Assembly: GCF_025698545.1 (NCBI RefSeq)
Contig: NC_068571.1
Coordinates: 39,961,733-40,025,732, forward strand
Direction: 5' to 3'
Length of the DNA stretch: 64,000 bases
Source of the DNA: Gossypium raimondii
Taxonomy: Eukaryota > Streptophyta > Magnoliopsida > Malvales > Malvaceae
Part shown: positions 1-64,000 of the stretch, one piece after another
Position numbering within the stretch: position 1 is the stretch's first letter
Layout: every line of letters starts with the position of its first letter
Made by a program: the position numbers and the translations under genes
The notes under the pieces: model-generated
Seen by the model: the letters and a program-made list of their open reading frames with translations, nothing else
Databases searched by the model: none
Told to the model about the DNA's origin: nothing

Positions 1-243
1 CACGGGCGTGTCCCTTGCAGCTTGGAAAATTTTTAAGATTTTGGGAAAAATTCTCTGAGTTTTCGGTTTAGTCCCGACTTGTTTAAAATGCATATCTTGG
101 GCCTCGAAAGTCGATTTAAGGGACAATATGATTGATTTCGGATATGAATAGTAAATTATATGAATTAATTGTATTTGTTCTGTAAACTCCAGTAATGTTC
201 CGTAACCGTGTTCCGGTAACGAATATGGGTTAGGGGTGTTACA
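1..243 (+). mobile_element. 3' end of a Gypsy-type LTR (cut by window start)
   Basis: The segment ends in GGGGTGTTACA, the same terminus found on the solo LTRs ending at 54354 and 58789. The preceding bases also resemble the end of the 51257-54354 LTR: a 'taatg' followed by a 'ccg-taacc-ttccgg' stretch. The 5' end lies outside the window, so a solo LTR cannot be told from a full element. No tRNA primer-binding site follows; the next bases look exon-like, which favours a solo LTR or a 3' LTR. Confidence 0.7.
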
Positions 244-310
244 ATGGTGACCGCAAGAACTCTGCTTCTGTCACTCTGAAGAACAAGGGTAATGGCTTCT
301 TGATTCTTCT
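244..310 (+). other. Exon-like fragment abutting the LTR
   Basis: Directly after the LTR, one frame reads NGDRKNSASVTLKNKG and is followed by GGTAATG, which could be a splice donor. The codon use looks coding, but the piece is too short to name, and I found no next exon that I trust. It may be a gene fragment into which the LTR inserted. What is seen is an open reading frame of about 20 codons; everything else is inference. Confidence 0.25.
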
Positions 311-439
311 TCACTATGTTGTTATTGATTTCCTTCATTGAACACTATTATGAAATTATTTAAAGTTAATATGTTAGGGATTTACTAATTTTGGCCATTT
401 CACTAAGGCAGGTTGATTTTTTGGGATGAACACAACAAT

Positions 440-1135
440 TTAGATTAGGGGTCAGTAAAACTTGATTTGATTTAAAAAATAAAAAATAAAAACTCAAATT
501 TCAAGGTAATCGAATCGAGTTATTCGAGTCAACTTGAATAAGTAATTCGAGTTTCGAGTTCGAATCGAATTGAATTTTACAATTCGAATAACAGATTGGT
601 GTAAATACCCTTTTGGTCCTTGTCAAGTTTGAAAATGAGTAAATTGGTCTCTCCCAATAAAAATTACAAAAAAATTTCAAAAAATTTTAAAAAATCAAAA
701 TATTTTTAAAATTCAAAATATTTATAAAATTCCAAAATTTATATTTTTAAAAATTCTAAAATATATATAAAGAAAGTTAAAAATTAAAATGTTTTAAGAT
801 AATGATTTTAGGACCTACATAAGTTAATTAATTATTCAAGTTTATCATGCTAAAGTATTTCTATTATTTTACTTTAAAAAGTTTTCTTTAACATGGAAGT
901 TATAATGTAATAGGATTTTAATTTCACATGTTTAATTTTTTTAATTTAACTTGAACAATTTCATTTAATTCGATTCGACTCAAATTTCATTTCAGTTGAC
1001 TCGATTCGAAAAAATTTCAAATTAAATCAAAATGATAAAATAAAATTTGTTAGTTCAAAATATTTTTATTCGATTTGACTCAATTCAATTAAATGTTTAC
1101 ATTGAAGTCCCCGTCGGTTTTATAACACTAGATTA
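440..1135. mobile_element. MITE-like element rich in CGAATCGAG motifs
   Basis: The block has short imperfect inverted arms. The left arm carries repeated 'cgaatcgag/ttcgag' words at about 510-595, and the right arm carries the complementary 'attcgattcgactc' words at about 965-1095. Between them is an AT-rich loop. The same word composition occurs in the larger element at 46238-47466, so the two appear related. Exact ends and target duplication were not resolved. Confidence 0.5.
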
Positions 1136-2300
1136 AAGCAAGCAAAAGTGGAACAACATATTTAGTTTACTGTACCTGATAGATTTTGTCTGCAAAAATG
1201 GTGACTGTATGTGACAACATCTCATGCAAAAAGAGTGAAATAAACAGAAATTGCTCTATAAGTGATTGAATAGTATTAGGAATTACCTCACTATTTGTTG
1301 ACAAGCCTTTTTTTAACATTCCTGTACTTGTCGTAAGTTGACAGCTTCTAATTTAAACATTGCCAGCTATAGTTGCAATTACATGATTAGGCGAAATATA
1401 AAGCATGGGTTTGCTGTCTTTTTGAGTAATTATATTCATCTTAACATTTGACAAGATATTTAGGCAACTGACAACATTGGACAAACAAAGCAATTACATC
1501 AGGTACCTAACTCATTTCTGTCATAGTCGACATAATTCAACGTCAGATTAGCTAGCATATTGCTGTTTAGAGAATGTTTAGAACAAAGGTTAGTCCAACC
1601 AAGCTTACCAACACGGTAAATGGAGAAGGGAAGGATAATGTAGAACCCAAATCCCAAACATGATCTTGTTGTTTAATAAAGGGGTTTCAAATCAAGCTTT
1701 TGGTGGTGGACAAGATGGATAATGGAGGACTTCATTGTTGGGCTCCAATTGGCATATGAGGACGAATGTCAACTATTGGGATGTCAATTTTGGTCTTGCA
1801 CTTAAGAAAGCTAGGCATGTTCATCCAATTCCGTCTCAAAGAAAAATTAAAAAAGCAAAGAATTTTAATGCGCACGCTTGGTTTGGAAAACACTATCATG
1901 TGATTGCTGTCTCAACTCCACTGTAGTTGGTTTCTTTGTCATCTTTTAATGCCGTAAAAAGATCAAGATCTAGAAAAAAAGCCTAATGGATTTAATAACA
2001 AAATATACAGCTGTATAGGTGCCGAGCTCTCAACAAATCAAATTTATTTTCGATTAAGATTTTATCTCTCAACTTTAATAAGAGTCTTCACGATAAGTTT
2101 ATAAAATAAAAACACCTCGAAATACTTAAGCAAACAAAACCGATGCTCTATTTATCTTTTTCATAGTTAAACTAAATATATATGGAATGATTTACCTTCA
2201 TTATCTAAAGAGAAAGACAATGTATATATATATAAGGTACTAGGATAGGATTGTTGGTAAACATCAAAGTATCTTTAACAACCAAATAAGACCATTAACT
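1136..2300. other. Intergenic spacer, one unexplained short ORF
   Basis: Mostly AT-rich non-coding DNA. A 63-codon open frame on the plus strand at 1735-1926 has a somewhat coding-like composition (HAWFGKHYHV near its end), but no family is recognised and no start context or partner exon was found. It could be a decayed gene or transposon fragment. Nothing else is supported here. Confidence 0.3.
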
Positions 2301-2307
2301 GCAGAGT

Positions 2308-2682
2308 TCAATGAGGATTAGCCGAAACGGAATTTGATCGAGGCAAAGAAGCAGAAGAGTTGATAAACTCGATGCAGTCCTCGACGGCAGCAGTTCTATG
2401 AGAATCAACAGGTGTTACAAATGGCTTTGATCTTCCAGATGAAGAAGAAACCTTAGGAGATTGCCTGATTTTCATGGACACAACATGTAAACCTCTGGCT
2501 AATTTACCACCAAGATGCTTCAGAAACCTTACCGGTGAAATTTTCGATGTTTTACATCGCATGAAACCGTAACTCCGGGGCCTCGGAACCCCTTTATTCC
2601 CTGCAGCACTGGTATTAGACTTGTGTATGATAGTACTACCAGTTGCCTTGTTTCCCGTTTTCTGACTCACTTTAATTGACAT
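2308..2682 (-). CDS. Small plant 'josephin-like' family protein, 124 aa
   Basis: A single open frame of 124 codons without introns. The protein is basic and serine-rich. Its middle (about residues 50-75) reads RFLKHLGGKLARGLHVVSM, then SPKVSSSSGRSKP, and the C-terminal third contains AVEDCIEFINSSASLPRSNS. I associate these blocks with a group of short plant proteins often annotated 'josephin-like', although they are far too short to hold a josephin deubiquitinase domain and show no catalytic Cys/His/Asn arrangement. The biochemical role is unknown. The first ATG is used; a TA microsatellite lies in the presumed 5' leader at 2711-2730. The start could shift only inside this leader. Confidence is high that this is a gene and moderate for the family name. 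Confidence 0.72.
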   Translation of the reverse strand: MSIKVSQKTGNKATGSTIIHKSNTSAAGNKGVPRPRSYGFMRCKTSKISPVRFLKHLGGKLARGLHVVSMKIRQSPKVSSSSGRSKPFVTPVDSHRTAAVEDCIEFINSSASLPRSNSVSANPH

Positions 2683-2710
2683 CTTCAGCAGTCAGCTGAC
2701 CTTTGAGAGA

Positions 2711-2730
2711 GAATATATATATATATATAA
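2711..2730. repeat. (AT)n microsatellite in the leader/promoter of the 2308-2682 gene
   Basis: About ten AT dinucleotides lie 29-48 bp upstream of the ATG of the minus-strand gene. The tract resembles a TATA box, but it is so close to the start codon that it more likely lies in the 5' untranslated leader. Confidence 0.6.
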
Positions 2731-3470
2731 GAGATGGGGGAGTTGCAGTGAAAGCAATGGAGAGAAAATGGAGGTGTGGGTTAAGGAATATAAAAGGAGA
2801 GATTGCTGAAACAGTGAACCCAAAAAAGGTCAAGGTAAAGAAAGAGAAACAGTGAATTAAAAAAAGTAACAAAATAAAATCTGACCCCAAGACTTCAATA
2901 CTGAAGTGGTTTTTGTAATCAAAACCAAATCATGGACTTACCATGGGGTAACTTTTCTTGAAAGGGATACTATCGGTAGTTTGCTTTTTCTTTTGTCTTT
3001 TTTTAAACGTACCCTGCAATGGATGATGAGGAATGATTAAAAGGAAAAGAAGCAAGATTGAAGGTGTTTGAAGTAAGTAGCTCTTATGTCCATTTCTTTC
3101 TAAAACAAACTTAAAATCCACCTGCATTACGTGTATATAGTGGGAATCATGCCTGTTTTTGGTTTACAAAATCATTACATCATGAGTAAGTTAGCAAGAT
3201 GCCCATGTCTGCAAAGCAACAAATGTTATCATTGTCTGTTTAATTTGGTGGGGACATGGGAGTTCTTATGTACACACGAGTGGGATATTTATCAGCAAAA
3301 TAATAATAAAAGATGTTGAAAGAAGTTGGCGTGAAGGCTTTAGAAAAAGAGGAAAAGGATAAATAAAACAAATGCATAATCTTAGGGGAGTTTTCTTTGA
3401 TTTTCCACGGCTCCCTTCAATTGGATTCTATAAAGAGGATGGTCCACAGAGAAAAAAGAAATTGACTAGT

Positions 3471-3618
3471 GGTGGGTTTGGCTGGACGATTGGGTGCGGT
3501 GCGGTGCGTTTAGCTTACTTTTTGTCTCACGCTACAGTTTCGTTACAATATCTAATCTCACCGCCACCGCTGTTTTTACACTAACCTCAGGTAAACACAC
3601 TGTCCATCCAAACCCACC
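3471..3618. mobile_element. Short hAT-like MITE with inverted ends
   Basis: The left end GGTGGGTTTGGCTGGA pairs with the right end TCCATCCAAACCCACC with one mismatch, enclosing about 150 bp. The interior carries GTGCGGTGCGGTGCGTTTA near the left arm and an ACCGCCACCGCTG block on the right. This is the layout of the common plant foldback MITEs beginning 'GGTGNGTTTGG'. The target duplication is unclear ('ACTAGT' left, 'CTAAGT' right). Confidence 0.7.
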
Positions 3619-3619
3619 C

Positions 3620-4307
3620 TAAGTTTGAGATTTGACTATAAATTTAGTTTCCTTTCAAAAAAGATACGATAACCTTCCGGTAAATCTATTTTGATAAAAA
3701 AATTTTAGACTCTTGGAAATGGAACCCTTCAGAACGACATCCCTTGATAATTTGCTTGGATGCAAGGGTTGTTTGAGGGATTTATCCTCACAAATCACGA
3801 CCATGGTTCAATAAATTAAACTGCATCTCAATCTTTCAAAGCACAAATAGAATAGGAGTTTCCAATATTCACATTCTTGTGTACAATCATTTTTTTGTAA
3901 TAAGCAAAACCTGCCCTTCATATCATGACTAATGATATTAATCAAAGACTGCCCTAACTTCTTCAAAATCCTTAAAACACAGGTGAGTTAGTTAAGATCA
4001 CCTTCCAAATTATACCAATGCCTACTTTTCCAAAGCCCACCCCTACCTCTTCCCTTTCATTAATTTTCTATTATCTTTTTTGTCAATACTTAGCACAAAG
4101 TAGATACATTTTGAAGTGAAAATATAGCTTCTGCAAAAGCAAATTTTTCCCTACTTTCTTTGGATAATATTAACTACTACTTATCCATAATAATAATTAA
4201 TATTATAAATAAAATGTTATTATAAAGATCATTTTATAACTATTCCTTTTCAATTCTTTGTATTATTTTAACTAGCCAAATAATATAATGGTATTGTTCA
4301 TTTACTT
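3620..4307. other. AT-rich spacer without recognised features
   Basis: No open frame, repeat structure or RNA gene is recognised in this stretch up to the solo LTR. Confidence 0.5.
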
Positions 4308-4776
4308 TGTTGACACCATTTTTTTTGATAAAATGGGGTCGACTTGGATTTTGAAAACAAAAACGAAAACGAAAACGGGAGTCGCCACCAATCTTTTTTC
4401 GATGAGGTGTGATCGAGTCACCTCGAAGAGTGGTTGTTTTTCATAAACGATTTAATTTTTATTAAAACGATTTTGGTCTACAAAATTCAGAAAAATAGGT
4501 TCAGGAGTCGGTTGCGCACGAGGAAGGATTAGCACCCTCGATACGCCCAAAATTGGTACCTAATTGATTAGGTAGTGTCTTAGTGTCGAAAATTGAAAAC
4601 TTTGAAGAGTTTTAAAAATACGATCCTTAAAAGAAACTCTGATAACATGAACTGAAATATAAGATTCTCTTATTCCGAAGGAATATCACATCCAGCACGT
4701 TAGGACACGATACTTTAAACCATCGAAACCAAGATCACCTTATAGTTTAACGAAACCATACTTTGAAGTTTTAAGA

Positions 4777-5097
4777 GGATATTTGGCTATTTAGTCGAAC
4801 AAGAAATCGAAACCCAGCACGTTAGGACACGTTTTCTCGAATTTCCAAACGCAAATTATTGCCTTATTTAGAAAATCTTAAAAGGATATTTGGCTATTTG
4901 GTCGAACGAGAAATCGAAACTCAGCACGTTAAGGCACGTTTTCTCGAATTTCCAAACGCAAAATATTGCCTTATTTAGAAAATCTTAAAAGGATATTTGG
5001 CTATTTGGTCGAACGAGAAACCGAAACCCAGCACGTTAGGGCACATTTTCTCGAATTTCCAAACGCGAAATATTGCCTTATTTATAAAATCTTTTCT
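4777..5097 (+). repeat. Three tandem copies of a 107-bp unit inside the solo LTR
   Basis: The word GGATATTTGGCTATTT recurs at 4777, 4884 and 4991, exactly 107 bp apart. Each unit continues through CAGCACGTTA and TCTCGAATTTCCAAACGC. A more diverged version of the unit lies in the related LTR near 56350-56640. Confidence 0.9.
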
Positions 5098-5269
5098 TTT
5101 TATGTATGGTAAAATATGTATAGCAAAACAATAATGAATATGATGGTGTAAAAATAACACGAGTAATAGCAACGAAAATAAGATAATAAAAGGGACCAAT
5201 CAATAACATACAAAGTGGCAAGTACATAGGCAAATAAAAGTTGAATCCTTCTTTCTAAATAATAATGAA

Positions 5270-5477
5270 AATGTAAATAAATAAATAACGAATAGATGTA
5301 AAAAACATATATACATGAATGTACACAAAATTATGAAAATATGAAAAATCTATGTATGTATACATATTTTAAAATTATCAAATATAAAAACATGTGTAAA
5401 GATGTATATATATATGTACATGTATATAAAAATTATGAAATGTCTAAAATATAAGAGTATGTGTATACATGTATATT

Positions 5478-5510
<33 letters not shown>

Positions 5511-5870
5511 GTACGTATGTATATGTTGTAGAAATATATGCATGTATATATATGTATGCTTTGAAATTATAAAATATGAAAAAACATTTAGATGTATGTA
5601 TATGTATGAGTTATAAAATATACATGCATGTATATACATGTTTTATAAAAACGTATGTACATATATAAGTGCACACATATATGTATATATATAAAGTATA
5701 TAAATAATATATAAGTATGTATATATATATAATAAATTAAAAATATGTACGTATGTGTATATATATATAGATATATAACAAAATGTATGTATGTACATAT
5801 ATACGACAAAATTTGAAATTAAAATGACATAAATCATAACAATAATAATAATAATAATAATAATAACAAT
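5270..5870. repeat. AT-rich microsatellite zone (TATG/TA and TAA repeats)
   Basis: Imperfect 'atgtatatat' repeats are mixed with two TAA/AAT runs at about 5479-5508 and 5839-5867. Long open frames on the minus strand here are low-complexity artefacts. Confidence 0.85.
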
Positions 5871-6273
5871 AATGTAATATAATAGTAATAATAATATTAA
5901 AATAATTAATTTAATGATAAAATAACTCTAATAACACATATGGGATTAAATTGGAAACCAAACTAAATTTTGGGGATGAAATTGTAAATAAATAAAGAAA
6001 GGATTGCTAGTGATCTAAATGAAACGCGCTCAAAACTAAAGGGACCTATTGTGAAATATTCCCCAACTCGAAACGCAGCGTTTTAATCGAGGGACTGCAC
6101 ATGGGTCAAGGACCATACTGAAACAGAAACAAAATTCGCGGCCCAAAAAAAGAAAAACCAAAAGACCGCGTTGAGGTAAACCGCAAAGGGGAAGGGATCT
6201 ATAGCGCAAATATCCCGCTAAGGGAAAACACGCGGATCCCCTTCCTGGAGGGTCGGGTTGCGGGTCATACGCC

Positions 6274-6340
6274 AAAACGGCGTCGTTTTGGCCATTGATG
6301 CTAAGGCCCAAAACGGCGCCGTTTTGTATCTAATATAAAT
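6274..6340 (+). promoter_or_regulatory. LTR core promoter: two palindromes and a TATA box
   Basis: Two near-identical palindromes, AAAACGGCGTCGTTTT (6274-6289) and AAAACGGCGCCGTTTT (6310-6325), precede ATATAAAT (6333-6340). The related LTR has the same palindrome at 57655-57669 followed by a TTATATTTT box. Position and conservation suggest the transcription start of the LTR lies at about 6365. Confidence 0.6.
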
Positions 6341-6413
6341 ACCAAAAAAAAAAAAAGAAAGAAAACAATTTACTTCATTTTTCAGAAAAAAAGAAAAAAA
6401 ACAGAGAGCTCAG

Positions 6414-6434
6414 CCTCTCTCTCTCTCTCTCTCT
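6414..6434 (+). repeat. (CT)n tract in the LTR leader
   Basis: About ten CT dinucleotides directly downstream of the LTR TATA box, at the place expected for a pyrimidine-rich transcription start or 5' leader. Confidence 0.75.
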
Positions 6435-6537
6435 CGCAGGCTTCTAGCTCCGGCCAAGGACCCAGCCATCGGCCACCGTGTCTCCGTTGCGTCGCCGCCT
6501 CACCGGCCGCAGTATGCGGTGGCCGGAAAGTTCAAAG

Positions 6538-7044
6538 GTAAGATTTTTTTTTTGTATATATATATGTAAACTGTTTTTTTTTTAAAGATAAAACAAATAT
6601 AGATGTATATATCTATTTCGAAAGAGGAAAATAATGAAAAACTCAAGCAATAAAATAAAAATAAAAATAAATAAATAGGAAAAGAAAAAAGCTTAAGAAT
6701 AGAATAACAAAAAATCACCTCTGATCTGTTTTCTGCTTTTTATTTTTTCTATTAATGTTTGTAAAAAAATGAAGAAGCCCCCCTTTTCTTATTATTTAGT
6801 ATGCAAAAAAATGAAAATAAAATAAAATAAAAAAGGATCCGAACAAGAAAGTAAGGAAACCTCTCAAATCTGCTCTATTTTTTTATTTCCTGTTCGTAAA
6901 AAAAGGAAGAAGAACTAAACAAGCATCTGATTTTGGCTTTATAGCCGAAATACAAAACTATTTTTCTCTATATTTTTTGTTTGCCATTTTGTTTTCTGTC
7001 GTTTTGTCTTCTCTTTTTTGTTGTCTTCTTCTTGCGTGTTACAG
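6538..7044 (+). other. Intron-like segment in the LTR leader
   Basis: A GC-rich block (6435-6537) ends AAAG|GTAAGA, a good splice donor. A T-rich stretch then ends GTGTTACAG|ATGG before another GC-rich block. The related LTR has the same arrangement, with donor GTAAGC at 57839 and acceptor TTTGCAG ending at 58099. The conserved GC-rich/AT-rich/GC-rich layout suggests a spliced leader, but splicing is inferred only. Confidence 0.45.
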
Positions 7045-7289
7045 ATGGTAGCAGACACGTGGGTAGCAGCGCTTGGGGAGCGGAGGCGGTGGCCAGGGGA
7101 CGTGCATGAGGCTGGCAGAGGCGGACCTAGGTGCGGCGCACCTAGGGTTTCTGCCTCTCATTTTTTGCTGAAAATTTGTTTAAGTTTTGTGGGCTTGCTG
7201 GGCTAAGGTTTAGTAGTATTTGGGTTTGGGTTTTGTTTTGGATATTGGGTTTTGGGGGGTATTGGGCAAATTTGGGCTTGTACATACTT

Positions 7290-7780
7290 CATTCAACCAA
7301 ATCTGGTCAAACTACTTAATGCTTATTGAGCAAAATGCAGGCATTATCCTGTTCAGGTTCAAAGGGACTTTCTCAGCCTCATCTGCCAGCTTCATGGTCG
7401 AATGCCATGAACTAAATGCAGATACAGGCACCCCTGGTGCGTTTTGCATCAATATATAACATCAAAACCATAAATAAAACGTGCATTGAAGTTCTAGTGG
7501 CATAAATTATCTGCTCATTTTTTCTTTAAAAGAAAAAAAGAATATTTTAAAGGATTTCACTTACTTTACCATGGATTCATTTCATTTGTAATCACAGGAT
7601 TACTTCAATTACTAGAGTAATATTTTCGGTGCATATAATACCTTCCAGAATTTCAATAAACAAGAACCCCGATGTACTGACTGATAAGTTGTAAAAGTAG
7701 CATTTTTTAATCTCATTCTGAATGCATTTTTGGATGATTAATTATGTAAATTAGTGAATTTGATGCTCCTAATCCTTTAA
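7290..7780. other. Spacer with a possible exon fragment
   Basis: At about 7325-7460 both strands are open and the composition looks coding. The minus strand reads NAPGVPVSAFSSWHS followed by MKLADEAEKVPLNLNRI; the plus strand reads NAGIILFRFKGTFSAS. I could not assign either to a family. The rest up to 7780 is AT-rich without recognised features. Confidence 0.25.
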
Positions 7781-8950
7781 ATTTTTGTTTCTATACTTAG
7801 GAGAGCATTTGGGAGCAAAAGGAGCGAAAAACGAGCTAAAATCGGATAAATAGAGTTGTTTCCAAGATCCACATGGCCTGGGCATTTCCACACGAGCTGG
7901 CCACAAGCCCGTGTGAGCGACACGTGCCAACCCATGTGCCGCCTTGTCGATATCGCTCCCTGTTTCCCAAACACGCAGAAAAATTCAATTTTTAGGCTTT
8001 TTGAGCATTCTAAAGTCTATAATTATCAATTATAAGAAGATCTAAGAGAGCACTCAGAGAAGATTGAAGAAATCACTCGAAGAATGCCATCAGAATCAAC
8101 TCAGAAGTGGATCTCCTTCAAGATTGAAGATCTCCATTTAATTTCCTTAGAAGTTTTATTGAGTTTTTTTATGTCTTATTGTTATACTAACTTTGAGATG
8201 TTTTCATTCCAGATTATGAACTAAACTCCCTAGATACCTAAGGAAGAGGAAACCTATGATGAATCTTATTATTTGATTTCTGATTTACATGATAAATACT
8301 TGATTCTTGTTCTCAATTATGTATGCTTATTTCGTGTTTTAATATTTTTTGGATATTAATTCATGTTTAATATGCTTATTCCAGTAGAGCAAAAGTCCCT
8401 ATTTAAGAGTAGGTCTAGCATAATTGAGTGGAGTTGCATGCAATCCTAGAAATAGAACGACATAAATCTACCAGACTGGAGTCAAATCTAATAGGGGAAT
8501 CCATAGATCGAGTTAATGCGACGATAGGAGTTTTAATTAGAAAGAGATTTCAATTAATCAACCTAGAGTCAGTTGTTCTTACTCTCGAAAGAGATATTAA
8601 CATAATTTAGGGATTTTTACGGATCAAGACACAAGTGAATAAATCGTTTAATTTAGATTCAGAATAATAGGTGAAGTCTAGGTGGATTCTTTCTTGGGTA
8701 TTGTCTTTCTCTTTGGTTATCTTTGATTATTTCTTATTTCATTTTCTGTTGCGTTCTTAGTTAAATTAGATTAGTAAAATTTAGATTAAAAACAATCATC
8801 CCAATTTATCAACTAAATAATAGAAAAACGATAATTACTAGTACTTTTAGTCCTCGTGGATATGATATTCCCTACTTACCATAGCTATACTATTGTTCGA
8901 TAGGTGCGCTTGCCTTTGTCATAATTATAGTTAGTTTAGTGACCATCACT
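7780..8950. mobile_element. Interspersed repeat, probably LTR-derived
   Basis: The segment has the look of a Gypsy LTR: an early region of 'cacgagctgg'/'cccgtgtgagcgacacgtgcc' words, then a long AT-rich body, then a block at 8846-8915 (GTCCTCGTGGATATGATATT and ATACTATTGTTCGATAGGTG) that I recognise as recurring near LTR ends in plant elements. I could not fix termini or a target duplication, so the class is tentative. It directly abuts the broken THIC copy. Confidence 0.45.
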
Positions 8951-8955
8951 AACCT

Positions 8956-10010
<1,055 letters not shown>

Positions 10011-10020
10011 GAAAATCAAA

Positions 10021-10431
10021 ATTAATAAGAAAAAAGCTCAAAAATCTACAATATTTGGCCCATTAATATAATAATCAGAAAGAATCTTTAACATCAAATT
10101 CTTCAAGCGTTTCAATGTCCACCACCGAAGAAGAAATCACAAGGTGAAGCACAGAGGGAGCCCTCAAAGAATTGTTACTTTTTGTCGTCCGATCTTGATG
10201 CTCTTTTCACTATTCATGCCAAACTTGAAGCTTAGTGGTTCAAGGACTTGATTCTTATTATTTATCTTGAATACTTGTTATGAAATAAATAAATTTAACA
10301 TTTCTTATATACATTAAAAATTAGAGGGAGAAGGTGACAGGTTTGAACCCTAAATCTTGGTCTTTGGAGTGCTAATAAGAGTATTAACCCTTGTTTCCTT
10401 TTACTGTTAGCAGTTAATGATTATGTATATG
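10021..10431. other. AT-rich spacer
   Basis: No gene or repeat structure is recognised between the THIC fragment and the LINE target duplication. Confidence 0.45.
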
Positions 10432-10450
10432 ATTCATGAATGCTAGAGTT

Positions 10451-11761
10451 TTTTTTTGTCAATGAGAAACTTTCATATATGAGAGAGATTTACAAACATT
10501 AAAAACCAAACTCGGTATAAGTGAACAAGAGAAAAAGCTCGAAACAAGACAAAGTTTCTATCTAGCTCAATGAAAATGAATGAGAGCCAATGCTTCTAAT
10601 AGCCAATAAAACTAAAGCTCGAGTGGGGTAACATAAGATAATCAAACACTTGAATCAAGTCTCCACCATTAAACATCAAAATGGAGCTAAGGATGACTCA
10701 GCCATTACAATGGTAGACAACCAATACAAAACAAGGCCCTAATAACCAATAAACCTAAAGCTCGAGTGGGACAACATAAGACAATCAAACGCTTGAATCA
10801 AGTCTCCACCATCAAACATCGAAAGGGAGCTAAGGATGACTTAACTATTATAATGGTAGACAACCATCAAGATAAATGATCACCTTAATGCGATGAATTC
10901 TTTCCTAACGTTATCACTCCCATAGTGATGGAATCTTCAATACTTAACCTAAAAAAACAAATGTGTGAAGCCTCGAAAATGATCAAACAAAACACAAGCT
11001 CGTCGACTAATTTCCATCATCAACAGTTCCAAAGGATCAATCTTTGTGTTTGAGCAAAAGACACAGTCCTCAAAAAGGTCAAGCATAAAGCCGACACTAG
11101 AATGACAACCATTATCGAGGAAGGCAGAAGACTATCCCTAGTCCAAAACATATTATTCCAAAGATCCTCATCACACTAGAAAATTAACCGATCATCGACT
11201 GATGGAATGACAAAGGTGGCAAGTGTGGGTGGTGATCAACTATTCAACAGCTAAGTTGTTAGCTGTTGAAAAGGCTTTTCAAGCTCGAGAGCTCTTTGTT
11301 AAAAGGTGGATTGTTGAAAATGGTCGAAAAGATTATTGTTGAAGTTTTTAAAATGCCAATGGTGGAGATAGATGGCACAAAAGGAGGGGGTTGTGGGAGG
11401 AAAAAGGGTGGGATTGAATTGGCGTTTGTATACCAGAGCTCAAGAGTGTTGTCTAAAAACTAAAATAGGGGTTGCTCATAGAGGATCAAGGATGAAGGGT
11501 AGCAATGATAGTGGAGAAAGGTTAGGAAATGGCGAGAGCAATGTAGGGTTAGACTTAGGTAAGGAGCGACGATGAAGGAAAAAAACCACTAGGACGCAAG
11601 CTGAACAACAAGGGTGAAGCAAGGTTAATGGAGAGATTTTAAGGGCGGTGAAGGGGGAAGCTAGGCGATGGTAAAGAAGAGATGGTTCATAGGGATTGCA
11701 AAATAAAAGAGAGAGCATAGATGTGCTCCACCACACACAACTTTAGTTTCAAAGAAAAGTA
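10451..11761 (-). mobile_element. LINE-type (non-LTR) insertion with 19-bp target duplications
   Basis: The left flank ATTCATGAATGCTAGAGTT (10432-10450) recurs on the right as ATCCATGAATGCTTGAGTT (11762-11780), 17 of 19 identical. A T run at about 10449-10457 sits at the left edge, which is the poly(A) tail of an element read on the minus strand. The body is 1.3 kb with no intact reverse transcriptase, so it is a truncated or non-autonomous copy. Its 3' part carries a tandem duplication (10596-10868). Confidence 0.72.
10596..10868. repeat. Two tandem copies of a 143-bp unit in the LINE-type insertion
   Basis: The segment starting CTAATAGCCAATAAAACTAA at 10596 is repeated from 10739 (CTAATAACCAATAAACCTAA). 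Both continue through AAGCTCGAGTGGG, GTCTCCACCAT and GGAGCTAAGGATGACT to AATGGTAGACAACCA. The copies differ by scattered substitutions. Confidence 0.88.
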
Positions 11762-11780
11762 ATCCATGAATGCTTGAGTT

Positions 11781-12095
11781 TAAGTTTTAAAATGAATGGA
11801 TTTAAATTTATTATATATTTAAGAAGTTATATTTCATATTTATATCTAAATACTTATTGATAATTTGTAGCAGATTTCATGTAAAAGCATTTGGAAAATG
11901 CTCATGAAGATACCCTGAACTATTTGGTTGAGCATTGTGGGAATCTTTGGGGGTATTGTGGCTTCTCAGGAAATGAAATTAGCTAGAAATGCTGTAATTT
12001 GAAGTTATAAAAAGAATTATCACCATTCAAGGCCTCTGTTAGAGCAAGGCAAAGTACAAACTCATTGTGAATTTGGCTAACCATAGAGAAAATAA
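11781..12095. other. AT-rich spacer
   Basis: Nothing recognised between the LINE-type insertion and the Copia LTR. Confidence 0.45.
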
Positions 12096-12575
12096 TGTTA
12101 GCATTTTCTTATATGAATTTTTAATTCAAATTGTAATTACGAATCACGATTTAAACAATATTTAAGCAGTGGAAAGATCAAACAGAAATACCTCCAGCCA
12201 TTTTCTGAGCAAAATGTCAAAATTTAGATTATGTAACACCACTTGTCAAGCGCATCAACCAACCAACGAAGGCGTTGTATTTATCTTTATGAAAACATGA
12301 AATTTGAAAGACATAAAATAGCTAAAGCCTTCTAAGCACTCGAAAACCTCACTAGATGGAATTATTTTCTAAAAATGTATTTTTGATGCTTGGGGAAAAT
12401 GTATTTTTGATGCTTAAGGACTTTAAGCTTGGGGTATTTATAGTGGTAGCTCCGCATCAAAAGCCACCATCCCACTATCCACATGCACCCACTACCACAC
12501 AACAAAGTAATGGGCAACAAAATGGGAATGGGCAGCAAACGTGAGGTTAAACCCATGAACCATACACGTCTAACA
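12096..12575 (-). mobile_element. 3' LTR of a Copia element (480 bp)
   Basis: Read on the minus strand, it starts TGTTAG at 12575 and ends CTAACA at 12096. The start is preceded by a purine tract (AAGTGGGAGAA), as expected for the polypurine primer just upstream of a 3' LTR. The word AAAATGTATTTTTGATGCTT is directly repeated inside (about 12374 and 12398). A TATAAATA box on the minus strand lies at about 12435-12442. The element's RNase H coding end lies about 280 bp upstream. Confidence 0.8.
12435..12442 (-). promoter_or_regulatory. TATA box of the Copia LTR
   Basis: TATAAATA on the minus strand, about 135 bp into the LTR, which is a normal position for a Copia promoter. Confidence 0.5.
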
Positions 12576-14880
12576 TTCTCCCACTTGGTTCGTATTGCCC
12601 ATGAAAACTTAAAGTCAAAGCATAATACATGAATCATGGCTATATTTTCTCTTAGAATTTGAGTAGTATCTTCGATGTATCACAATATATCATGTCTCAA
12701 CACTTTAGCCTAAATTTCTTAATAAATAAACCTAATGTTTATTCTAGGTCCAAACTTTAGTGACATTTCTCGAAACAATCAAATTAATGTGCACACAAAA
12801 TATGAGAAACATCAAACTTAATAGAGTTTCATTATAATAATTCTTATAACAAAAATTTACAATGTGGGAACAAGTCCCATAGTGACAACATGATCCTTAA
12901 ATCTATGTGGTGACATGCATTTAGTCAAAGGATCAACTAACATTTGCTCAGTGTTAATGTGCTTAATGACCACTTTCTTTTCTCTAAAACGTTCCCTTAT
13001 GGCTAAATACTTAATGTCGACATGTTTACTTTGACTTCGACTTTTGTTATTTTTAGCCATAAAAAAGCAGTTGAATTGTCACAATATATCATCAATGGCT
13101 TAGAAATTGAATCCACAAGTCTAAGCCCAAATATGAAACTCTTCAACCATACTCCATGTGAGGTAGCCTCAAAACATGAAAGGAACTCAGCCTCCACAGT
13201 GGAAGTAGCAATTAAAGACTGTTTGACGCTCCTCCAAGATATAGCTCTGCCAGCAAACATAAATATGTAACCTGATGTTGATTTAGGTGAATCAACACAG
13301 CCGAAAAAGTCTGAATTAGAGTAGCCAATCACCTCTAAATTGTCTGTTCGTTTGTATGTAAGTATGTAGTCCTTTGTCCCTTTAAGATATCTCAAAACTT
13401 TCTTTACAGCTCTCCAATGGTCAATACCTGGATTACTCTGATAACTCCCTAACATTCCAACTGCAAATGCAATGTCAGGTCTTGTACAAACTTGAGCATA
13501 CATCAGGCCTCCAACAATAGAAGTATATGGAATGTTCTTCATTTCCTCCCTCTCAAATTCGTTCTTCGGGTATTGGTTCAAATTGAACTTATCACCCTTC
13601 ACGATAGGAGCAACACTCGGTGAACAATCTTTCATCTAAAATCTTTCTAAAATTTTGTTGATATAGGTTTCTTAAGATAGATCTAAGATACCACGATGTC
13701 TATCACGATCAATCTTAATGCCAATGATATAAGACGCGTTACCCATATCTTTCATATCAAAATTTTTAGAAATAAATTGTTTCACCTCATGTAGTATACC
13801 CCTGTCATTTGTTGCAAGTAAAATTTCGTCCACATATAGAATAAGGAAAAAAAATTTACTCTCATTGACCTTTTGGTATGTGTATTTATCTTTGACATTC
13901 TCGACAAAACTAAACGAAGAGACAACTTCATGGAACTTTAAATACCACTATCAAGAGGCTTGTTTCAATCCATATATGGACTTCTTTATTTTGCATACCA
14001 AGTGCTCACCATCACTAGAAGAGAATCCTTCAGGTTATTTCATGTATACCTTTTCCTTTATGTCACCATTGAGAAAGGTGGTTTTCACATCCATTTGTTG
14101 CAACTCAAGGTCAAAATGAGCTACTAATGCTAACAAAATGCATAAGAAACCTTTCTTAGATATAAGAATGAAAGTCTCAGTATAATCGATTCCTTCTCGC
14201 TGAGTGAATCCTTTCACAACGAGTCTAGCTTTATATCTTTCTATGTTGCCCATTGAGTCTCTTTTTGTTTTAAAGACCTATTTATATCCAATGGCTTTTA
14301 CGCCTTTAGGCAATGGAAAAAGATCCCAAACATCATTACTTTTCATGGAATTCATCTCTTCTTTCATAGCATTGTACCACAATTCTGACTCTTTGCAACT
14401 CATGGCTTGTGAAAATGACTCAAGATCATTTTTAGCTCCAATATTATAATCAGACTCTTGCAAATACACAATATAGTCACTAGAAATTTTTTATTTCCTT
14501 TCTCTAGTAGATCTCCTCAATGTTGAACCAACATTTTCTTGTGGATCATGCTGTTCAACTGATTGTTTAATAATTTCCAAATTTTTTGAACAATTTGGTC
14601 TACTGGAGTATTTTCAACGGCTTGTGGATTTTCATTTATTGGTTGTTCAACACCCGATTGAGCTTGAAGGGTGTTTTATATAATAACCAATCTCTTGTCT
14701 AAGGTGGAAGGTGGAAGGTTGACCTACAAGAATCGTATCCCGAGACAAGTCACTCCAACTGGTTGAGTCATTCTCAAGAAATTTTACATTTCTTTATTCC
14801 ACAATTCTAGTATGGATATGTATCTCACAAGTTTCACGATTAGAAAGATTTTTGGTATGGATATGTATCTCATGATTCTC
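12576..14880 (-). pseudogene. Decayed Copia polyprotein (reverse transcriptase and RNase H part)
   Basis: Read from high to low coordinates, the minus strand shows a linker with LRRSTRERK (about 14515), DYIVYLQE (about 14475), then the reverse-transcriptase start (ELWYNAMKEEMNSM, VWDLFPLPKG), YKARLVVKGFTQREGIDYTE (about 14225), MDVKTTFLNGDIKE, and YVDEILLATND at about 13830, where the usual YVDD has become YVDE. RNase H follows with VCTRPDIAFAVGMLGSY, STSGYIFMFAGRAISWRS and STVEAEF, ending near 12857 with INTEQMLVDPLTK. Several stops interrupt the frame, for example after GILDLS. Integrase, protease, gag and the 5' LTR are not found; the upstream part is missing or replaced beyond about 14880. 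An inactive 3' half of a Copia element. Confidence 0.9.
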
Positions 14881-15719
14881 GACCGGAAAGAACACTGGCC
14901 TAAAACTAAGATGAAATTTAGTGAAGCATGGATCTTGTCATGCTTTGTAGGTTTATGAAAGGTGATTTGATGATAATGGAGGAAATTGGGAAAGGAAAGA
15001 ACTTGAAAGGCAATTAAACGAATTTTGAAAGAACAAAGAAATGCAAATGGAAGCAACAGAATGCTCACACCCAAATTGGAAGAAAAAGAGTAATTTCTCT
15101 TAAATTCCAAATGAAAATCAAAGATGTAAAATTCAATGTGTCTTTTCTAAGTACATTAAAGCCCTATTTATATACATTATATTTATTAATTTTGGCTTTA
15201 ACCACTTCAACATATGATTAAAAAAAATTAAAATCATTTTTTTTTCTATTTTTGGCTTTTACAAAGTCAAAAGAATCTGATGAGTCCTTGGCTTTTCCAT
15301 ATTTTTATTCGACCTCACTTTATTGATTATGTTTCAATTTGGTCCTTTTTTGCTCGCTTTTTACTCATAGCATCCCAATTGCATCCTTGACAAGATTAAA
15401 ACATAAAAGCACTAATTCAGCAGGGATCAATTAAAAAATTAACCGAATTAAACACAAAAAGTCATACAAATTAACCAGTTATCAATTACCTTCGTAAGAT
15501 ATTTGTGATCCCTTCAAGATAACTCCATTCTCCTAATTCTACCCCTTTTTATCTCATGGTCACCATTGTATATTTTGCAATGAAAATGACCATTACTTAT
15601 AGCAATAATGATAAAATCATTTCTCTCAGCAAATGACTCATAACCATGTTTCATTTTCATAATCCATGTTAATGAGAGGATATCATTTATTAATTTTATT
15701 AAGCTATGACTCCACTATC
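14881..15719. other. Spacer, possibly another LTR on the minus strand
   Basis: A TATAAATAGGGC motif on the minus strand (about 15163-15174) with a downstream AT-rich leader looks like a retroelement promoter, but I found no termini. No coding sequence is recognised. Confidence 0.3.
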
Positions 15720-16325
15720 ATGAGTGAAGTCATGTCATGCCAAAAACCTTGTGGATTCACAAAAGCGCACCTTAAAAGACCTTAGTTCATTAGCCCACAT
15801 ATCGTGCCAAAATCTCACTTGCCTCCCATCTCCAATTTTCCACCTTACATTCTATCGCAATGTGCTCTACACAATTGCTAATGATTGCCAAGCATACGAA
15901 CAATTAACTCGTTTTATAATTATCCAACAATACTCGTGCATTTTATACTTCCCTTGCAAGACTCAGACCCACAAATCCTCTTCCTGATTTAAAAGACCCA
16001 TAACCAGTTTCAACAAAAAAGACTCATTTTGTAACCTTAGATTTCGCAACCCCATCCCTCCATCAGCAACAGTTCGACAATAGGTATCCCATCTACCAAG
16101 CGGAATCTGTTGGTTCTCAACTATCGATCCCCAAATAAAGCCTCACACCACCTATTCTATCTTCTTAACAATACCCATATGAAGCAAGATAGTTTGTATA
16201 AAATAACTAGGAACCATAAGAAGCACAGACTTAGCAAGGGTCACCCATCCCACCCTTGACAACAATTTTGAATCAAAACTATTGATTTTACCTCATATTT
16301 TATCCAATAGAAACGTAAGCGTACC
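15720..16325 (-). pseudogene. L1-type LINE reverse-transcriptase remnant
   Basis: The minus strand translates with stops and shifts to blocks typical of the C-terminal reverse-transcriptase and zinc-knuckle region of plant L1 elements: RVGWVTLAKSVLLMVPSYF, FIWGS, GGMGLRNLRLQNESFLLKL, EEDLWV, LQGKYKMHEY, and WKIGDGRQVRFWHDMW at the low-coordinate end. No full-length frame survives. Upstream endonuclease and the poly(A) end are not seen. Confidence 0.85.
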
Positions 16326-16551
16326 CTTGGTTATCCTTTTGTAGAGATAAATTTATCATATTTCTTTCTTTTCTTTTTTTTATTGAAATATTCATTTTGA
16401 TTATTATTATTTTTTATATGATTCCTACGGCTACTCATAACCCTTAAACCTTTAAATGGGATAAATAGAAGAATAATATGTGCTTAAGTGCTCCAAACCA
16501 TATTTTTTTATTGTTGCAATAGTAACGGTAGCAATTGAGTTAACATATGCA
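16326..16551. other. AT-rich spacer
   Basis: No gene; nothing structured recognised before the MITE target duplication. Confidence 0.4.
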
Positions 16552-16560
16552 TAAATTTAT

Positions 16561-17048
16561 GGCAAAAATAACTATTTTGGCCCTCCAACTTTACAAAAAA
16601 GAAAGTCATTTTAGCCCTTGAATTTGCATTTTTTTTTTCAAATCACCCCATACTGGATGGAAATGTTAACATTTTTTAACTTTGCTAACATGGCATACAT
16701 GTGGACTGTCATGTGGATGACATGTTAGCATTTATTTAATTTTTTTAAAATTTAAAAAATAGTAAAAATATTTTTATACTTTTTTAATAATTTTAATTTT
16801 TAAAAATAAAATTTTGAATTTTTTTGAATTTTAAAAATTTTAAAAAATTAATTAAATATTAACGTGTCATCCACATGGCAATCGACGTGTATGTCATGTT
16901 ACCAAAGTTAAAAAAAGTCAAACTTTTCCATCCATTTTGGATGATTTAGCACAAAATGCAAGTTTAAGGGCTAAAAACAGTGAAAAAATAAATGCAGGGC
17001 TAAAATAACTTTTTATGTAAAGTTGGAGGGTCAAAAAAGTCATTAACC
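16561..17048. mobile_element. Mutator-type MITE (488 bp) with 9-bp target duplication
   Basis: Long inverted arms: the left GGCCCTCCAACTTTAC pairs with the right GTAAAGTTGGAGGGTC, and pairing continues inward for about 180 bp, including the TGGATGACATGTTAGCATT and ACGTGTCATCCACATGG blocks. The 9-bp sequence TAAATTTAT stands on both sides (16552-16560 and 17049-17057). A 9-bp duplication with long terminal inverted repeats is the Mutator signature. No transposase; non-autonomous. Confidence 0.88.
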
Positions 17049-17057
17049 TAAATTTAT

Positions 17058-18700
17058 TACCTAGAGCTATTTTTTAAACATTTGATTATATATAAATATA
17101 TATAATTAATGCATTCTATTGAATATAATAAAAATAATATATTAAATATAATATTTAAAAACAATAATTAAATCAAATAAATACAAGAATAAAACATACT
17201 TAAGCACACTTCAATCCAAGTCTTCCTTATTGTTGAAACAATAATTTTACCAACTTAAGATGTGTTTGATAAATCATTAAAATCTTTATTTTCAATAAAA
17301 TAAACAAATAATTTTAACATTTAATATTTTAAATGTATTTGATAATTATTTTAATTTTTAATTAATATAATTTTTTTAAAAGTGTTGAATAAGATAAGTA
17401 TATAGGTACATACTTATCACTTAATGTAGAAAATATTAGGTTGATTTTTATTTTATTAAAATAAAAATAAATTATATTTTTAAAATGAGATATTCAAATT
17501 GCAATATTTATTTATCCAAAACTATCTAAAATAATATAAAATATTATATTAATAAGATTCAAAATAAGAAATAAATAATTTCTTAAATATATGTATTTAC
17601 TTTCATCAAGCAACATAATTATATTCAGTATTTATATTTACTAATTTACCAAATAATTTTTGATATGAATTCAATACTTTTCAAATTCAATATTAAAAAT
17701 TCAGTATTTAATTTTTTAAATTTATCATATACCTTTAATGAATTTATATATGCATTTGTTATTTAGTGCTATTTTTTAAGAAAATATAATTAATGCATTC
17801 TATTGAATTTAATAAATATAATATTAAAACAATAATTAGATAAATTTTACATTGATGCTTATAAATATCCTTGATTTTAAAAAAATGTGGGGATTTCAAT
17901 GCTAATTATCTGCCTTGAAAGAGTTGACTTCCAAAGCATCTCTAGGCTTATGGGCATTTCATTTTTCTTACAAAACCCAAAGCAGTTCTTGAACTCTATT
18001 CTCAAAGTATCCCATGTAATACAACAAAGGTCATGCAATTTTCTATAAATTTAGAATTTATTATTTTATTTTTATTTTAAGAATTTAATCTTATATTTTA
18101 GATTTTAAAATTCAAGTCCAATTGTAAGTATGAAATTTTAAAATAAAAAAATACTCACTTGACAACAATGTACCTAAAAAATAACGTTGTAATGAAACTC
18201 AATTTAATAAAATAATTTGAAAAGTATTAAAAGTTAGACCTGAATTTTGAAATCTAAAAATAAAGAGACTAAATTCTTAAAAATAAAAAAATACAAAAAC
18301 TAAATTTTATTTTACAAAAATGCAAGAAGTTACAGCATAGAACAAATCTCCTATGTTCCTCCAATAAAATTAATAATTAATACACTAAATTATTGCACAC
18401 TCCAATTACTAGGTTATTCACTCAATTTTAAAAATTTTCGAGTTAACCACTTCTATGTTAAATTATTAAAAGAATGTTAAAAGTGAATTCTTTTTATTAA
18501 CATAATAATAAAATTGACCCACTATTGTTTATAGGTTCTATTATTTAGTCCTAATTTTCTTTTAAAATTTAATAAATTTAACCTCAACTTTACACATTCT
18601 GTCTATTCTAAAAAAAAATTAAAATGAAAAAATACATAAAAAAATTATAAGAAATAAGAAATATATATAATTTAAAATTTGCGCAAATCATCAAACAGGC
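17058..18700. other. Very AT-rich spacer
   Basis: No coding frame, RNA gene or clear terminal repeats recognised. Repeated AT-rich words such as 'ttatatttttaaaat' are low complexity. Confidence 0.5.
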
Positions 18701-19115
18701 CAAAAATATTTGTTATTTTATTAAGAAGAAAGAAAAAGCAACCAAATTACATAAAAACTGGCCTAGCTGAAGCTAAATCATCAAATCATCATCATGTAGG
18801 AAACCAAAACACGGAGGAGTAAAGTCAGTGGCAATAGTTTCCAATCTATCACCATCTCTATTTCAACCTCCCAACATGGGCATAACAATTTCCAAAGAGC
18901 TCCAAGGACAGTGTTGGCTGGCATCAAGACGGTCTAAGCTCAAGGATTATTTGTCGGCCACCCACCTTCGAAGCTTGATCCAATCCATTACAAAACCCAA
19001 TATTTCTTGCAAAATCCCATTCGAGTCCCTAATGACACCAGCTGAAGTTGTTGTTGCAATTCCAACAGTCATTTTCCATGTTTTCAAAAACACCTTAGTT
19101 TCTCATTATTAGTTA
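18700..19115 (-). pseudogene. Possible LINE RNase H / 3' end remnant
   Basis: The minus strand contains SAGVIRDSNG, resembling the SAGGVIRDSNG block of RNase H domains in plant LINEs, and, after shifts, TIATDFTPPCFGFLHDD, resembling the proline-rich C-terminus of such domains. It ends in a T/C-rich tail and AATAAAA. Frames are broken. An open frame on the opposite strand (18828-19112) is then an antisense shadow. Assignment is tentative. Confidence 0.45.
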
Positions 19116-20652
19116 TCAAATTTGTTTGTGAGATCTAATAAGTTTTTGCAATTGGGTTTTCCAAGGTACGGAAAACCCCCATTAAGGAATCAGGGTTTAA
19201 ATAGAGAAGGAATAGAATGGCAAGTAATACTAATAGCCATAATGTAGTTTAGTTGGTAGAAATGTAATAAATTAGTAATTGATTGGAATATGTTAAAGAA
19301 CAAATAAGGAATAATTGAAAATGTCAAATTTACCCTTGTTTTATAAAATAACAATTTAATTTATAAATTATTAAAACTTTATACTAATTCTAAAATATTA
19401 TTAAAATGTTATTTTAAATAATAATATATTAAAATTATATTAAAATTTCATATTAAAATGATATAATAATAACATATAATATATTTAATAGTATAGTAAA
19501 GTATAATAATATTTATGGGTTAGAAATAGGCTATGGATAATTTTAGGCATTAAATTAAAAGAACAAATATAATCAAAATCTATATTGAGATTGTTTAAAA
19601 AAAGAAGCCAAGCAATTAATAAAAAAGAAACATAATTTAATTTTTTTATAAAGGTATTAACAAAAATCATGTAAGAGTGTTATAGAAAATTTCATAACCC
19701 GAAATTCAACTGGCCTTGTGACCCAGAATTCGACCCATAACTGACATTCTTGCAATCTCACAAGGTGAACACAATGAAATACCTCGCGAGGTAGACATGC
19801 AAGTACTCCTCACAATGGAATGCTTCGCAAGGGAGACATGTGAATACTCTTCGCAACTTTGTGAGGCGAGACACACAAACACTTATGATGATAATTTGGT
19901 GTGAATCTTGTCAGAAAGACACATATAGGATATGTGTCGAACATAAAGGAGGGTCGTGTCGTCTTGAATTATATGCATGACATCTAATTATCCCTTAACA
20001 TGTCACAGAAAGAAAATCGTGCCTTATAAATAAAGAAGAACCGCTTCCTAAAGGAGGTAGAAAAACAAACCTTAACCAGAGTAAAAGACATCTCATCCTT
20101 CTACTACTAATGAGACCAATCATTTTAATTTCCTTCTTTTTCTTGGTGTCCTCCATTGCCCCAACTTCTGGCCATCTCCAAAAACTCTTTTTTTTTTTTT
20201 TTTCTGTTTCAGTTCTATTTTTGCTTTAGGTTTTGGTTACAGTTGAATAATGCTGAACATTTGTTCGGAAATTAGTGAAATCTTGAAGGGTATTTTAAGA
20301 ATATATCATCTTTGTCTATTCTTTGATAGCATTGAATGGCTATTCTTTGAGTGGGGGTCGAAATAAAAATGGTTGAGTAGAGCCTGGATTCTATTCAATT
20401 GAATAGCAGATCCCATGAACCAAATGGAGGAATAAGGAATACTGCCAAATCATGTACTATTCGGCTCGCAACCAAACACACCGGAAGTCAATTGGCCAAG
20501 ATAAGCAATCTATGCTTCTCAGTGTTTGTGTTCTCGATGCTTATATTTACATCATTGCCATCACTTACCAACCCTCAAATCCTAGTTTAGAGCCAGTTCC
20601 ATCGTTAACCAAGCTCTTCACTCAAACTTAAAATGCCACTTTCAAAATCGAC
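19116..20652. other. Repeat-like spacer without resolved elements
   Basis: A block at 19695-19900 repeats the theme 'ctcgcgagg/cttcgcaagg...gacatg(c/t)...gtactc' three times and is probably part of a transposon. A poly(T) run lies at about 20187-20204. A 63-codon frame at 20399-20590 has no recognised homology. No gene is supported. Confidence 0.4.
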
Positions 20653-21400
20653 TGTAACACCTTACACTTGGTGTAAAAGACAAGTAGATGCAAAGCGCCT
20701 CACTCATTGCTAAAACAATGCAAACAAACCATCATACAAACATAACTCAAGAAATTTCAAATTTAAAATTTGGTAAAGGATGTTTCATATGCATAAAGGT
20801 CAGTATGGATGAAAATCGAACTCAAAATGATCTAAACATGATGTTTCAAGGTCAAAGATAGTTGATAGGAGACCAAGTTGCAAATTATGGGCTAAAATAT
20901 TAAAATGTAATGTCATGGATATATCCCCTCTTTTCAAATTTATCTTTGAAGTTTTAGGTCTCGAGATTTTAAAACCATGTCGCGAGATATGAGAATGCAT
21001 GTTCAGACAACTTTTGTTCTTCTTATCTTGAGACTTATTCGTCTTGTCTCAAGACATCAACTCAAAAATACCAAAAAAAAAACCAATTTAAGTCATGCAA
21101 TCATGCTTCAATAATCCCTAAACAATGTAGACATAAAACCAAAAATATACTAGCAAATTTGACATATAAAAACAAGTCCAAAGCATACAAATCCTTCACC
21201 ATCGGCGTACTAAATCAAAACTTGACTATATAAGTAAATTCATTAAAAACTAAGCATCCAAATCAAGATCATAAGAGCATCATAGGTGCCAAAAGTACCA
21301 AATAAACTGCAATTAAGGCAACATGTCCCAAAACAACAAAAAGAATCATATGACAGTACATGCCCAAAACCCAAAGAGTAGTCCAAAACGACATTACAAA
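20653..21400. mobile_element. LTR-like repeat with GTCTCAAGAC palindromes
   Basis: It begins TGTAACACCTTACAC, like an LTR terminus, and contains GTCTCGAGAT, GTCGCGAGAT, TCTTGAGAC and GTCTCAAGAC between 20958 and 21055, the same palindromic words found in the LTR at 33672-35876. Orientation, far end and target duplication are unresolved. Confidence 0.4.
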
Positions 21401-24333
21401 AGAAAAAATTGGCTGAGAGTTTAGAGAGTGATATTGCTCAACTCCGGGAAAATGTTCACAAACCTCTTGAACTTGTATAAAGAACACAAATCCGACTTAG
21501 TGGTGCATAACAAATTTCCCATATACCAAATGTTTAAGCTAAAATAAAAGTATGCTAAACAAGGAACATTATATAATCTCATAGCATTATTAAGCAAGAG
21601 CTTAAGGTACACTTATAACATAATAACACATATTGCATTAATTAAGATCACTACTTTCCACATTCCATTTCATAGCACCATCGTGTACATAATTGTATTA
21701 CAATATTGAATCAAGCATCAACATTAAGAACACTTTTCATATCAAGAAGTTCACTAACATTCTTATCAAAGCATTGCTTCAAATAACCGAATTTAAAATT
21801 ATAAATGAATATACAAATATACAATCAAATCCTCGAGAAATGGTGCATAAGTACTGTAATAAGGTATACTATAACGAAATCTTTGATGCATGTATAATAC
21901 AACTTATCGAACTTAATCTCCAAGAATGCATAAAGCACTACAAAACAAATCTCTTAAGTGCATTAAATTATAATTAAAATCACTCCTAAATCCATTGAAA
22001 TGATGCAATTTGATAATGCGAAAAACTATTTTCGCTTCTCATAAACCACACAAAAGCACTCAACCTTTTAATCCAAACTTTCCAACTCTGAAATCTAATG
22101 TTTCACCTAAGATTTAAAAAGTTAAAAACATCTTAAATCTCTCTTAAAAACAACTAATTTAGATATAAAACTTCTTAACTCTAGAAATCACTCTAACATC
22201 ATCAACTTAAATATTAACCAAAAATATTAAACGCAAATTTTAATATTTTATGTTGAACCTAATAAAAAATCCAATATTCAAAATAAATAAATACAAGCTT
22301 AAATAATAAGTTAATAAAATTTACTATATCCCCGACTATTAAAGCAATATGATTCTCTTCCTCAAGTTCAAAAACAAATGAAGACACCCATAAGATTTGA
22401 GTTCATATATGGGTGTTAGACTTTCATGAAAAGCATATATTAAGATTAGGTTTTCCATATGATTCAAATTTTATTTAAAAGAATTTGGCATTCATGGATG
22501 TTGACGTCTTTCTGTATTTATAGAATTAAATTCTTTATGATTCCACTTTATTACTTTTCACTCATTAATATTCCATACTTGTTTAATCATCATTCACAAG
22601 TTGATTTTTACATTTAATAGATGGATCTTATATGAGTCATATACATTTAAATGATGATAATTATATATAAATATTAATAAATAAATAAAAAGTAACGAAG
22701 CGAATCTTAACCCAACCTTTTTGGTCAAATTTTAATGCATTAAACTAAGAGTTACTTAACACCCATATTTAGTAGGTTAAACTCCTGGTAGATACATTTG
22801 TTTCTTTTACAAAGAACTTGAGACCCTAAATTTGAACTCAATGCATTTTTTTTTGTACTTATCAGTAATCTAGGGCTTAAAAAAATGGCAATTGAACTTT
22901 GGGAAACATTTTTGAAGATACACATTTTCATAATATCTATATAATTATATATCAGATGCTGCCACGTATCAATGTTTTCTTTCATTCTTTTACATTGTAA
23001 AAATGGTTAAATTGTAGTTTAGATCCCTCTATAATGTTTAAATTTATCATTTAATTTCTAACATAAATTTGGTCTCTATATTTTTATAATGTTACTAATT
23101 CATCCAAATTAATGGTTAACATTTCGATTAAAATATTACCTGGGCATGTATAATTTGAATGTTTTTGAGAGCCTTAGAAATTGACATGTGGCTTTCCTTC
23201 TTGTTTAAGTTTGCGTTGCATTTTTTACATTATAAAGCAATGATCAAATTTCAATTTTAGCTCTTAAACTTTGCTCAACTTGAGATTTAATTTATACAAA
23301 TTAGTTTCTAACATAGTTTGGTCCCTCTACATATATAATATCATTACTTAGTCTAAATAGTTAATATTGATAGCTATTTCAATCAAAATGTTGACGCTTA
23401 TTTTTTCTTAAAAGCACTATTTCAAGTTCGAATGGTGTTTTTAAGGAAAAGAATCTAATAAGTATTTACAACGTTTTTTATATTGTTACGTGATTGTCGG
23501 TGATTTTTTTTTGTAAATTTCAAAATGTCACACCATATAATTTAATAGAAGAATTTTAATGATGATAACAATTGGATCCGAATTTTAAATCCAAGAAATA
23601 GATAGACTAATTTTTAAAAATACAAGTAGGTAACTATATTTTAAATGTACGAGATGTATAGAGACTTAAACATATTTATTTAGATACAAAATAAAAATTA
23701 GAAAATTTTAAGTACTAACAATAAATATTGAATATATCGTATTCTCGAAGAAATAACGTGAATTTAAATCTTAAAATTATTTAAGTATAATAAAAACTTA
23801 AAAATATATTTAAATAAAATAATAATGCTATTTAAAAAATTAATGTAGCCAATCTATTTAATAAGCTATTTTAGGGTATTAAACACTTTATTGTGAAAAG
23901 AGGAGAAAGGTCCCTAGTGAGGGGTTGGGTTTAGATGACTTATAAAAATTTAATGTTATCTTTTGCATTATTTGTTTGATTTCTTTACAATAGATCCATT
24001 ATTTTGTCCCTGAATTTTGATTTTATGTGATTATTCAGCACATAAATTTAGTGTACTAAAACAAATTGCCATCATTTCATTAGATTACAACTAATATTTT
24101 AAGGCCCATTCTTGATTTTTTTTTTATGTATAATCCCAACATCATCATATGATTCCGTCGATAAAAATAAAAAATTTACAATTATTTCATAATTTATATA
24201 AAAGAAAAAGAATTGATATAATTTAATCAAATAATTTTATAAAAAACAATTTAACCAAATAATAATCTATGTATAACAAAATAATTTGATATAATTGAAT
24301 CAAGTAAAAGCTTCTTTATATATAGGGTGGGTT
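21401..24333. other. AT-rich repeat-laden spacer
   Basis: A 94-codon frame at 21693-21977 has no recognised family. At 23010-23400 the phrases 'gatccctctataatgttt' and 'ggtccctctacatatata' recur with similar neighbours, suggesting an old duplicated MITE, but ends were not resolved. No gene supported. Confidence 0.4.
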
Positions 24334-25881
24334 GCATTTCGATAATTTGGTCACCTAATTATATTTTTCGTTTTATTTTAATCGATTAATTTTTTGATTT
24401 AATTACTAAACTTTGTAAAATTAAATATTTTAGTCACTCTAAGTGATGTGAATTTTTTTATTAGTTTAGTAACAAAATTCGACTCTAATATTTACATATT
24501 CTATCAATTTGATTCTAAATATAAAAATTCAACAAATTTAGCCTTCAATATTTACAAAATTTGTCATTTTAATTTTAATTTAAATAAATAAATAAACTTG
24601 GCTCTCAATATTTACAAAATCATCAATTTAATCCGACTCTAAAAATATTTACAAAATTATTTTTTTTAAATCGTCAAATTTGGAACTTATCCGAACTAAT
24701 TGGTTGCATTACTACCCAAACATATAACGTTTTTAATGTTTTTATTTTCTTTTGGATCTTAATTTTTTTTTAGTGTGTTTTATCCCAACTTTTTAGAGTT
24801 ATTTTGCAAGTGACTTAAAAGAGGGTACTATTTTTCTTATTTTAATATCTCACTTGGGTTAGTTATAAGAATGGAAAAAAAAACTCAAATTTGGTGGGTT
24901 TCGAGCTGATTCGACCCTATAGTGTTGGGTTTTTTTATTGAATTTGGGGGTTGGGACAGGTTATTTTTAAAAATAGTTGAGTTGGGGTCGAATTTAGAAT
25001 GAAACCACCCCGCCCCATCCCAATATATTTATGAAATTACCTTTACTACATATTTAATATTAATTAAATTAAAAAATCCTCAAAATTTATCACTATTAGT
25101 CTCATTCTACCGCCTCCATACTAATCCCCTTTCACCCATACAAGGTTATTTCTCTCATTTTCTATTTTCTTAATTTAATAATTTATTAAAAGAACCTTTG
25201 TTCCTTCTTTTTTCTTCTGTGCAGCATGTATGTAAATATGCATTAGTACACAACTCCATAGATAAATCATTAGACAAATCTAATAAGAAATCGTGCTAAA
25301 CTTTTCATCTTTTAAAAGAAATTAATTAATAATAATTTTACAAGAAAATTAAAAATAAAAAATAAACGGGTTGGAATGTATTGGAGCCAGGTATACTATT
25401 AATTTTTGGGTCAAAGTTCGGGTTCAGAGCAGGTCAAATTTTTTTAAAGTCAAGATTGAGTCGGAGTGGGCAAAAACCACCCCACCCGTTACCATCACTA
25501 GTTAGTCGATAGGTTATAAAGGGCTAAAAATATTTTTTAAAAAATTTTAGAATTAGGACTAAATTGACAGAATGTGTAAATGTAGAGAGTCTGAATTTAT
25601 TGAATTTTTTAGAATTAGAACTAAAATGACAAAATTTGAAAACATTGAGGGCTAAATTTGTTGAATTTTTATATTTAAGATCAACTTGATAGAATGTATA
25701 AACATTAGAGGCTAATTTTGTTACTAGACCAATAAAAAACCCACATCAACTTGGAGTGACTAAAATGTTTAAATTTGAAAAGTTTAGTGACTAAATTGAA
25801 AAATCAATAATTGGATGACCATTCATAAAAATAATTTCCAGCATATAAGAGAAAAATTTAACAATAGAGGGACCGAAATGC
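24334..25881. mobile_element. 1.5-kb inverted-repeat element upstream of the OCTOPUS-like gene
   Basis: The left arm (about 24334-24660) and right arm (about 25505-25881) are reverse complements over about 330 bp with moderate divergence. GCATTTCG at the left matches CGAAATGC at the right. Inside the arms, TTAGTCACT, AATATAAAAATTCAACAAAT and CTCAATATTTACAAAAT on the left pair with AGTGACTAAAAT, ATTTGTTGAATTTTTATATT and the corresponding right-arm words. The loop (24700-25500) carries a separate repeat with ACCACCCCACCCGTTACC at its right side, possibly a nested hAT MITE. No transposase. Confidence 0.7.
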
Positions 25882-26088
25882 AAATTTAATCAACTTGGTA
25901 ATTAATAATAGTAATTAGAAAATAATGGAAGGCAAAATAGAAGGGCTTAACCAGGGCTTTTCATTTTTCTTCTGAAACTCGTATGTTTTTTTAGTATACT
26001 TTCTCTCACATATTAATAATATTGAGTGTAGTAATATTTCGTTTTTGGTGTCTGAGCATCATCAGGCTCATTTGCCTCTCGTCTACCC
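25882..26088 (+). promoter_or_regulatory. Promoter/leader of the OCTOPUS-like gene
   Basis: Only about 207 bp separate the inverted-repeat element from the start codon. AT-rich DNA with TATTAATAATAT at about 26011-26022 is the best TATA-like candidate. No in-frame upstream ATG is seen. Confidence 0.35.
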
Positions 26089-27828
26089 ATGACTTCCCAG
26101 CCCCACCCTCATCGGCGTCAGAGCCGCCGTCTGTCTTCCTGTCACCGCCACCCTGCCACCGCGCCCGTCACGGGCTTCTGCGCAGCATGTCTCCGGGAAC
26201 GCCTCGCGGGAATCCAAAACGACTCTCCTACCAGAACCCCAACTTCCTCAACCACCTCCTCCACCTCCCAGTTCCGCCGCTCTAAATCCTGCTCCGGCGG
26301 CCCTGACCCATCCTCCTCTGCCGCCTCCGAACCCCGCCGTAAATCTTGCGACGTTAGGGCTCACAGTACTCTGCACGATCTTTTCGCCGTCGACGACAAA
26401 ATGAAAACCCTCAATGTCGACCTCGCTTGTTCGAAAGTTGAAGTTTTTCAAAGCTTTGAAGGAGGAGAAGAAGAAGAAGAGGAAGGGGAGTTAAAAACGA
26501 TGAAGGAATTCATAGATCTTGAATGTGGAAGCAAAAAAACTTCGGGGAAATCTTTATGGGAAGCGGCTTCGGTTTTTAGCAAGAAATTGAGGAAATGGAG
26601 AAAAAAACAGAGCAAAAAGGAGAAAAGCGAGGGTTTGGTTCTTGAGAAGGCAAACAGAAGGGGATTAAGAGATACCCAATCGGAGATCGGGGAATATGGG
26701 TTGTTTGGAAGAAGATCCTGTGATACTGATCCTAGATTATCAGTTGATTTTGGCCGTTTATCCGTCGATGAGCCAAGGTTTTCCATGGATGAGCCAAGGG
26801 CTTCTTGGGATAGTTATTTGATTGGAAAACAGAACCCTAGGGTCAACGAGGAACCAAGTGTTGGGGAAGAAAGATTGAGTGTTGTAAAAGAGGAAGAAAG
26901 GATTAGCCCTGGTGGGTCAGCTCAAACGAGAGACTATTACGCGGATTCTTTGACTAGAAGGAGAAGAAGTTTTGACCGTTCTTCTTCCAACAGGAGGATA
27001 AGTTTCGGGGAAGCTGAGGAATTTAAGTCTTCCATTTCTAATGCTAAAGTGTCACCCGAGACTGTTGGGCTGTTTCATGGGGCGAAACTGTTGGTTACTG
27101 AGAAGGAATTGAGGGATTCCAATTGGTATTCTAATATGGAATCTGCTTCTAAGGATGTTGAGCTTGTCGCTAATGGAGGGGTTGCTCAAAAAGTGTTTAA
27201 CATGAAGAAGGCAAGGGGCTGGAAAAATGTGTGGAGTATGTGGGGTTTGATATATAGGCGAAAACAAAGTGATTTCGGAGATGAGGATAGGAGTATTGGA
27301 CGAGATGTGGGTAATGGGAGGCTAACTGAGTCGTTGCACAAGCTTAGAAGGGTGACTAATGGAGATGAATGTAAAGGTGTTAGAGGAAATGTGGGTGAAG
27401 GAACACTTGCAGACTCTTTGGAAAAGCTGACTAGGTTTGCCAATGGAGATGAAAGTAAAGCTATACGAGGAAATGTGGCCGCTGGGACATTGGCAGAGTC
27501 CTTGCACAAGTTAAGAAGGGTGGCTGACAGAGTCGAAAATGGGAATGCTGTAAGGGAGAAGCTTCTGCGGAGCTATAGTGTTAGTGCTCGCCATTCGGTT
27601 GACGGATCATCTTTCTATGGAGGGAGTGTGATCGATCCTAAAGGCGATGGTCCAAAGAGAAGGGATAATCATATGTTGCACAAGAATAGGAGTGTCAGGT
27701 ATTCTCCTAACAACCTTGACAATGGTCTATTGCGGTTCTACTTGACGCCATTGAGGAGTTATCGGAGAAGCAAATCTGGAAGAAGTAGGCTAAGAAACTC
27801 AAACTCTGTAGGTGGTAGTATACTGTAA
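26089..27828 (+). CDS. OPL: OCTOPUS-like protein (DUF740/UPF0503), 579 aa
   Basis: Single-exon gene of 579 codons. OCTOPUS and its paralogues are plant membrane-associated polar proteins; OCTOPUS itself promotes protophloem differentiation and counteracts BIN2 signalling. The family signature is at the N-terminus: RLSSCHRHP (residues 14-22) followed by VTGFCAACLRERLAG (27-41). Further blocks are RRKSCDVR (83-90), the acidic run at 126-133, LKTMKEFIDLE (135-145), LWEAASVFSKKLRKWRKKQ (156-174), DPRLSVDFGRLSVDEPRFSM (214-233), LTRRRRSFDRSSS (288-300), and a WKNVWSMWGLIYRR block (378-391). The C-terminus ends in basic serine-rich sequence with LRFYLTPLRSYRRSKSGRSR. No membrane segment or signal peptide. 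Length is within the family's usual 550-690. Odd feature: three tandem copies of a 25-28 residue unit at 408-485. The antisense open frames across it are shadows. The family is near certain; the exact paralogue is not. Confidence 0.95.
   Translation: MTSQPHPHRRQSRRLSSCHRHPATAPVTGFCAACLRERLAGIQNDSPTRTPTSSTTSSTSQFRRSKSCSGGPDPSSSAASEPRRKSCDVRAHSTLHDLFAVDDKMKTLNVDLACSKVEVFQSFEGGEEEEEEGELKTMKEFIDLECGSKKTSGKSLWEAASVFSKKLRKWRKKQSKKEKSEGLVLEKANRRGLRDTQSEIGEYGLFGRRSCDTDPRLSVDFGRLSVDEPRFSMDEPRASWDSYLIGKQNPRVNEEPSVGEERLSVVKEEERISPGGSAQTRDYYADSLTRRRRSFDRSSSNRRISFGEAEEFKSSISNAKVSPETVGLFHGAKLLVTEKELRDSNWYSNMESASKDVELVANGGVAQKVFNMKKARGWKNVWSMWGLIYRRKQSDFGDEDRSIGRDVGNGRLTESLHKLRRVTNGDECKGVRGNVGEGTLADSLEKLTRFANGDESKAIRGNVAAGTLAESLHKLRRVADRVENGNAVREKLLRSYSVSARHSVDGSSFYGGSVIDPKGDGPKRRDNHMLHKNRSVRYSPNNLDNGLLRFYLTPLRSYRRSKSGRSRLRNSNSVGGSIL
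27310..27543 (+). repeat. In-frame triple repeat in the OCTOPUS-like gene
   Basis: Three units follow each other: codons 408-432, 433-460 and 461-485. Each has the pattern G-N-x-x-x-G-x-L-x-(E/D)-S-L-x-K-L-x-R followed by NGDE-like and RGN residues. DNA words GGAGATGAA(T/A)GTAAAG and CGAGGAAATGTG also repeat, showing duplication at DNA level without frame loss. Confidence 0.88.
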
Positions 27829-28762
27829 TGGAGCTTACCAATAAGATAACTACGTTGTAAAAACATTTATGAATGTGTTTCTCCATGTTCTATAGATATA
27901 TAACAAAAAAAAAAAAAAGCACCGCATCATATGGTTTTCTTTGTTGTGCTAGGCATATGTTCTAATAACGCAGCAATGGAAAAAAATGGTACAATATCTT
28001 GATATTGTTAATATAGCAAAAATTGTTGCAGAATTGTAGCTTAGCACTCACAAGAAATGAAATCGCTTTGTTTTTCTCTTATTTGATCATTGCACGTCTT
28101 CTGCTTGTAATTATACAAGTTTATGCATCTTGACTTCTTCATGCTTCATTGGACCTATATTGGAACTGGTTTGTCTTAGTGGAGCTGTCATATTCAACAG
28201 TTGCAATAAGTGGAGTTACTGTAGGATATTCAACATGTTGTTACGGCTTTTGCTAATAGTGTCTTGCATGTATAATTTGTGATCACTAGTTTCATGAACA
28301 AGTTTAATAGATCCCGTAAAAAGAAATAATTATCTTGTTAATTGTATCACTCAAATCCTATACTTATTTTTAGATATTAGTCAACATTGCCCATTAATGA
28401 TGTTATTACAGTTATAAGGACTGGTGACCTTTCATTACAATAAAAGCAACATCTGTACCAGCTAAGCCGACATCACCATCCAATTGGGCTTGGGTTGTTT
28501 TTCAAACAGAGCATTGTATTTAAGCCATGGTCTTTGTAGACTATAGCTATTAATTTATTAGTGTCAAGATATTTATATTAAAGTTAATCGATTTGCTGGC
28601 CGGTTCAACAAGAAACCGAGTTTTTTATCTGCTTGAATTGGTCCCCGTTGGCATTAAACAAGGTCAATATCCTGTAGAGAACAGGAAGGCCGAAAAGGAT
28701 CCTTTATAGCTGTTCCTTTTTGGCAACTGACAAAATTAAACTGAGGCATATAAGCTCCCCAA
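27829..28762. other. Intergenic spacer between two plus-strand genes
   Basis: Holds the 3' end of the OCTOPUS-like gene (an A-rich run at 27905-27918) and the promoter of the CRCK-type kinase. No repeats or other genes recognised. Confidence 0.5.
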
Positions 28763-31700
28763 ATGAAGAAAGCATTGCATCCAACTATGATCCGACAAGA
28801 TTCCAGTTCTCTCCATGATCAGCATAAACCTCGTGCTAAGAACTACTTCAAAGTTGTATCAAGGAAACTAGCTGGAGTTTTCACAGCATTATTGTCTGGG
28901 AAAAGAAAAAAGGGTAGAATTGATGTCAACAAGATGCAAAAAAATAACACCCGAGTCGAAAGAATTTCCTGTAAGTTTTTTTATTCTTTTTCCTGGTTTG
29001 GTTTGTCGTGAGTAACCAATGAGCTCTCTCAGCTGTTAATTCAATGGCTGTATCCTAAGTTTTCTAATGAAAATTTGCAGTCTCTACTTCAACAGATCAA
29101 TCGACAGCGAGCGATGTAAGGAGCTCAGCTGGATTCAAGTCTTTTGGTTCTTATGGTTCTTCCAGTTCTATGAGTGGACGTATCACAACACCCAGTTTCT
29201 CCTTCGAAGATATCTGTAAGGCAACTGCAAATTTTTCTCCCGAAAATAAAATTGGGGAAGGTGGGTTTGGAACAGTTTATAAAGGGAGGCTCAAGGATGG
29301 ATCTCTTGTTGCTGTAAAGCGTGCGAAAAAGGTACACAAATATGCATATGTAGGCATTAATCTTAAGAATATGCGGGGATCCCTTCAAAAACTAGATGCT
29401 AATAGCATTGGAAAAGTAGATGCTCAATTATATAGTACATATGCACTTTAATTATTTCAGTTTGTGACAGGACAAGTATGACCAGGGCTTACCACAACAG
29501 TTCAAGAATGAAATACTTACATTATCGAAGATCGAACATCTGAATTTAGTAAGGTTATTTGGATATCTGGAGCACAAAGACGAGCAAATTATCGTGGTTG
29601 AATATGTTGGAAATGGGAATCTCCGAGAACATCTTGATGGTAAGGAACAAGTTTCAAACTCTGAAAGAAAGTATGACTGCTTTTAGATTAAAAACTTCAA
29701 TAGCTCAGATAACAGCAGATAGTGGAGGTGCTCAATATAGCTTTAATATTCTCTTAATGCAGCTGTAAGGGGAAATGGGCTTGAAATTGCCGAACGTCTG
29801 GACATTGCGATCGATGTCGCCCATGCAATTACCTATCTTCATACGTACACAGGTATTACTTATATATATGCCTTTCCAACTCATCTTATTTATAGGCATT
29901 TTCTTGTCTGTGAAATGATTGAAAGAGACCTGCTGCTTAACTCGAATTGCATCAATGTGAAAATGTTATGGATCCCTCTTGTTATAATCTGGAAATAGTT
30001 TATTGTTGTTGCTAGGTTAGGTAACTAGTTTCAACACTTTTGCACCTCAAATAAAGATTTGATTACATAACTTTTTGTGACGATGTATCTGGATGATAAA
30101 ATGACAGATCCTCCTATAATACATAGAGACATAAAAGCATCAAATATCCTTATCACAGAGAAACTCCGGGCGAAAGTGGCGGACTTTGGATTCGCACGAC
30201 TTGCTACAGAGGATCCCACTGCAACCCACATCTCGACTCAAGTCAAAGGAACTGCAGGCTATGTGGATCCTGAATACACCAGAACTTATCAGCTCACTGA
30301 CAAAAGCGATGTATACTCCTTTGGTGTATTGCTCGTGGAGTTGATGACCGGAAGATATCCAATTGAATCAAAGAAACCGGTCAAGGAGCGAGTAACCGTA
30401 CGATGGGTGAGTATTTCTTCCTCCTATTAAATACAAGCAAAAATATCGGTTATTCAGAGAGATGCTCTAGGTTGGCAGTTTATCGAGTTATATTTTCTAT
30501 CACAATATAGGCTTGAACATCAAAAACATCAACCATGCATTTTAATAAGCTAGCCAATACAGCAATTTAACTTCTCATTTGAATATCACATATTATGAAA
30601 ATTGATTCCATGATGCATAATCTAGGATAGCAGTTTTTCCATTACACCCATAAAGGTCCTATTGATTGTTCTACCTCCTGTATTTAGCACTTGCTCAGAT
30701 ATGGGTATGGAGATATCACTCTAAGAACCTTTAAATGTTAAAGACACATACTCGTATCCAACATTTTCAATCGAGTTCGGGGGAGTAACATGGCTGCCTC
30801 CCATGGATGATTGTAAAAAATAAAAGAAATTTATGTAAAAATATTATATAATTGGTGAATTGACACCATAAAATTTTGAAAATAACCATCGAAATATTTT
30901 TAAAAAAAATTATTTTATATAAAAATAAATGAATCTCTAATGCTTTTATTTTCTTTTAACACTCGTTCCTTTTCTCTTAAATTTATCTTATTCTCTCATA
31001 CACTCTCTAGTATTTTTATAAGAAAGGTGATAAATCTTTCAATACTTTTAAGTGGATCTCTCTAATTGGTAACAATTCTTCTTTTCTTTTCAAGCTTTAT
31101 TGATTAATCTATAGAAAATTAGGATTGTTGCTTTTCTAGTGATAGATTAAGATTTAGTTTTTTATTGATTGAATGATTTTGGGATATTGATTTTGTACGA
31201 GATTCTTAACATTTTGATTGGGTAATAATTTTAGAGGTTAACTAATACAAAACCTTAAATAAATTAAGATTGATTGTATTTATAAGCTTGAATTTTTTTA
31301 ATATTAATTAGAAATTTTATAATTATTAGTGTGATTATTGTGAATCTTGAATGTTAGCTTCGTGATAAATTTTGTGTTTAAGGTTTAAATTTATTTTTCT
31401 AAAGACTACTAGTGAAGTAGAAGAAGAACAACAAGAAAGAGTGAATAGCCAAAATAAAATACAGATCAATATGAAAAAAAAAATGTCAAACAAGTCAAGT
31501 TTAACCTTTAAAGCCTTCTGGCCGTTCAAATATTGAGAACTAAAATTACAAACTATCATCCAAATAATAGAGATAATATAAGAAGAGTATTTGCAAAAAG
31601 TAACTTGTCAACCTCACAACCACAACTTCCTTCAAAAAATTGTGAGTGTGGATTGAAAATTTCCAACTTCTTTGTATATACAAAGGCTATGTAAAAGTCT

Positions 31701-32234
31701 TACGTCTAATCATATTATACATTGTTTTATCAAGGATTAATATTTTACATTAATTTCTATGATTTTTATAAACATTTTAATTTTTCAAAATTTCCTGGCT
31801 ACGCCCTGCCTCCTATCTTACTCCTGGAATTAGGTTTAAAGTAGCATATGCATAGTAAATGCTTGCCAACGCCCGATAAATGCTGACGGAGAATTGTGTT
31901 GCTGCTGCAGGCAATGAAGAGATTAAAGGAAGGAGAATTTGTGATAGCGATGGACCCAAAGCTAAGGAGAAGTCCAGCATCAAACATGGTGGTTGAGAAT
32001 GTCCTGAAACTGGCACACCAATGCCTTGCACCAGTGAGACAATCCAGGCCAACCATGAAGAAATGTGTGGAGGTCTTGTGGGGAATTCGTAAAGATTACA
32101 AAGATAGAGTGTCTTCTACTACTGCTGCTTCTACCTCTCACTGTTCTGCAAATTTTCCTTATAGAAATGCTAAGTCTGACAGGCACTTGTTTGGAATACA
32201 AGAGGGTGACAGCTATGGTTTTATTTCTGCATAA
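28763..32234 (+). CDS. CRCK: Calmodulin-binding receptor-like cytoplasmic kinase (CRCK type), 446 aa
   Basis: Six exons: 28763-28970, 29081-29331, 29471-29639, 29763-29852, 30108-30406, 31911-32234. All introns are GT-AG and the frame stays open (1341 bp). This is a Ser/Thr kinase without signal peptide or membrane segment. Residues 1-100 are basic and serine-rich. The kinase domain runs from about 110 to 385: [14 protein letters not shown], glycine loop [11 protein letters not shown] (128-138), ATP lysine K149 in VAVKRAKK, helix-C E167, catalytic HRDIKASN (245-252), DFG (265-267) and [10 protein letters not shown]. The C-terminal tail is serine/threonine-rich. CRCK kinases bind calmodulin and act in stress and calcium signalling; the sequence order and exon plan match Arabidopsis CRCK1/CRCK2 (about 410-470 residues). 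The calmodulin-binding site was not localised here. The fifth intron is long (1504 bp). All key catalytic residues are present, so it should be active. Confidence 0.93.
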
Positions 32235-33671
32235 AAATAGTGACTAGTGAGTGATTTTTTACTTTCTTTTTTGGAATGGTCAGTCAATTATTTCCCATTC
32301 TTTTCCCTTTTGTGAACCTCATCAAATTCCCAACGTCGAATGAAATTGAAATATGATGCAAAAATGTAAACAAAAGATTAGTGAATGATTTTATGTTCGT
32401 ACATAGCTTTGCTCTATTTCCCTGTTGATGGAGGAATCTAACAAGGGTGGTGATGAGGCGCTGATCAGTGATTCACCTGACTTAAGGTGAAGAGCTGCTG
32501 CAAGTGGTGGTCGGAGAGGAGAGGATATTGTGAAGGAGGTGAATGTAAGGTGGAGAGTGAGGAAGTAGAGAGAGAGGGACTCAGTCCCATATTATGGGAT
32601 CCGACGTGGGCTTATATATGAGAGGTTATAATGTTGAGGTGTCACGTGTCATCTAGTCATTGGTGATCGGGGGTGATTATGTCAACTGTCTTGTCACAAT
32701 AGGCCTAAATGTGGCTATTAGGGCAATGATTGGACAGACTGTCAATCATGTTAAACGGGATTGGTATTTGGTGACTGGTGTCATAAATGGCGGTTAAATG
32801 AGATCCTTTCATGGTTTATGTATGAATGTGTCCGATTCAAGGAATTCTTATGAAGTATTCCAATGAGGAGTTTTGGCGAAGAATTTGTGTATTTAATGTT
32901 TCGAAGGGTGATGTCTTAGGGGTCCTCTCGAGATATGTTGTCCCTCCGAGAGGTGGGTCCCAATTCTTGAGGAATGGTATTCGAGGGGCTTTATCGAGGT
33001 GTTGGTCTTGATTCTTGAGAGGTTATGTCTAAAGGGTGAAGGGTATAACAATTCTGAATATTTTTAGCTTAAGTCCTATGTCCCTAATGAAGTAATGCAC
33101 TTACATTTTCCAAAAATCCATTTTATTAGTAGTTAGATTATGATAAGCCATGATGTGGATGAAAGACTTAATTATGTAATAAATATTTATAAAAATTAAT
33201 ATAAATAATAAATAAGGTTTTGATTGAACAAATTTTAAAAATTACAAAGGCATAAGTTAAAATTCTATTAGAGTATTTATATTTTTATTTTATTATATAA
33301 AAAACATAAAATGACAAAAATATTCTCAAAATATTATAATTTATTTTGTAAAATAAAAATATTTTCGTTATTACCCAACTAAATTAGTCCCAGCTAACAT
33401 TTATCTCGTAAAAGAGTTAATATTAGTAGAGATTTGCATGTAATAATCTCAAATGATATGCTACTAATGGCAAAGCCTTTTTTTCTCTGCGCCTTCTCAC
33501 TCGGACAATCAATGGCCAAATTTGAGAGACATTTAGTAGAGTGAAGAATAAACCATGAACTGTCAAGAGCCGTGAATGTGATTCACATATCAATTGTATG
33601 TTAGAGTTGTGTTTATATTATAACTTATGGGGTGTCTTTCATGACAATGTATTAAAATAATTAATGTGAAA
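32235..33671. other. Spacer with a repeat-like block
   Basis: After the kinase 3' end, 32440-33050 has GC-richer sequence with AGAGAGAGAGG, GGGCTTATATATGAG (TATA-like) and a cluster of 'ctcgag/tcgagg' words at 32920-33000, suggestive of a decayed LTR or other transposon. No termini found. The remainder is AT-rich. Confidence 0.35.
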
Positions 33672-35876
33672 TGTAATGATTCGATTTTTGTTAGTGTCAG
33701 TTTGAGGTTGAATTTATTAAGTCGAATTGCTTGGAAAGTTCACACGCCGAATAGAGAATTGAGAAATAGAATTAATCAAGCATTTAAATAAATAGTGTGA
33801 AAGTGAACCAAATTAGGGAGAATTGATTGAGATGTTGAGCAAGCCCTTGGTGTGTAATTATACCAAGGACTTGTGATTAATTTTTCCCTTAATTAAGATT
33901 GTATTAGTGACGTTTGTTAATGGGAGAGAGAAAGAGTATGACAATTTTACTTAGCTTCTTCTCCAACGATTTCTTAAAGAAAGAAAGGAGAGAAAAATTG
34001 TAGGCATCCAAGCCAATTACGCAAGTTTTCTTTTAAATTTTTGTTAAGCCAAGAGCACTTGATGGAAATTGGAATGGTTAAGTGAGTTGAAGAGAGAGAA
34101 AAGATGAGAACCATGCTTAGATTATCTAATATGCTTAGTGGGAGGTGTTGATTAATTTTATGTCATTATGAACTAGATTGAATTGAATGAAAGTAGTTGG
34201 AAATTTATGTTATAAATTGATAGTTTGAGATCTCTAGAGTGTAAATACGAAGTTAAATTTTAATTTGATTGAGTAAATAGCGAGATATGAACATTTCGGA
34301 TATTAAGGTTGAAAAATAACTTATTTATAAAGTATGCAATTATATTTGATTGTTGGCTATACCTTTATTGAATGTAAACTAATACTATTCTGTAATCATA
34401 TTATCAAATGTAGCTAACTATGATGTCAAGACAGCGGGGGACAAAGGCAAAACAGGCGACGAATAACGATTTCGATTTATGTTAGCATGATTTACTTTCT
34501 TTACATATATTTATTAAGTAATTAAGTTATAAGATTATTAATAATAAAAATAGTTACGTTTTGATGAATTTAAACATGAAGGATGGAGTAGTAATGATTG
34601 AATTAATAATAGATTGATGAGGAAACTATAGTTATTTTCATGTGATCATACTTGGGAAATTAATAATTAAGTGTCTTTGTTGATATATATATATATATAT
34701 AAAAGGTAAGTTGGTGATTAAGCTTAGATAAATTTATATCATATTAATTTAATTGATTACGGTAACATTTGTTATAAAGTAAAAGAAAAAGTTAATGTCA
34801 AAATCATAATACTTGATTTTATGGAAAGTAAAATAATTTTGGTGAATTAAAATATCTATATATTTACTTGTGACTTGGTGACTTATTGAGTTAAAATGTA
34901 CATGTATATTTCTCATAATTTGATTTCAACGCTAAAAATAATAAAATAATAATAATGTTAGATATAATTTTGGCTACTTGATTTCGGTTGAAATATGTCA
35001 AAATGTGTATATTGTGAAAATCTTATATTATCTGATTTATAATATGTTATGAAAATCGTATTATAATATGCTTTGGTTATAAAGTTTCTTTTGTTGAGCT
35101 TTAATACTTGAGTTATGAATGAGTATGCATGGTTATAAGTATTAAGCCACTTAATCAACTACACAGTTGACTTGATTGCTAAGTTGTTCGGATATTTGAT
35201 TATATAATTGTTTGTTAAATTGATGCATATGAAATTAGTATAAAGTTTGCTTAAATTAGGTATAAATTGGCTGGTGTTTGAATGCACTTAAATGTTCATT
35301 TTAGTTCATATCACATTAGTGTCTCAAGACATAATGATTATGTCTCGAGATCTCAAGAACAAAAATGATCAAATCGTGCATTTCAGGGTACAAGTCTCAA
35401 GACTTACCAAACAAGTCTTGAGACACAATGGTTTATGTCTCAAGACGGTAAAACATCGAAAGTAAAATTATTTTTGCCATGTTTTATATTTTAGTTATTG
35501 AGACATCTAAGCATTGAAACTAGAGGTTTGAAATAGGGGAGTTGTGTCTCGAGATACTAGGGCCCAAGTCTTGAGACATATGTCCTTAATTATCTAGACA
35601 CATCACGTCTCAAGATTCCTATGTAGAATTTGGATTTGAAGCCTAACTTCGTTTTTAATTCCACACAACTCCTGAATATGTTAAACGAGATCAATTAGCA
35701 TTCATTGAGTACGTACATGTTATTTAATTGAAATTATACCAGATTATTTGTTTAAATGTATCTTTCTTAGTAAATGATATCGATTTAATTTGATGTATTC
35801 CAACAATGTAATGTAATGTTACGCATTCGAACCCAATGATTGAATCGGTTGTGAATGGGTCAAGTGAAATGTGACA
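33672..35876 (+). mobile_element. Gypsy 5' LTR followed by a decayed primer-binding site
   Basis: It starts TGTAATGATTCGATTTTTG and ends GAAATGTGACA. The next bases, TTTAGTATCAAAGTTG (35877-35892), differ by a few changes from TTTGGTATCAGAGCTG, the usual initiator-tRNA primer-binding site, so this is a 5' LTR and not a solo LTR. The internal domain and 3' LTR are absent: ordinary AT-rich DNA follows. Inside is a cluster of GTCTCAAGAC-type palindromes (35321-35616) and an AT microsatellite near 34683-34702. Confidence 0.7.
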
Positions 35877-35892
35877 TTTAGTATCAAAGTTG
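35877..35892 (+). promoter_or_regulatory. Decayed primer-binding site
   Basis: TTTAGTATCAAAGTTG directly after the LTR resembles the tRNA-Met primer site of Gypsy elements with G-to-A and C-to-T changes of the sort produced by methylated-cytosine decay. Confidence 0.6.
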
Positions 35893-37116
35893 ACTAAGAA
35901 AATCTTCTTAACGAAGTTTTGTTGAAATAATGTTTATAGATAAAATTAAATCATTTCAAATTTCTTTAACTTTAGAGTTTCAAATATATATATTTTAATA
36001 AATAAAGGATTAAAATGCATAAAAAGATTAAATGGGTGGAAAGTATAATAATGAGACATTTCAATGAAATTGAGTAGAAAATCTTTCTTTTTTTTTTTGT
36101 TTTAGTAAAATTACTAGACAGTTTTCGGACAATGCACATTTAAAAATAACAAAATGAAAAATACAATATTAATAACCATAAAGAATACCAAAATGATTTA
36201 CTAAATCATCGTTACAAAGGCTAAAATAACAATATATGTCAATTTTATATTCAAAATTAATCTATTTTTCTAAATTTGACAATATTTTTCCCTCTTCTTC
36301 TCTTTCAGCACAAAATTTCTCTAATATATCTTCATCCTTACCATTTATCTAATATATTTTGTATATAATTACAAAAAAGTCATATATTGTATAATATAAA
36401 TTACATTAATATGATTATATAATTTCTTAAGACATAATATTTATTATCTATTACGTAACAAGAATTACAAATTACAATACATATTACCACCTATATATTA
36501 ATATATCTTATAATACCAAAAATTCTCCTAAGGTTTTAGGCTTATTACAAAAATCATAAATCATTACAGCTGTGTAACACAAATCCTAATATCTTTAATG
36601 TATTACGAATTACAAAATATCTTAAAACTCTTTTCATGTTTAAAAAAAAAAAAGAAAACCAACTTAAGGTAAGATACAGGAGATTAGTGTAAGATAGTAA
36701 GATTACATTTTTACTTGCAAACTACTCTAGTTTTGTTCAAAAAAGTAATATATGCCAGTCATTGTCTCAAGCAAGACAAATTTGAGCATCCTAATTGAGT
36801 GGCTACTAAACTTGTTCAAGTATTGAAATTGAGCTCGAAAATAAAAGTAATCATGGAAATTGGACTCAGGTTTTACTTAATAAAAGCTTAATGAGGCCTA
36901 AGCTTTAAAGGTAAAAGTCAATTGAGCTCAAGGTCGAGCTTTTTACAACTTAAGCTCAACTCGGTTCCAACCCTAGGTAAGATGATACTCCAAATATTGT
37001 GAAAAATGAATGCCTAATTTGCCTATCCAAAATTTGAACAATTTGATCTCAGTTCATAAGTGCATAGTGGCATACCAGCATCCCAGGGCAATCAGCTACT
37101 GCCTGTGGATCACTTT
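35893..37116. other. AT-rich spacer
   Basis: No retroelement coding sequence follows the LTR. A block at 36770-36975 has 'gagctcgaa...gagctcaag' words typical of a decayed MITE. The last bases belong to the 3' side of POP5. Confidence 0.45.
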
Positions 37117-38480
37117 TTAGTGTTCTAAAATTCTGATCTTCTCAAGACAGTTCTGCATGTGCTGGGTAACATCAGCCAAGAGCCGTGCTCCAACCATAAG
37201 CTTGTACTGCTCGAATTTTAATTCATCACACTTCAAGGCAGCAGTTTTACATGCCTTTATATTACCTAGAAGAAAGAAAGAAGCTAGAGGTTAACAAATC
37301 TGAACTTTTTTAAACATTTCAATTTTATACCAAACCATGCAGTTGTTCAAGTCTTAAGCTTTGCTTAGAATTACACAAAGTTTCAACATCCAAATCATGT
37401 AAAAAGATGAGTTGCAAACTGTTAATGAGAACAGGGCAGAGTTTGTGCCCATCTCGCCTTCAAAACATTTTCACCTTATACCTGCCCTAAATCCGGACTT
37501 GAGTTCTAGCAGACAAACTCGACCACTTAACCCAAACACTTACACTTGAGCTCCATTTCCAAATATCTACCAACTATCCAAATACATCTAATAAAGTCTA
37601 GTAAAACCTAAAATACATGAAAAAGTAGTTATAAAATTTGAAGAGAGGAATTTTAGAAAAAGTTCCCAGATTGGGGTAGGTTAAAATCCATCCTAACCCA
37701 ACCATGAAACTTTCCAATAAAAATGACCAACCTCTGAACCCAATTAGCATAAGAAAAAGGCCCTATAGGGTCAGGTTGAGTCCGAACATGATGGGTTTTG
37801 GTTATTTTGCCAATCCTAAGTTACATCACAGGCTAAGAGGTAGAATTGATGTTTAATCATTCTTAATATTCCAAAGCTAGTGCTCAGTAAAAAACTTGTC
37901 ATGCTAAAATATTCTTCAGATTTCTTAAACACCAGCCCTATAATTTAGTAAAAATGATTCTTCAAGCTTGAATTCTATTGACAAATGAACCAACTAAAAT
38001 ATTACCAACATGCCGATTTGGCTTCATATTTAAAGAACTTACCACTAAGATCCAGCAAATTAAATAGCACAGGACAATTCCCAATTCTCCTAACCATGCT
38101 TATTGAAGTCCAAATTTTTTGGTATTCATCTCTTGAAACTCTGATAACACACAGCTTTGTAATCGGATTGACGTATTTAACTGCATGTGAAATTTTAAAA
38201 AATGAGTCTAAAGAAAATTCGAAAAAAAAAAATCATTCAAACAGCAATCAATGGAAAAGAAAAACAAACGAACAAGAACAAGCACCATTGTTTATATTAT
38301 ACCTTGGAAAGATCCGAGCGAAGAAGCTAGACCACATTCACCGAAGTTGACAAGAATGCTATCTTTGATTGCTTTTGAGATGTTAAATTGGGTAACTACA
38401 ATGGGGTCATCCCCTGAAATTTCTTTATTTGGATCCAACAATACCTCCATAACCATGTATCTGTTCTTAAATCCTACCAT
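37117..38480 (-). CDS. POP5: POP5 subunit of RNase P / RNase MRP, 154 aa
   Basis: Three exons on the minus strand: 38480-38303, 38180-38043, 37265-37117 (465 bp including stop). POP5 is a small protein of nuclear RNase P and RNase MRP, which process tRNA 5' ends and rRNA precursors. The start reads MVGFKNRYMVMEVLLDP, then TQFNISKAIKDSILVNFGEC and GLASSLGSFQ. Exon 2 gives VKYVNPITKLCVIRVSRDEY and IGNCPVLFNLLDLSG. Exon 3 gives ACKTAALKCDELKFEQYKLM and ends LEKIRILEH. This matches the plant POP5 pattern end to end and its usual length (about 150 residues). Introns are GT-AG. The second intron (777 bp) holds GC-richer repeat-like DNA at 37430-37760. No defects are seen. Confidence 0.95.
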
Positions 38481-39426
38481 TGTATTGTTAGGGTTTCAAA
38501 AGTAAAAATAAAAAGAGAGAGAACGTGTATGAGATGAGACAATAAGAAGCAGTAGGATCTAAAATAGCCCTTGCATAGTTTACGAATTCTGCTTAGTAGG
38601 GACCTAAACACAGGAATGGTTTTTCTCAGAGTCAGACCACGCCTTATGACGAAAGGGGGAGAAAGGACGGGTCACCTGCCGATCTATGATCAAACAAAAC
38701 TATACCTGAAGAATGGGATACAGATTGACCAGCACAAAAGCCATCTCTATCAATCTACGCTCATTGATGAGACGGCGACATAGAGAAGAAAGTATACCGT
38801 TCCCCCCTTGTCACTTAAAAGTAAAGAAGAGATACAAACTTTGGAATAATAATTTTGTGGGATCGAGGATGGAATCGAATAGCGAATGCACTTGCGGTTA
38901 AGCCAAAAAATAGAAACAGAAAATCAAATATAACTCCAAATCAATCTTCGAAAACTAAAAACCCAATATAGGAGAGAGAAGATAAGACAAGCCGAACCCT
39001 AACTCAGAATCTCATGACTCAATTAGAAACCAATATTTAAGTTAAGTTTAGGGTTTCAAAAGTTTGTCCTATCAGACACTGTTGGAGGAGGCAGATAAAG
39101 ATGACGCTTCTTTGACAGGTTAACTGATTAATTAGTTTTAGTGTTATATATAAGGTATACTAACAAATTTAGTCTTTAACCTTTACGTTTTTATTCAATT
39201 TGATCCTTACTCTTTTATTGGAAATAAATTAAAAAATTTTGAAATTAATAAGATTAAAAGGTCAAAGAAATCTTAGTAGCAAATTAAAAAAATCGATTAA
39301 ACTCTTTTAAAATTTATTAAAAAAACCATGAAAATTATAAATAAAATTTATTAAAAAAAGTGACAAAAAAAGACTCATCAATTGACGTGGAGAGTTTGTT
39401 GTAGATGTGTGATCCAACGGACATAT
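38481..39426. other. POP5 upstream region and spacer
   Basis: The POP5 promoter and 5' leader lie here on the minus strand. Short plus-strand open frames at 38571-38901 have no recognised homology. AT-rich DNA with no repeats of note follows to the hAT MITE. Confidence 0.4.
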
Positions 39427-39434
39427 GTTACTAC

Positions 39435-39884
39435 TAGAGGTGCTCATGGGCCGGGCCCATAAAAAATTTGGCCCGGCCCGAAATATTGGCCTGAAATTTT
39501 GCCCAGGCCCGGCCGGGAAAAAATCATAAGCTCGAGCCCGGCTCGGCCCGGCCTATTTTTTTAATAAATATCAAAAATTTATTTTAAAAATTAAAAAAAT
39601 ATTTTAAAATATTTTAAAATTAAAAAAATTTTAAAATATTTTAAAATTAAAAAATAAAAAAAAAATATTTTAAAATATTTTAAAATTAAAAAATTTTAAA
39701 AAATAAATATATTTATTATATCGGGCCGGACTGGGCCGGGCCCGGGCCAAAAAAGTAGTGCCCGAGGCCCGGCTCGTTTTCTAAACGGGCCTCATTTTTT
39801 TGCCCAAGCCCATATTTCGGGCCTATATTTTTACCCAAACCCTCCCATATTTTGGGCGGGCCGCCCGACCCATGAGCACCTCTA
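39435..39884. mobile_element. hAT-type MITE (450 bp), GC-rich ends, 8-bp target duplication
   Basis: The left end TAGAGGTGCTCATGGG pairs exactly with the right end CCCATGAGCACCTCTA. Arms are rich in GGGCCGGGCC/GGCCCGG words; the loop is AAAATATTTT-rich. The flanks GTTACTAC (39427-39434) and GTTACCAC (39885-39892) agree at 7 of 8 positions, the duplication length of hAT elements. Non-coding. Confidence 0.88.
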
Positions 39885-39892
39885 GTTACCAC

Positions 39893-40235
39893 TAGATTAT
39901 GAAAAGGAAACAAAAATATTTTCATTTTCGCTTTTTAAGGGATATAAATCACATTTTAGTCTTTCAAAAATTTATAATCAAATTGAATTCGTCCGATCCA
40001 GTTGGAATTTATATTAAATAATTTTAAAAATATTTTCAATGAAATTTAATTATAAAAATAAATAAATATTTATGTACAAATATATTTTATCATTTTTAAA
40101 TAATATGAGTTTTTTTAGTGACTTAAACTAAGTCAATTTCGTGAGCCTAGAGTTTTTTTTTAATCTAGCTCGGCTCTACCCAACGTGATCCGTGGACACC
40201 ACTATTTGAATCCCTATAATAAGTGTAAATATTTT
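39893..40235. other. AT-rich spacer
   Basis: No features recognised. Confidence 0.4.
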
Positions 40236-40625
40236 TTCAGTATGCACTATCGTGCATAATTCCCATCCACTATTGGTAAAATAATCACAGGACTCCTCGT
40301 CATTAAATAAAAAAATAGTGGATGTATAAATAAATACTAATACTTTTATTTAAACATAATTAAATAATAATTAATTATAAATAAATCTAAAACCCTAAAC
40401 TTGAGACCATAAACCTTAGACTCAAGACCCTAAACACTAAACCTTTAAACTCAAGATTCTAAACCCAAAGGTTATTAATATTTATTTATAATAGTTACAT
40501 TTAAATAAAATTATTAGTAGTTATTTACAAGTCCTTCATATTTTTTGTTTAATTTAATGATGATGTGTCATGTTATTATTTATTAATGGTGCATGAGACT
40601 TATGCAAGTGCATCAAATATTATTC
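40236..40625. mobile_element. Foldback MITE with telomere-like repeats in its loop
   Basis: The arms are long and imperfectly complementary: AATACTAATACTTTTATTTAAA near 40335 pairs with TTTAAATAAAATTATTAGTAG near 40500, and the outer arms pair from about 40250 to about 40610. The loop (about 40388-40460) contains AAACCCTAAAC and several degenerate copies (GACCCTAAACAC, TTCTAAACCC) of the plant telomere repeat. No target duplication fixed. Confidence 0.6.
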
Positions 40626-40667
40626 ATTTTATTTTATTTCTCATGTTTTTATTTTCCTTATTCTTAT

Positions 40668-41185
40668 TATCGAAATGTCTTTTTTGGTAACAAGACCTCT
40701 CTAGACCCTCTCAATTTTGAAATTTAGCAAATTGGTCCGTTTAAAAAAATCAAAGCAATTTAACCCCTATTAATTTTGAAAGTGAGCAACTAAGGACAAT
40801 TAATCACGATGTTGATGTTTTCCATCAACTCTACATGATTTTGATTGGTTTAATAATAAATTTAGCCTCAAAGTTTACACATTCTAGCAATTTGGTCCTA
40901 GTATAACAAATTTATCTTGTAACATTTGCGTAAATGCTGAGGCTGAATTTGTTGAATTTTTTAGAATTAAGGCCAAAATGACAAAATATATATACATTGA
41001 AGACTGAATTTGTAACTATACCAATCAAAATTATGTACAATTGACGAAAGAAACATCATGATTTATTGTCCTTAGTTGCATAGGTTTGAAATTAATAGGA
41101 ATTAAATTGCTCCAATTTATTTGAAAAGGCCAATATGCTCAATTTCAACATGGAGGGGACTGGAAAGATCTTTTTACCATTTTTT
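40668..41185. mobile_element. Inverted-repeat MITE, about 0.5 kb
   Basis: The left arm (about 40672-40850) pairs with the right arm (about 40990-41180). For example, GCAACTAAGGACAATTAATC on the left matches the complement of GATTTATTGTCCTTAGTTGC on the right, and CTCTCAATTTTGAAATTTAGC matches the complement of the CTCAATTTCAACATGGAGG region. It resembles the Mutator-type MITEs at 16561 and 59120. Ends and target duplication not resolved exactly. Confidence 0.65.
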
Positions 41186-42359
41186 TCAACGTCCAAAAAA
41201 ACAGGTTGGGGCGTGGAGGTGGTATTCCCTGTCGGAAGGTCACCCACGAAAAGGGGGGTCTGATCTCTTTAAGATATGAAGTGGAATACCCAGAATCAAA
41301 TTCGATATTAGACAAATTCATTTCCACTGTTTCTGCGTATTTCTGAGCTCCGATTCTATATTCTTATTCATGATTACAGGACTTCCCTTAATGCTTTTCA
41401 CCAATATCAACAGAGGCAGTGAAGCACATACTTTGAGAGGATAATCAATGCGCAAATATGCAGTTTATAAATCCCTTTAATGCAAATCATTTTATTTTTT
41501 TTAGCTTATTGCCAACAATCATGGGACGATTTCATCTATTGATAGAAAAATATTCATGATTTAAGTTTATAATTGTAAATAGACGTGTGTTTAGAATGGT
41601 AAAGATTAAATGTTTGGCTGAGAATTTTGAACACGACATTGTACATGTTATATAAATATATAATCCAAAAAATAATTCCAATATAACATTGATTGCCATA
41701 TAACAATGTTGAACCTTTACTGTTGGAATGACCCAAGTCTACCAAAGCTACCTGCCAAAGGTCAATCATACTGATTGAGTAAAGAAACTCTAGTATAGTT
41801 TTCCACCTTACACTAAAAAACCAAGGTAATGCACCACTCCATACAACTTAAATTTAACTAATAATAAGCAAATATTTCTTGAACCTCCCACAAATGTTAA
41901 GATATTACATGATTCCAAAAACAATGTGGCAAATATTTGCCAATTTTCAGTTTGTTTGGTAGGACACCAGATGACAAGATAGGCGTAATAACACCTAAAA
42001 CATATCTAATTACTGACTCTTAAAACTTCACTCAATAGTTCATCTATGTTATCCAAACTCTTCATTTTTTTTCTTAAAATATTTGTGTTTGACATGTATT
42101 CTAACATGGATATAAGAGTATGATCCTCCAAATATATGAAAAAATAAATACTTGGAAAAAATTGAAAACACTTTCTCCCAAGTCCAGATAACATTGATTG
42201 TTACAGTAATACTATTTTGTCTAAGAAAAATGGTAAGTTATACGAAAAAGAGATTTGGGCAATGCTCCTACCTTATTTCTTTGATCAAAAAATATTCTCC
42301 TTGAGATCGAAGACACAATAAGCAAGTAAAAGGTGTGTCTTCCTGATTGCAAACTAAAA
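41186..42359. other. Spacer and 3' flank of the uncoupling-protein gene
   Basis: A GC-richer patch at 41200-41330 has no recognised coding capacity. The rest is AT-rich and without recognised repeats. Confidence 0.4.
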
Positions 42360-45300
42360 TCAATCATAATATAATTCCCCCCGGAAAGCTTTCTTCACCT
42401 GTCATCGATGTACCAAAGGAGGTTAACATATTCATCAGTGGTAGCAATACAAGTGCTTTTTAAGGTACATAAATGCTAAGTTTCCACGACTCTTCATTTT
42501 CCAACTATTCATATCTGATGCATATCTGAACATGATTATAAGGATATGCTCTAAATACATGAAAAATTTTAGACGAAGTTTAACATGTTCACGCTAGACA
42601 CGTACCGGTATCCAACACTAGTACTTGAATCCAAGCGGCATAGTATAAATGAAATCTGTACTAATTACAGGTGAAATTTTGGCAAAGGTCATATTGAATT
42701 CTAGATGAATGAAGTTCTATTTTTTAAAAAATTCAGTAAGGTACCAAGCATCTCTAATGATTTAGACATAATATTGCACTATTAAGGTTGAGCCAATAAA
42801 CATGGAACTTTTCCAAATCCAGATGTTATAGTGTGTTTAACCTAAAGGAGGAGATGGAACTGGAAATCTTATTGAAAATAGGGAAAAGGAGATTGTTAAG
42901 CACATGCATACATATATTTTATGAACAGATGAAAAAAAAAAAAAGACAAGATCAAATCTAAACTGCAGATCTTACTTGCTCAAGAGTCAAGAACATAACC
43001 ACGTTCCAAGATCCCAGCCGAGTAAAATTAGGAACAAATCCCTTATAAAAGGCAAGGAATCCCTGTAATGCATCAATTATCAAAACTTACTACTCATTAT
43101 AACAATGCTTTTCTAGTCAAAAGTTGGTTTCCTTCAAATTAACTGGCACAAGTTGACTCTTTGAGAAAGGGTTTGTAATAAACAAGTAATGAACTGCAAA
43201 AGCCAGCTTTTTTCGGAAGCTTTAAGTTAACATAAAAGATGGAAGAAAAACTAATGACAGAGGTAAACTTTCTAGCTCAGAAACATGCAAAAATCTATAG
43301 TTCAGGTACCAATTGGCACTCCGGTAGTATTAACCACCAAGAACGCAGAGTGTAAGAGAAGAAGACATTTATAGATTCTGGAGAAATCTAAATAAAACAA
43401 TCAGAAAACCAACATACCTCATTCCTCAAAGTTCTAATGAAACAATCAAGAGTGTTTTTGTAGCCAGAGTCTCCCATCATTCTTGATTTTACCTGGAACA
43501 TAACAAGCAGATCCATCCATCCAACATAAGTTTTGTCAAATTGGTTTATATGGTATAGAGATCCACAATCTTCTTTAAGCAAAGCCTTGTGAGTTCCTGT
43601 AATGCTTAGAAGACAGACTGAAATTGAAGTATCAACATGAAAAAGGATTTGCAATTTAAACTGTATTGAGCGTGACCATGGCACATCATTTTCTTTAACA
43701 ACTCCAACTCAGAGACCTTTGCACTTCAGCCCAAAATGGCACAATGGTTCCGTGTATCCACTGTTGCTTATCTCTTATATAAGGGTTAACCAATCAAAAC
43801 AATCTTTCAGAAAATGCCAGTTCTGAAGCAAAACATTGACAGATGTAATTCTAGTTTTGAACCAAACACTAAAATAAGAGCTCAAAGTGATAGGGAAAAA
43901 TTTTATGATAGAAACAACAAATAATAATAAATTACCAATCTTATAATTCTTCACAAGTATTGTAGATGATGAAGACAAGATCAAATGCCTACCACATCAA
44001 TTGGAGAACCAATACAGACTGCAAAGAAACCTGCACCAAGACCTGCTAGAAGATGTGTTAGGACATTGTCTGAGAATCCGGGAATCTTCAAAATTGTCTG
44101 CATGATATAAAGATATTAGATGTTAGAACATCGTTGTAACAACCATACTAGCAAGCAGCATAATACCAACTTTATCAAAATGACTAACTTTGTTGACTTA
44201 AAATTGAAATTTTACCTGTTTCACTTGATCATAACTGGCTAGTTCAGCAGCATTTACAATGGCATTTCGTGCAATGTTGGGACCAAGCCCAGTCCACAGT
44301 GCTGCTAGTCCTTCCTGATTATTGAGAACTTTATATGATAAGGAAATTAATTTCTCAAAAAAAGGAAAAGAATAGTAACATTCTAAGAAAACTGACTTCT
44401 CTAACTATGGTGTAGTATGCATCCAAAGTCCCATAATAACGCCTGGCAATCCCGGCTGGAAATTTTCCTTCAGCTTGCAGCCGAACTTTGACAAGATCAG
44501 TTGGATTAGCGACTGTAATAGCTAGAGCACCTGGTTGATGTAAGAGGCTTTTATATGAGTTTATAGCAAAAGAAAATATCTTTTTTTATAACAAATAAGA
44601 AAGATTAGTTATAAGCGTGGCACCTATAAATGGACAAAACGAAGCATAAAGCTAAAAATGGAAGATGTACAAAGTTTAGTGTGGCAAAATAGTTACCACT
44701 GACTCACCAGTCAATAGAGCTGCTATAATTTTTTGGTACAACGGAATATCACCAACATAATCAGCACCAACTAATAGCGTTTTGACCTGTCAATTCATTT
44801 TACACATAAATATCAGACTATTACCGAAAACAATCAGAAACAAGCCAATTTGAGCCACATCATAGCCTTACAGGTTCATATAACCCGATCCTTAGACCTC
44901 CATAAATGCATTGGCGATGTAAACCAGCAACTATTCCTTTCCAAAGTGCTGATAATCTTTCTTCCTTAGCAATGGTAGCCATAGTACCCAACAAGCCCCT
45001 ATATTTTGGTAAATTAACTTCATCACCAACTGCTTTCTTTTGGAGCTGGAGTCTGACTTTGGCAGTGTCCAAAGGAATGGTACAGAACTGCAAAACAATA
45101 AGCGCAATGTTTAAGTAAAACAAGACAATTAAGCATAAAAGGAAACAAAAGGAAGTATGGGAAACGCCTCTCTAAATACCGAGCGAACCAGCACATTGAA
45201 CAATAGTAGTTCAATTTATACTCAAAGCATTTATGATGCTACACTCTCAATTATATGACAACAAGTATTCCATATAAAAAGTTCTGATACTACCAAGGAA

Positions 45301-45882
45301 TGCTTCCTGTGACATTGATAAATCAATGACTGTTGGGAAAAAAAAGGGTATCAAAAGCTGATTTACTATATATATCCATGGATAAATCAGCACACAAATT
45401 CCTACCAATTGTATCCTCAACCTATGGAGATTTAAAATTGAATTAGTAACAATTAAGCAAACATTCCTTACAAAATGAGCAAGCATCTAAAATCTTGCTA
45501 AGCTAGTACCACGTGATCTCCTAATTCCCACCAATCTTGATGAATTATCATAAGCCCAAAACTTTTAAATTTCATTCAAAACTCTAACATTGTATAAGAA
45601 ATGATAAAATATCACATACCCAGAAACAAGTAGCTAAAGCTAAAGGGGTTAAAAAGCAGATACATGCATATACCTACAGACTAAAAGAAAAGAAAAAGTC
45701 AACCTTCCTCCCACCAAAATAGCAATCAAGATGCAAAGAATCACAAATAGCAAACAAAATAAAAAGAAAAGAAAGAAGCACATGTAAAATTAATACCCAG
45801 GGATCATGAATACCTCAGCAAAACAAGCAGCAAAAGCACTACAAAGAAAAGTTTCAGCGAAAGAAAACTTAAGATCTGCCAT
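42360..45882 (-). CDS. UCP2: Mitochondrial uncoupling protein, UCP2 type, 300 aa
   Basis: Nine exons on the minus strand: 45882-45814, 45087-44872, 44786-44708, 44530-44397, 44314-44216, 44097-43993, 43492-43418, 43062-42976, 42398-42360. All join in frame (903 bp with stop). It belongs to the mitochondrial inner-membrane carrier family, which exchanges anions and, in this subgroup, mediates fatty-acid-dependent proton leak. Three carrier repeats each hold the signature P-x-(D/E)-x-x-(K/R): PLDTAK, PTDLVK and PIDVVK. Other diagnostic blocks are [54 protein letters not shown], and [13 protein letters not shown] in the purine-nucleotide-binding region. The N-terminus [12 protein letters not shown] and tail [12 protein letters not shown] resemble Arabidopsis UCP2 more than UCP1. 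Usual length is about 305. Donors are GT and acceptors AG throughout; the exon-4 donor GTCAGT is weaker. Open frames in the introns are shadows. No defect seen. Confidence 0.96.
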
Positions 45883-46229
45883 TAGGAACTGAAGATGAGA
45901 AATGGGTAGCTGAGATCTGGGCCAATAAAAAAAGGGGGAAAAAAAGAAGTTGGTTGAGTAACAGTGAAAGAAGAAAAGAAAATGAAAAGCAAGATATATA
46001 TATGTATGAAACAGGGTAATTAAAAAATGGCTTCATTCGCAACCATTGAAGGTTGTGCAACTGGGTTTTTCACTCCCTTTCATCTTCTTTCCTGTTATTT
46101 TCAGTATTTTTTTTGGTGCTAAAACATTAACAAAATCGTTTTATTTCACATGTATAAGGTTGTTGGGTTCGTCTCTGTCGTATAATATCTTATCATCATT
46201 GTTTTTGTTTCTTTTATGCATTATTATAT
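45883..46229 (-). promoter_or_regulatory. Upstream region of the uncoupling-protein gene
   Basis: Minus-strand leader with C/T-rich sequence just upstream of the ATG and ATATATATAT (about 45992-46001) about 110 bp upstream as a candidate TATA box. Nothing else recognised. Confidence 0.35.
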
Positions 46230-46237
46230 ATTTCTAG

Positions 46238-47466
46238 GAGGGGAGAGCATTCGATCGAATCGAATCGAAAATTTTCGAGTTAATCGAGTTTTCGAATCTC
46301 ATTTTATCATCCTAACTTTATTTGAAGTTTTCTCGAATCGAGTCGAGTGAGATGGAATTCGAATTGAATCGAATCGAATCGAATATATTTGTTCGAGTTA
46401 AATTTTAAAAAATAATTTTAGGTCCTTGTAACCATTGTCACCCATCGTAATAAAATTTTTCCACCTTAATCAAAATTTTTATTAACTTTCATCACTTCAT
46501 AATTTATTTATTAATTTTTTATATCTTGGTTAGCTTCTTTGCTTGCTTAGTTGTTTCAATTATCTTGATTCTTGTCACTATGTATTTTAGAATTAAAAAT
46601 ATATTAAATGTAAAAATATGATTTTTAATAAAAGTTATTTTAAAAATAAAATGTGAAATTGATACCAATATAAAATTTTAACACGAATATTTTATGGCAT
46701 AATTAATAATTCAATTTTAATATAAATATTCAATATGACTGAACAATTCAATAATATAAATAATATAAAATGTGAAATTTAATTTAATAATATAAATAGT
46801 AGATATAAATAAAATTATTACTATTTATGTTTAGTGATTTTTATTTGGATATTTTGATTTTTATTTGGGAGTAAAGGGTGAGAAGTAAAAGTTTAGGGAA
46901 AAATAAAAGTTTTGGGGAATAAAAGTTTGAGGAAAGTAAATAGGGGAATAAAATTTTGAAGGAAAATATTAAAAAAATTGGAGGGGGGAGGGTTTGGGAT
47001 AGATGGGAGGTGAGATGGGAAGAGAATAAAAGTTTTAGGGGAAAAGTGGGAGGGAGTAAAAATTTTGGGGGAAAATAAAAGGTTTTAATGGTTTTTGGGA
47101 GTAAAATTTTGAGAAAAAATAAATGGGAAAGTAAAATTTTGGTGGGAAATGGATTTTGGGTAGATTGGGGGGTTGGGAGGGGAGAGGAGTAAAAGTTTTC
47201 GGGAGAAAGTGGGAAGGAGTAAAAGTTTTGAGGAAAAAGTAAAAAGGTTTGGGAGTTTGGGGTAAAAATGTAAAATATTATAGTTTGATATTCGAATTAT
47301 TCGAATTATTCGAGTTATTCGAATTCAAAAATTTAACTCGATTCGAACTCGAAATTCGAAAAAAAATTCGAGTTGATTCGAATAACTCAAACAACTCGAT
47401 TCGTTTAACTCGAAATTCGAATTTTTTTCGATTTTTTCGAGTCGAATCGAGTTTTGCTCACTCCTA
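46238..47466. mobile_element. hAT-like MITE (1.2 kb) with TCGAATCGA ends and a C-depleted core
   Basis: The direct repeat ATTTCTAG flanks it (46230-46237 and 47467-47474). The left end GAGGGGAGAGCATTCGATCG and the right end CGAGTTTTGCTCACTCCTA are imperfect inverted repeats, and both arms are full of CGAATCGA/TTCGAGT words. The centre, 46822-47292, is almost free of C on the plus strand. No transposase. Confidence 0.72.
46822..47292 (+). repeat. Strand-asymmetric, C-free, G-rich core
   Basis: Across 471 bases I count a single C (47200). The sequence is built from imperfect repeats of 'ggga(g)taaaagttttgggg(a)aaa' with runs of four to six G, for example GGAGGGGGGAGGG at about 46980. Confidence 0.9.
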
Positions 47467-47474
47467 ATTTCTAG

Positions 47475-50030
47475 TTTTAAATGAAACTATTATTTTGTAA
47501 GCATTTTAATCATATTATATGTTGCCCAAAATTATAAATTTTGTTTTATAACGGCCTTCATTGTTAGTTATCCAAACAATTTACTGTTAAATAAAAATGG
47601 TTAATTCCACCGCGAAAAGATCTTGTACTTAGTTCATATATGCCGTTTGTTGACAACAAGTCTAAATTTGAAAACTTTTACAATCCGTATTTACATTATT
47701 TGATTTATTCTCACTCGTTCAATTTTAATTTATTCTTTTATTGTCATTTAATTTTCTAAATTTACAAAACAAAAATCAATTTATCCTTCATTAATTTTTC
47801 TATCTCTTTTAATTCTTTAATCTACGTCTTTTATCAAATCACTCAAAATGAATAGAAAATTTTAACCTTTTCCTCAGTTAAAAGTACTTTTGCTGCTATT
47901 TACATTTTTCACCTCAGTTTATTTTCTCCAAAAGACTCGTTAGAATACCCATTTCTTTTTTATTTTTTCTTTCAAAGTTCTTTTCTCTTGTTCTCTTCTC
48001 TTTTGTTCCTCTTTTAATTCCTCCACCGGTGAGTTTTTTCCTTCTTCTTCTCTTCAAGTTGTTCATTTTTCTTCTCTTTTAGTTTAATTATTTTTATTGT
48101 TTAAATTTAATAAATAATTAATATTAAATACTTAGAAATATTTAAAATTAATATTATATATTAAAATATTAACAATAAGTTATAATAAATTATTTTTTAT
48201 ATTCTTATTAAAATATCATAATATTAACTAATTTAAACATTATTTAAATATATATTTGTTACTTTATAATATCATATCTAAAATGAACATTTTATTTCTC
48301 AAAAGTATTTTTTTACAGTAATACTAAACAATTAAATTTTAAACAAAACTTCCTAAAAACACTTTTTAAAAATAATACTAAACTAGCACTTAGTGTGGTA
48401 AACCCAGTCTTCCCAGCATATTTTCAAGCTGCTCGATGAAATAAACTGATCCCCATTCAACTCAAACACCGTCGCGAACGACCAATTCCTTCTCCTCTTT
48501 CTCGTCACCACCATATGCCGATGGGTTTGAGATGGATTCATAAAAGAACATGAATTGATAGGACTTATTATGCTGTATATAAAATTAATAAAAACATGCA
48601 GCAACATCCCCGCCGAAATCAATTTAACACTTCATCCAAAAGGAATGTTAGGATTTTGTGTCATTGTTGTATTTGTGAAAATCAAGGTGATCGAGAATCT
48701 ATCGAGTTTTAGTACGCAAACACAGAGAAAGCAAGCATTCGGTACGAAAATGTGGGCATAAAACAATCCTTGCTTAAACTAAAATGAAAATAATGGGACA
48801 GCCACCAACTCCGTCGATCACTTGTTCCAATGCTGCAAATACATTGGGACTAACATCACCGCTACTTGTTTGCAAGTTTAATGGCTATGGCTATAGGGTA
48901 AAATTAGAGTTTAGCCTTCCAAAATCATAAATTTTCTCAAAAGAATTCCTAGAATCAGCATCCAAGAGACGCATTGGATCCTTTAGGCTCTAAACCACCT
49001 TGAAGTTTCGCCATGGAATCTGATTTATGCGGCCATGCCATCCTCTCCCGCACATTTCTTTAATGCTGTGGACAAACTAATTGAGATTTGCTACTTCTCC
49101 TTCATCCTTTACCTTATATCCTGGTTACTCATCTCCAATGCCATCTTAAATTCATGATAGTTTGAAGATCATAATAACATGTTTCCGTTTCACCAAATTT
49201 CAAACAACCTTCTCATTACATCATTGCAAGTTGATGGAATTTCAGTATCAGACCAATTTATAAAATCCCACATGTCAAACCAAATTATTCATCATGAAAT
49301 CAGTCATAATTATTTTAAATTAATTAATAATTGAATAATACAAATTATATTATCACTAATTGATTTTATCTCTAGTTAATTAAATTAATATGATATAAAT
49401 AATAAATAAATAAAGTTCAAATATTTGTGGATTACTTAAATAAAGAGTAAATTCCACAAGGAGTCCTGAACATCTCCCCTAAAAATAAGTCACCCTTAAA
49501 CCATTCAACACATTAAGAAAATATCTGAAAAAAGATTTTGTATATTCAATCTCTTTCCAAAATCTTACTCAATTTTTTGAAGAAATTAAAGAAATCTTAA
49601 AAAGCAACATATCATTTTTGAAGAAAGCCAATTTTCAATCTTTCATCAACTAAAGAATGGAGGTCCAAACCCATTGTAAGAGCAAGTTACCAAGACACTT
49701 AAAGCAAACCACATCTTTCCAAGATCAAGTTTATACGACCTTTAGATCGAAACTCTATTAAAAAGAAAAATCAAAAGATTTTTCTTTGTAATAAGAACAT
49801 ATAGAGTTAGAAGTTTATAAATAAATTTTGTCATCAAATTTTCCAAGTTAATTTTCTGAATTGATATTTGAGTGTACAGATTTATGGCACATTTAGTGGG
49901 CTTATCTCTTCTCTCCAAAAGATCAAAGTTCAAAATTTCAATGACTTCCAAGAATATCATCGTAACAAACCAACTCTCAAGTTTGCTCAAGTTAATCCTT
50001 CAATCCATTTGACTTAATTGTTAAACATTA
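47475..50030. other. Spacer with a possible gene fragment
   Basis: A minus-strand 52-codon stretch starting at 48538 (MNPSQTHRHMVVTRKRRRNW) and running to about 48383 looks coding but is not recognised and has no visible continuation. The rest is AT-rich. From about 49240 the sequence may already belong to the retroelement carrying the gag remnant that follows. Confidence 0.35.
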
Positions 50031-50455
50031 ATGTTCATGCTCATCCTTACGAAACCAAGTTGAAGAGGAAAACTCTTTTAGAGTTATTTGATCAGACTTC
50101 TCCAATGCTTAGTGACAATCCATTTTGTAGAGCTTTTTCACCAAATCATAACTTAGAAGAAGTTTCTGCTTATTGATCAAGTTTATCTTGTTGATTATGA
50201 TTCAAGGAAAAAGATAGTCCATCAAGTGATAACTCCCTCCCAACAACTCCCCCAAAATTAAATTATGGAGTGATGAATGTCATGAAAATTGGTGCCTCAT
50301 CCTTGGAAGAACAAATGGCGTCTCTAGCATAAACTACGAAGAGTCTTGTTGTAAGTCTAAGGAGAAAGATGACCAAATTGCTTTTATAATGGGAAGGATT
50401 ATCAATCTCATAGAGAAGAAATCAAAAAATGAAGAAGTCTAATATGAAAACTTAC
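50031..50455 (+). pseudogene. Gypsy gag remnant, left part
   Basis: Broken frame reading SLEEQMASLA, then TTKSLVVSL, then, after a shift, DDQIAFIMGRIINLIEKK and a stop. The pattern resembles the N-terminal gag segment of plant Gypsy elements. Together with 58790-58990 it forms one interrupted sequence: deleting the solo LTR and one CTTAC copy gives YENLQDEAGENSNAQAAKDP across the junction. Not functional. Confidence 0.55.
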
Positions 50456-50612
50456 TGTAACACTCCTAAAACCACCATGTCATATTAGTGAAGTGTTATA
50501 TCAGGGATATGCATGGTGGACCTCTCGCGTAAACGAAATGAGATATATCAGTGATAGTAGGGAAGGTTTATGGATATTGGAGAAAATTGAAATAAGCTCT
50601 ATATTGTTAAGA

Positions 50613-50811
50613 GAAAGGATTGTATGAAACTGTGATTTCACGTCATTCGTATCCCTTTCCAATAAAAGAATGACAAATTAGATTTTTCCTCCTAATTTGA
50701 ATTTTTTCAGGAGAAAAAGCTGAAAATCAGGAGGAAAAATCTGATTTATCGTTCTCCTATTGGAAAGGGATATGGATGCCATGGAATCAGAGTTTCATAT
50801 AATCCCTTTTC
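50613..50811. repeat. 199-bp near-perfect hairpin
   Basis: The left arm (about 50613-50700) and right arm (about 50722-50811) are reverse complements at most positions. For example, TATCCCTTTCCAATA on the left pairs with TATTGGAAAGGGATA on the right, and AGATTTTTCCTCCTAATTT pairs with AAATCAGGAGGAAAAATCT. It could be a foldback MITE inside LTR A or a small-RNA hairpin precursor. Confidence 0.8.
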
Positions 50812-51256
50812 ATATTGTGAAATATTAATCTGGGGTATAGACTAAATAGTAAATTAGTGAAAAGTGAAGGGGTCAAATAATAAAAATTCAAAAGTTGAGG
50901 GGTTAAATTAAAAATTAGAAAAATTAAGGGACAAATTATAATTTACCAAAAGCAGAAAAGACTAAATTGTAAATATTAAAAATTTTCAGGAGCAAAATGA
51001 TCATTTTGCAAGTGAGATAATTTTTGGTAAAATTACCAAAATGTCGTTGGACATGTGAATTGAATTTGAGCTATTGGATTTGCTTAATGATGAAGGATTT
51101 AATATGGACCATTGGATGAAAGATAAATATATTGATTATAATTATTAATTCAGAAAGTGTTGGCTAAATATGAGCCCTTGAATTTTTCCATACATCACAC
51201 TTCCAAGCAAAGGGGAGGAAAATGAAACTTTCATTTTTGTTCAATTTGGTTCTTAG

Positions 51257-54200
51257 TGTAACAGCCCGATTTTGGGTCTAGTCGGAACAGTGGTTTTGGG
51301 ACCACAAATCCGACGAGGAAAAATGTAATGGCCTGAATTTTCAGAGGTGTCGGAACGGTGATTCGATATCACTAAATTCGACAAATGGGTAGAAAATATT
51401 ATTAATTTAGTGAGTATAAGTTAAATGTGAAGTTAGGAAAATTTTTGAAATAGTGAATAGTACACTAGAAATAAATATTAAAATAATTAGAATCGAAAAT
51501 GAGGTATCAAGACCTCGGGGATTTTAAACCGAGCCATAAATATTTTTTATAAATATTTATGTAGTGTTAAAAAGTTAGTATTAAAGTTTCGTTAAGAAAT
51601 TTTAAAGTTCCAATAATTAATTGAACAAAAAGGACTAAATTGTAACAAATGCAAAATTATGGGAAATGATTAAATAGATTAAATGATAAAAGGAAGAGGG
51701 CTTAAAAGGAAATAGACCCAAGGTCTATTGGGGCTGGACGGCAAAGGCATGAAATCAGCAACAAAGTAAGGAGAATTAAGGGCAAAATTGGAATATTGCA
51801 AAATTTACTTAATAAAGTTAGGACCAAAGTGGAATTATCTAGATTTCTCTTTATTTTTCTGCATTCTCATCAGAAAAAACACCATATAAGGGTTTCCTTA
51901 AGCTGATTCTTCCTATTTTTACTACAAGTAAGTTAATTCTTGATTATTTCTTGAAAATTTTGTGTTTTTGTGACTTTTACAACTAGGCCCACTTATTGTA
52001 TTCATTAGTTTTTGATTCTATGAAAGAAGTTGAAAGTTGCTATGAATACATGCTGGAAGTATATGATGATTTAGCATGGAATTAGAGCTTTAAATTGTTC
52101 ATATGCTGATTTTATTGAAAGAATTGAATAGAAAGTGAATGTTTGGGACCTAATAGTAAAAGAGTTTGAAGATAGAGTTATATGTGGAAATCCTGAATTT
52201 CAATAGTTGTGAAGCAACTTATAATGTCTAGGTAAAGTATTAATTGAGAAAATTAAATTAATTTAGGGGTTAATTGATAAAGGACCGAATTGTATAAACT
52301 GTGAAATTTGGGGCAAAAAGGAAATTAACATTTTGCACTAAAGCAGTTTTGGACAGCAGCAGTAGTATAACTTTGAAAAATCATCAAAAATTTTTGGAAT
52401 TGAATTAGAGGGTGAATGAAATATGAAATTAAAGATCATTGAGTCTAGTTTCTCATAGAAGAAACGGTGTAAGCAATGGAATTGTAAATCATGAGATATA
52501 ATAAATTTTGTGAGACAATGTCAGAATGATTTCGGGTTCCCCTGTTCTGACTTTGGAAAATCATCAAAAATTGAAGAAAAATAATTATAAGTTATAATTT
52601 ATATTATTATAATCCTTAATTAGTCTATTTTCAAATGAAATAAACAGAAACATCATCCAAATTCTGTACAATTAGATAATTCATTTTTAGTGAAGAGTGG
52701 TCGGAACTGTCAGATAGCGAAACAGGGGAAACTTTAAAGAATAAACTGTACTATTTGGCTGAACCAAAAATTCTGAAAATTTATGGTAAGAAGGCATGTG
52801 AGTCTAGTTTCAGGGAAAATTAACGGATCTTAATTTTGATCTTAATTTTGAGCTCTGTAGCTCCAGATAAAAATAATTTAGTGACTCTGACTCGGATAAA
52901 TAGCTTTGAATATACATGTGAGTGAATAGTGAAATTATAGCTAGTGTTGTTTAAGTGTGTTATACACATTAAGGATGTGGAATTGAGAGGAGGGGGAGGA
53001 AAAATTAGGAAATATATGAATGATTTGTGTATAATTGGTCATATGCTTAATTATAATTGATAAACGATGAAATAGAAATGATGCATATATTTGTGCAGTA
53101 TTGGTCATGGTTTAAGCTCATGTGGGAAAATAAAGTTTATAGTACGTGTGTATTGTATTTTTGGTATATGATTTGGCATGAAGTAATGTCGTGATTGGGT
53201 ATTGAATTAACACATGTTGGAAAGTTTGATATATGAATAAATATTGTGATCATGAAAGGGGTGGTAAGGTTTAAATTATGAAATCTTTAGTGAAATGGTT
53301 TATTATGTGATTATTTCCAAAAAGAATTATGTTTCAATGTACTAGTTTGCGACTATGGTTGAATGATATGTTTATATCTTGTGTGATGTGCATAGGAAAC
53401 GAGTGTGGAAAGGTAATGAAATAGTAAGTTCATATGGCTGAAAATTAATGATTAAATGTTAATTTCATGAATTATATAATGTATGATGAGATATATTTAT
53501 TGTTGAAATGAGAATAAAATAAAAATGCGAAAACTGAATAAATGATTAAATTGAGCAGAACGCCAGATTTAAGTATTTCTGATCAGTAACAAAGTGATAA
53601 GTGGTAGCTTTAGCTACACTTATCTGATCAAGTGACAAAGTGATAAGTGCTAGCTTTAGCTACACTTATCTGATCAAGTGACAAAGTGATAAGTGCTAGC
53701 TTTAGCTACACTTATCTGATCAAGTGACAAAGTTCTGATCAGGGACGAGTGATAAGTGATCATACGTAAGACCATAGTTATACTATGGCAAAGTGGAAGT
53801 GAAGTACTCAATTTTCTGTAACCGTTCCCTAATTTGATTAAGGATGGTAAGTGACAAATGGGCCTAAAAGAATTAAAGTAAATGGTTAAGTGGTAGTGTA
53901 TTTATACCAGGATGATGTTGTTATTTTAAAGTGACATTTTCATTGCAAAATTGAGAATTTCATAAATGTGTTATTGAATGGTATAATCGATAAACGTTGA
54001 GTTAAATGGTAAATATGTATTAGTGTTGAACTTAATGTCATTGAGTTGTATGTGAATTAAATGGAAATTGCTAGTGATATGATTTAAATTGTGAGCATGA
54101 GAAATTGCAAATTGAATGGAATGGAAATGAAGCATTGAATTGCATGAGTATGTATCGGGTCTCGTAGGCCCTAATTATTATGATTATAATATTTTGAGGA

Positions 54201-54354
54201 TATACTGTGAAAAATTATAGAAGCATGTTAATTATTTTGAAAGTTTTAATTTAGATGAAATTTTATAACTCGGTTAAATACGTTTACAAGTGTATGTGTT
54301 TTAGTAATGCCTCGTACCTTATTCCGGTGTTGGATACGGGTAAGGGGTGTTACA
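51257..54354 (+). mobile_element. Solo LTR 'B' (3098 bp), target duplication CTTAG
   Basis: It starts TGTAACAGCCCG and ends GGGGTGTTACA. CTTAG is at 51252-51256 and 54355-54359. A TATA-like ATATAAGGG lies at about 51884. A short tandem array with palindromic units is at 53581-53745. No primer site or coding domain. It is related to LTR A and to the LTR end at 1-243 by its terminus. Confidence 0.92.
53581..53745 (+). repeat. 46-bp tandem repeats, each with a perfect palindrome
   Basis: Units begin at 53581, 53626, 53672 and 53718 (the last is partial). Each full unit contains GATAAGTG, then TAGCT, TT, AGCTA and CACTTATC: two 13-nt arms, complementary except for one unpaired base (G or C) between the first two blocks. 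Confidence 0.92.
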
Positions 54355-55329
54355 CTTAGTCACCTAATTCCATCTTTTCAACCCAAAATTTTAGGAGTTT
54401 CCATAGCAACCAAAGAGGAAAAGTGATGTTGAGACCTTAGTGTCAACTAAGTCCAAAGAGGCGGCAAAAAGGCCACGAGCTTGAGAGAGTTTTCCTATTA
54501 AAATTATCAAGGGTTAAATTGTAATTAAAAATATTAAATATATCCCTAGAGAAGAAAATATTGAAGTCGATCATATTGCTAAGATGACATTTGGTGAAGG
54601 GGAAGGTTTTCAATTATTTGAAACTTCTCTTTTTGAGTCTCTCTAGTCTTTTATAGAGCTTTTCTCTTCTTTAACAAAAAAAAAATTAAAAGAAAGGTAA
54701 CTTTGTAAATATTTCGAGGCGGGGTGTGGTGAATTTATCCTGAACCCGATCCAACTAGTTTTTAAAATTAACCCAACCTAACTCGAATTAAACCCGATTT
54801 TAGAAAGAAAAAAAAAACTTGACCCTATGGAGCTAGATCGGATTGGAGTTTGTCTGTTTCATGTTTTTTTTCATCCCTACTCATGACATGATTAGTGATA
54901 CTCATGTGCTAATGTTTCCAGCACTTCAGTGCTCATGATTTCTTAGTACTTTTATGCTTGTGTTATTCCGCATATCCTTTATTGTTCTTCATTATTTACT
55001 AAGAGTTATGTGAAGAAAATGCTAAGCAAAATAAAAGAGTAAGTGAAGATGATTATTTAAGATATATTGTATTAACTAAAACTTGATATATTTATAAAGG
55101 TATAAACAAGATAAGTGAAATTTTAAATGAAATTTATATTGAATAGTTAGGATAGAATAGAATTAATGTGTGTACTTACTAAGCTTTTATGAAGCTTCTT
55201 TTAAACTCGTAGTGTGCAAGAAGTAATTGTGTGTGAAGAAGTTGAGGGGGCATATTGAATCAAATTTCATCAAATGAAGGTTTGTGAATTATGTATTTGA
55301 ATTATGGACATTAGTATGGCATGTACTTA

Positions 55330-55764
55330 TGTTGGGGATCGATCCGATTGAGCAACTAACAAGTAAAAAATAGCAGAAGAAATTGAGACACAAATTTAAC
55401 GTTGAAAAACCCCTCCAAAGAAGATAAAAAACTACAGGCAAAGATAATTTTACTATAATGGCAAAAGAACGAAGAGTACAAAAGATGCAGATAAAACTAA
55501 ACCCCGAAACCTGGAAACAAAGAACCCTCAACACATAAACACAAAATTCTTCAAAAGTGTTATGTGTTCTAATCTCTAATGGGTGTATTTTTTAAGGTTG
55601 TAGAACCTATTTGTAGACTAAATTCGTAGGTCAAATAAGTTATGTTAAAAATACTAAATATATTATACTAATAAATACTAAATCTTCTAAAAATAAAATA
55701 TATTTTGTTTAACTTGACTTGCAAGTAATCTCTTGTTTGACTGAAATATGAGTCATACTCAACA
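55330..55764 (-). mobile_element. Solo LTR 'D' (435 bp), Copia-like, target duplication ACTTA
   Basis: On the plus strand it runs from TGTTGGGGATCGATCC to ATACTCAACA, with ACTTA at 55325-55329 and 55765-55769. Read on the minus strand it starts TGTTGAGTATGACTCATATT and ends GATCGATCCCCAACA, a layout common in Copia LTRs, so minus is the likely transcribed strand. The 81-codon open frame inside is a shadow. Confidence 0.85.
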
Positions 55765-57654
55765 ACTTAAGTGTTCAATTGGTATGAAAGTGAAAGTTAA
55801 TTAATACTTTAATTAACTAAGAGTTGAGTTTATGAGGAAATGTTTTGAGGGCTTTGTGATAAGTTAGGAAATGAACATGTGATTTTTTATGATATTTTGG
55901 TGCATTTTAAGGTTTGAATATGATTAACAATGATTGGGATTGAATGAAGAATGTCGAAACCATTTTTTGAAAACAAAAATTAGTTATCGACTTTAAAAAC
56001 AAAAATTGGAGTCGCCACTGATATTTTATTGAGGTGTGATCAGCTCACCTTAAAAATGATTTTGGTCTGTGAAATTTGAGAAAGCAAGTTCGGGAGTCAG
56101 TTACGCACGAGGAAGGATTAGCACCCTCGTAACGCCCAAAATTGGTACCGAATTGATTGTTTAATGTCTAGGTGTCGAAAATTTGAAAAGATTTTAAAAG
56201 AAAACTTTTTAACTTGAATGAATTAAAATAATAAAACATTCTTATTTCAAAGAATTAAAACGTCACAACCAGTGAGTTAGGGCGCAACATTTTTTAATCT
56301 TCAAAATTAAGTTTGTCTCTTAATTTTAAAAAATCATGCATTTAAATTTGAAAAGGATATTCGGTTATTTGGGTCAAATGAAAAAATCAAAACCCAGTAA
56401 GTTAGGGTTCAATTTCTCGAAATTTCAAAACACCGAATATTACCTTTATTTTGAAAATCCTTAATTCGAGGTAGCAAAATTGTCAGATCCAGTGAGTTAG
56501 GGTCCAACATTTTGAAATCCCGAAGAACTTTATATAGAAATTGTATGGTTTTATTGTAAAATAAATACTTGGCTATCTAAATTCATCGTAAAGAATTGAA
56601 GCCCAGTAAATTAGGGTACAATCCTTCTCAAGAATCGTGAACGTTTGAAAACTTACGGAATAAAATGTCTTTGATGCTTTAATGAAACATAATCTTTAAA
56701 ACAAATGTAGTGCGATTGAATGGTAATGTACAACACAAAAGGATAATTCAAAAATAAAATATACCCTAATGAATAATGAATAATCAACAAATAAATATAA
56801 ACTAACATAGCAACTATAATCTCAATCCTACACTTTGCAAATATCAATATCAAGTTATAATCAATAAATCATGCATGCAAAGGTTTTAGAGTAAGCAGTA
56901 TATAAGTTTGTGATAAATTGAAAACAAAATTAGAAATAAGCATCTCATAAACTATAGTATTTAAATAAATTTTTGAAGCAAATATTATACAAGAAAAAAA
57001 CATATAAAATAATATACGTATATTAATTTAGGTAAATAGTGCATGTGAAGAAGGAAAAAAAACAAATCGATAATAATAATGATAATATACATACATAAAA
57101 ATAATAAAAAATGAACTAAACAAAATATATAATATAGGGTTTTAAAAATATATATATATATTCAATCTACTTTTAGAATATGTTAATAATAAGTTAAAAA
57201 TAACCAATATATTAAACGTTAAAATAACATTGATAACAAATTTTAAAAATATATTAAGCTTAAATATGAAATAATACTAAATATGAAATTAAACATATTT
57301 AAAAATAATAATAAATATTAAAATAAAATAAGGGAAAAATATTAAATAAGTAAGGATTAAATTAAATTAAAAACAGAATTTAAAGAAAGGAAAAAAAATG
57401 AAAATAAAATAGATCCAATGGGGGCAAAATGTAATGCGCGAATAACTTGGGGGACCAAGTAGGAAATAATTCCCATCCCTCCAAAACGCAACGTACAATC
57501 TGGGCCAGAATGAAACAAAAACAAAATGCGTGGCCAAATTTAAAGGAATAAAAGAAAATCTGATTTGAACATATTACAAAAGAGGAGGACCAATTGTGAA
57601 AATTTCCCTTTTATCAGGGACCGGATCGGGTCAATGCGCGGGTCTATGGAAACT

Positions 57655-57669
57655 AAACGGCGTCGTTTT
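57655..57669 (+). promoter_or_regulatory. Palindromic promoter element in LTR C
   Basis: AAACGGCGTCGTTTT followed within a few bases by TTATATTTT, matching the arrangement in the other copy at 6274-6340. Confidence 0.5.
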
Positions 57670-57838
57670 GCTTATATTTTTAAAAGCAATATTTTCTTAA
57701 AAAACATTTCCATTTCATTTCTTTTTTTTTTTTAAAACAAAAGCAGAAAAAAGGGGGTGCTTCTCTGCTAGGGTTTCGACCCTAGCCCCTTCATGCCGCC
57801 GCCGCCGTGGAGCCATTGCACATGGTGCTCGAAACCAG

Positions 57839-58099
57839 GTAAGCGCCCTTTTCTTTCTTTATTATTTTCTTTAAAAAAATATGAAACAAAAATAGAAACA
57901 GTGAGAAGAAATCTCGAAGAGAAGAAAAACGAATCACCTTCCAAAATCCTTTTTGTAATTTCAATGGTTTTTTATACAATATTCCCCCCACAATCGGTTT
58001 ACAATCGGCCTTTTATACCGAAAAATAATAATAAATAAATAAATAAATAGATAATCCTATATCTTGCTTGTTGTGCTGTGGTTCGTGGTTTGTTTGCAG
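57839..58099 (+). other. Intron-like segment in LTR C
   Basis: Donor CCAG|GTAAGC and acceptor TTTGCAG|GAAG bound a T/A-rich 261-bp stretch between two GC-rich blocks; it corresponds to 6538-7044 in the other copy. Confidence 0.45.
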
Positions 58100-58789
58100 G
58101 AAGAACGTGCGTGGTGCGCGGCGTGCACGGAGGCTGCTGAACGTGGGCGAAGTTGCGGCAGTTAGGGTGTACGGCGATTGAAATTGTTGCTGCTAGGGTT
58201 CTAATTTTTTGCTTCTATTTTGTGTTTTCGGCTACTGGGCTGAATTAGATTTTGGTTAGGGTTTGTTATTTGTATATTGGGTTTGGGTAGTTTAGGTTAA
58301 AAGGTTTGGGTATTTGGATTTTTATCATTGGTTTTTGGTTTTAATTTTTATTTATGCGGGCCCGGGCAAAAATTGGGCCTTACAAAGAACATTTAGGTAA
58401 GTTTTTGGATGTGTTTAAGCTTGATTTTGGCTCTCCAAAATCCAAACACTGATACTTGAAGTACTTCTATCTATACAACATTGAAAGAATGCAAAAGTGA
58501 ATAGTATTAAGCAGAGGTATCAGTACCTTAGGAAGTTATGTCAATACATCTGCCTTGTTTTACCCTAATTTGATTGTTTTCTCATCGAAAGGGCCCAAAA
58601 CGACCTTTAATTAAAGCCAGATCATAAAGTAAGCTTAGAAATTATTGAAAAAGTCTTAAAAGACCTTAAATAAGTTTAAAAGATAAGTGGAACTAGGATG
58701 ACATGTTTGGTATTTGAGTGACGTGTTCGGCTTGAAATGTAGCATTCTTTGCTTGAGTTTTGGTTTGGACTCAAGTAAGGGGTGTTACA

Positions 58790-58995
58790 CTTACAGGATG
58801 AGGCTGGTGAAAATTCCAATGCACAAGCTGCTAAGGATCCTCAACCAAATATTAAGTTATCACTATTGATTAACTCAAAGAGCTTATTAAATAACTTGTT
58901 AAAGGTCAAGTTGATTGTGTAATTCAACCTTTATACACTTACACAAAGTCATACTATTCCAGGATTGATAAGCTTTTGGAATGTTCACGGTTGTC
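58790..58995 (+). pseudogene. Gypsy gag remnant, right part
   Basis: Continues the frame broken at 50455: QDEAGENSNAQAAKDPQPN, then LLKVKLIV, a stop and LYTLTQSHTIPGL, resembling the 'SYTYTKPYTARID' region of Gypsy gag proteins. Stops and shifts make it non-functional. Confidence 0.55.
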
Positions 58996-59119
58996 AAAAC
59001 CAACAAAAGTAAATTTCCTACTCAATAATACAAATATTTGTATAAATATAAATATGGTCGAACCCATAGAAATCGATGATAATTTTATTCCTTTAATGAA
59101 AACAAGTAAAATAAAATTA

Positions 59120-59762
59120 GGATAAACTCACTAATGGTAACCTAACTATGGTCAAAATTCTTTTTTATCACCCAATTATAAAAAAAATAAAATTAAATTG
59201 GTCATCCAACTTCTTAGGTTTATTTTTTGTCCTTTTCCATTAATTGCGATTACGGCGACGGAAGGATGATGAAGCAATTTTAAAATTGTTATAATAACAT
59301 ATTTAGCCCTCAACAATTACACATTCTATCAATTTGGTAATGGTTATAAAGAAATTAACCCCAACATTTATAAATTATCTCAATTTGGTCCTAATTCTAA
59401 TAAAATTTAAAACATAAAAATACAATTATATCTAAAAATATTATTCTTTAAATACTATATATAATTTAAAATATTTATGTAAATATTTAAAATTATTAAA
59501 TAAAATCAACAATTTCTTATGGCTCTCTCTCTTCCCCCACCACTTCTTTAATATTAAACGTTTTTTCTTGTTGAGGGTTAAATATGTTATTATACCAATT
59601 TTAAAACTAACACATCATCCTTCCGTTGGAGTCTTAACAATAATTAATGGAAAAGGAAAAAAAATGAATCCAATAAGTCGGGTGACTAATTTAAAACTTT
59701 TTATAGTTGAGTGAAAAAAAAAATTCTGACCACAGTTGAGTGACTTCTAGTGTAGTTTACCC
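59120..59762. mobile_element. Mutator-type MITE (about 640 bp)
   Basis: The left end GGATAAACTCACTA pairs with the right end TAGTGTAGTTTACCC. Pairing continues for about 150 bp: the left GGTCATCCAACTTCTTAGGTTT matches the complement of the right AAGTCGGGTGACTAAT area, and TTTTCCATTAATTG matches CAATAATTAATGGAAAA. The flanks ATAAAATTA and ATAAATATA agree at 7 of 9 positions. Non-coding. Confidence 0.68.
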
Positions 59763-61170
59763 ATAAATATAAGAAGGGTGTCTTAATATTAAAGATTAAA
59801 GTTAAAATTAAAACTAGGAAATAGAAATTAAAAAAATAAATTTATGAAAATCAATATATTGAAAGCCTAGTCAAAGGTAAAACCCCAGTTTTGATTTATA
59901 GGTTTAATCATTGATGCAAAGGTGAATTTTAATATTCTATGATAAATTGGTTATAGTTATCGATGAACGCTTTGGCGATTAATCTCTTATTATCTTTTTG
60001 ATAACCAAGGCAAACATCATTAATTATTTTCTTTATTGATAAATAACCTTATAAAGAGCACCTAGAATTTAAGTTATCAATAGCATATTAAGAATGATGG
60101 ACACCCAATTTTACCCAACAAATACACAAACACGATTTATTTAGACTAGATCATATATACACAAAACATGTATTGCATAAATAGCTTATACCCAATCATG
60201 CTATTCATCACAAATATGAAATTGACAAAGCAAATATTGTAAGTCATCGAATCTGAGCTCTATGTTCAACAAACTTGAATATTTTTAATTAAAATAAAAA
60301 AAATATATAAATCCCAAAGAATGAGGAAAATATTAAGGACAAATTAGATCCATAAACTTGAAGAATCAAAGCTTCAAAAATATTTTAGTCACTAATTTAA
60401 ACATTAAAATTTATCAATAACCAACATATGCAACATTCTTATTTATTAAGAATATTTTAAACTATATAAAATGGTATTTAACATATGGTTGAGATTTACT
60501 TGCACAAGTGAAGAAATTATACCAAACCAATTATTTTTAAAAGTAATAATAAACTTTATTAGAAAAATATTGACATATTTATAAGATGATTGTTATTTTT
60601 AATTATAATTGTTTTTCATAAATTAATTTCTCTTTCATATTACAATTCATAAAATTATTTTGGTTATCTTTATAATAAATTTTTATTGTTTTTGTTGATT
60701 ATAAGTGTTTTTATAAATTAATTTATTTGTTAATACAGATTTTTATAATAAAATATTAACATATTTATTTACTATAATTATTTTAATGTAATATTTTTAA
60801 ATTTAATAATAAAATATATATTTTATATATTACTATCGATTATAAATACTACTAGTATTGTTAATTTTTATATTAAGATTAAGATTAAGATTAAATTTAG
60901 ATTTATTTTATTTTTTAAAATAATTATATTTATAAACACTATTAACTCGTGTATATATATATATATATAACAAAATAAAAGAAAAGGAGATTGGTGTATT
61001 AAAAACGAGATAAGGCATGTACATAATAAAAATTTAATATATTGATTATAATAATAACATGTTAAATGTTTAAAATTGAAGAAACTAAATTTATTAAAAA
61101 GGAAGAAGCAAATCCTATAATAAGTATTGCATGCTTTTAGGAGAAGTAATCTTATTGAAAAAAAATAGGA
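59763..61170. other. Very AT-rich spacer with simple repeats
   Basis: ATTAAG is repeated at about 60874-60893 and a TA run lies at about 60951-60968. Open frames here are AT-rich artefacts. No gene. Confidence 0.5.
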
Positions 61171-61179
61171 TTTAAAGTA

Positions 61180-61650
61180 AATCACTTAATTTTGAAAAGT
61201 TTTAAAATAGTTATTGAATTATTCAAAATTTTTTATTCAAGTTATTAAACTGTTAAAATCGTTGTTATATGGTCTTCTCTGTTTGCACTACTTGTACTAA
61301 TCGAAAACTCTCTTTCTACTTCTCTTTTACAGTTTAGTTTTTTTTTATGAAACAATTTTGAATATTACAAATCTGTAAACCAAAATCCAAATAGTTTTTT
61401 TTATTCAATCTTCGATACTGGTCGTTAGATTGACTTGAATTTAAGATATGTTCTACTTGTTGATGGGTATTGGTCCATTATATCTGTCATCGAATTGTTG
61501 CTTAGACCTCACTAACTAAATTAAAAAAAAAATTAATATCCCAATAAATTAAATAACAACTTTTAATATTTTAATAATTTAAATAAAAACTTTCAAATAA
61601 TTTAATAATTATTTTATAACTTTTTAAAATTGAGTTACCAATATATAAAT
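61180..61650. mobile_element. Inverted-repeat MITE in the mS34-like gene's upstream region
   Basis: The left arm (about 61180-61265) and right arm (about 61560-61650) are complementary: TTAATTTTGAAAAGTTTTAAAA on the left pairs with TTTATAACTTTTTAAAATTGAG on the right, and TTCAAAATTTTTTATTCAAG pairs with TTTAAATAAAAACTTTCAAA. It ends about 230 bp before the start codon. Ends are approximate. Confidence 0.6.
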
Positions 61651-61740
61651 TTACTACTAGCTTAGTTGCCGGATGAAATTCACCCTTCAAAAAAGAAATC
61701 TTACATACCAATAAGCGAATGCCTCTTCTAACAGTAATAA

Positions 61741-61754
61741 AAACGACACCGTTT
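61741..61754 (+). promoter_or_regulatory. AAACGACACCGTTT element upstream of the mS34-like gene
   Basis: A near-palindrome about 130 bp before the ATG that resembles the AAACGGCGTCGTTTT element in the two related LTRs. No TATA box is obvious nearby. Role inferred. Confidence 0.35.
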
Positions 61755-61880
61755 GAGAATGCTCTTCTCCAACTCATTTTTTTGTACTTGAGAAAACACG
61801 CCTCATCTCCTTTCTTTCCCTTCCCCAGTCGCCCTTTACTAATATAGAGTAAAGAACAGAAACCAAAGCAAAACCCAAAA

Positions 61881-63774
61881 ATGGCGACGGCACTCGCAAA
61901 CAGAGCTGCCCAAAATCAAACTACTGGGCTATTGAGACTCTCCTTCAACTTCTTCAGAAACCTCTCAACTGCGACTTCGACAGAAAGCCCTGGCGCCTCC
62001 TCTACAGCTTCCAAAAAGCCCAAGAGAAAAAAGAAGAAGAACCTCTTCGAGGTAGCTCAGTTCTTACCCAACTGGGGGCTTGGTTACCACATGGCCAAAA
62101 CTCATTGGACTGATGTTTCATATCAGATCACCAAGATCAATCTTTATAAGGTCCTCTCTTTCTCACTCAATTACTCCTCCAAGGAAAAAAACAAGAAAGA
62201 AATTTCGGGTTGGTTTTCTAAAAGTGATTCATTTATATCTAAAAGGAATGATTTTTGAACCATTGGTGTTTTGTTTTTACTGAGATATGTGAAGAGCTGA
62301 TGGGGTTAAATGGTTCTATCCGGTGTTCTGAGCACAATGTATTGGTTTTTTTAATAATAAAGTTGTTGACAAAAAAAAAACTATGGGTTTAGTTGATTAT
62401 GCAATTCTTACTATTGTTGGTCTGTTCTTAGGGTTTATTTGGTTTGTGCTTGTTTGCAGGATGGAAGGCATGGCAAGGCATGGGGAGTGGTCCACAAAGA
62501 CGGTTAGTAACTCATATAAATAGTTTATTTTGCTACATGGAGTAAGATATTGGTTTGAATTTTAGGACTTAAGCTTTTGGTATTGTTATGCTCATTATTG
62601 GTGTCACTTAATGTTGGTGATATTTTCCATTTCGATTAAAAAGATGCTTGGTATTTTATTGCCTATCTCAGTGCTCAGTGCATCCTTAACTATTGTTGAA
62701 TAAGTTTATAATTTTCTCTTCGAGTCTCACTCCTGCTGTATTTTGATATTTACTTTTTTGGTAGTTTATGAATTTTAGTCCGTCTCACTTCTGATCCATG
62801 GCTGGAGAAACACTGATTTTGCACTGAATTAGGAGCAGCATAAATGAATACTGATTAGCTTGGGGAAGAGAGAGGCAGAACAGTGAGCTGAATAATGTTG
62901 AACATGTCGAAAAATGACTTAAGAGTGTTGCAGAAAGCAACAAAAAATTCTGTAGGTTGGGAGGTGCATCTGTGTACTTAGAAGACACTAATTCATTAAG
63001 AAAACAAAAAAGTTACTGAAACTTAAACATTGTGCCAAATATTGGCTAAGATCATTGACTGAAAGACAAGTGGAGTGGCAAAGGACATGTGTTCAAGTCT
63101 TTAGTTGACTCCAGTCTCGGGTTCGCTATTTGTACAACCCCCACCCCCCACCCCCTATCCCTTATCAATATATATATAATGGGCTAAGATCAGAAGAGGT
63201 CAATTATATGGTTCATTGCTGCTTTAAAGATCAAGATGATTGCTACAGCTAGGCAATCTTAATGTCAATGTAGAAGGTAGGAAATGGTATAGTTTGTGTA
63301 GAAGAGAGTTCAAAGGAGACTAGATTCTGATAGATGCTTCTTGTTTATGGTTAAAAACCACTGATGTTATTTGTCGAAATGGGTGTAACGAGATTGAATG
63401 GGCTATCATACAGTGTGTTGCTATACTTGATGACCATTTGCAATGTCCTAGACCCATGTTAGAAAAATGGTAATTCCTGGACTGATTTAACTACTGCGAT
63501 GATAACTCTGGAAGAATAGATGTTATTTCTGCATTTGACGGTTTTTGCTATCTGATTAGATTTCTCTATCTGCAATTAACTGTTAAATGTGGTTTAGTTG
63601 ATATTATTGATGCCTAATGCAGGTGCTGCAGCTGCAGATGCTCCCAAAAAAATAAGTGGAGTTCACAAACGCTGTTGGAGATACATTCCGCATCTGTCCA
63701 AACCTAGAGATACCGCACCAACCTTGATGAAACCAACAGAAAATGCCCCAAAGGCTGAATCTGAACTAGCTTGA
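61881..63774 (+). CDS. Mitochondrial ribosomal small-subunit protein mS34-like, 154 aa
   Basis: Three exons: 61881-62150, 62460-62502, 63623-63774 (465 bp with stop, frame closed). The N-terminus (MATALANRAAQ, then LRLSFNFFRNLSTATS) is basic, without acidic residues, and rich in S/T/A, a typical mitochondrial targeting peptide of about 35-45 residues. A lysine-rich KKPKRKKKKN stretch follows, then the conserved core NLFEVAQFLPNWGLGYHMAK, HWTDVSYQITKINLYK, DGRHGKAWGVVHKDG and KKISGVHKRCWRYIP. I associate this core with plant proteins annotated as '28S ribosomal S34' (mS34), a structural subunit of the mitoribosome. The first intron's donor is GTCCTC, weak, but the exon join is supported by the core motif. 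Reading through instead gives a 125-residue frame ending at 62258. No symbol is given because the plant name is not settled. Confidence 0.85.
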
Positions 63775-64000
63775 TGCATTGCCGTAAATTATAGATGCTG
63801 GTAACATGATTTTGCATTGTTGGCTCATCCTTTGCAGTCAGTAGGCATGTTGTTATTTTCAGATTTGGTAGGGCTTTACGGTTCATTTCTCAATCCACTT
63901 GATCTTTCACGCACCAACAACTTTGTGCTTTAAACCTACTCAACTTTTACTGGCACAAAGATAAATCCATAGTCAGACCTAAAAGTTTTGTGAACGAGTT
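63775..64000. other. 3' flank of the mS34-like gene
   Basis: Presumed 3' untranslated region and downstream DNA; nothing else recognised. Confidence 0.4.

Follow-up and report, generated by a model that had tools for sequence, protein, structure and literature searches.

Three solo LTRs side by side within a solo LTR at a gag-type remnant of Gossypium raimondii

Introduction

For nested LTR retrotransposons of plants, 4,126 nested/original pairs are given in the excerpted text of a published analysis (PMC7251063), with the younger element inside the older one, so that nesting provides relative age. In cotton, the excerpts of a second study (PMC12557855) state that solo Athila and Ogre copies outnumber intact ones, and that in G. 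herbaceum Tekay solos are twice as many as complete elements; Tekay/Del solo LTRs appear there as single LTRs that bear 5-bp duplications and stand apart from intact elements. The most common U3 att of the Del-type start is TGTAACACCC according to the part of the text available from a third source (PMC4029996).

Here, we investigated a nest of four LTRs, called A, B, D and C, in a 64,000-nucleotide stretch of the Gossypium raimondii genome (the window). The LTRs are likewise single and flanked by 5-bp duplications, and the Del-type start and the primer binding site (PBS) TGGTATCAGAGC are common to the families of A and B and to the cotton Tekay/Del elements. The locus also resembles the nested pairs of PMC7251063, within what its excerpt covers, in that the younger lies inside the older, and differs from them in that all four elements are already solo and have no partner LTR, which makes LTR-pair dating impossible. 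Our literature search on solo LTRs inside solo LTRs found no paper that matched four of its five terms, a result that says little about the print record.

Results

Each of A, B, D and C is one LTR with identical 5-bp flanks. Both termini are present in all four and their ends are common to the LTRs of the respective families, i.e. they are solo LTRs; when the window was read through, no PBS or core was seen adjoining any of them. The features of the nest are the following (positions within the window):

49599-50455, plus strand: gag-type remnant, left part, with stops inside (six-frame translation); the first CTTAC copy makes up its final 5 bases
50451-50455 and 58790-58794: target duplication CTTAC of A, exact, abutting the LTR ends
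50456-58789, plus strand: A, solo LTR of a probable Del/Tekay-type family, ends TGTAACACTCC...GGGGTGTTACA (family copies and L039)
50601-50607 and 50812-50818: matching 7-bp flanks ATATTGT of the palindrome
50608-50811, no strand assigned: fifth insert, a palindromic (foldback) element of 204 bp (inverted repeat)
51252-51256 and 54355-54359: target duplication CTTAG of B, exact, abutting the LTR ends
51257-54354, plus strand: B, solo LTR of a Tekay-like family with LTRs of about 3.1 kb (relatives and L061)
55325-55329 and 55765-55769: target duplication ACTTA of D, exact, abutting the LTR ends
55330-55764, minus strand: D, solo LTR of 435 bp, copia-type family (relatives, L044 and L058)
55947-55951 and 58385-58389: target duplication AAGAA of C, exact, abutting the LTR ends
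55952-58384, probably minus strand: C, solo LTR of 2,433 bp, large-element family (relatives and L059/L060)
58795-58969, plus strand: gag-type remnant, right part (homology to L055)

An earlier note on this DNA had described a four-level stack, with B, D and C inside A and A inside gag-like sequence. The placement was borne out almost to the base by coordinates, homology and empty sites. The depth was not: B, D and C are neighbours within A, and a four-deep stack was rejected. As they lie side by side, the nest has three levels, i.e. gag > A > {B, D, C}, and nesting gives no order among B, C and D. Freed of B, D, C, the palindrome and their duplications, A has a net length of 2,142 bp. Rfam returned 0 matches at the gathering score for positions 44000-64000 of the window.

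The four 5-mer pairs are exact, in agreement with the earlier note, and abut LTR ends of the TG...CA type. Random 5-mer pairs from 49001-60000 agreed with p = 0.0026 (200,000 draws); at this value per pair, and with the ends fixed by homology, the four matches are not due to chance. Empty-site queries consisted of the joined flanks with one target copy and were searched in paralogous copies, all genome searches being run on the same 750-Mb genome. The empty site of A was spanned in 3/3 loci (L054-L056), that of B in 6/7 loci (5/6 distinct copies, as L032 and L040 overlap, i.e. are the same copy, and were counted once), that of D in 4/4 and that of C in 3/4, with one copy not spanning for B and one for C. 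These paralogous empty sites indicate that the ends of A belong to one LTR and that the 5-mers are true target duplications. The possibility that the flanking 5-mers are chance matches was thus rejected by the empty sites and the random-pair test, and four separate insertions, each now present as one LTR, are supported by the exact duplications and the paralogous empty sites. CTTA, which is common to the duplications of A and B, accounts for 0.5% of the 4-mers of the window. A preference of the B family for CTTA-type targets was rejected: the 22 judgeable relatives have diverse duplications, and we therefore take the shared CTTA as a coincidence.

The sequence around A is gag-like by homology to L055. 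Positions 49599-50450 align to L055 at 67%, continuing there into the right part, and 58805-58969 align at 78%, directly after the left part; both flanks match in order and contiguously a region where L055 has an open frame, which we read as the beginning of a Ty3/gypsy gag. Pfam matched neither of two gag-like frames of L055. Other genomic places match the right flank at 71-79% (all 37 candidates scored). On one side of the remnant is a mitochondrial-carrier gene and on the other a gene-like frame, the flanking genes giving a Mito_carr match and a weak MRP-S34 match.

B is matched over its full length at 93-96% by four relatives (best 40 of 13,292 candidates scored). In L061, a PBS, a core of 1,842 bp and a PPT-like stretch are accompanied by an LTR of 3,166 bp that resembles B at about 90%, and the family has LTRs of about 3.1 kb around a core of 1.75-1.84 kb in the two cores read (L061 and L062). 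No sense frame of at least 70 codons, and no chromovirus pol, was found in these two cores, for which reason B is called Tekay-like and the family would be non-autonomous as far as it was read. The short cores without such a frame and the approximately 13 lone ends per PBS-bearing copy (an upper estimate, see below) distinguish the family from cotton Tekay. With PBS and PPT and no recognisable pol, L061 and L062 resemble non-autonomous elements (LARD-like, gag-only); a large core is what defines LARDs, whereas the B family has long LTRs and a short core.

The junction of a TGTAACA...TGTTACA end and TGGTATCAGAGC, presumably the PBS of initiator tRNA-Met, was found 1,556 times genome-wide (control 0). 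L049 carries 44 of the last 45 bases of B in front of such a TGGTATCAGAGC junction. The same ends followed by TGGTATCAGAGC were found for both A and B, for A through the decayed copy of L039; by its LTR ends and this decayed PBS, A is probably of the Del/Tekay type. All 22 judgeable relatives of B among the 29 fetched (the window's own copy excluded) are lone LTRs with target duplications, four of them with one mismatch in the duplication; the right end of the other seven (L006, L013, L014, L015, L018, L021 and L025) was not found in the stretch fetched. B-type LTR ends number 359 genome-wide, 24 of which adjoin a PBS; since some lone ends belong to truncated copies or to copies whose PBS has changed, the ratios of 13 to 1 for B and 14 to 1 for D are upper estimates.

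For D, 39 relatives at 84-89% were found among the matches listed (best 40 of 3,043 scored). GCTCTGGTACCA, located before the LTR of L044, reads as a reversed PBS with a single mismatch. L058 is a short element with two LTRs 93.7% alike and a core of 1.5 kb, in which matches to Retrotran_gag_2 (E 2.2e-21) and Pol_BBD identify gag/pol of the copia type; the three frames that were searched gave neither an RT nor an integrase match. In retaining a copia gag domain together with Pol_BBD, L058 is like gag-only elements. D-type ends, counted by a 13-mer, amount to 340 genome-wide (11 in the reversed-pattern control), and 21 of them adjoin a PBS when a pattern is used that would miss the relative L044 owing to its mismatch.

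Among the 39 relatives listed for C (best 40 of 7,010 scored), 14 can be grouped into 7 pairs whose members lie on the same strand at distances of 8.8-21.6 kb. In the pair L059/L060 the first 24 bases of C are common to both and the ends are similar, and the LTR of L060 is preceded by a stretch resembling a tRNA 3' end. The right half of C matches the family weakly: L060 has one piece at 62%, and in L059 nothing reached the threshold used. These relatives suggest a minus orientation for C; the family, known here from LTR pairs, is presumably Ogre/Tat-like. In the searches with B, A left, A middle, D and C only the best 40 candidates were scored, which favours close relatives.

The relative chronology that the earlier note had read from the nesting stands for A, which predates B, C and D, and does not extend to the order among these three. 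K2P divergence from the fetched relatives was 0.21 for the right part of A, 0.12 for the first 0.9 kb of C, 0.094 for D and 0.035 for B. The ranking A > C > D > B agrees with the expected order and suggests C, D and B as the succession within A.

The outer parts of A might belong to two different elements, left and right, with the CTTAC pair matching by chance, since positions 54442-54906 have little or no match in A relatives and few relatives among the matches listed (left best 40 of 778, middle best 40 of 44, right all 31 scored) cover both sides. However, L039 and L040 have the left part followed by the right part on a single strand, without B, C and D, and C3:42052979-42054649 likewise shows both sides. 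In L039 a single LTR of 2,779 bp is delimited by both ends of A, with what resembles a decayed PBS after it, and all three loci queried span the empty gag site. L040 is without a matching flanking duplication. An origin of A from two LTR families, which the earlier note had named as a possible refutation, was therefore rejected and has next to no probability. L039 and L040 are longer in the region of 54442-54906, which together with the poor middle match indicates that A has suffered deletions or taken in other small inserts as well.

Discussion

The reading we favour, with a probability of about 0.93, is ordinary nested insertion and solo-LTR formation at a gag remnant, in three levels and with no special property of the spot needed. 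A Del/Tekay-type element would have entered an old gag-type retrotransposon remnant, and recombination between its LTRs would have left A as a solo LTR. A foldback element, B, D (minus) and C (minus) would each have entered A afterwards at different points, and recombination between its own LTRs would then have stripped each of the B, D and C elements of its interior and one LTR. Recombination within each element is the probable route of loss.

The earlier note had seen in the locus a local bias towards both insertion and recombinational removal. An 8.3-kb stretch with four lone LTRs and a foldback element is what a spot unusually prone to both insertion and LTR-LTR recombination would produce, but lone LTRs are the norm among the close relatives of B elsewhere: B relatives are lone wherever they could be judged, a PBS stands beside just 24/359 B-type and 21/340 D-type ends, and a solo-LTR excess in cotton is reported in the excerpts of PMC12557855. 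As at least two families here (B and D) seem to exist mostly as lone LTRs, the nest is real but ordinary; the bias is not supported, and a hotspot is highly improbable. About as improbable is the view of the B family as a non-autonomous Tekay-like lineage, almost purely solo-LTR-forming, that spreads LTR-only copies, possibly partly inserted as single LTRs. That its lone LTRs entered as single-LTR DNA instead of arising by recombination after insertion is less probable still. Such entry would fit the uniformly lone state of the judgeable relatives and their target duplications, and a tree in which 29/31 terminal branches are short and alike (0.018-0.053; L022 and L061, 0.082). Against it, there are B-family copies that have a PBS, a core and a PPT-like stretch, and long LTRs around a short core already predict frequent LTR-LTR recombination, a shape expected to favour this process.

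Under ordinary nested insertion, the locus serves as a clear example in which each step has its paralogous empty site, and it shows that solo LTRs can cluster without a local hotspot when the families concerned are mostly solo. As a single genome allows both lone and PBS-bearing copies to be counted, the B family offers a possible test of how LTR and core length affect the rate of solo-LTR formation.

The palindromic element in A was absent from the earlier note. It is missing from the relatives of A, its site being spanned in 6/7 loci (5/6 distinct copies, one copy not spanning), and other copies of it were found on both strands in the genome.

Layout of the nest

The window occupies C7:39961733-40025732 of the 750.8-Mb assembly (281 contigs). 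The earlier note had placed four LTRs, each with matching 5-bp flanks, and both the positions and the flanks were confirmed (two random 5-mers drawn from the nest region agree with p = 0.0026).

Features of the nest and its surroundings (window positions)
44358-45171, minus strand: two Mito_carr frames left of the nest (E 1.1e-13 and 1.6e-6)
50456-58789: LTR A, CTTAC on both flanks
50608-50811: palindrome inside A, two 100-base arms, 7-bp flanks ATATTGT on both sides
51257-54354: LTR B, CTTAG on both flanks
55330-55764, minus strand: LTR D, ACTTA on both flanks
55952-58384: LTR C, AAGAA on both flanks
61881-62258: MRP-S34 frame right of the nest, weak match (E 0.0036, below the curated cut-off)

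The frames at 44358-45171 are exons of a mitochondrial carrier gene. Because B, D and C occupy separate, neighbouring stretches of A, the nest is three levels deep (gag, A, then B/D/C) and not the four-level stack first proposed. The relative chronology expected from nesting holds insofar as A is older than B, C and D; nesting gives A's greater age only.

Empty sites and the interrupted gag remnant

For each insert, the 120-base flanks were joined with one target copy and compared against paralogous loci fetched from elsewhere in the same genome (L numbers). The junction was spanned in 3/3 loci for A (copies of the gag-type element), 4/4 for D, 3/4 for C and 6/7 each for B and the palindrome; since L032 and L040 overlap, the last two correspond to 5/6 distinct copies. 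At L055, a copy of the gag-type element, window positions 49599-50450 (67%) and 58805-58969 (78%) are contiguous, and the gag-type region holds an open frame which presumably corresponds to the start of a Ty3/gypsy gag; Pfam did not recognise this frame. Another repeat, beginning at 58989-59110 and running onward (TGTCAAAACC...), cuts the gag remnant. When the right gag flank was searched, 22 of 38 other places matched only this repeat, with the match beginning at query position 193-208 in 18. Further right, 59117-59316 and 59568-59766 form a MITE-like inverted repeat (arms of ~200 bp, 77% alike).

A as a single LTR

Positions 1-152 and 357-731 of the left part of A (50456-51256) were matched as adjoining pieces at 72-81% among the best 40 of 778 candidates, and the right part (58385-58789) reached 76-82% in its longest matches (all 31 candidates scored). 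In the relative L039, which lacks B, C, D and the palindrome, the two parts follow one another on a single strand in the same order as in A. They bound one 2,779-bp LTR, and the TTTGTGATATCTGA after it resembles a decayed PBS. The same order is found in L040 and, judged by coordinates, at C3:42052979-42054649, and the right-hand pieces are contiguous in L041 and L042. On these alignments, A is one LTR. The palindrome is absent from the A relatives and has other genome copies on both strands among the matches listed. The stretch 54442-54906 finds little or no match in these A relatives, of which L039 and L040 are longer there, so A also underwent deletions or small inserts. A ~155-bp repeat at 54533-54687, present at many places and ending in a run of A, is possibly a short retroelement.

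Age order

K2P distances were 0.21 for the right part of A (against L041), 0.12 for the first 0.9 kb of C (L047), 0.094 for D (L044) and 0.035 for B (L002). These values, which depend on the relatives found, fit A as the oldest of the four and suggest B as the youngest. The terminal branch of B (0.022) is typical for its family.

The LTR families and solo-LTR formation

Both ends lay in the fetched stretch for 22 of 29 B relatives (the window's own copy left out), and each of the 22 stood alone as a single LTR between copies of a 5-bp duplication, exact in 18 and with one mismatch in 4. Lone as they stand, these copies are LTRs: the end GGGTGTTACA is followed by TGGTATCAGAGC within 10 bases 1,556 times genome-wide (reversed control 0), and in L049 such an end-PBS junction carries 44 of B's last 45 bases before the PBS. 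L061 has a PBS and a core of 1,842 bp, together with the PPT-like AAAGGGGGGAGAGT and an LTR of 3,166 bp that is ~90% like B; the core of L062 measures 1,750 bp. Neither core holds a sense frame of 70 codons, and minus-strand frames of 70-84 codons are present. The 23-base B end was counted 359 times; in 24 of these, TGGTAT follows at a distance of 4-6 bases. Assuming two ends per PBS-bearing copy, ~311 ends are lone, or 13 per PBS-bearing copy, an upper estimate since truncated or changed-PBS copies score as lone. In the L062 region, B-type LTR ends at G000:C1:17376372, 17381212 and 17386055 lie on one strand at 4.84-kb spacing, two followed by a PBS, an arrangement that suggests an LTR-core-LTR-core-LTR array in tandem.

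For D-type ends the count was 340, against 11 for the reversed control, and 21 of the 340 have a PBS. At L045 a D-type LTR stands alone, flanked by TTCAC on either side. In L044, D's 5' end is preceded by GCTCTGGTACCA, a reversed PBS with a single mismatch, which places D on the minus strand. Among the relatives of D is the short L058, of copia type and 2.4 kb long. Its two LTRs, 442-444 bp in length and 93.7% alike, enclose a copia gag domain and Pol_BBD; its three searched frames gave no RT or integrase match.

The 39 C relatives listed (best 40 of 7,010 candidates) included 7 same-strand pairs 8.8-21.6 kb apart. The LTRs of the pair L059/L060 measure 2.4 kb, are 91.8% alike, start as in C and end similarly; C's right half matches L060 only, weakly (62% over a 213-column alignment). 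The family is probably Ogre/Tat-like, a name that fits its size and apparent reverse PBS.

Neither insertion nor the formation of solo LTRs is out of the ordinary. PMC12557855 reports for cotton that solo Athila copies are two to ten times as numerous as intact ones, that Ogre solos outnumber intact copies, that in G. herbaceum there are two Tekay solos for every complete element, and that in the D subgenomes intact Tekay elements, unlike Tekay solos, are concentrated in pericentromeric regions. Earlier work cited in PMC7251063 correlates the solo:complete ratio with LTR length. With families in which lone copies prevail, solo LTRs can come to lie in a nest without any local cause, and the local bias towards insertion and removal suggested before becomes unnecessary.

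Elsewhere in the window, 4464-5093 is related to the C LTR (77-83% pieces) and contains a 107-bp unit repeated three times in tandem.
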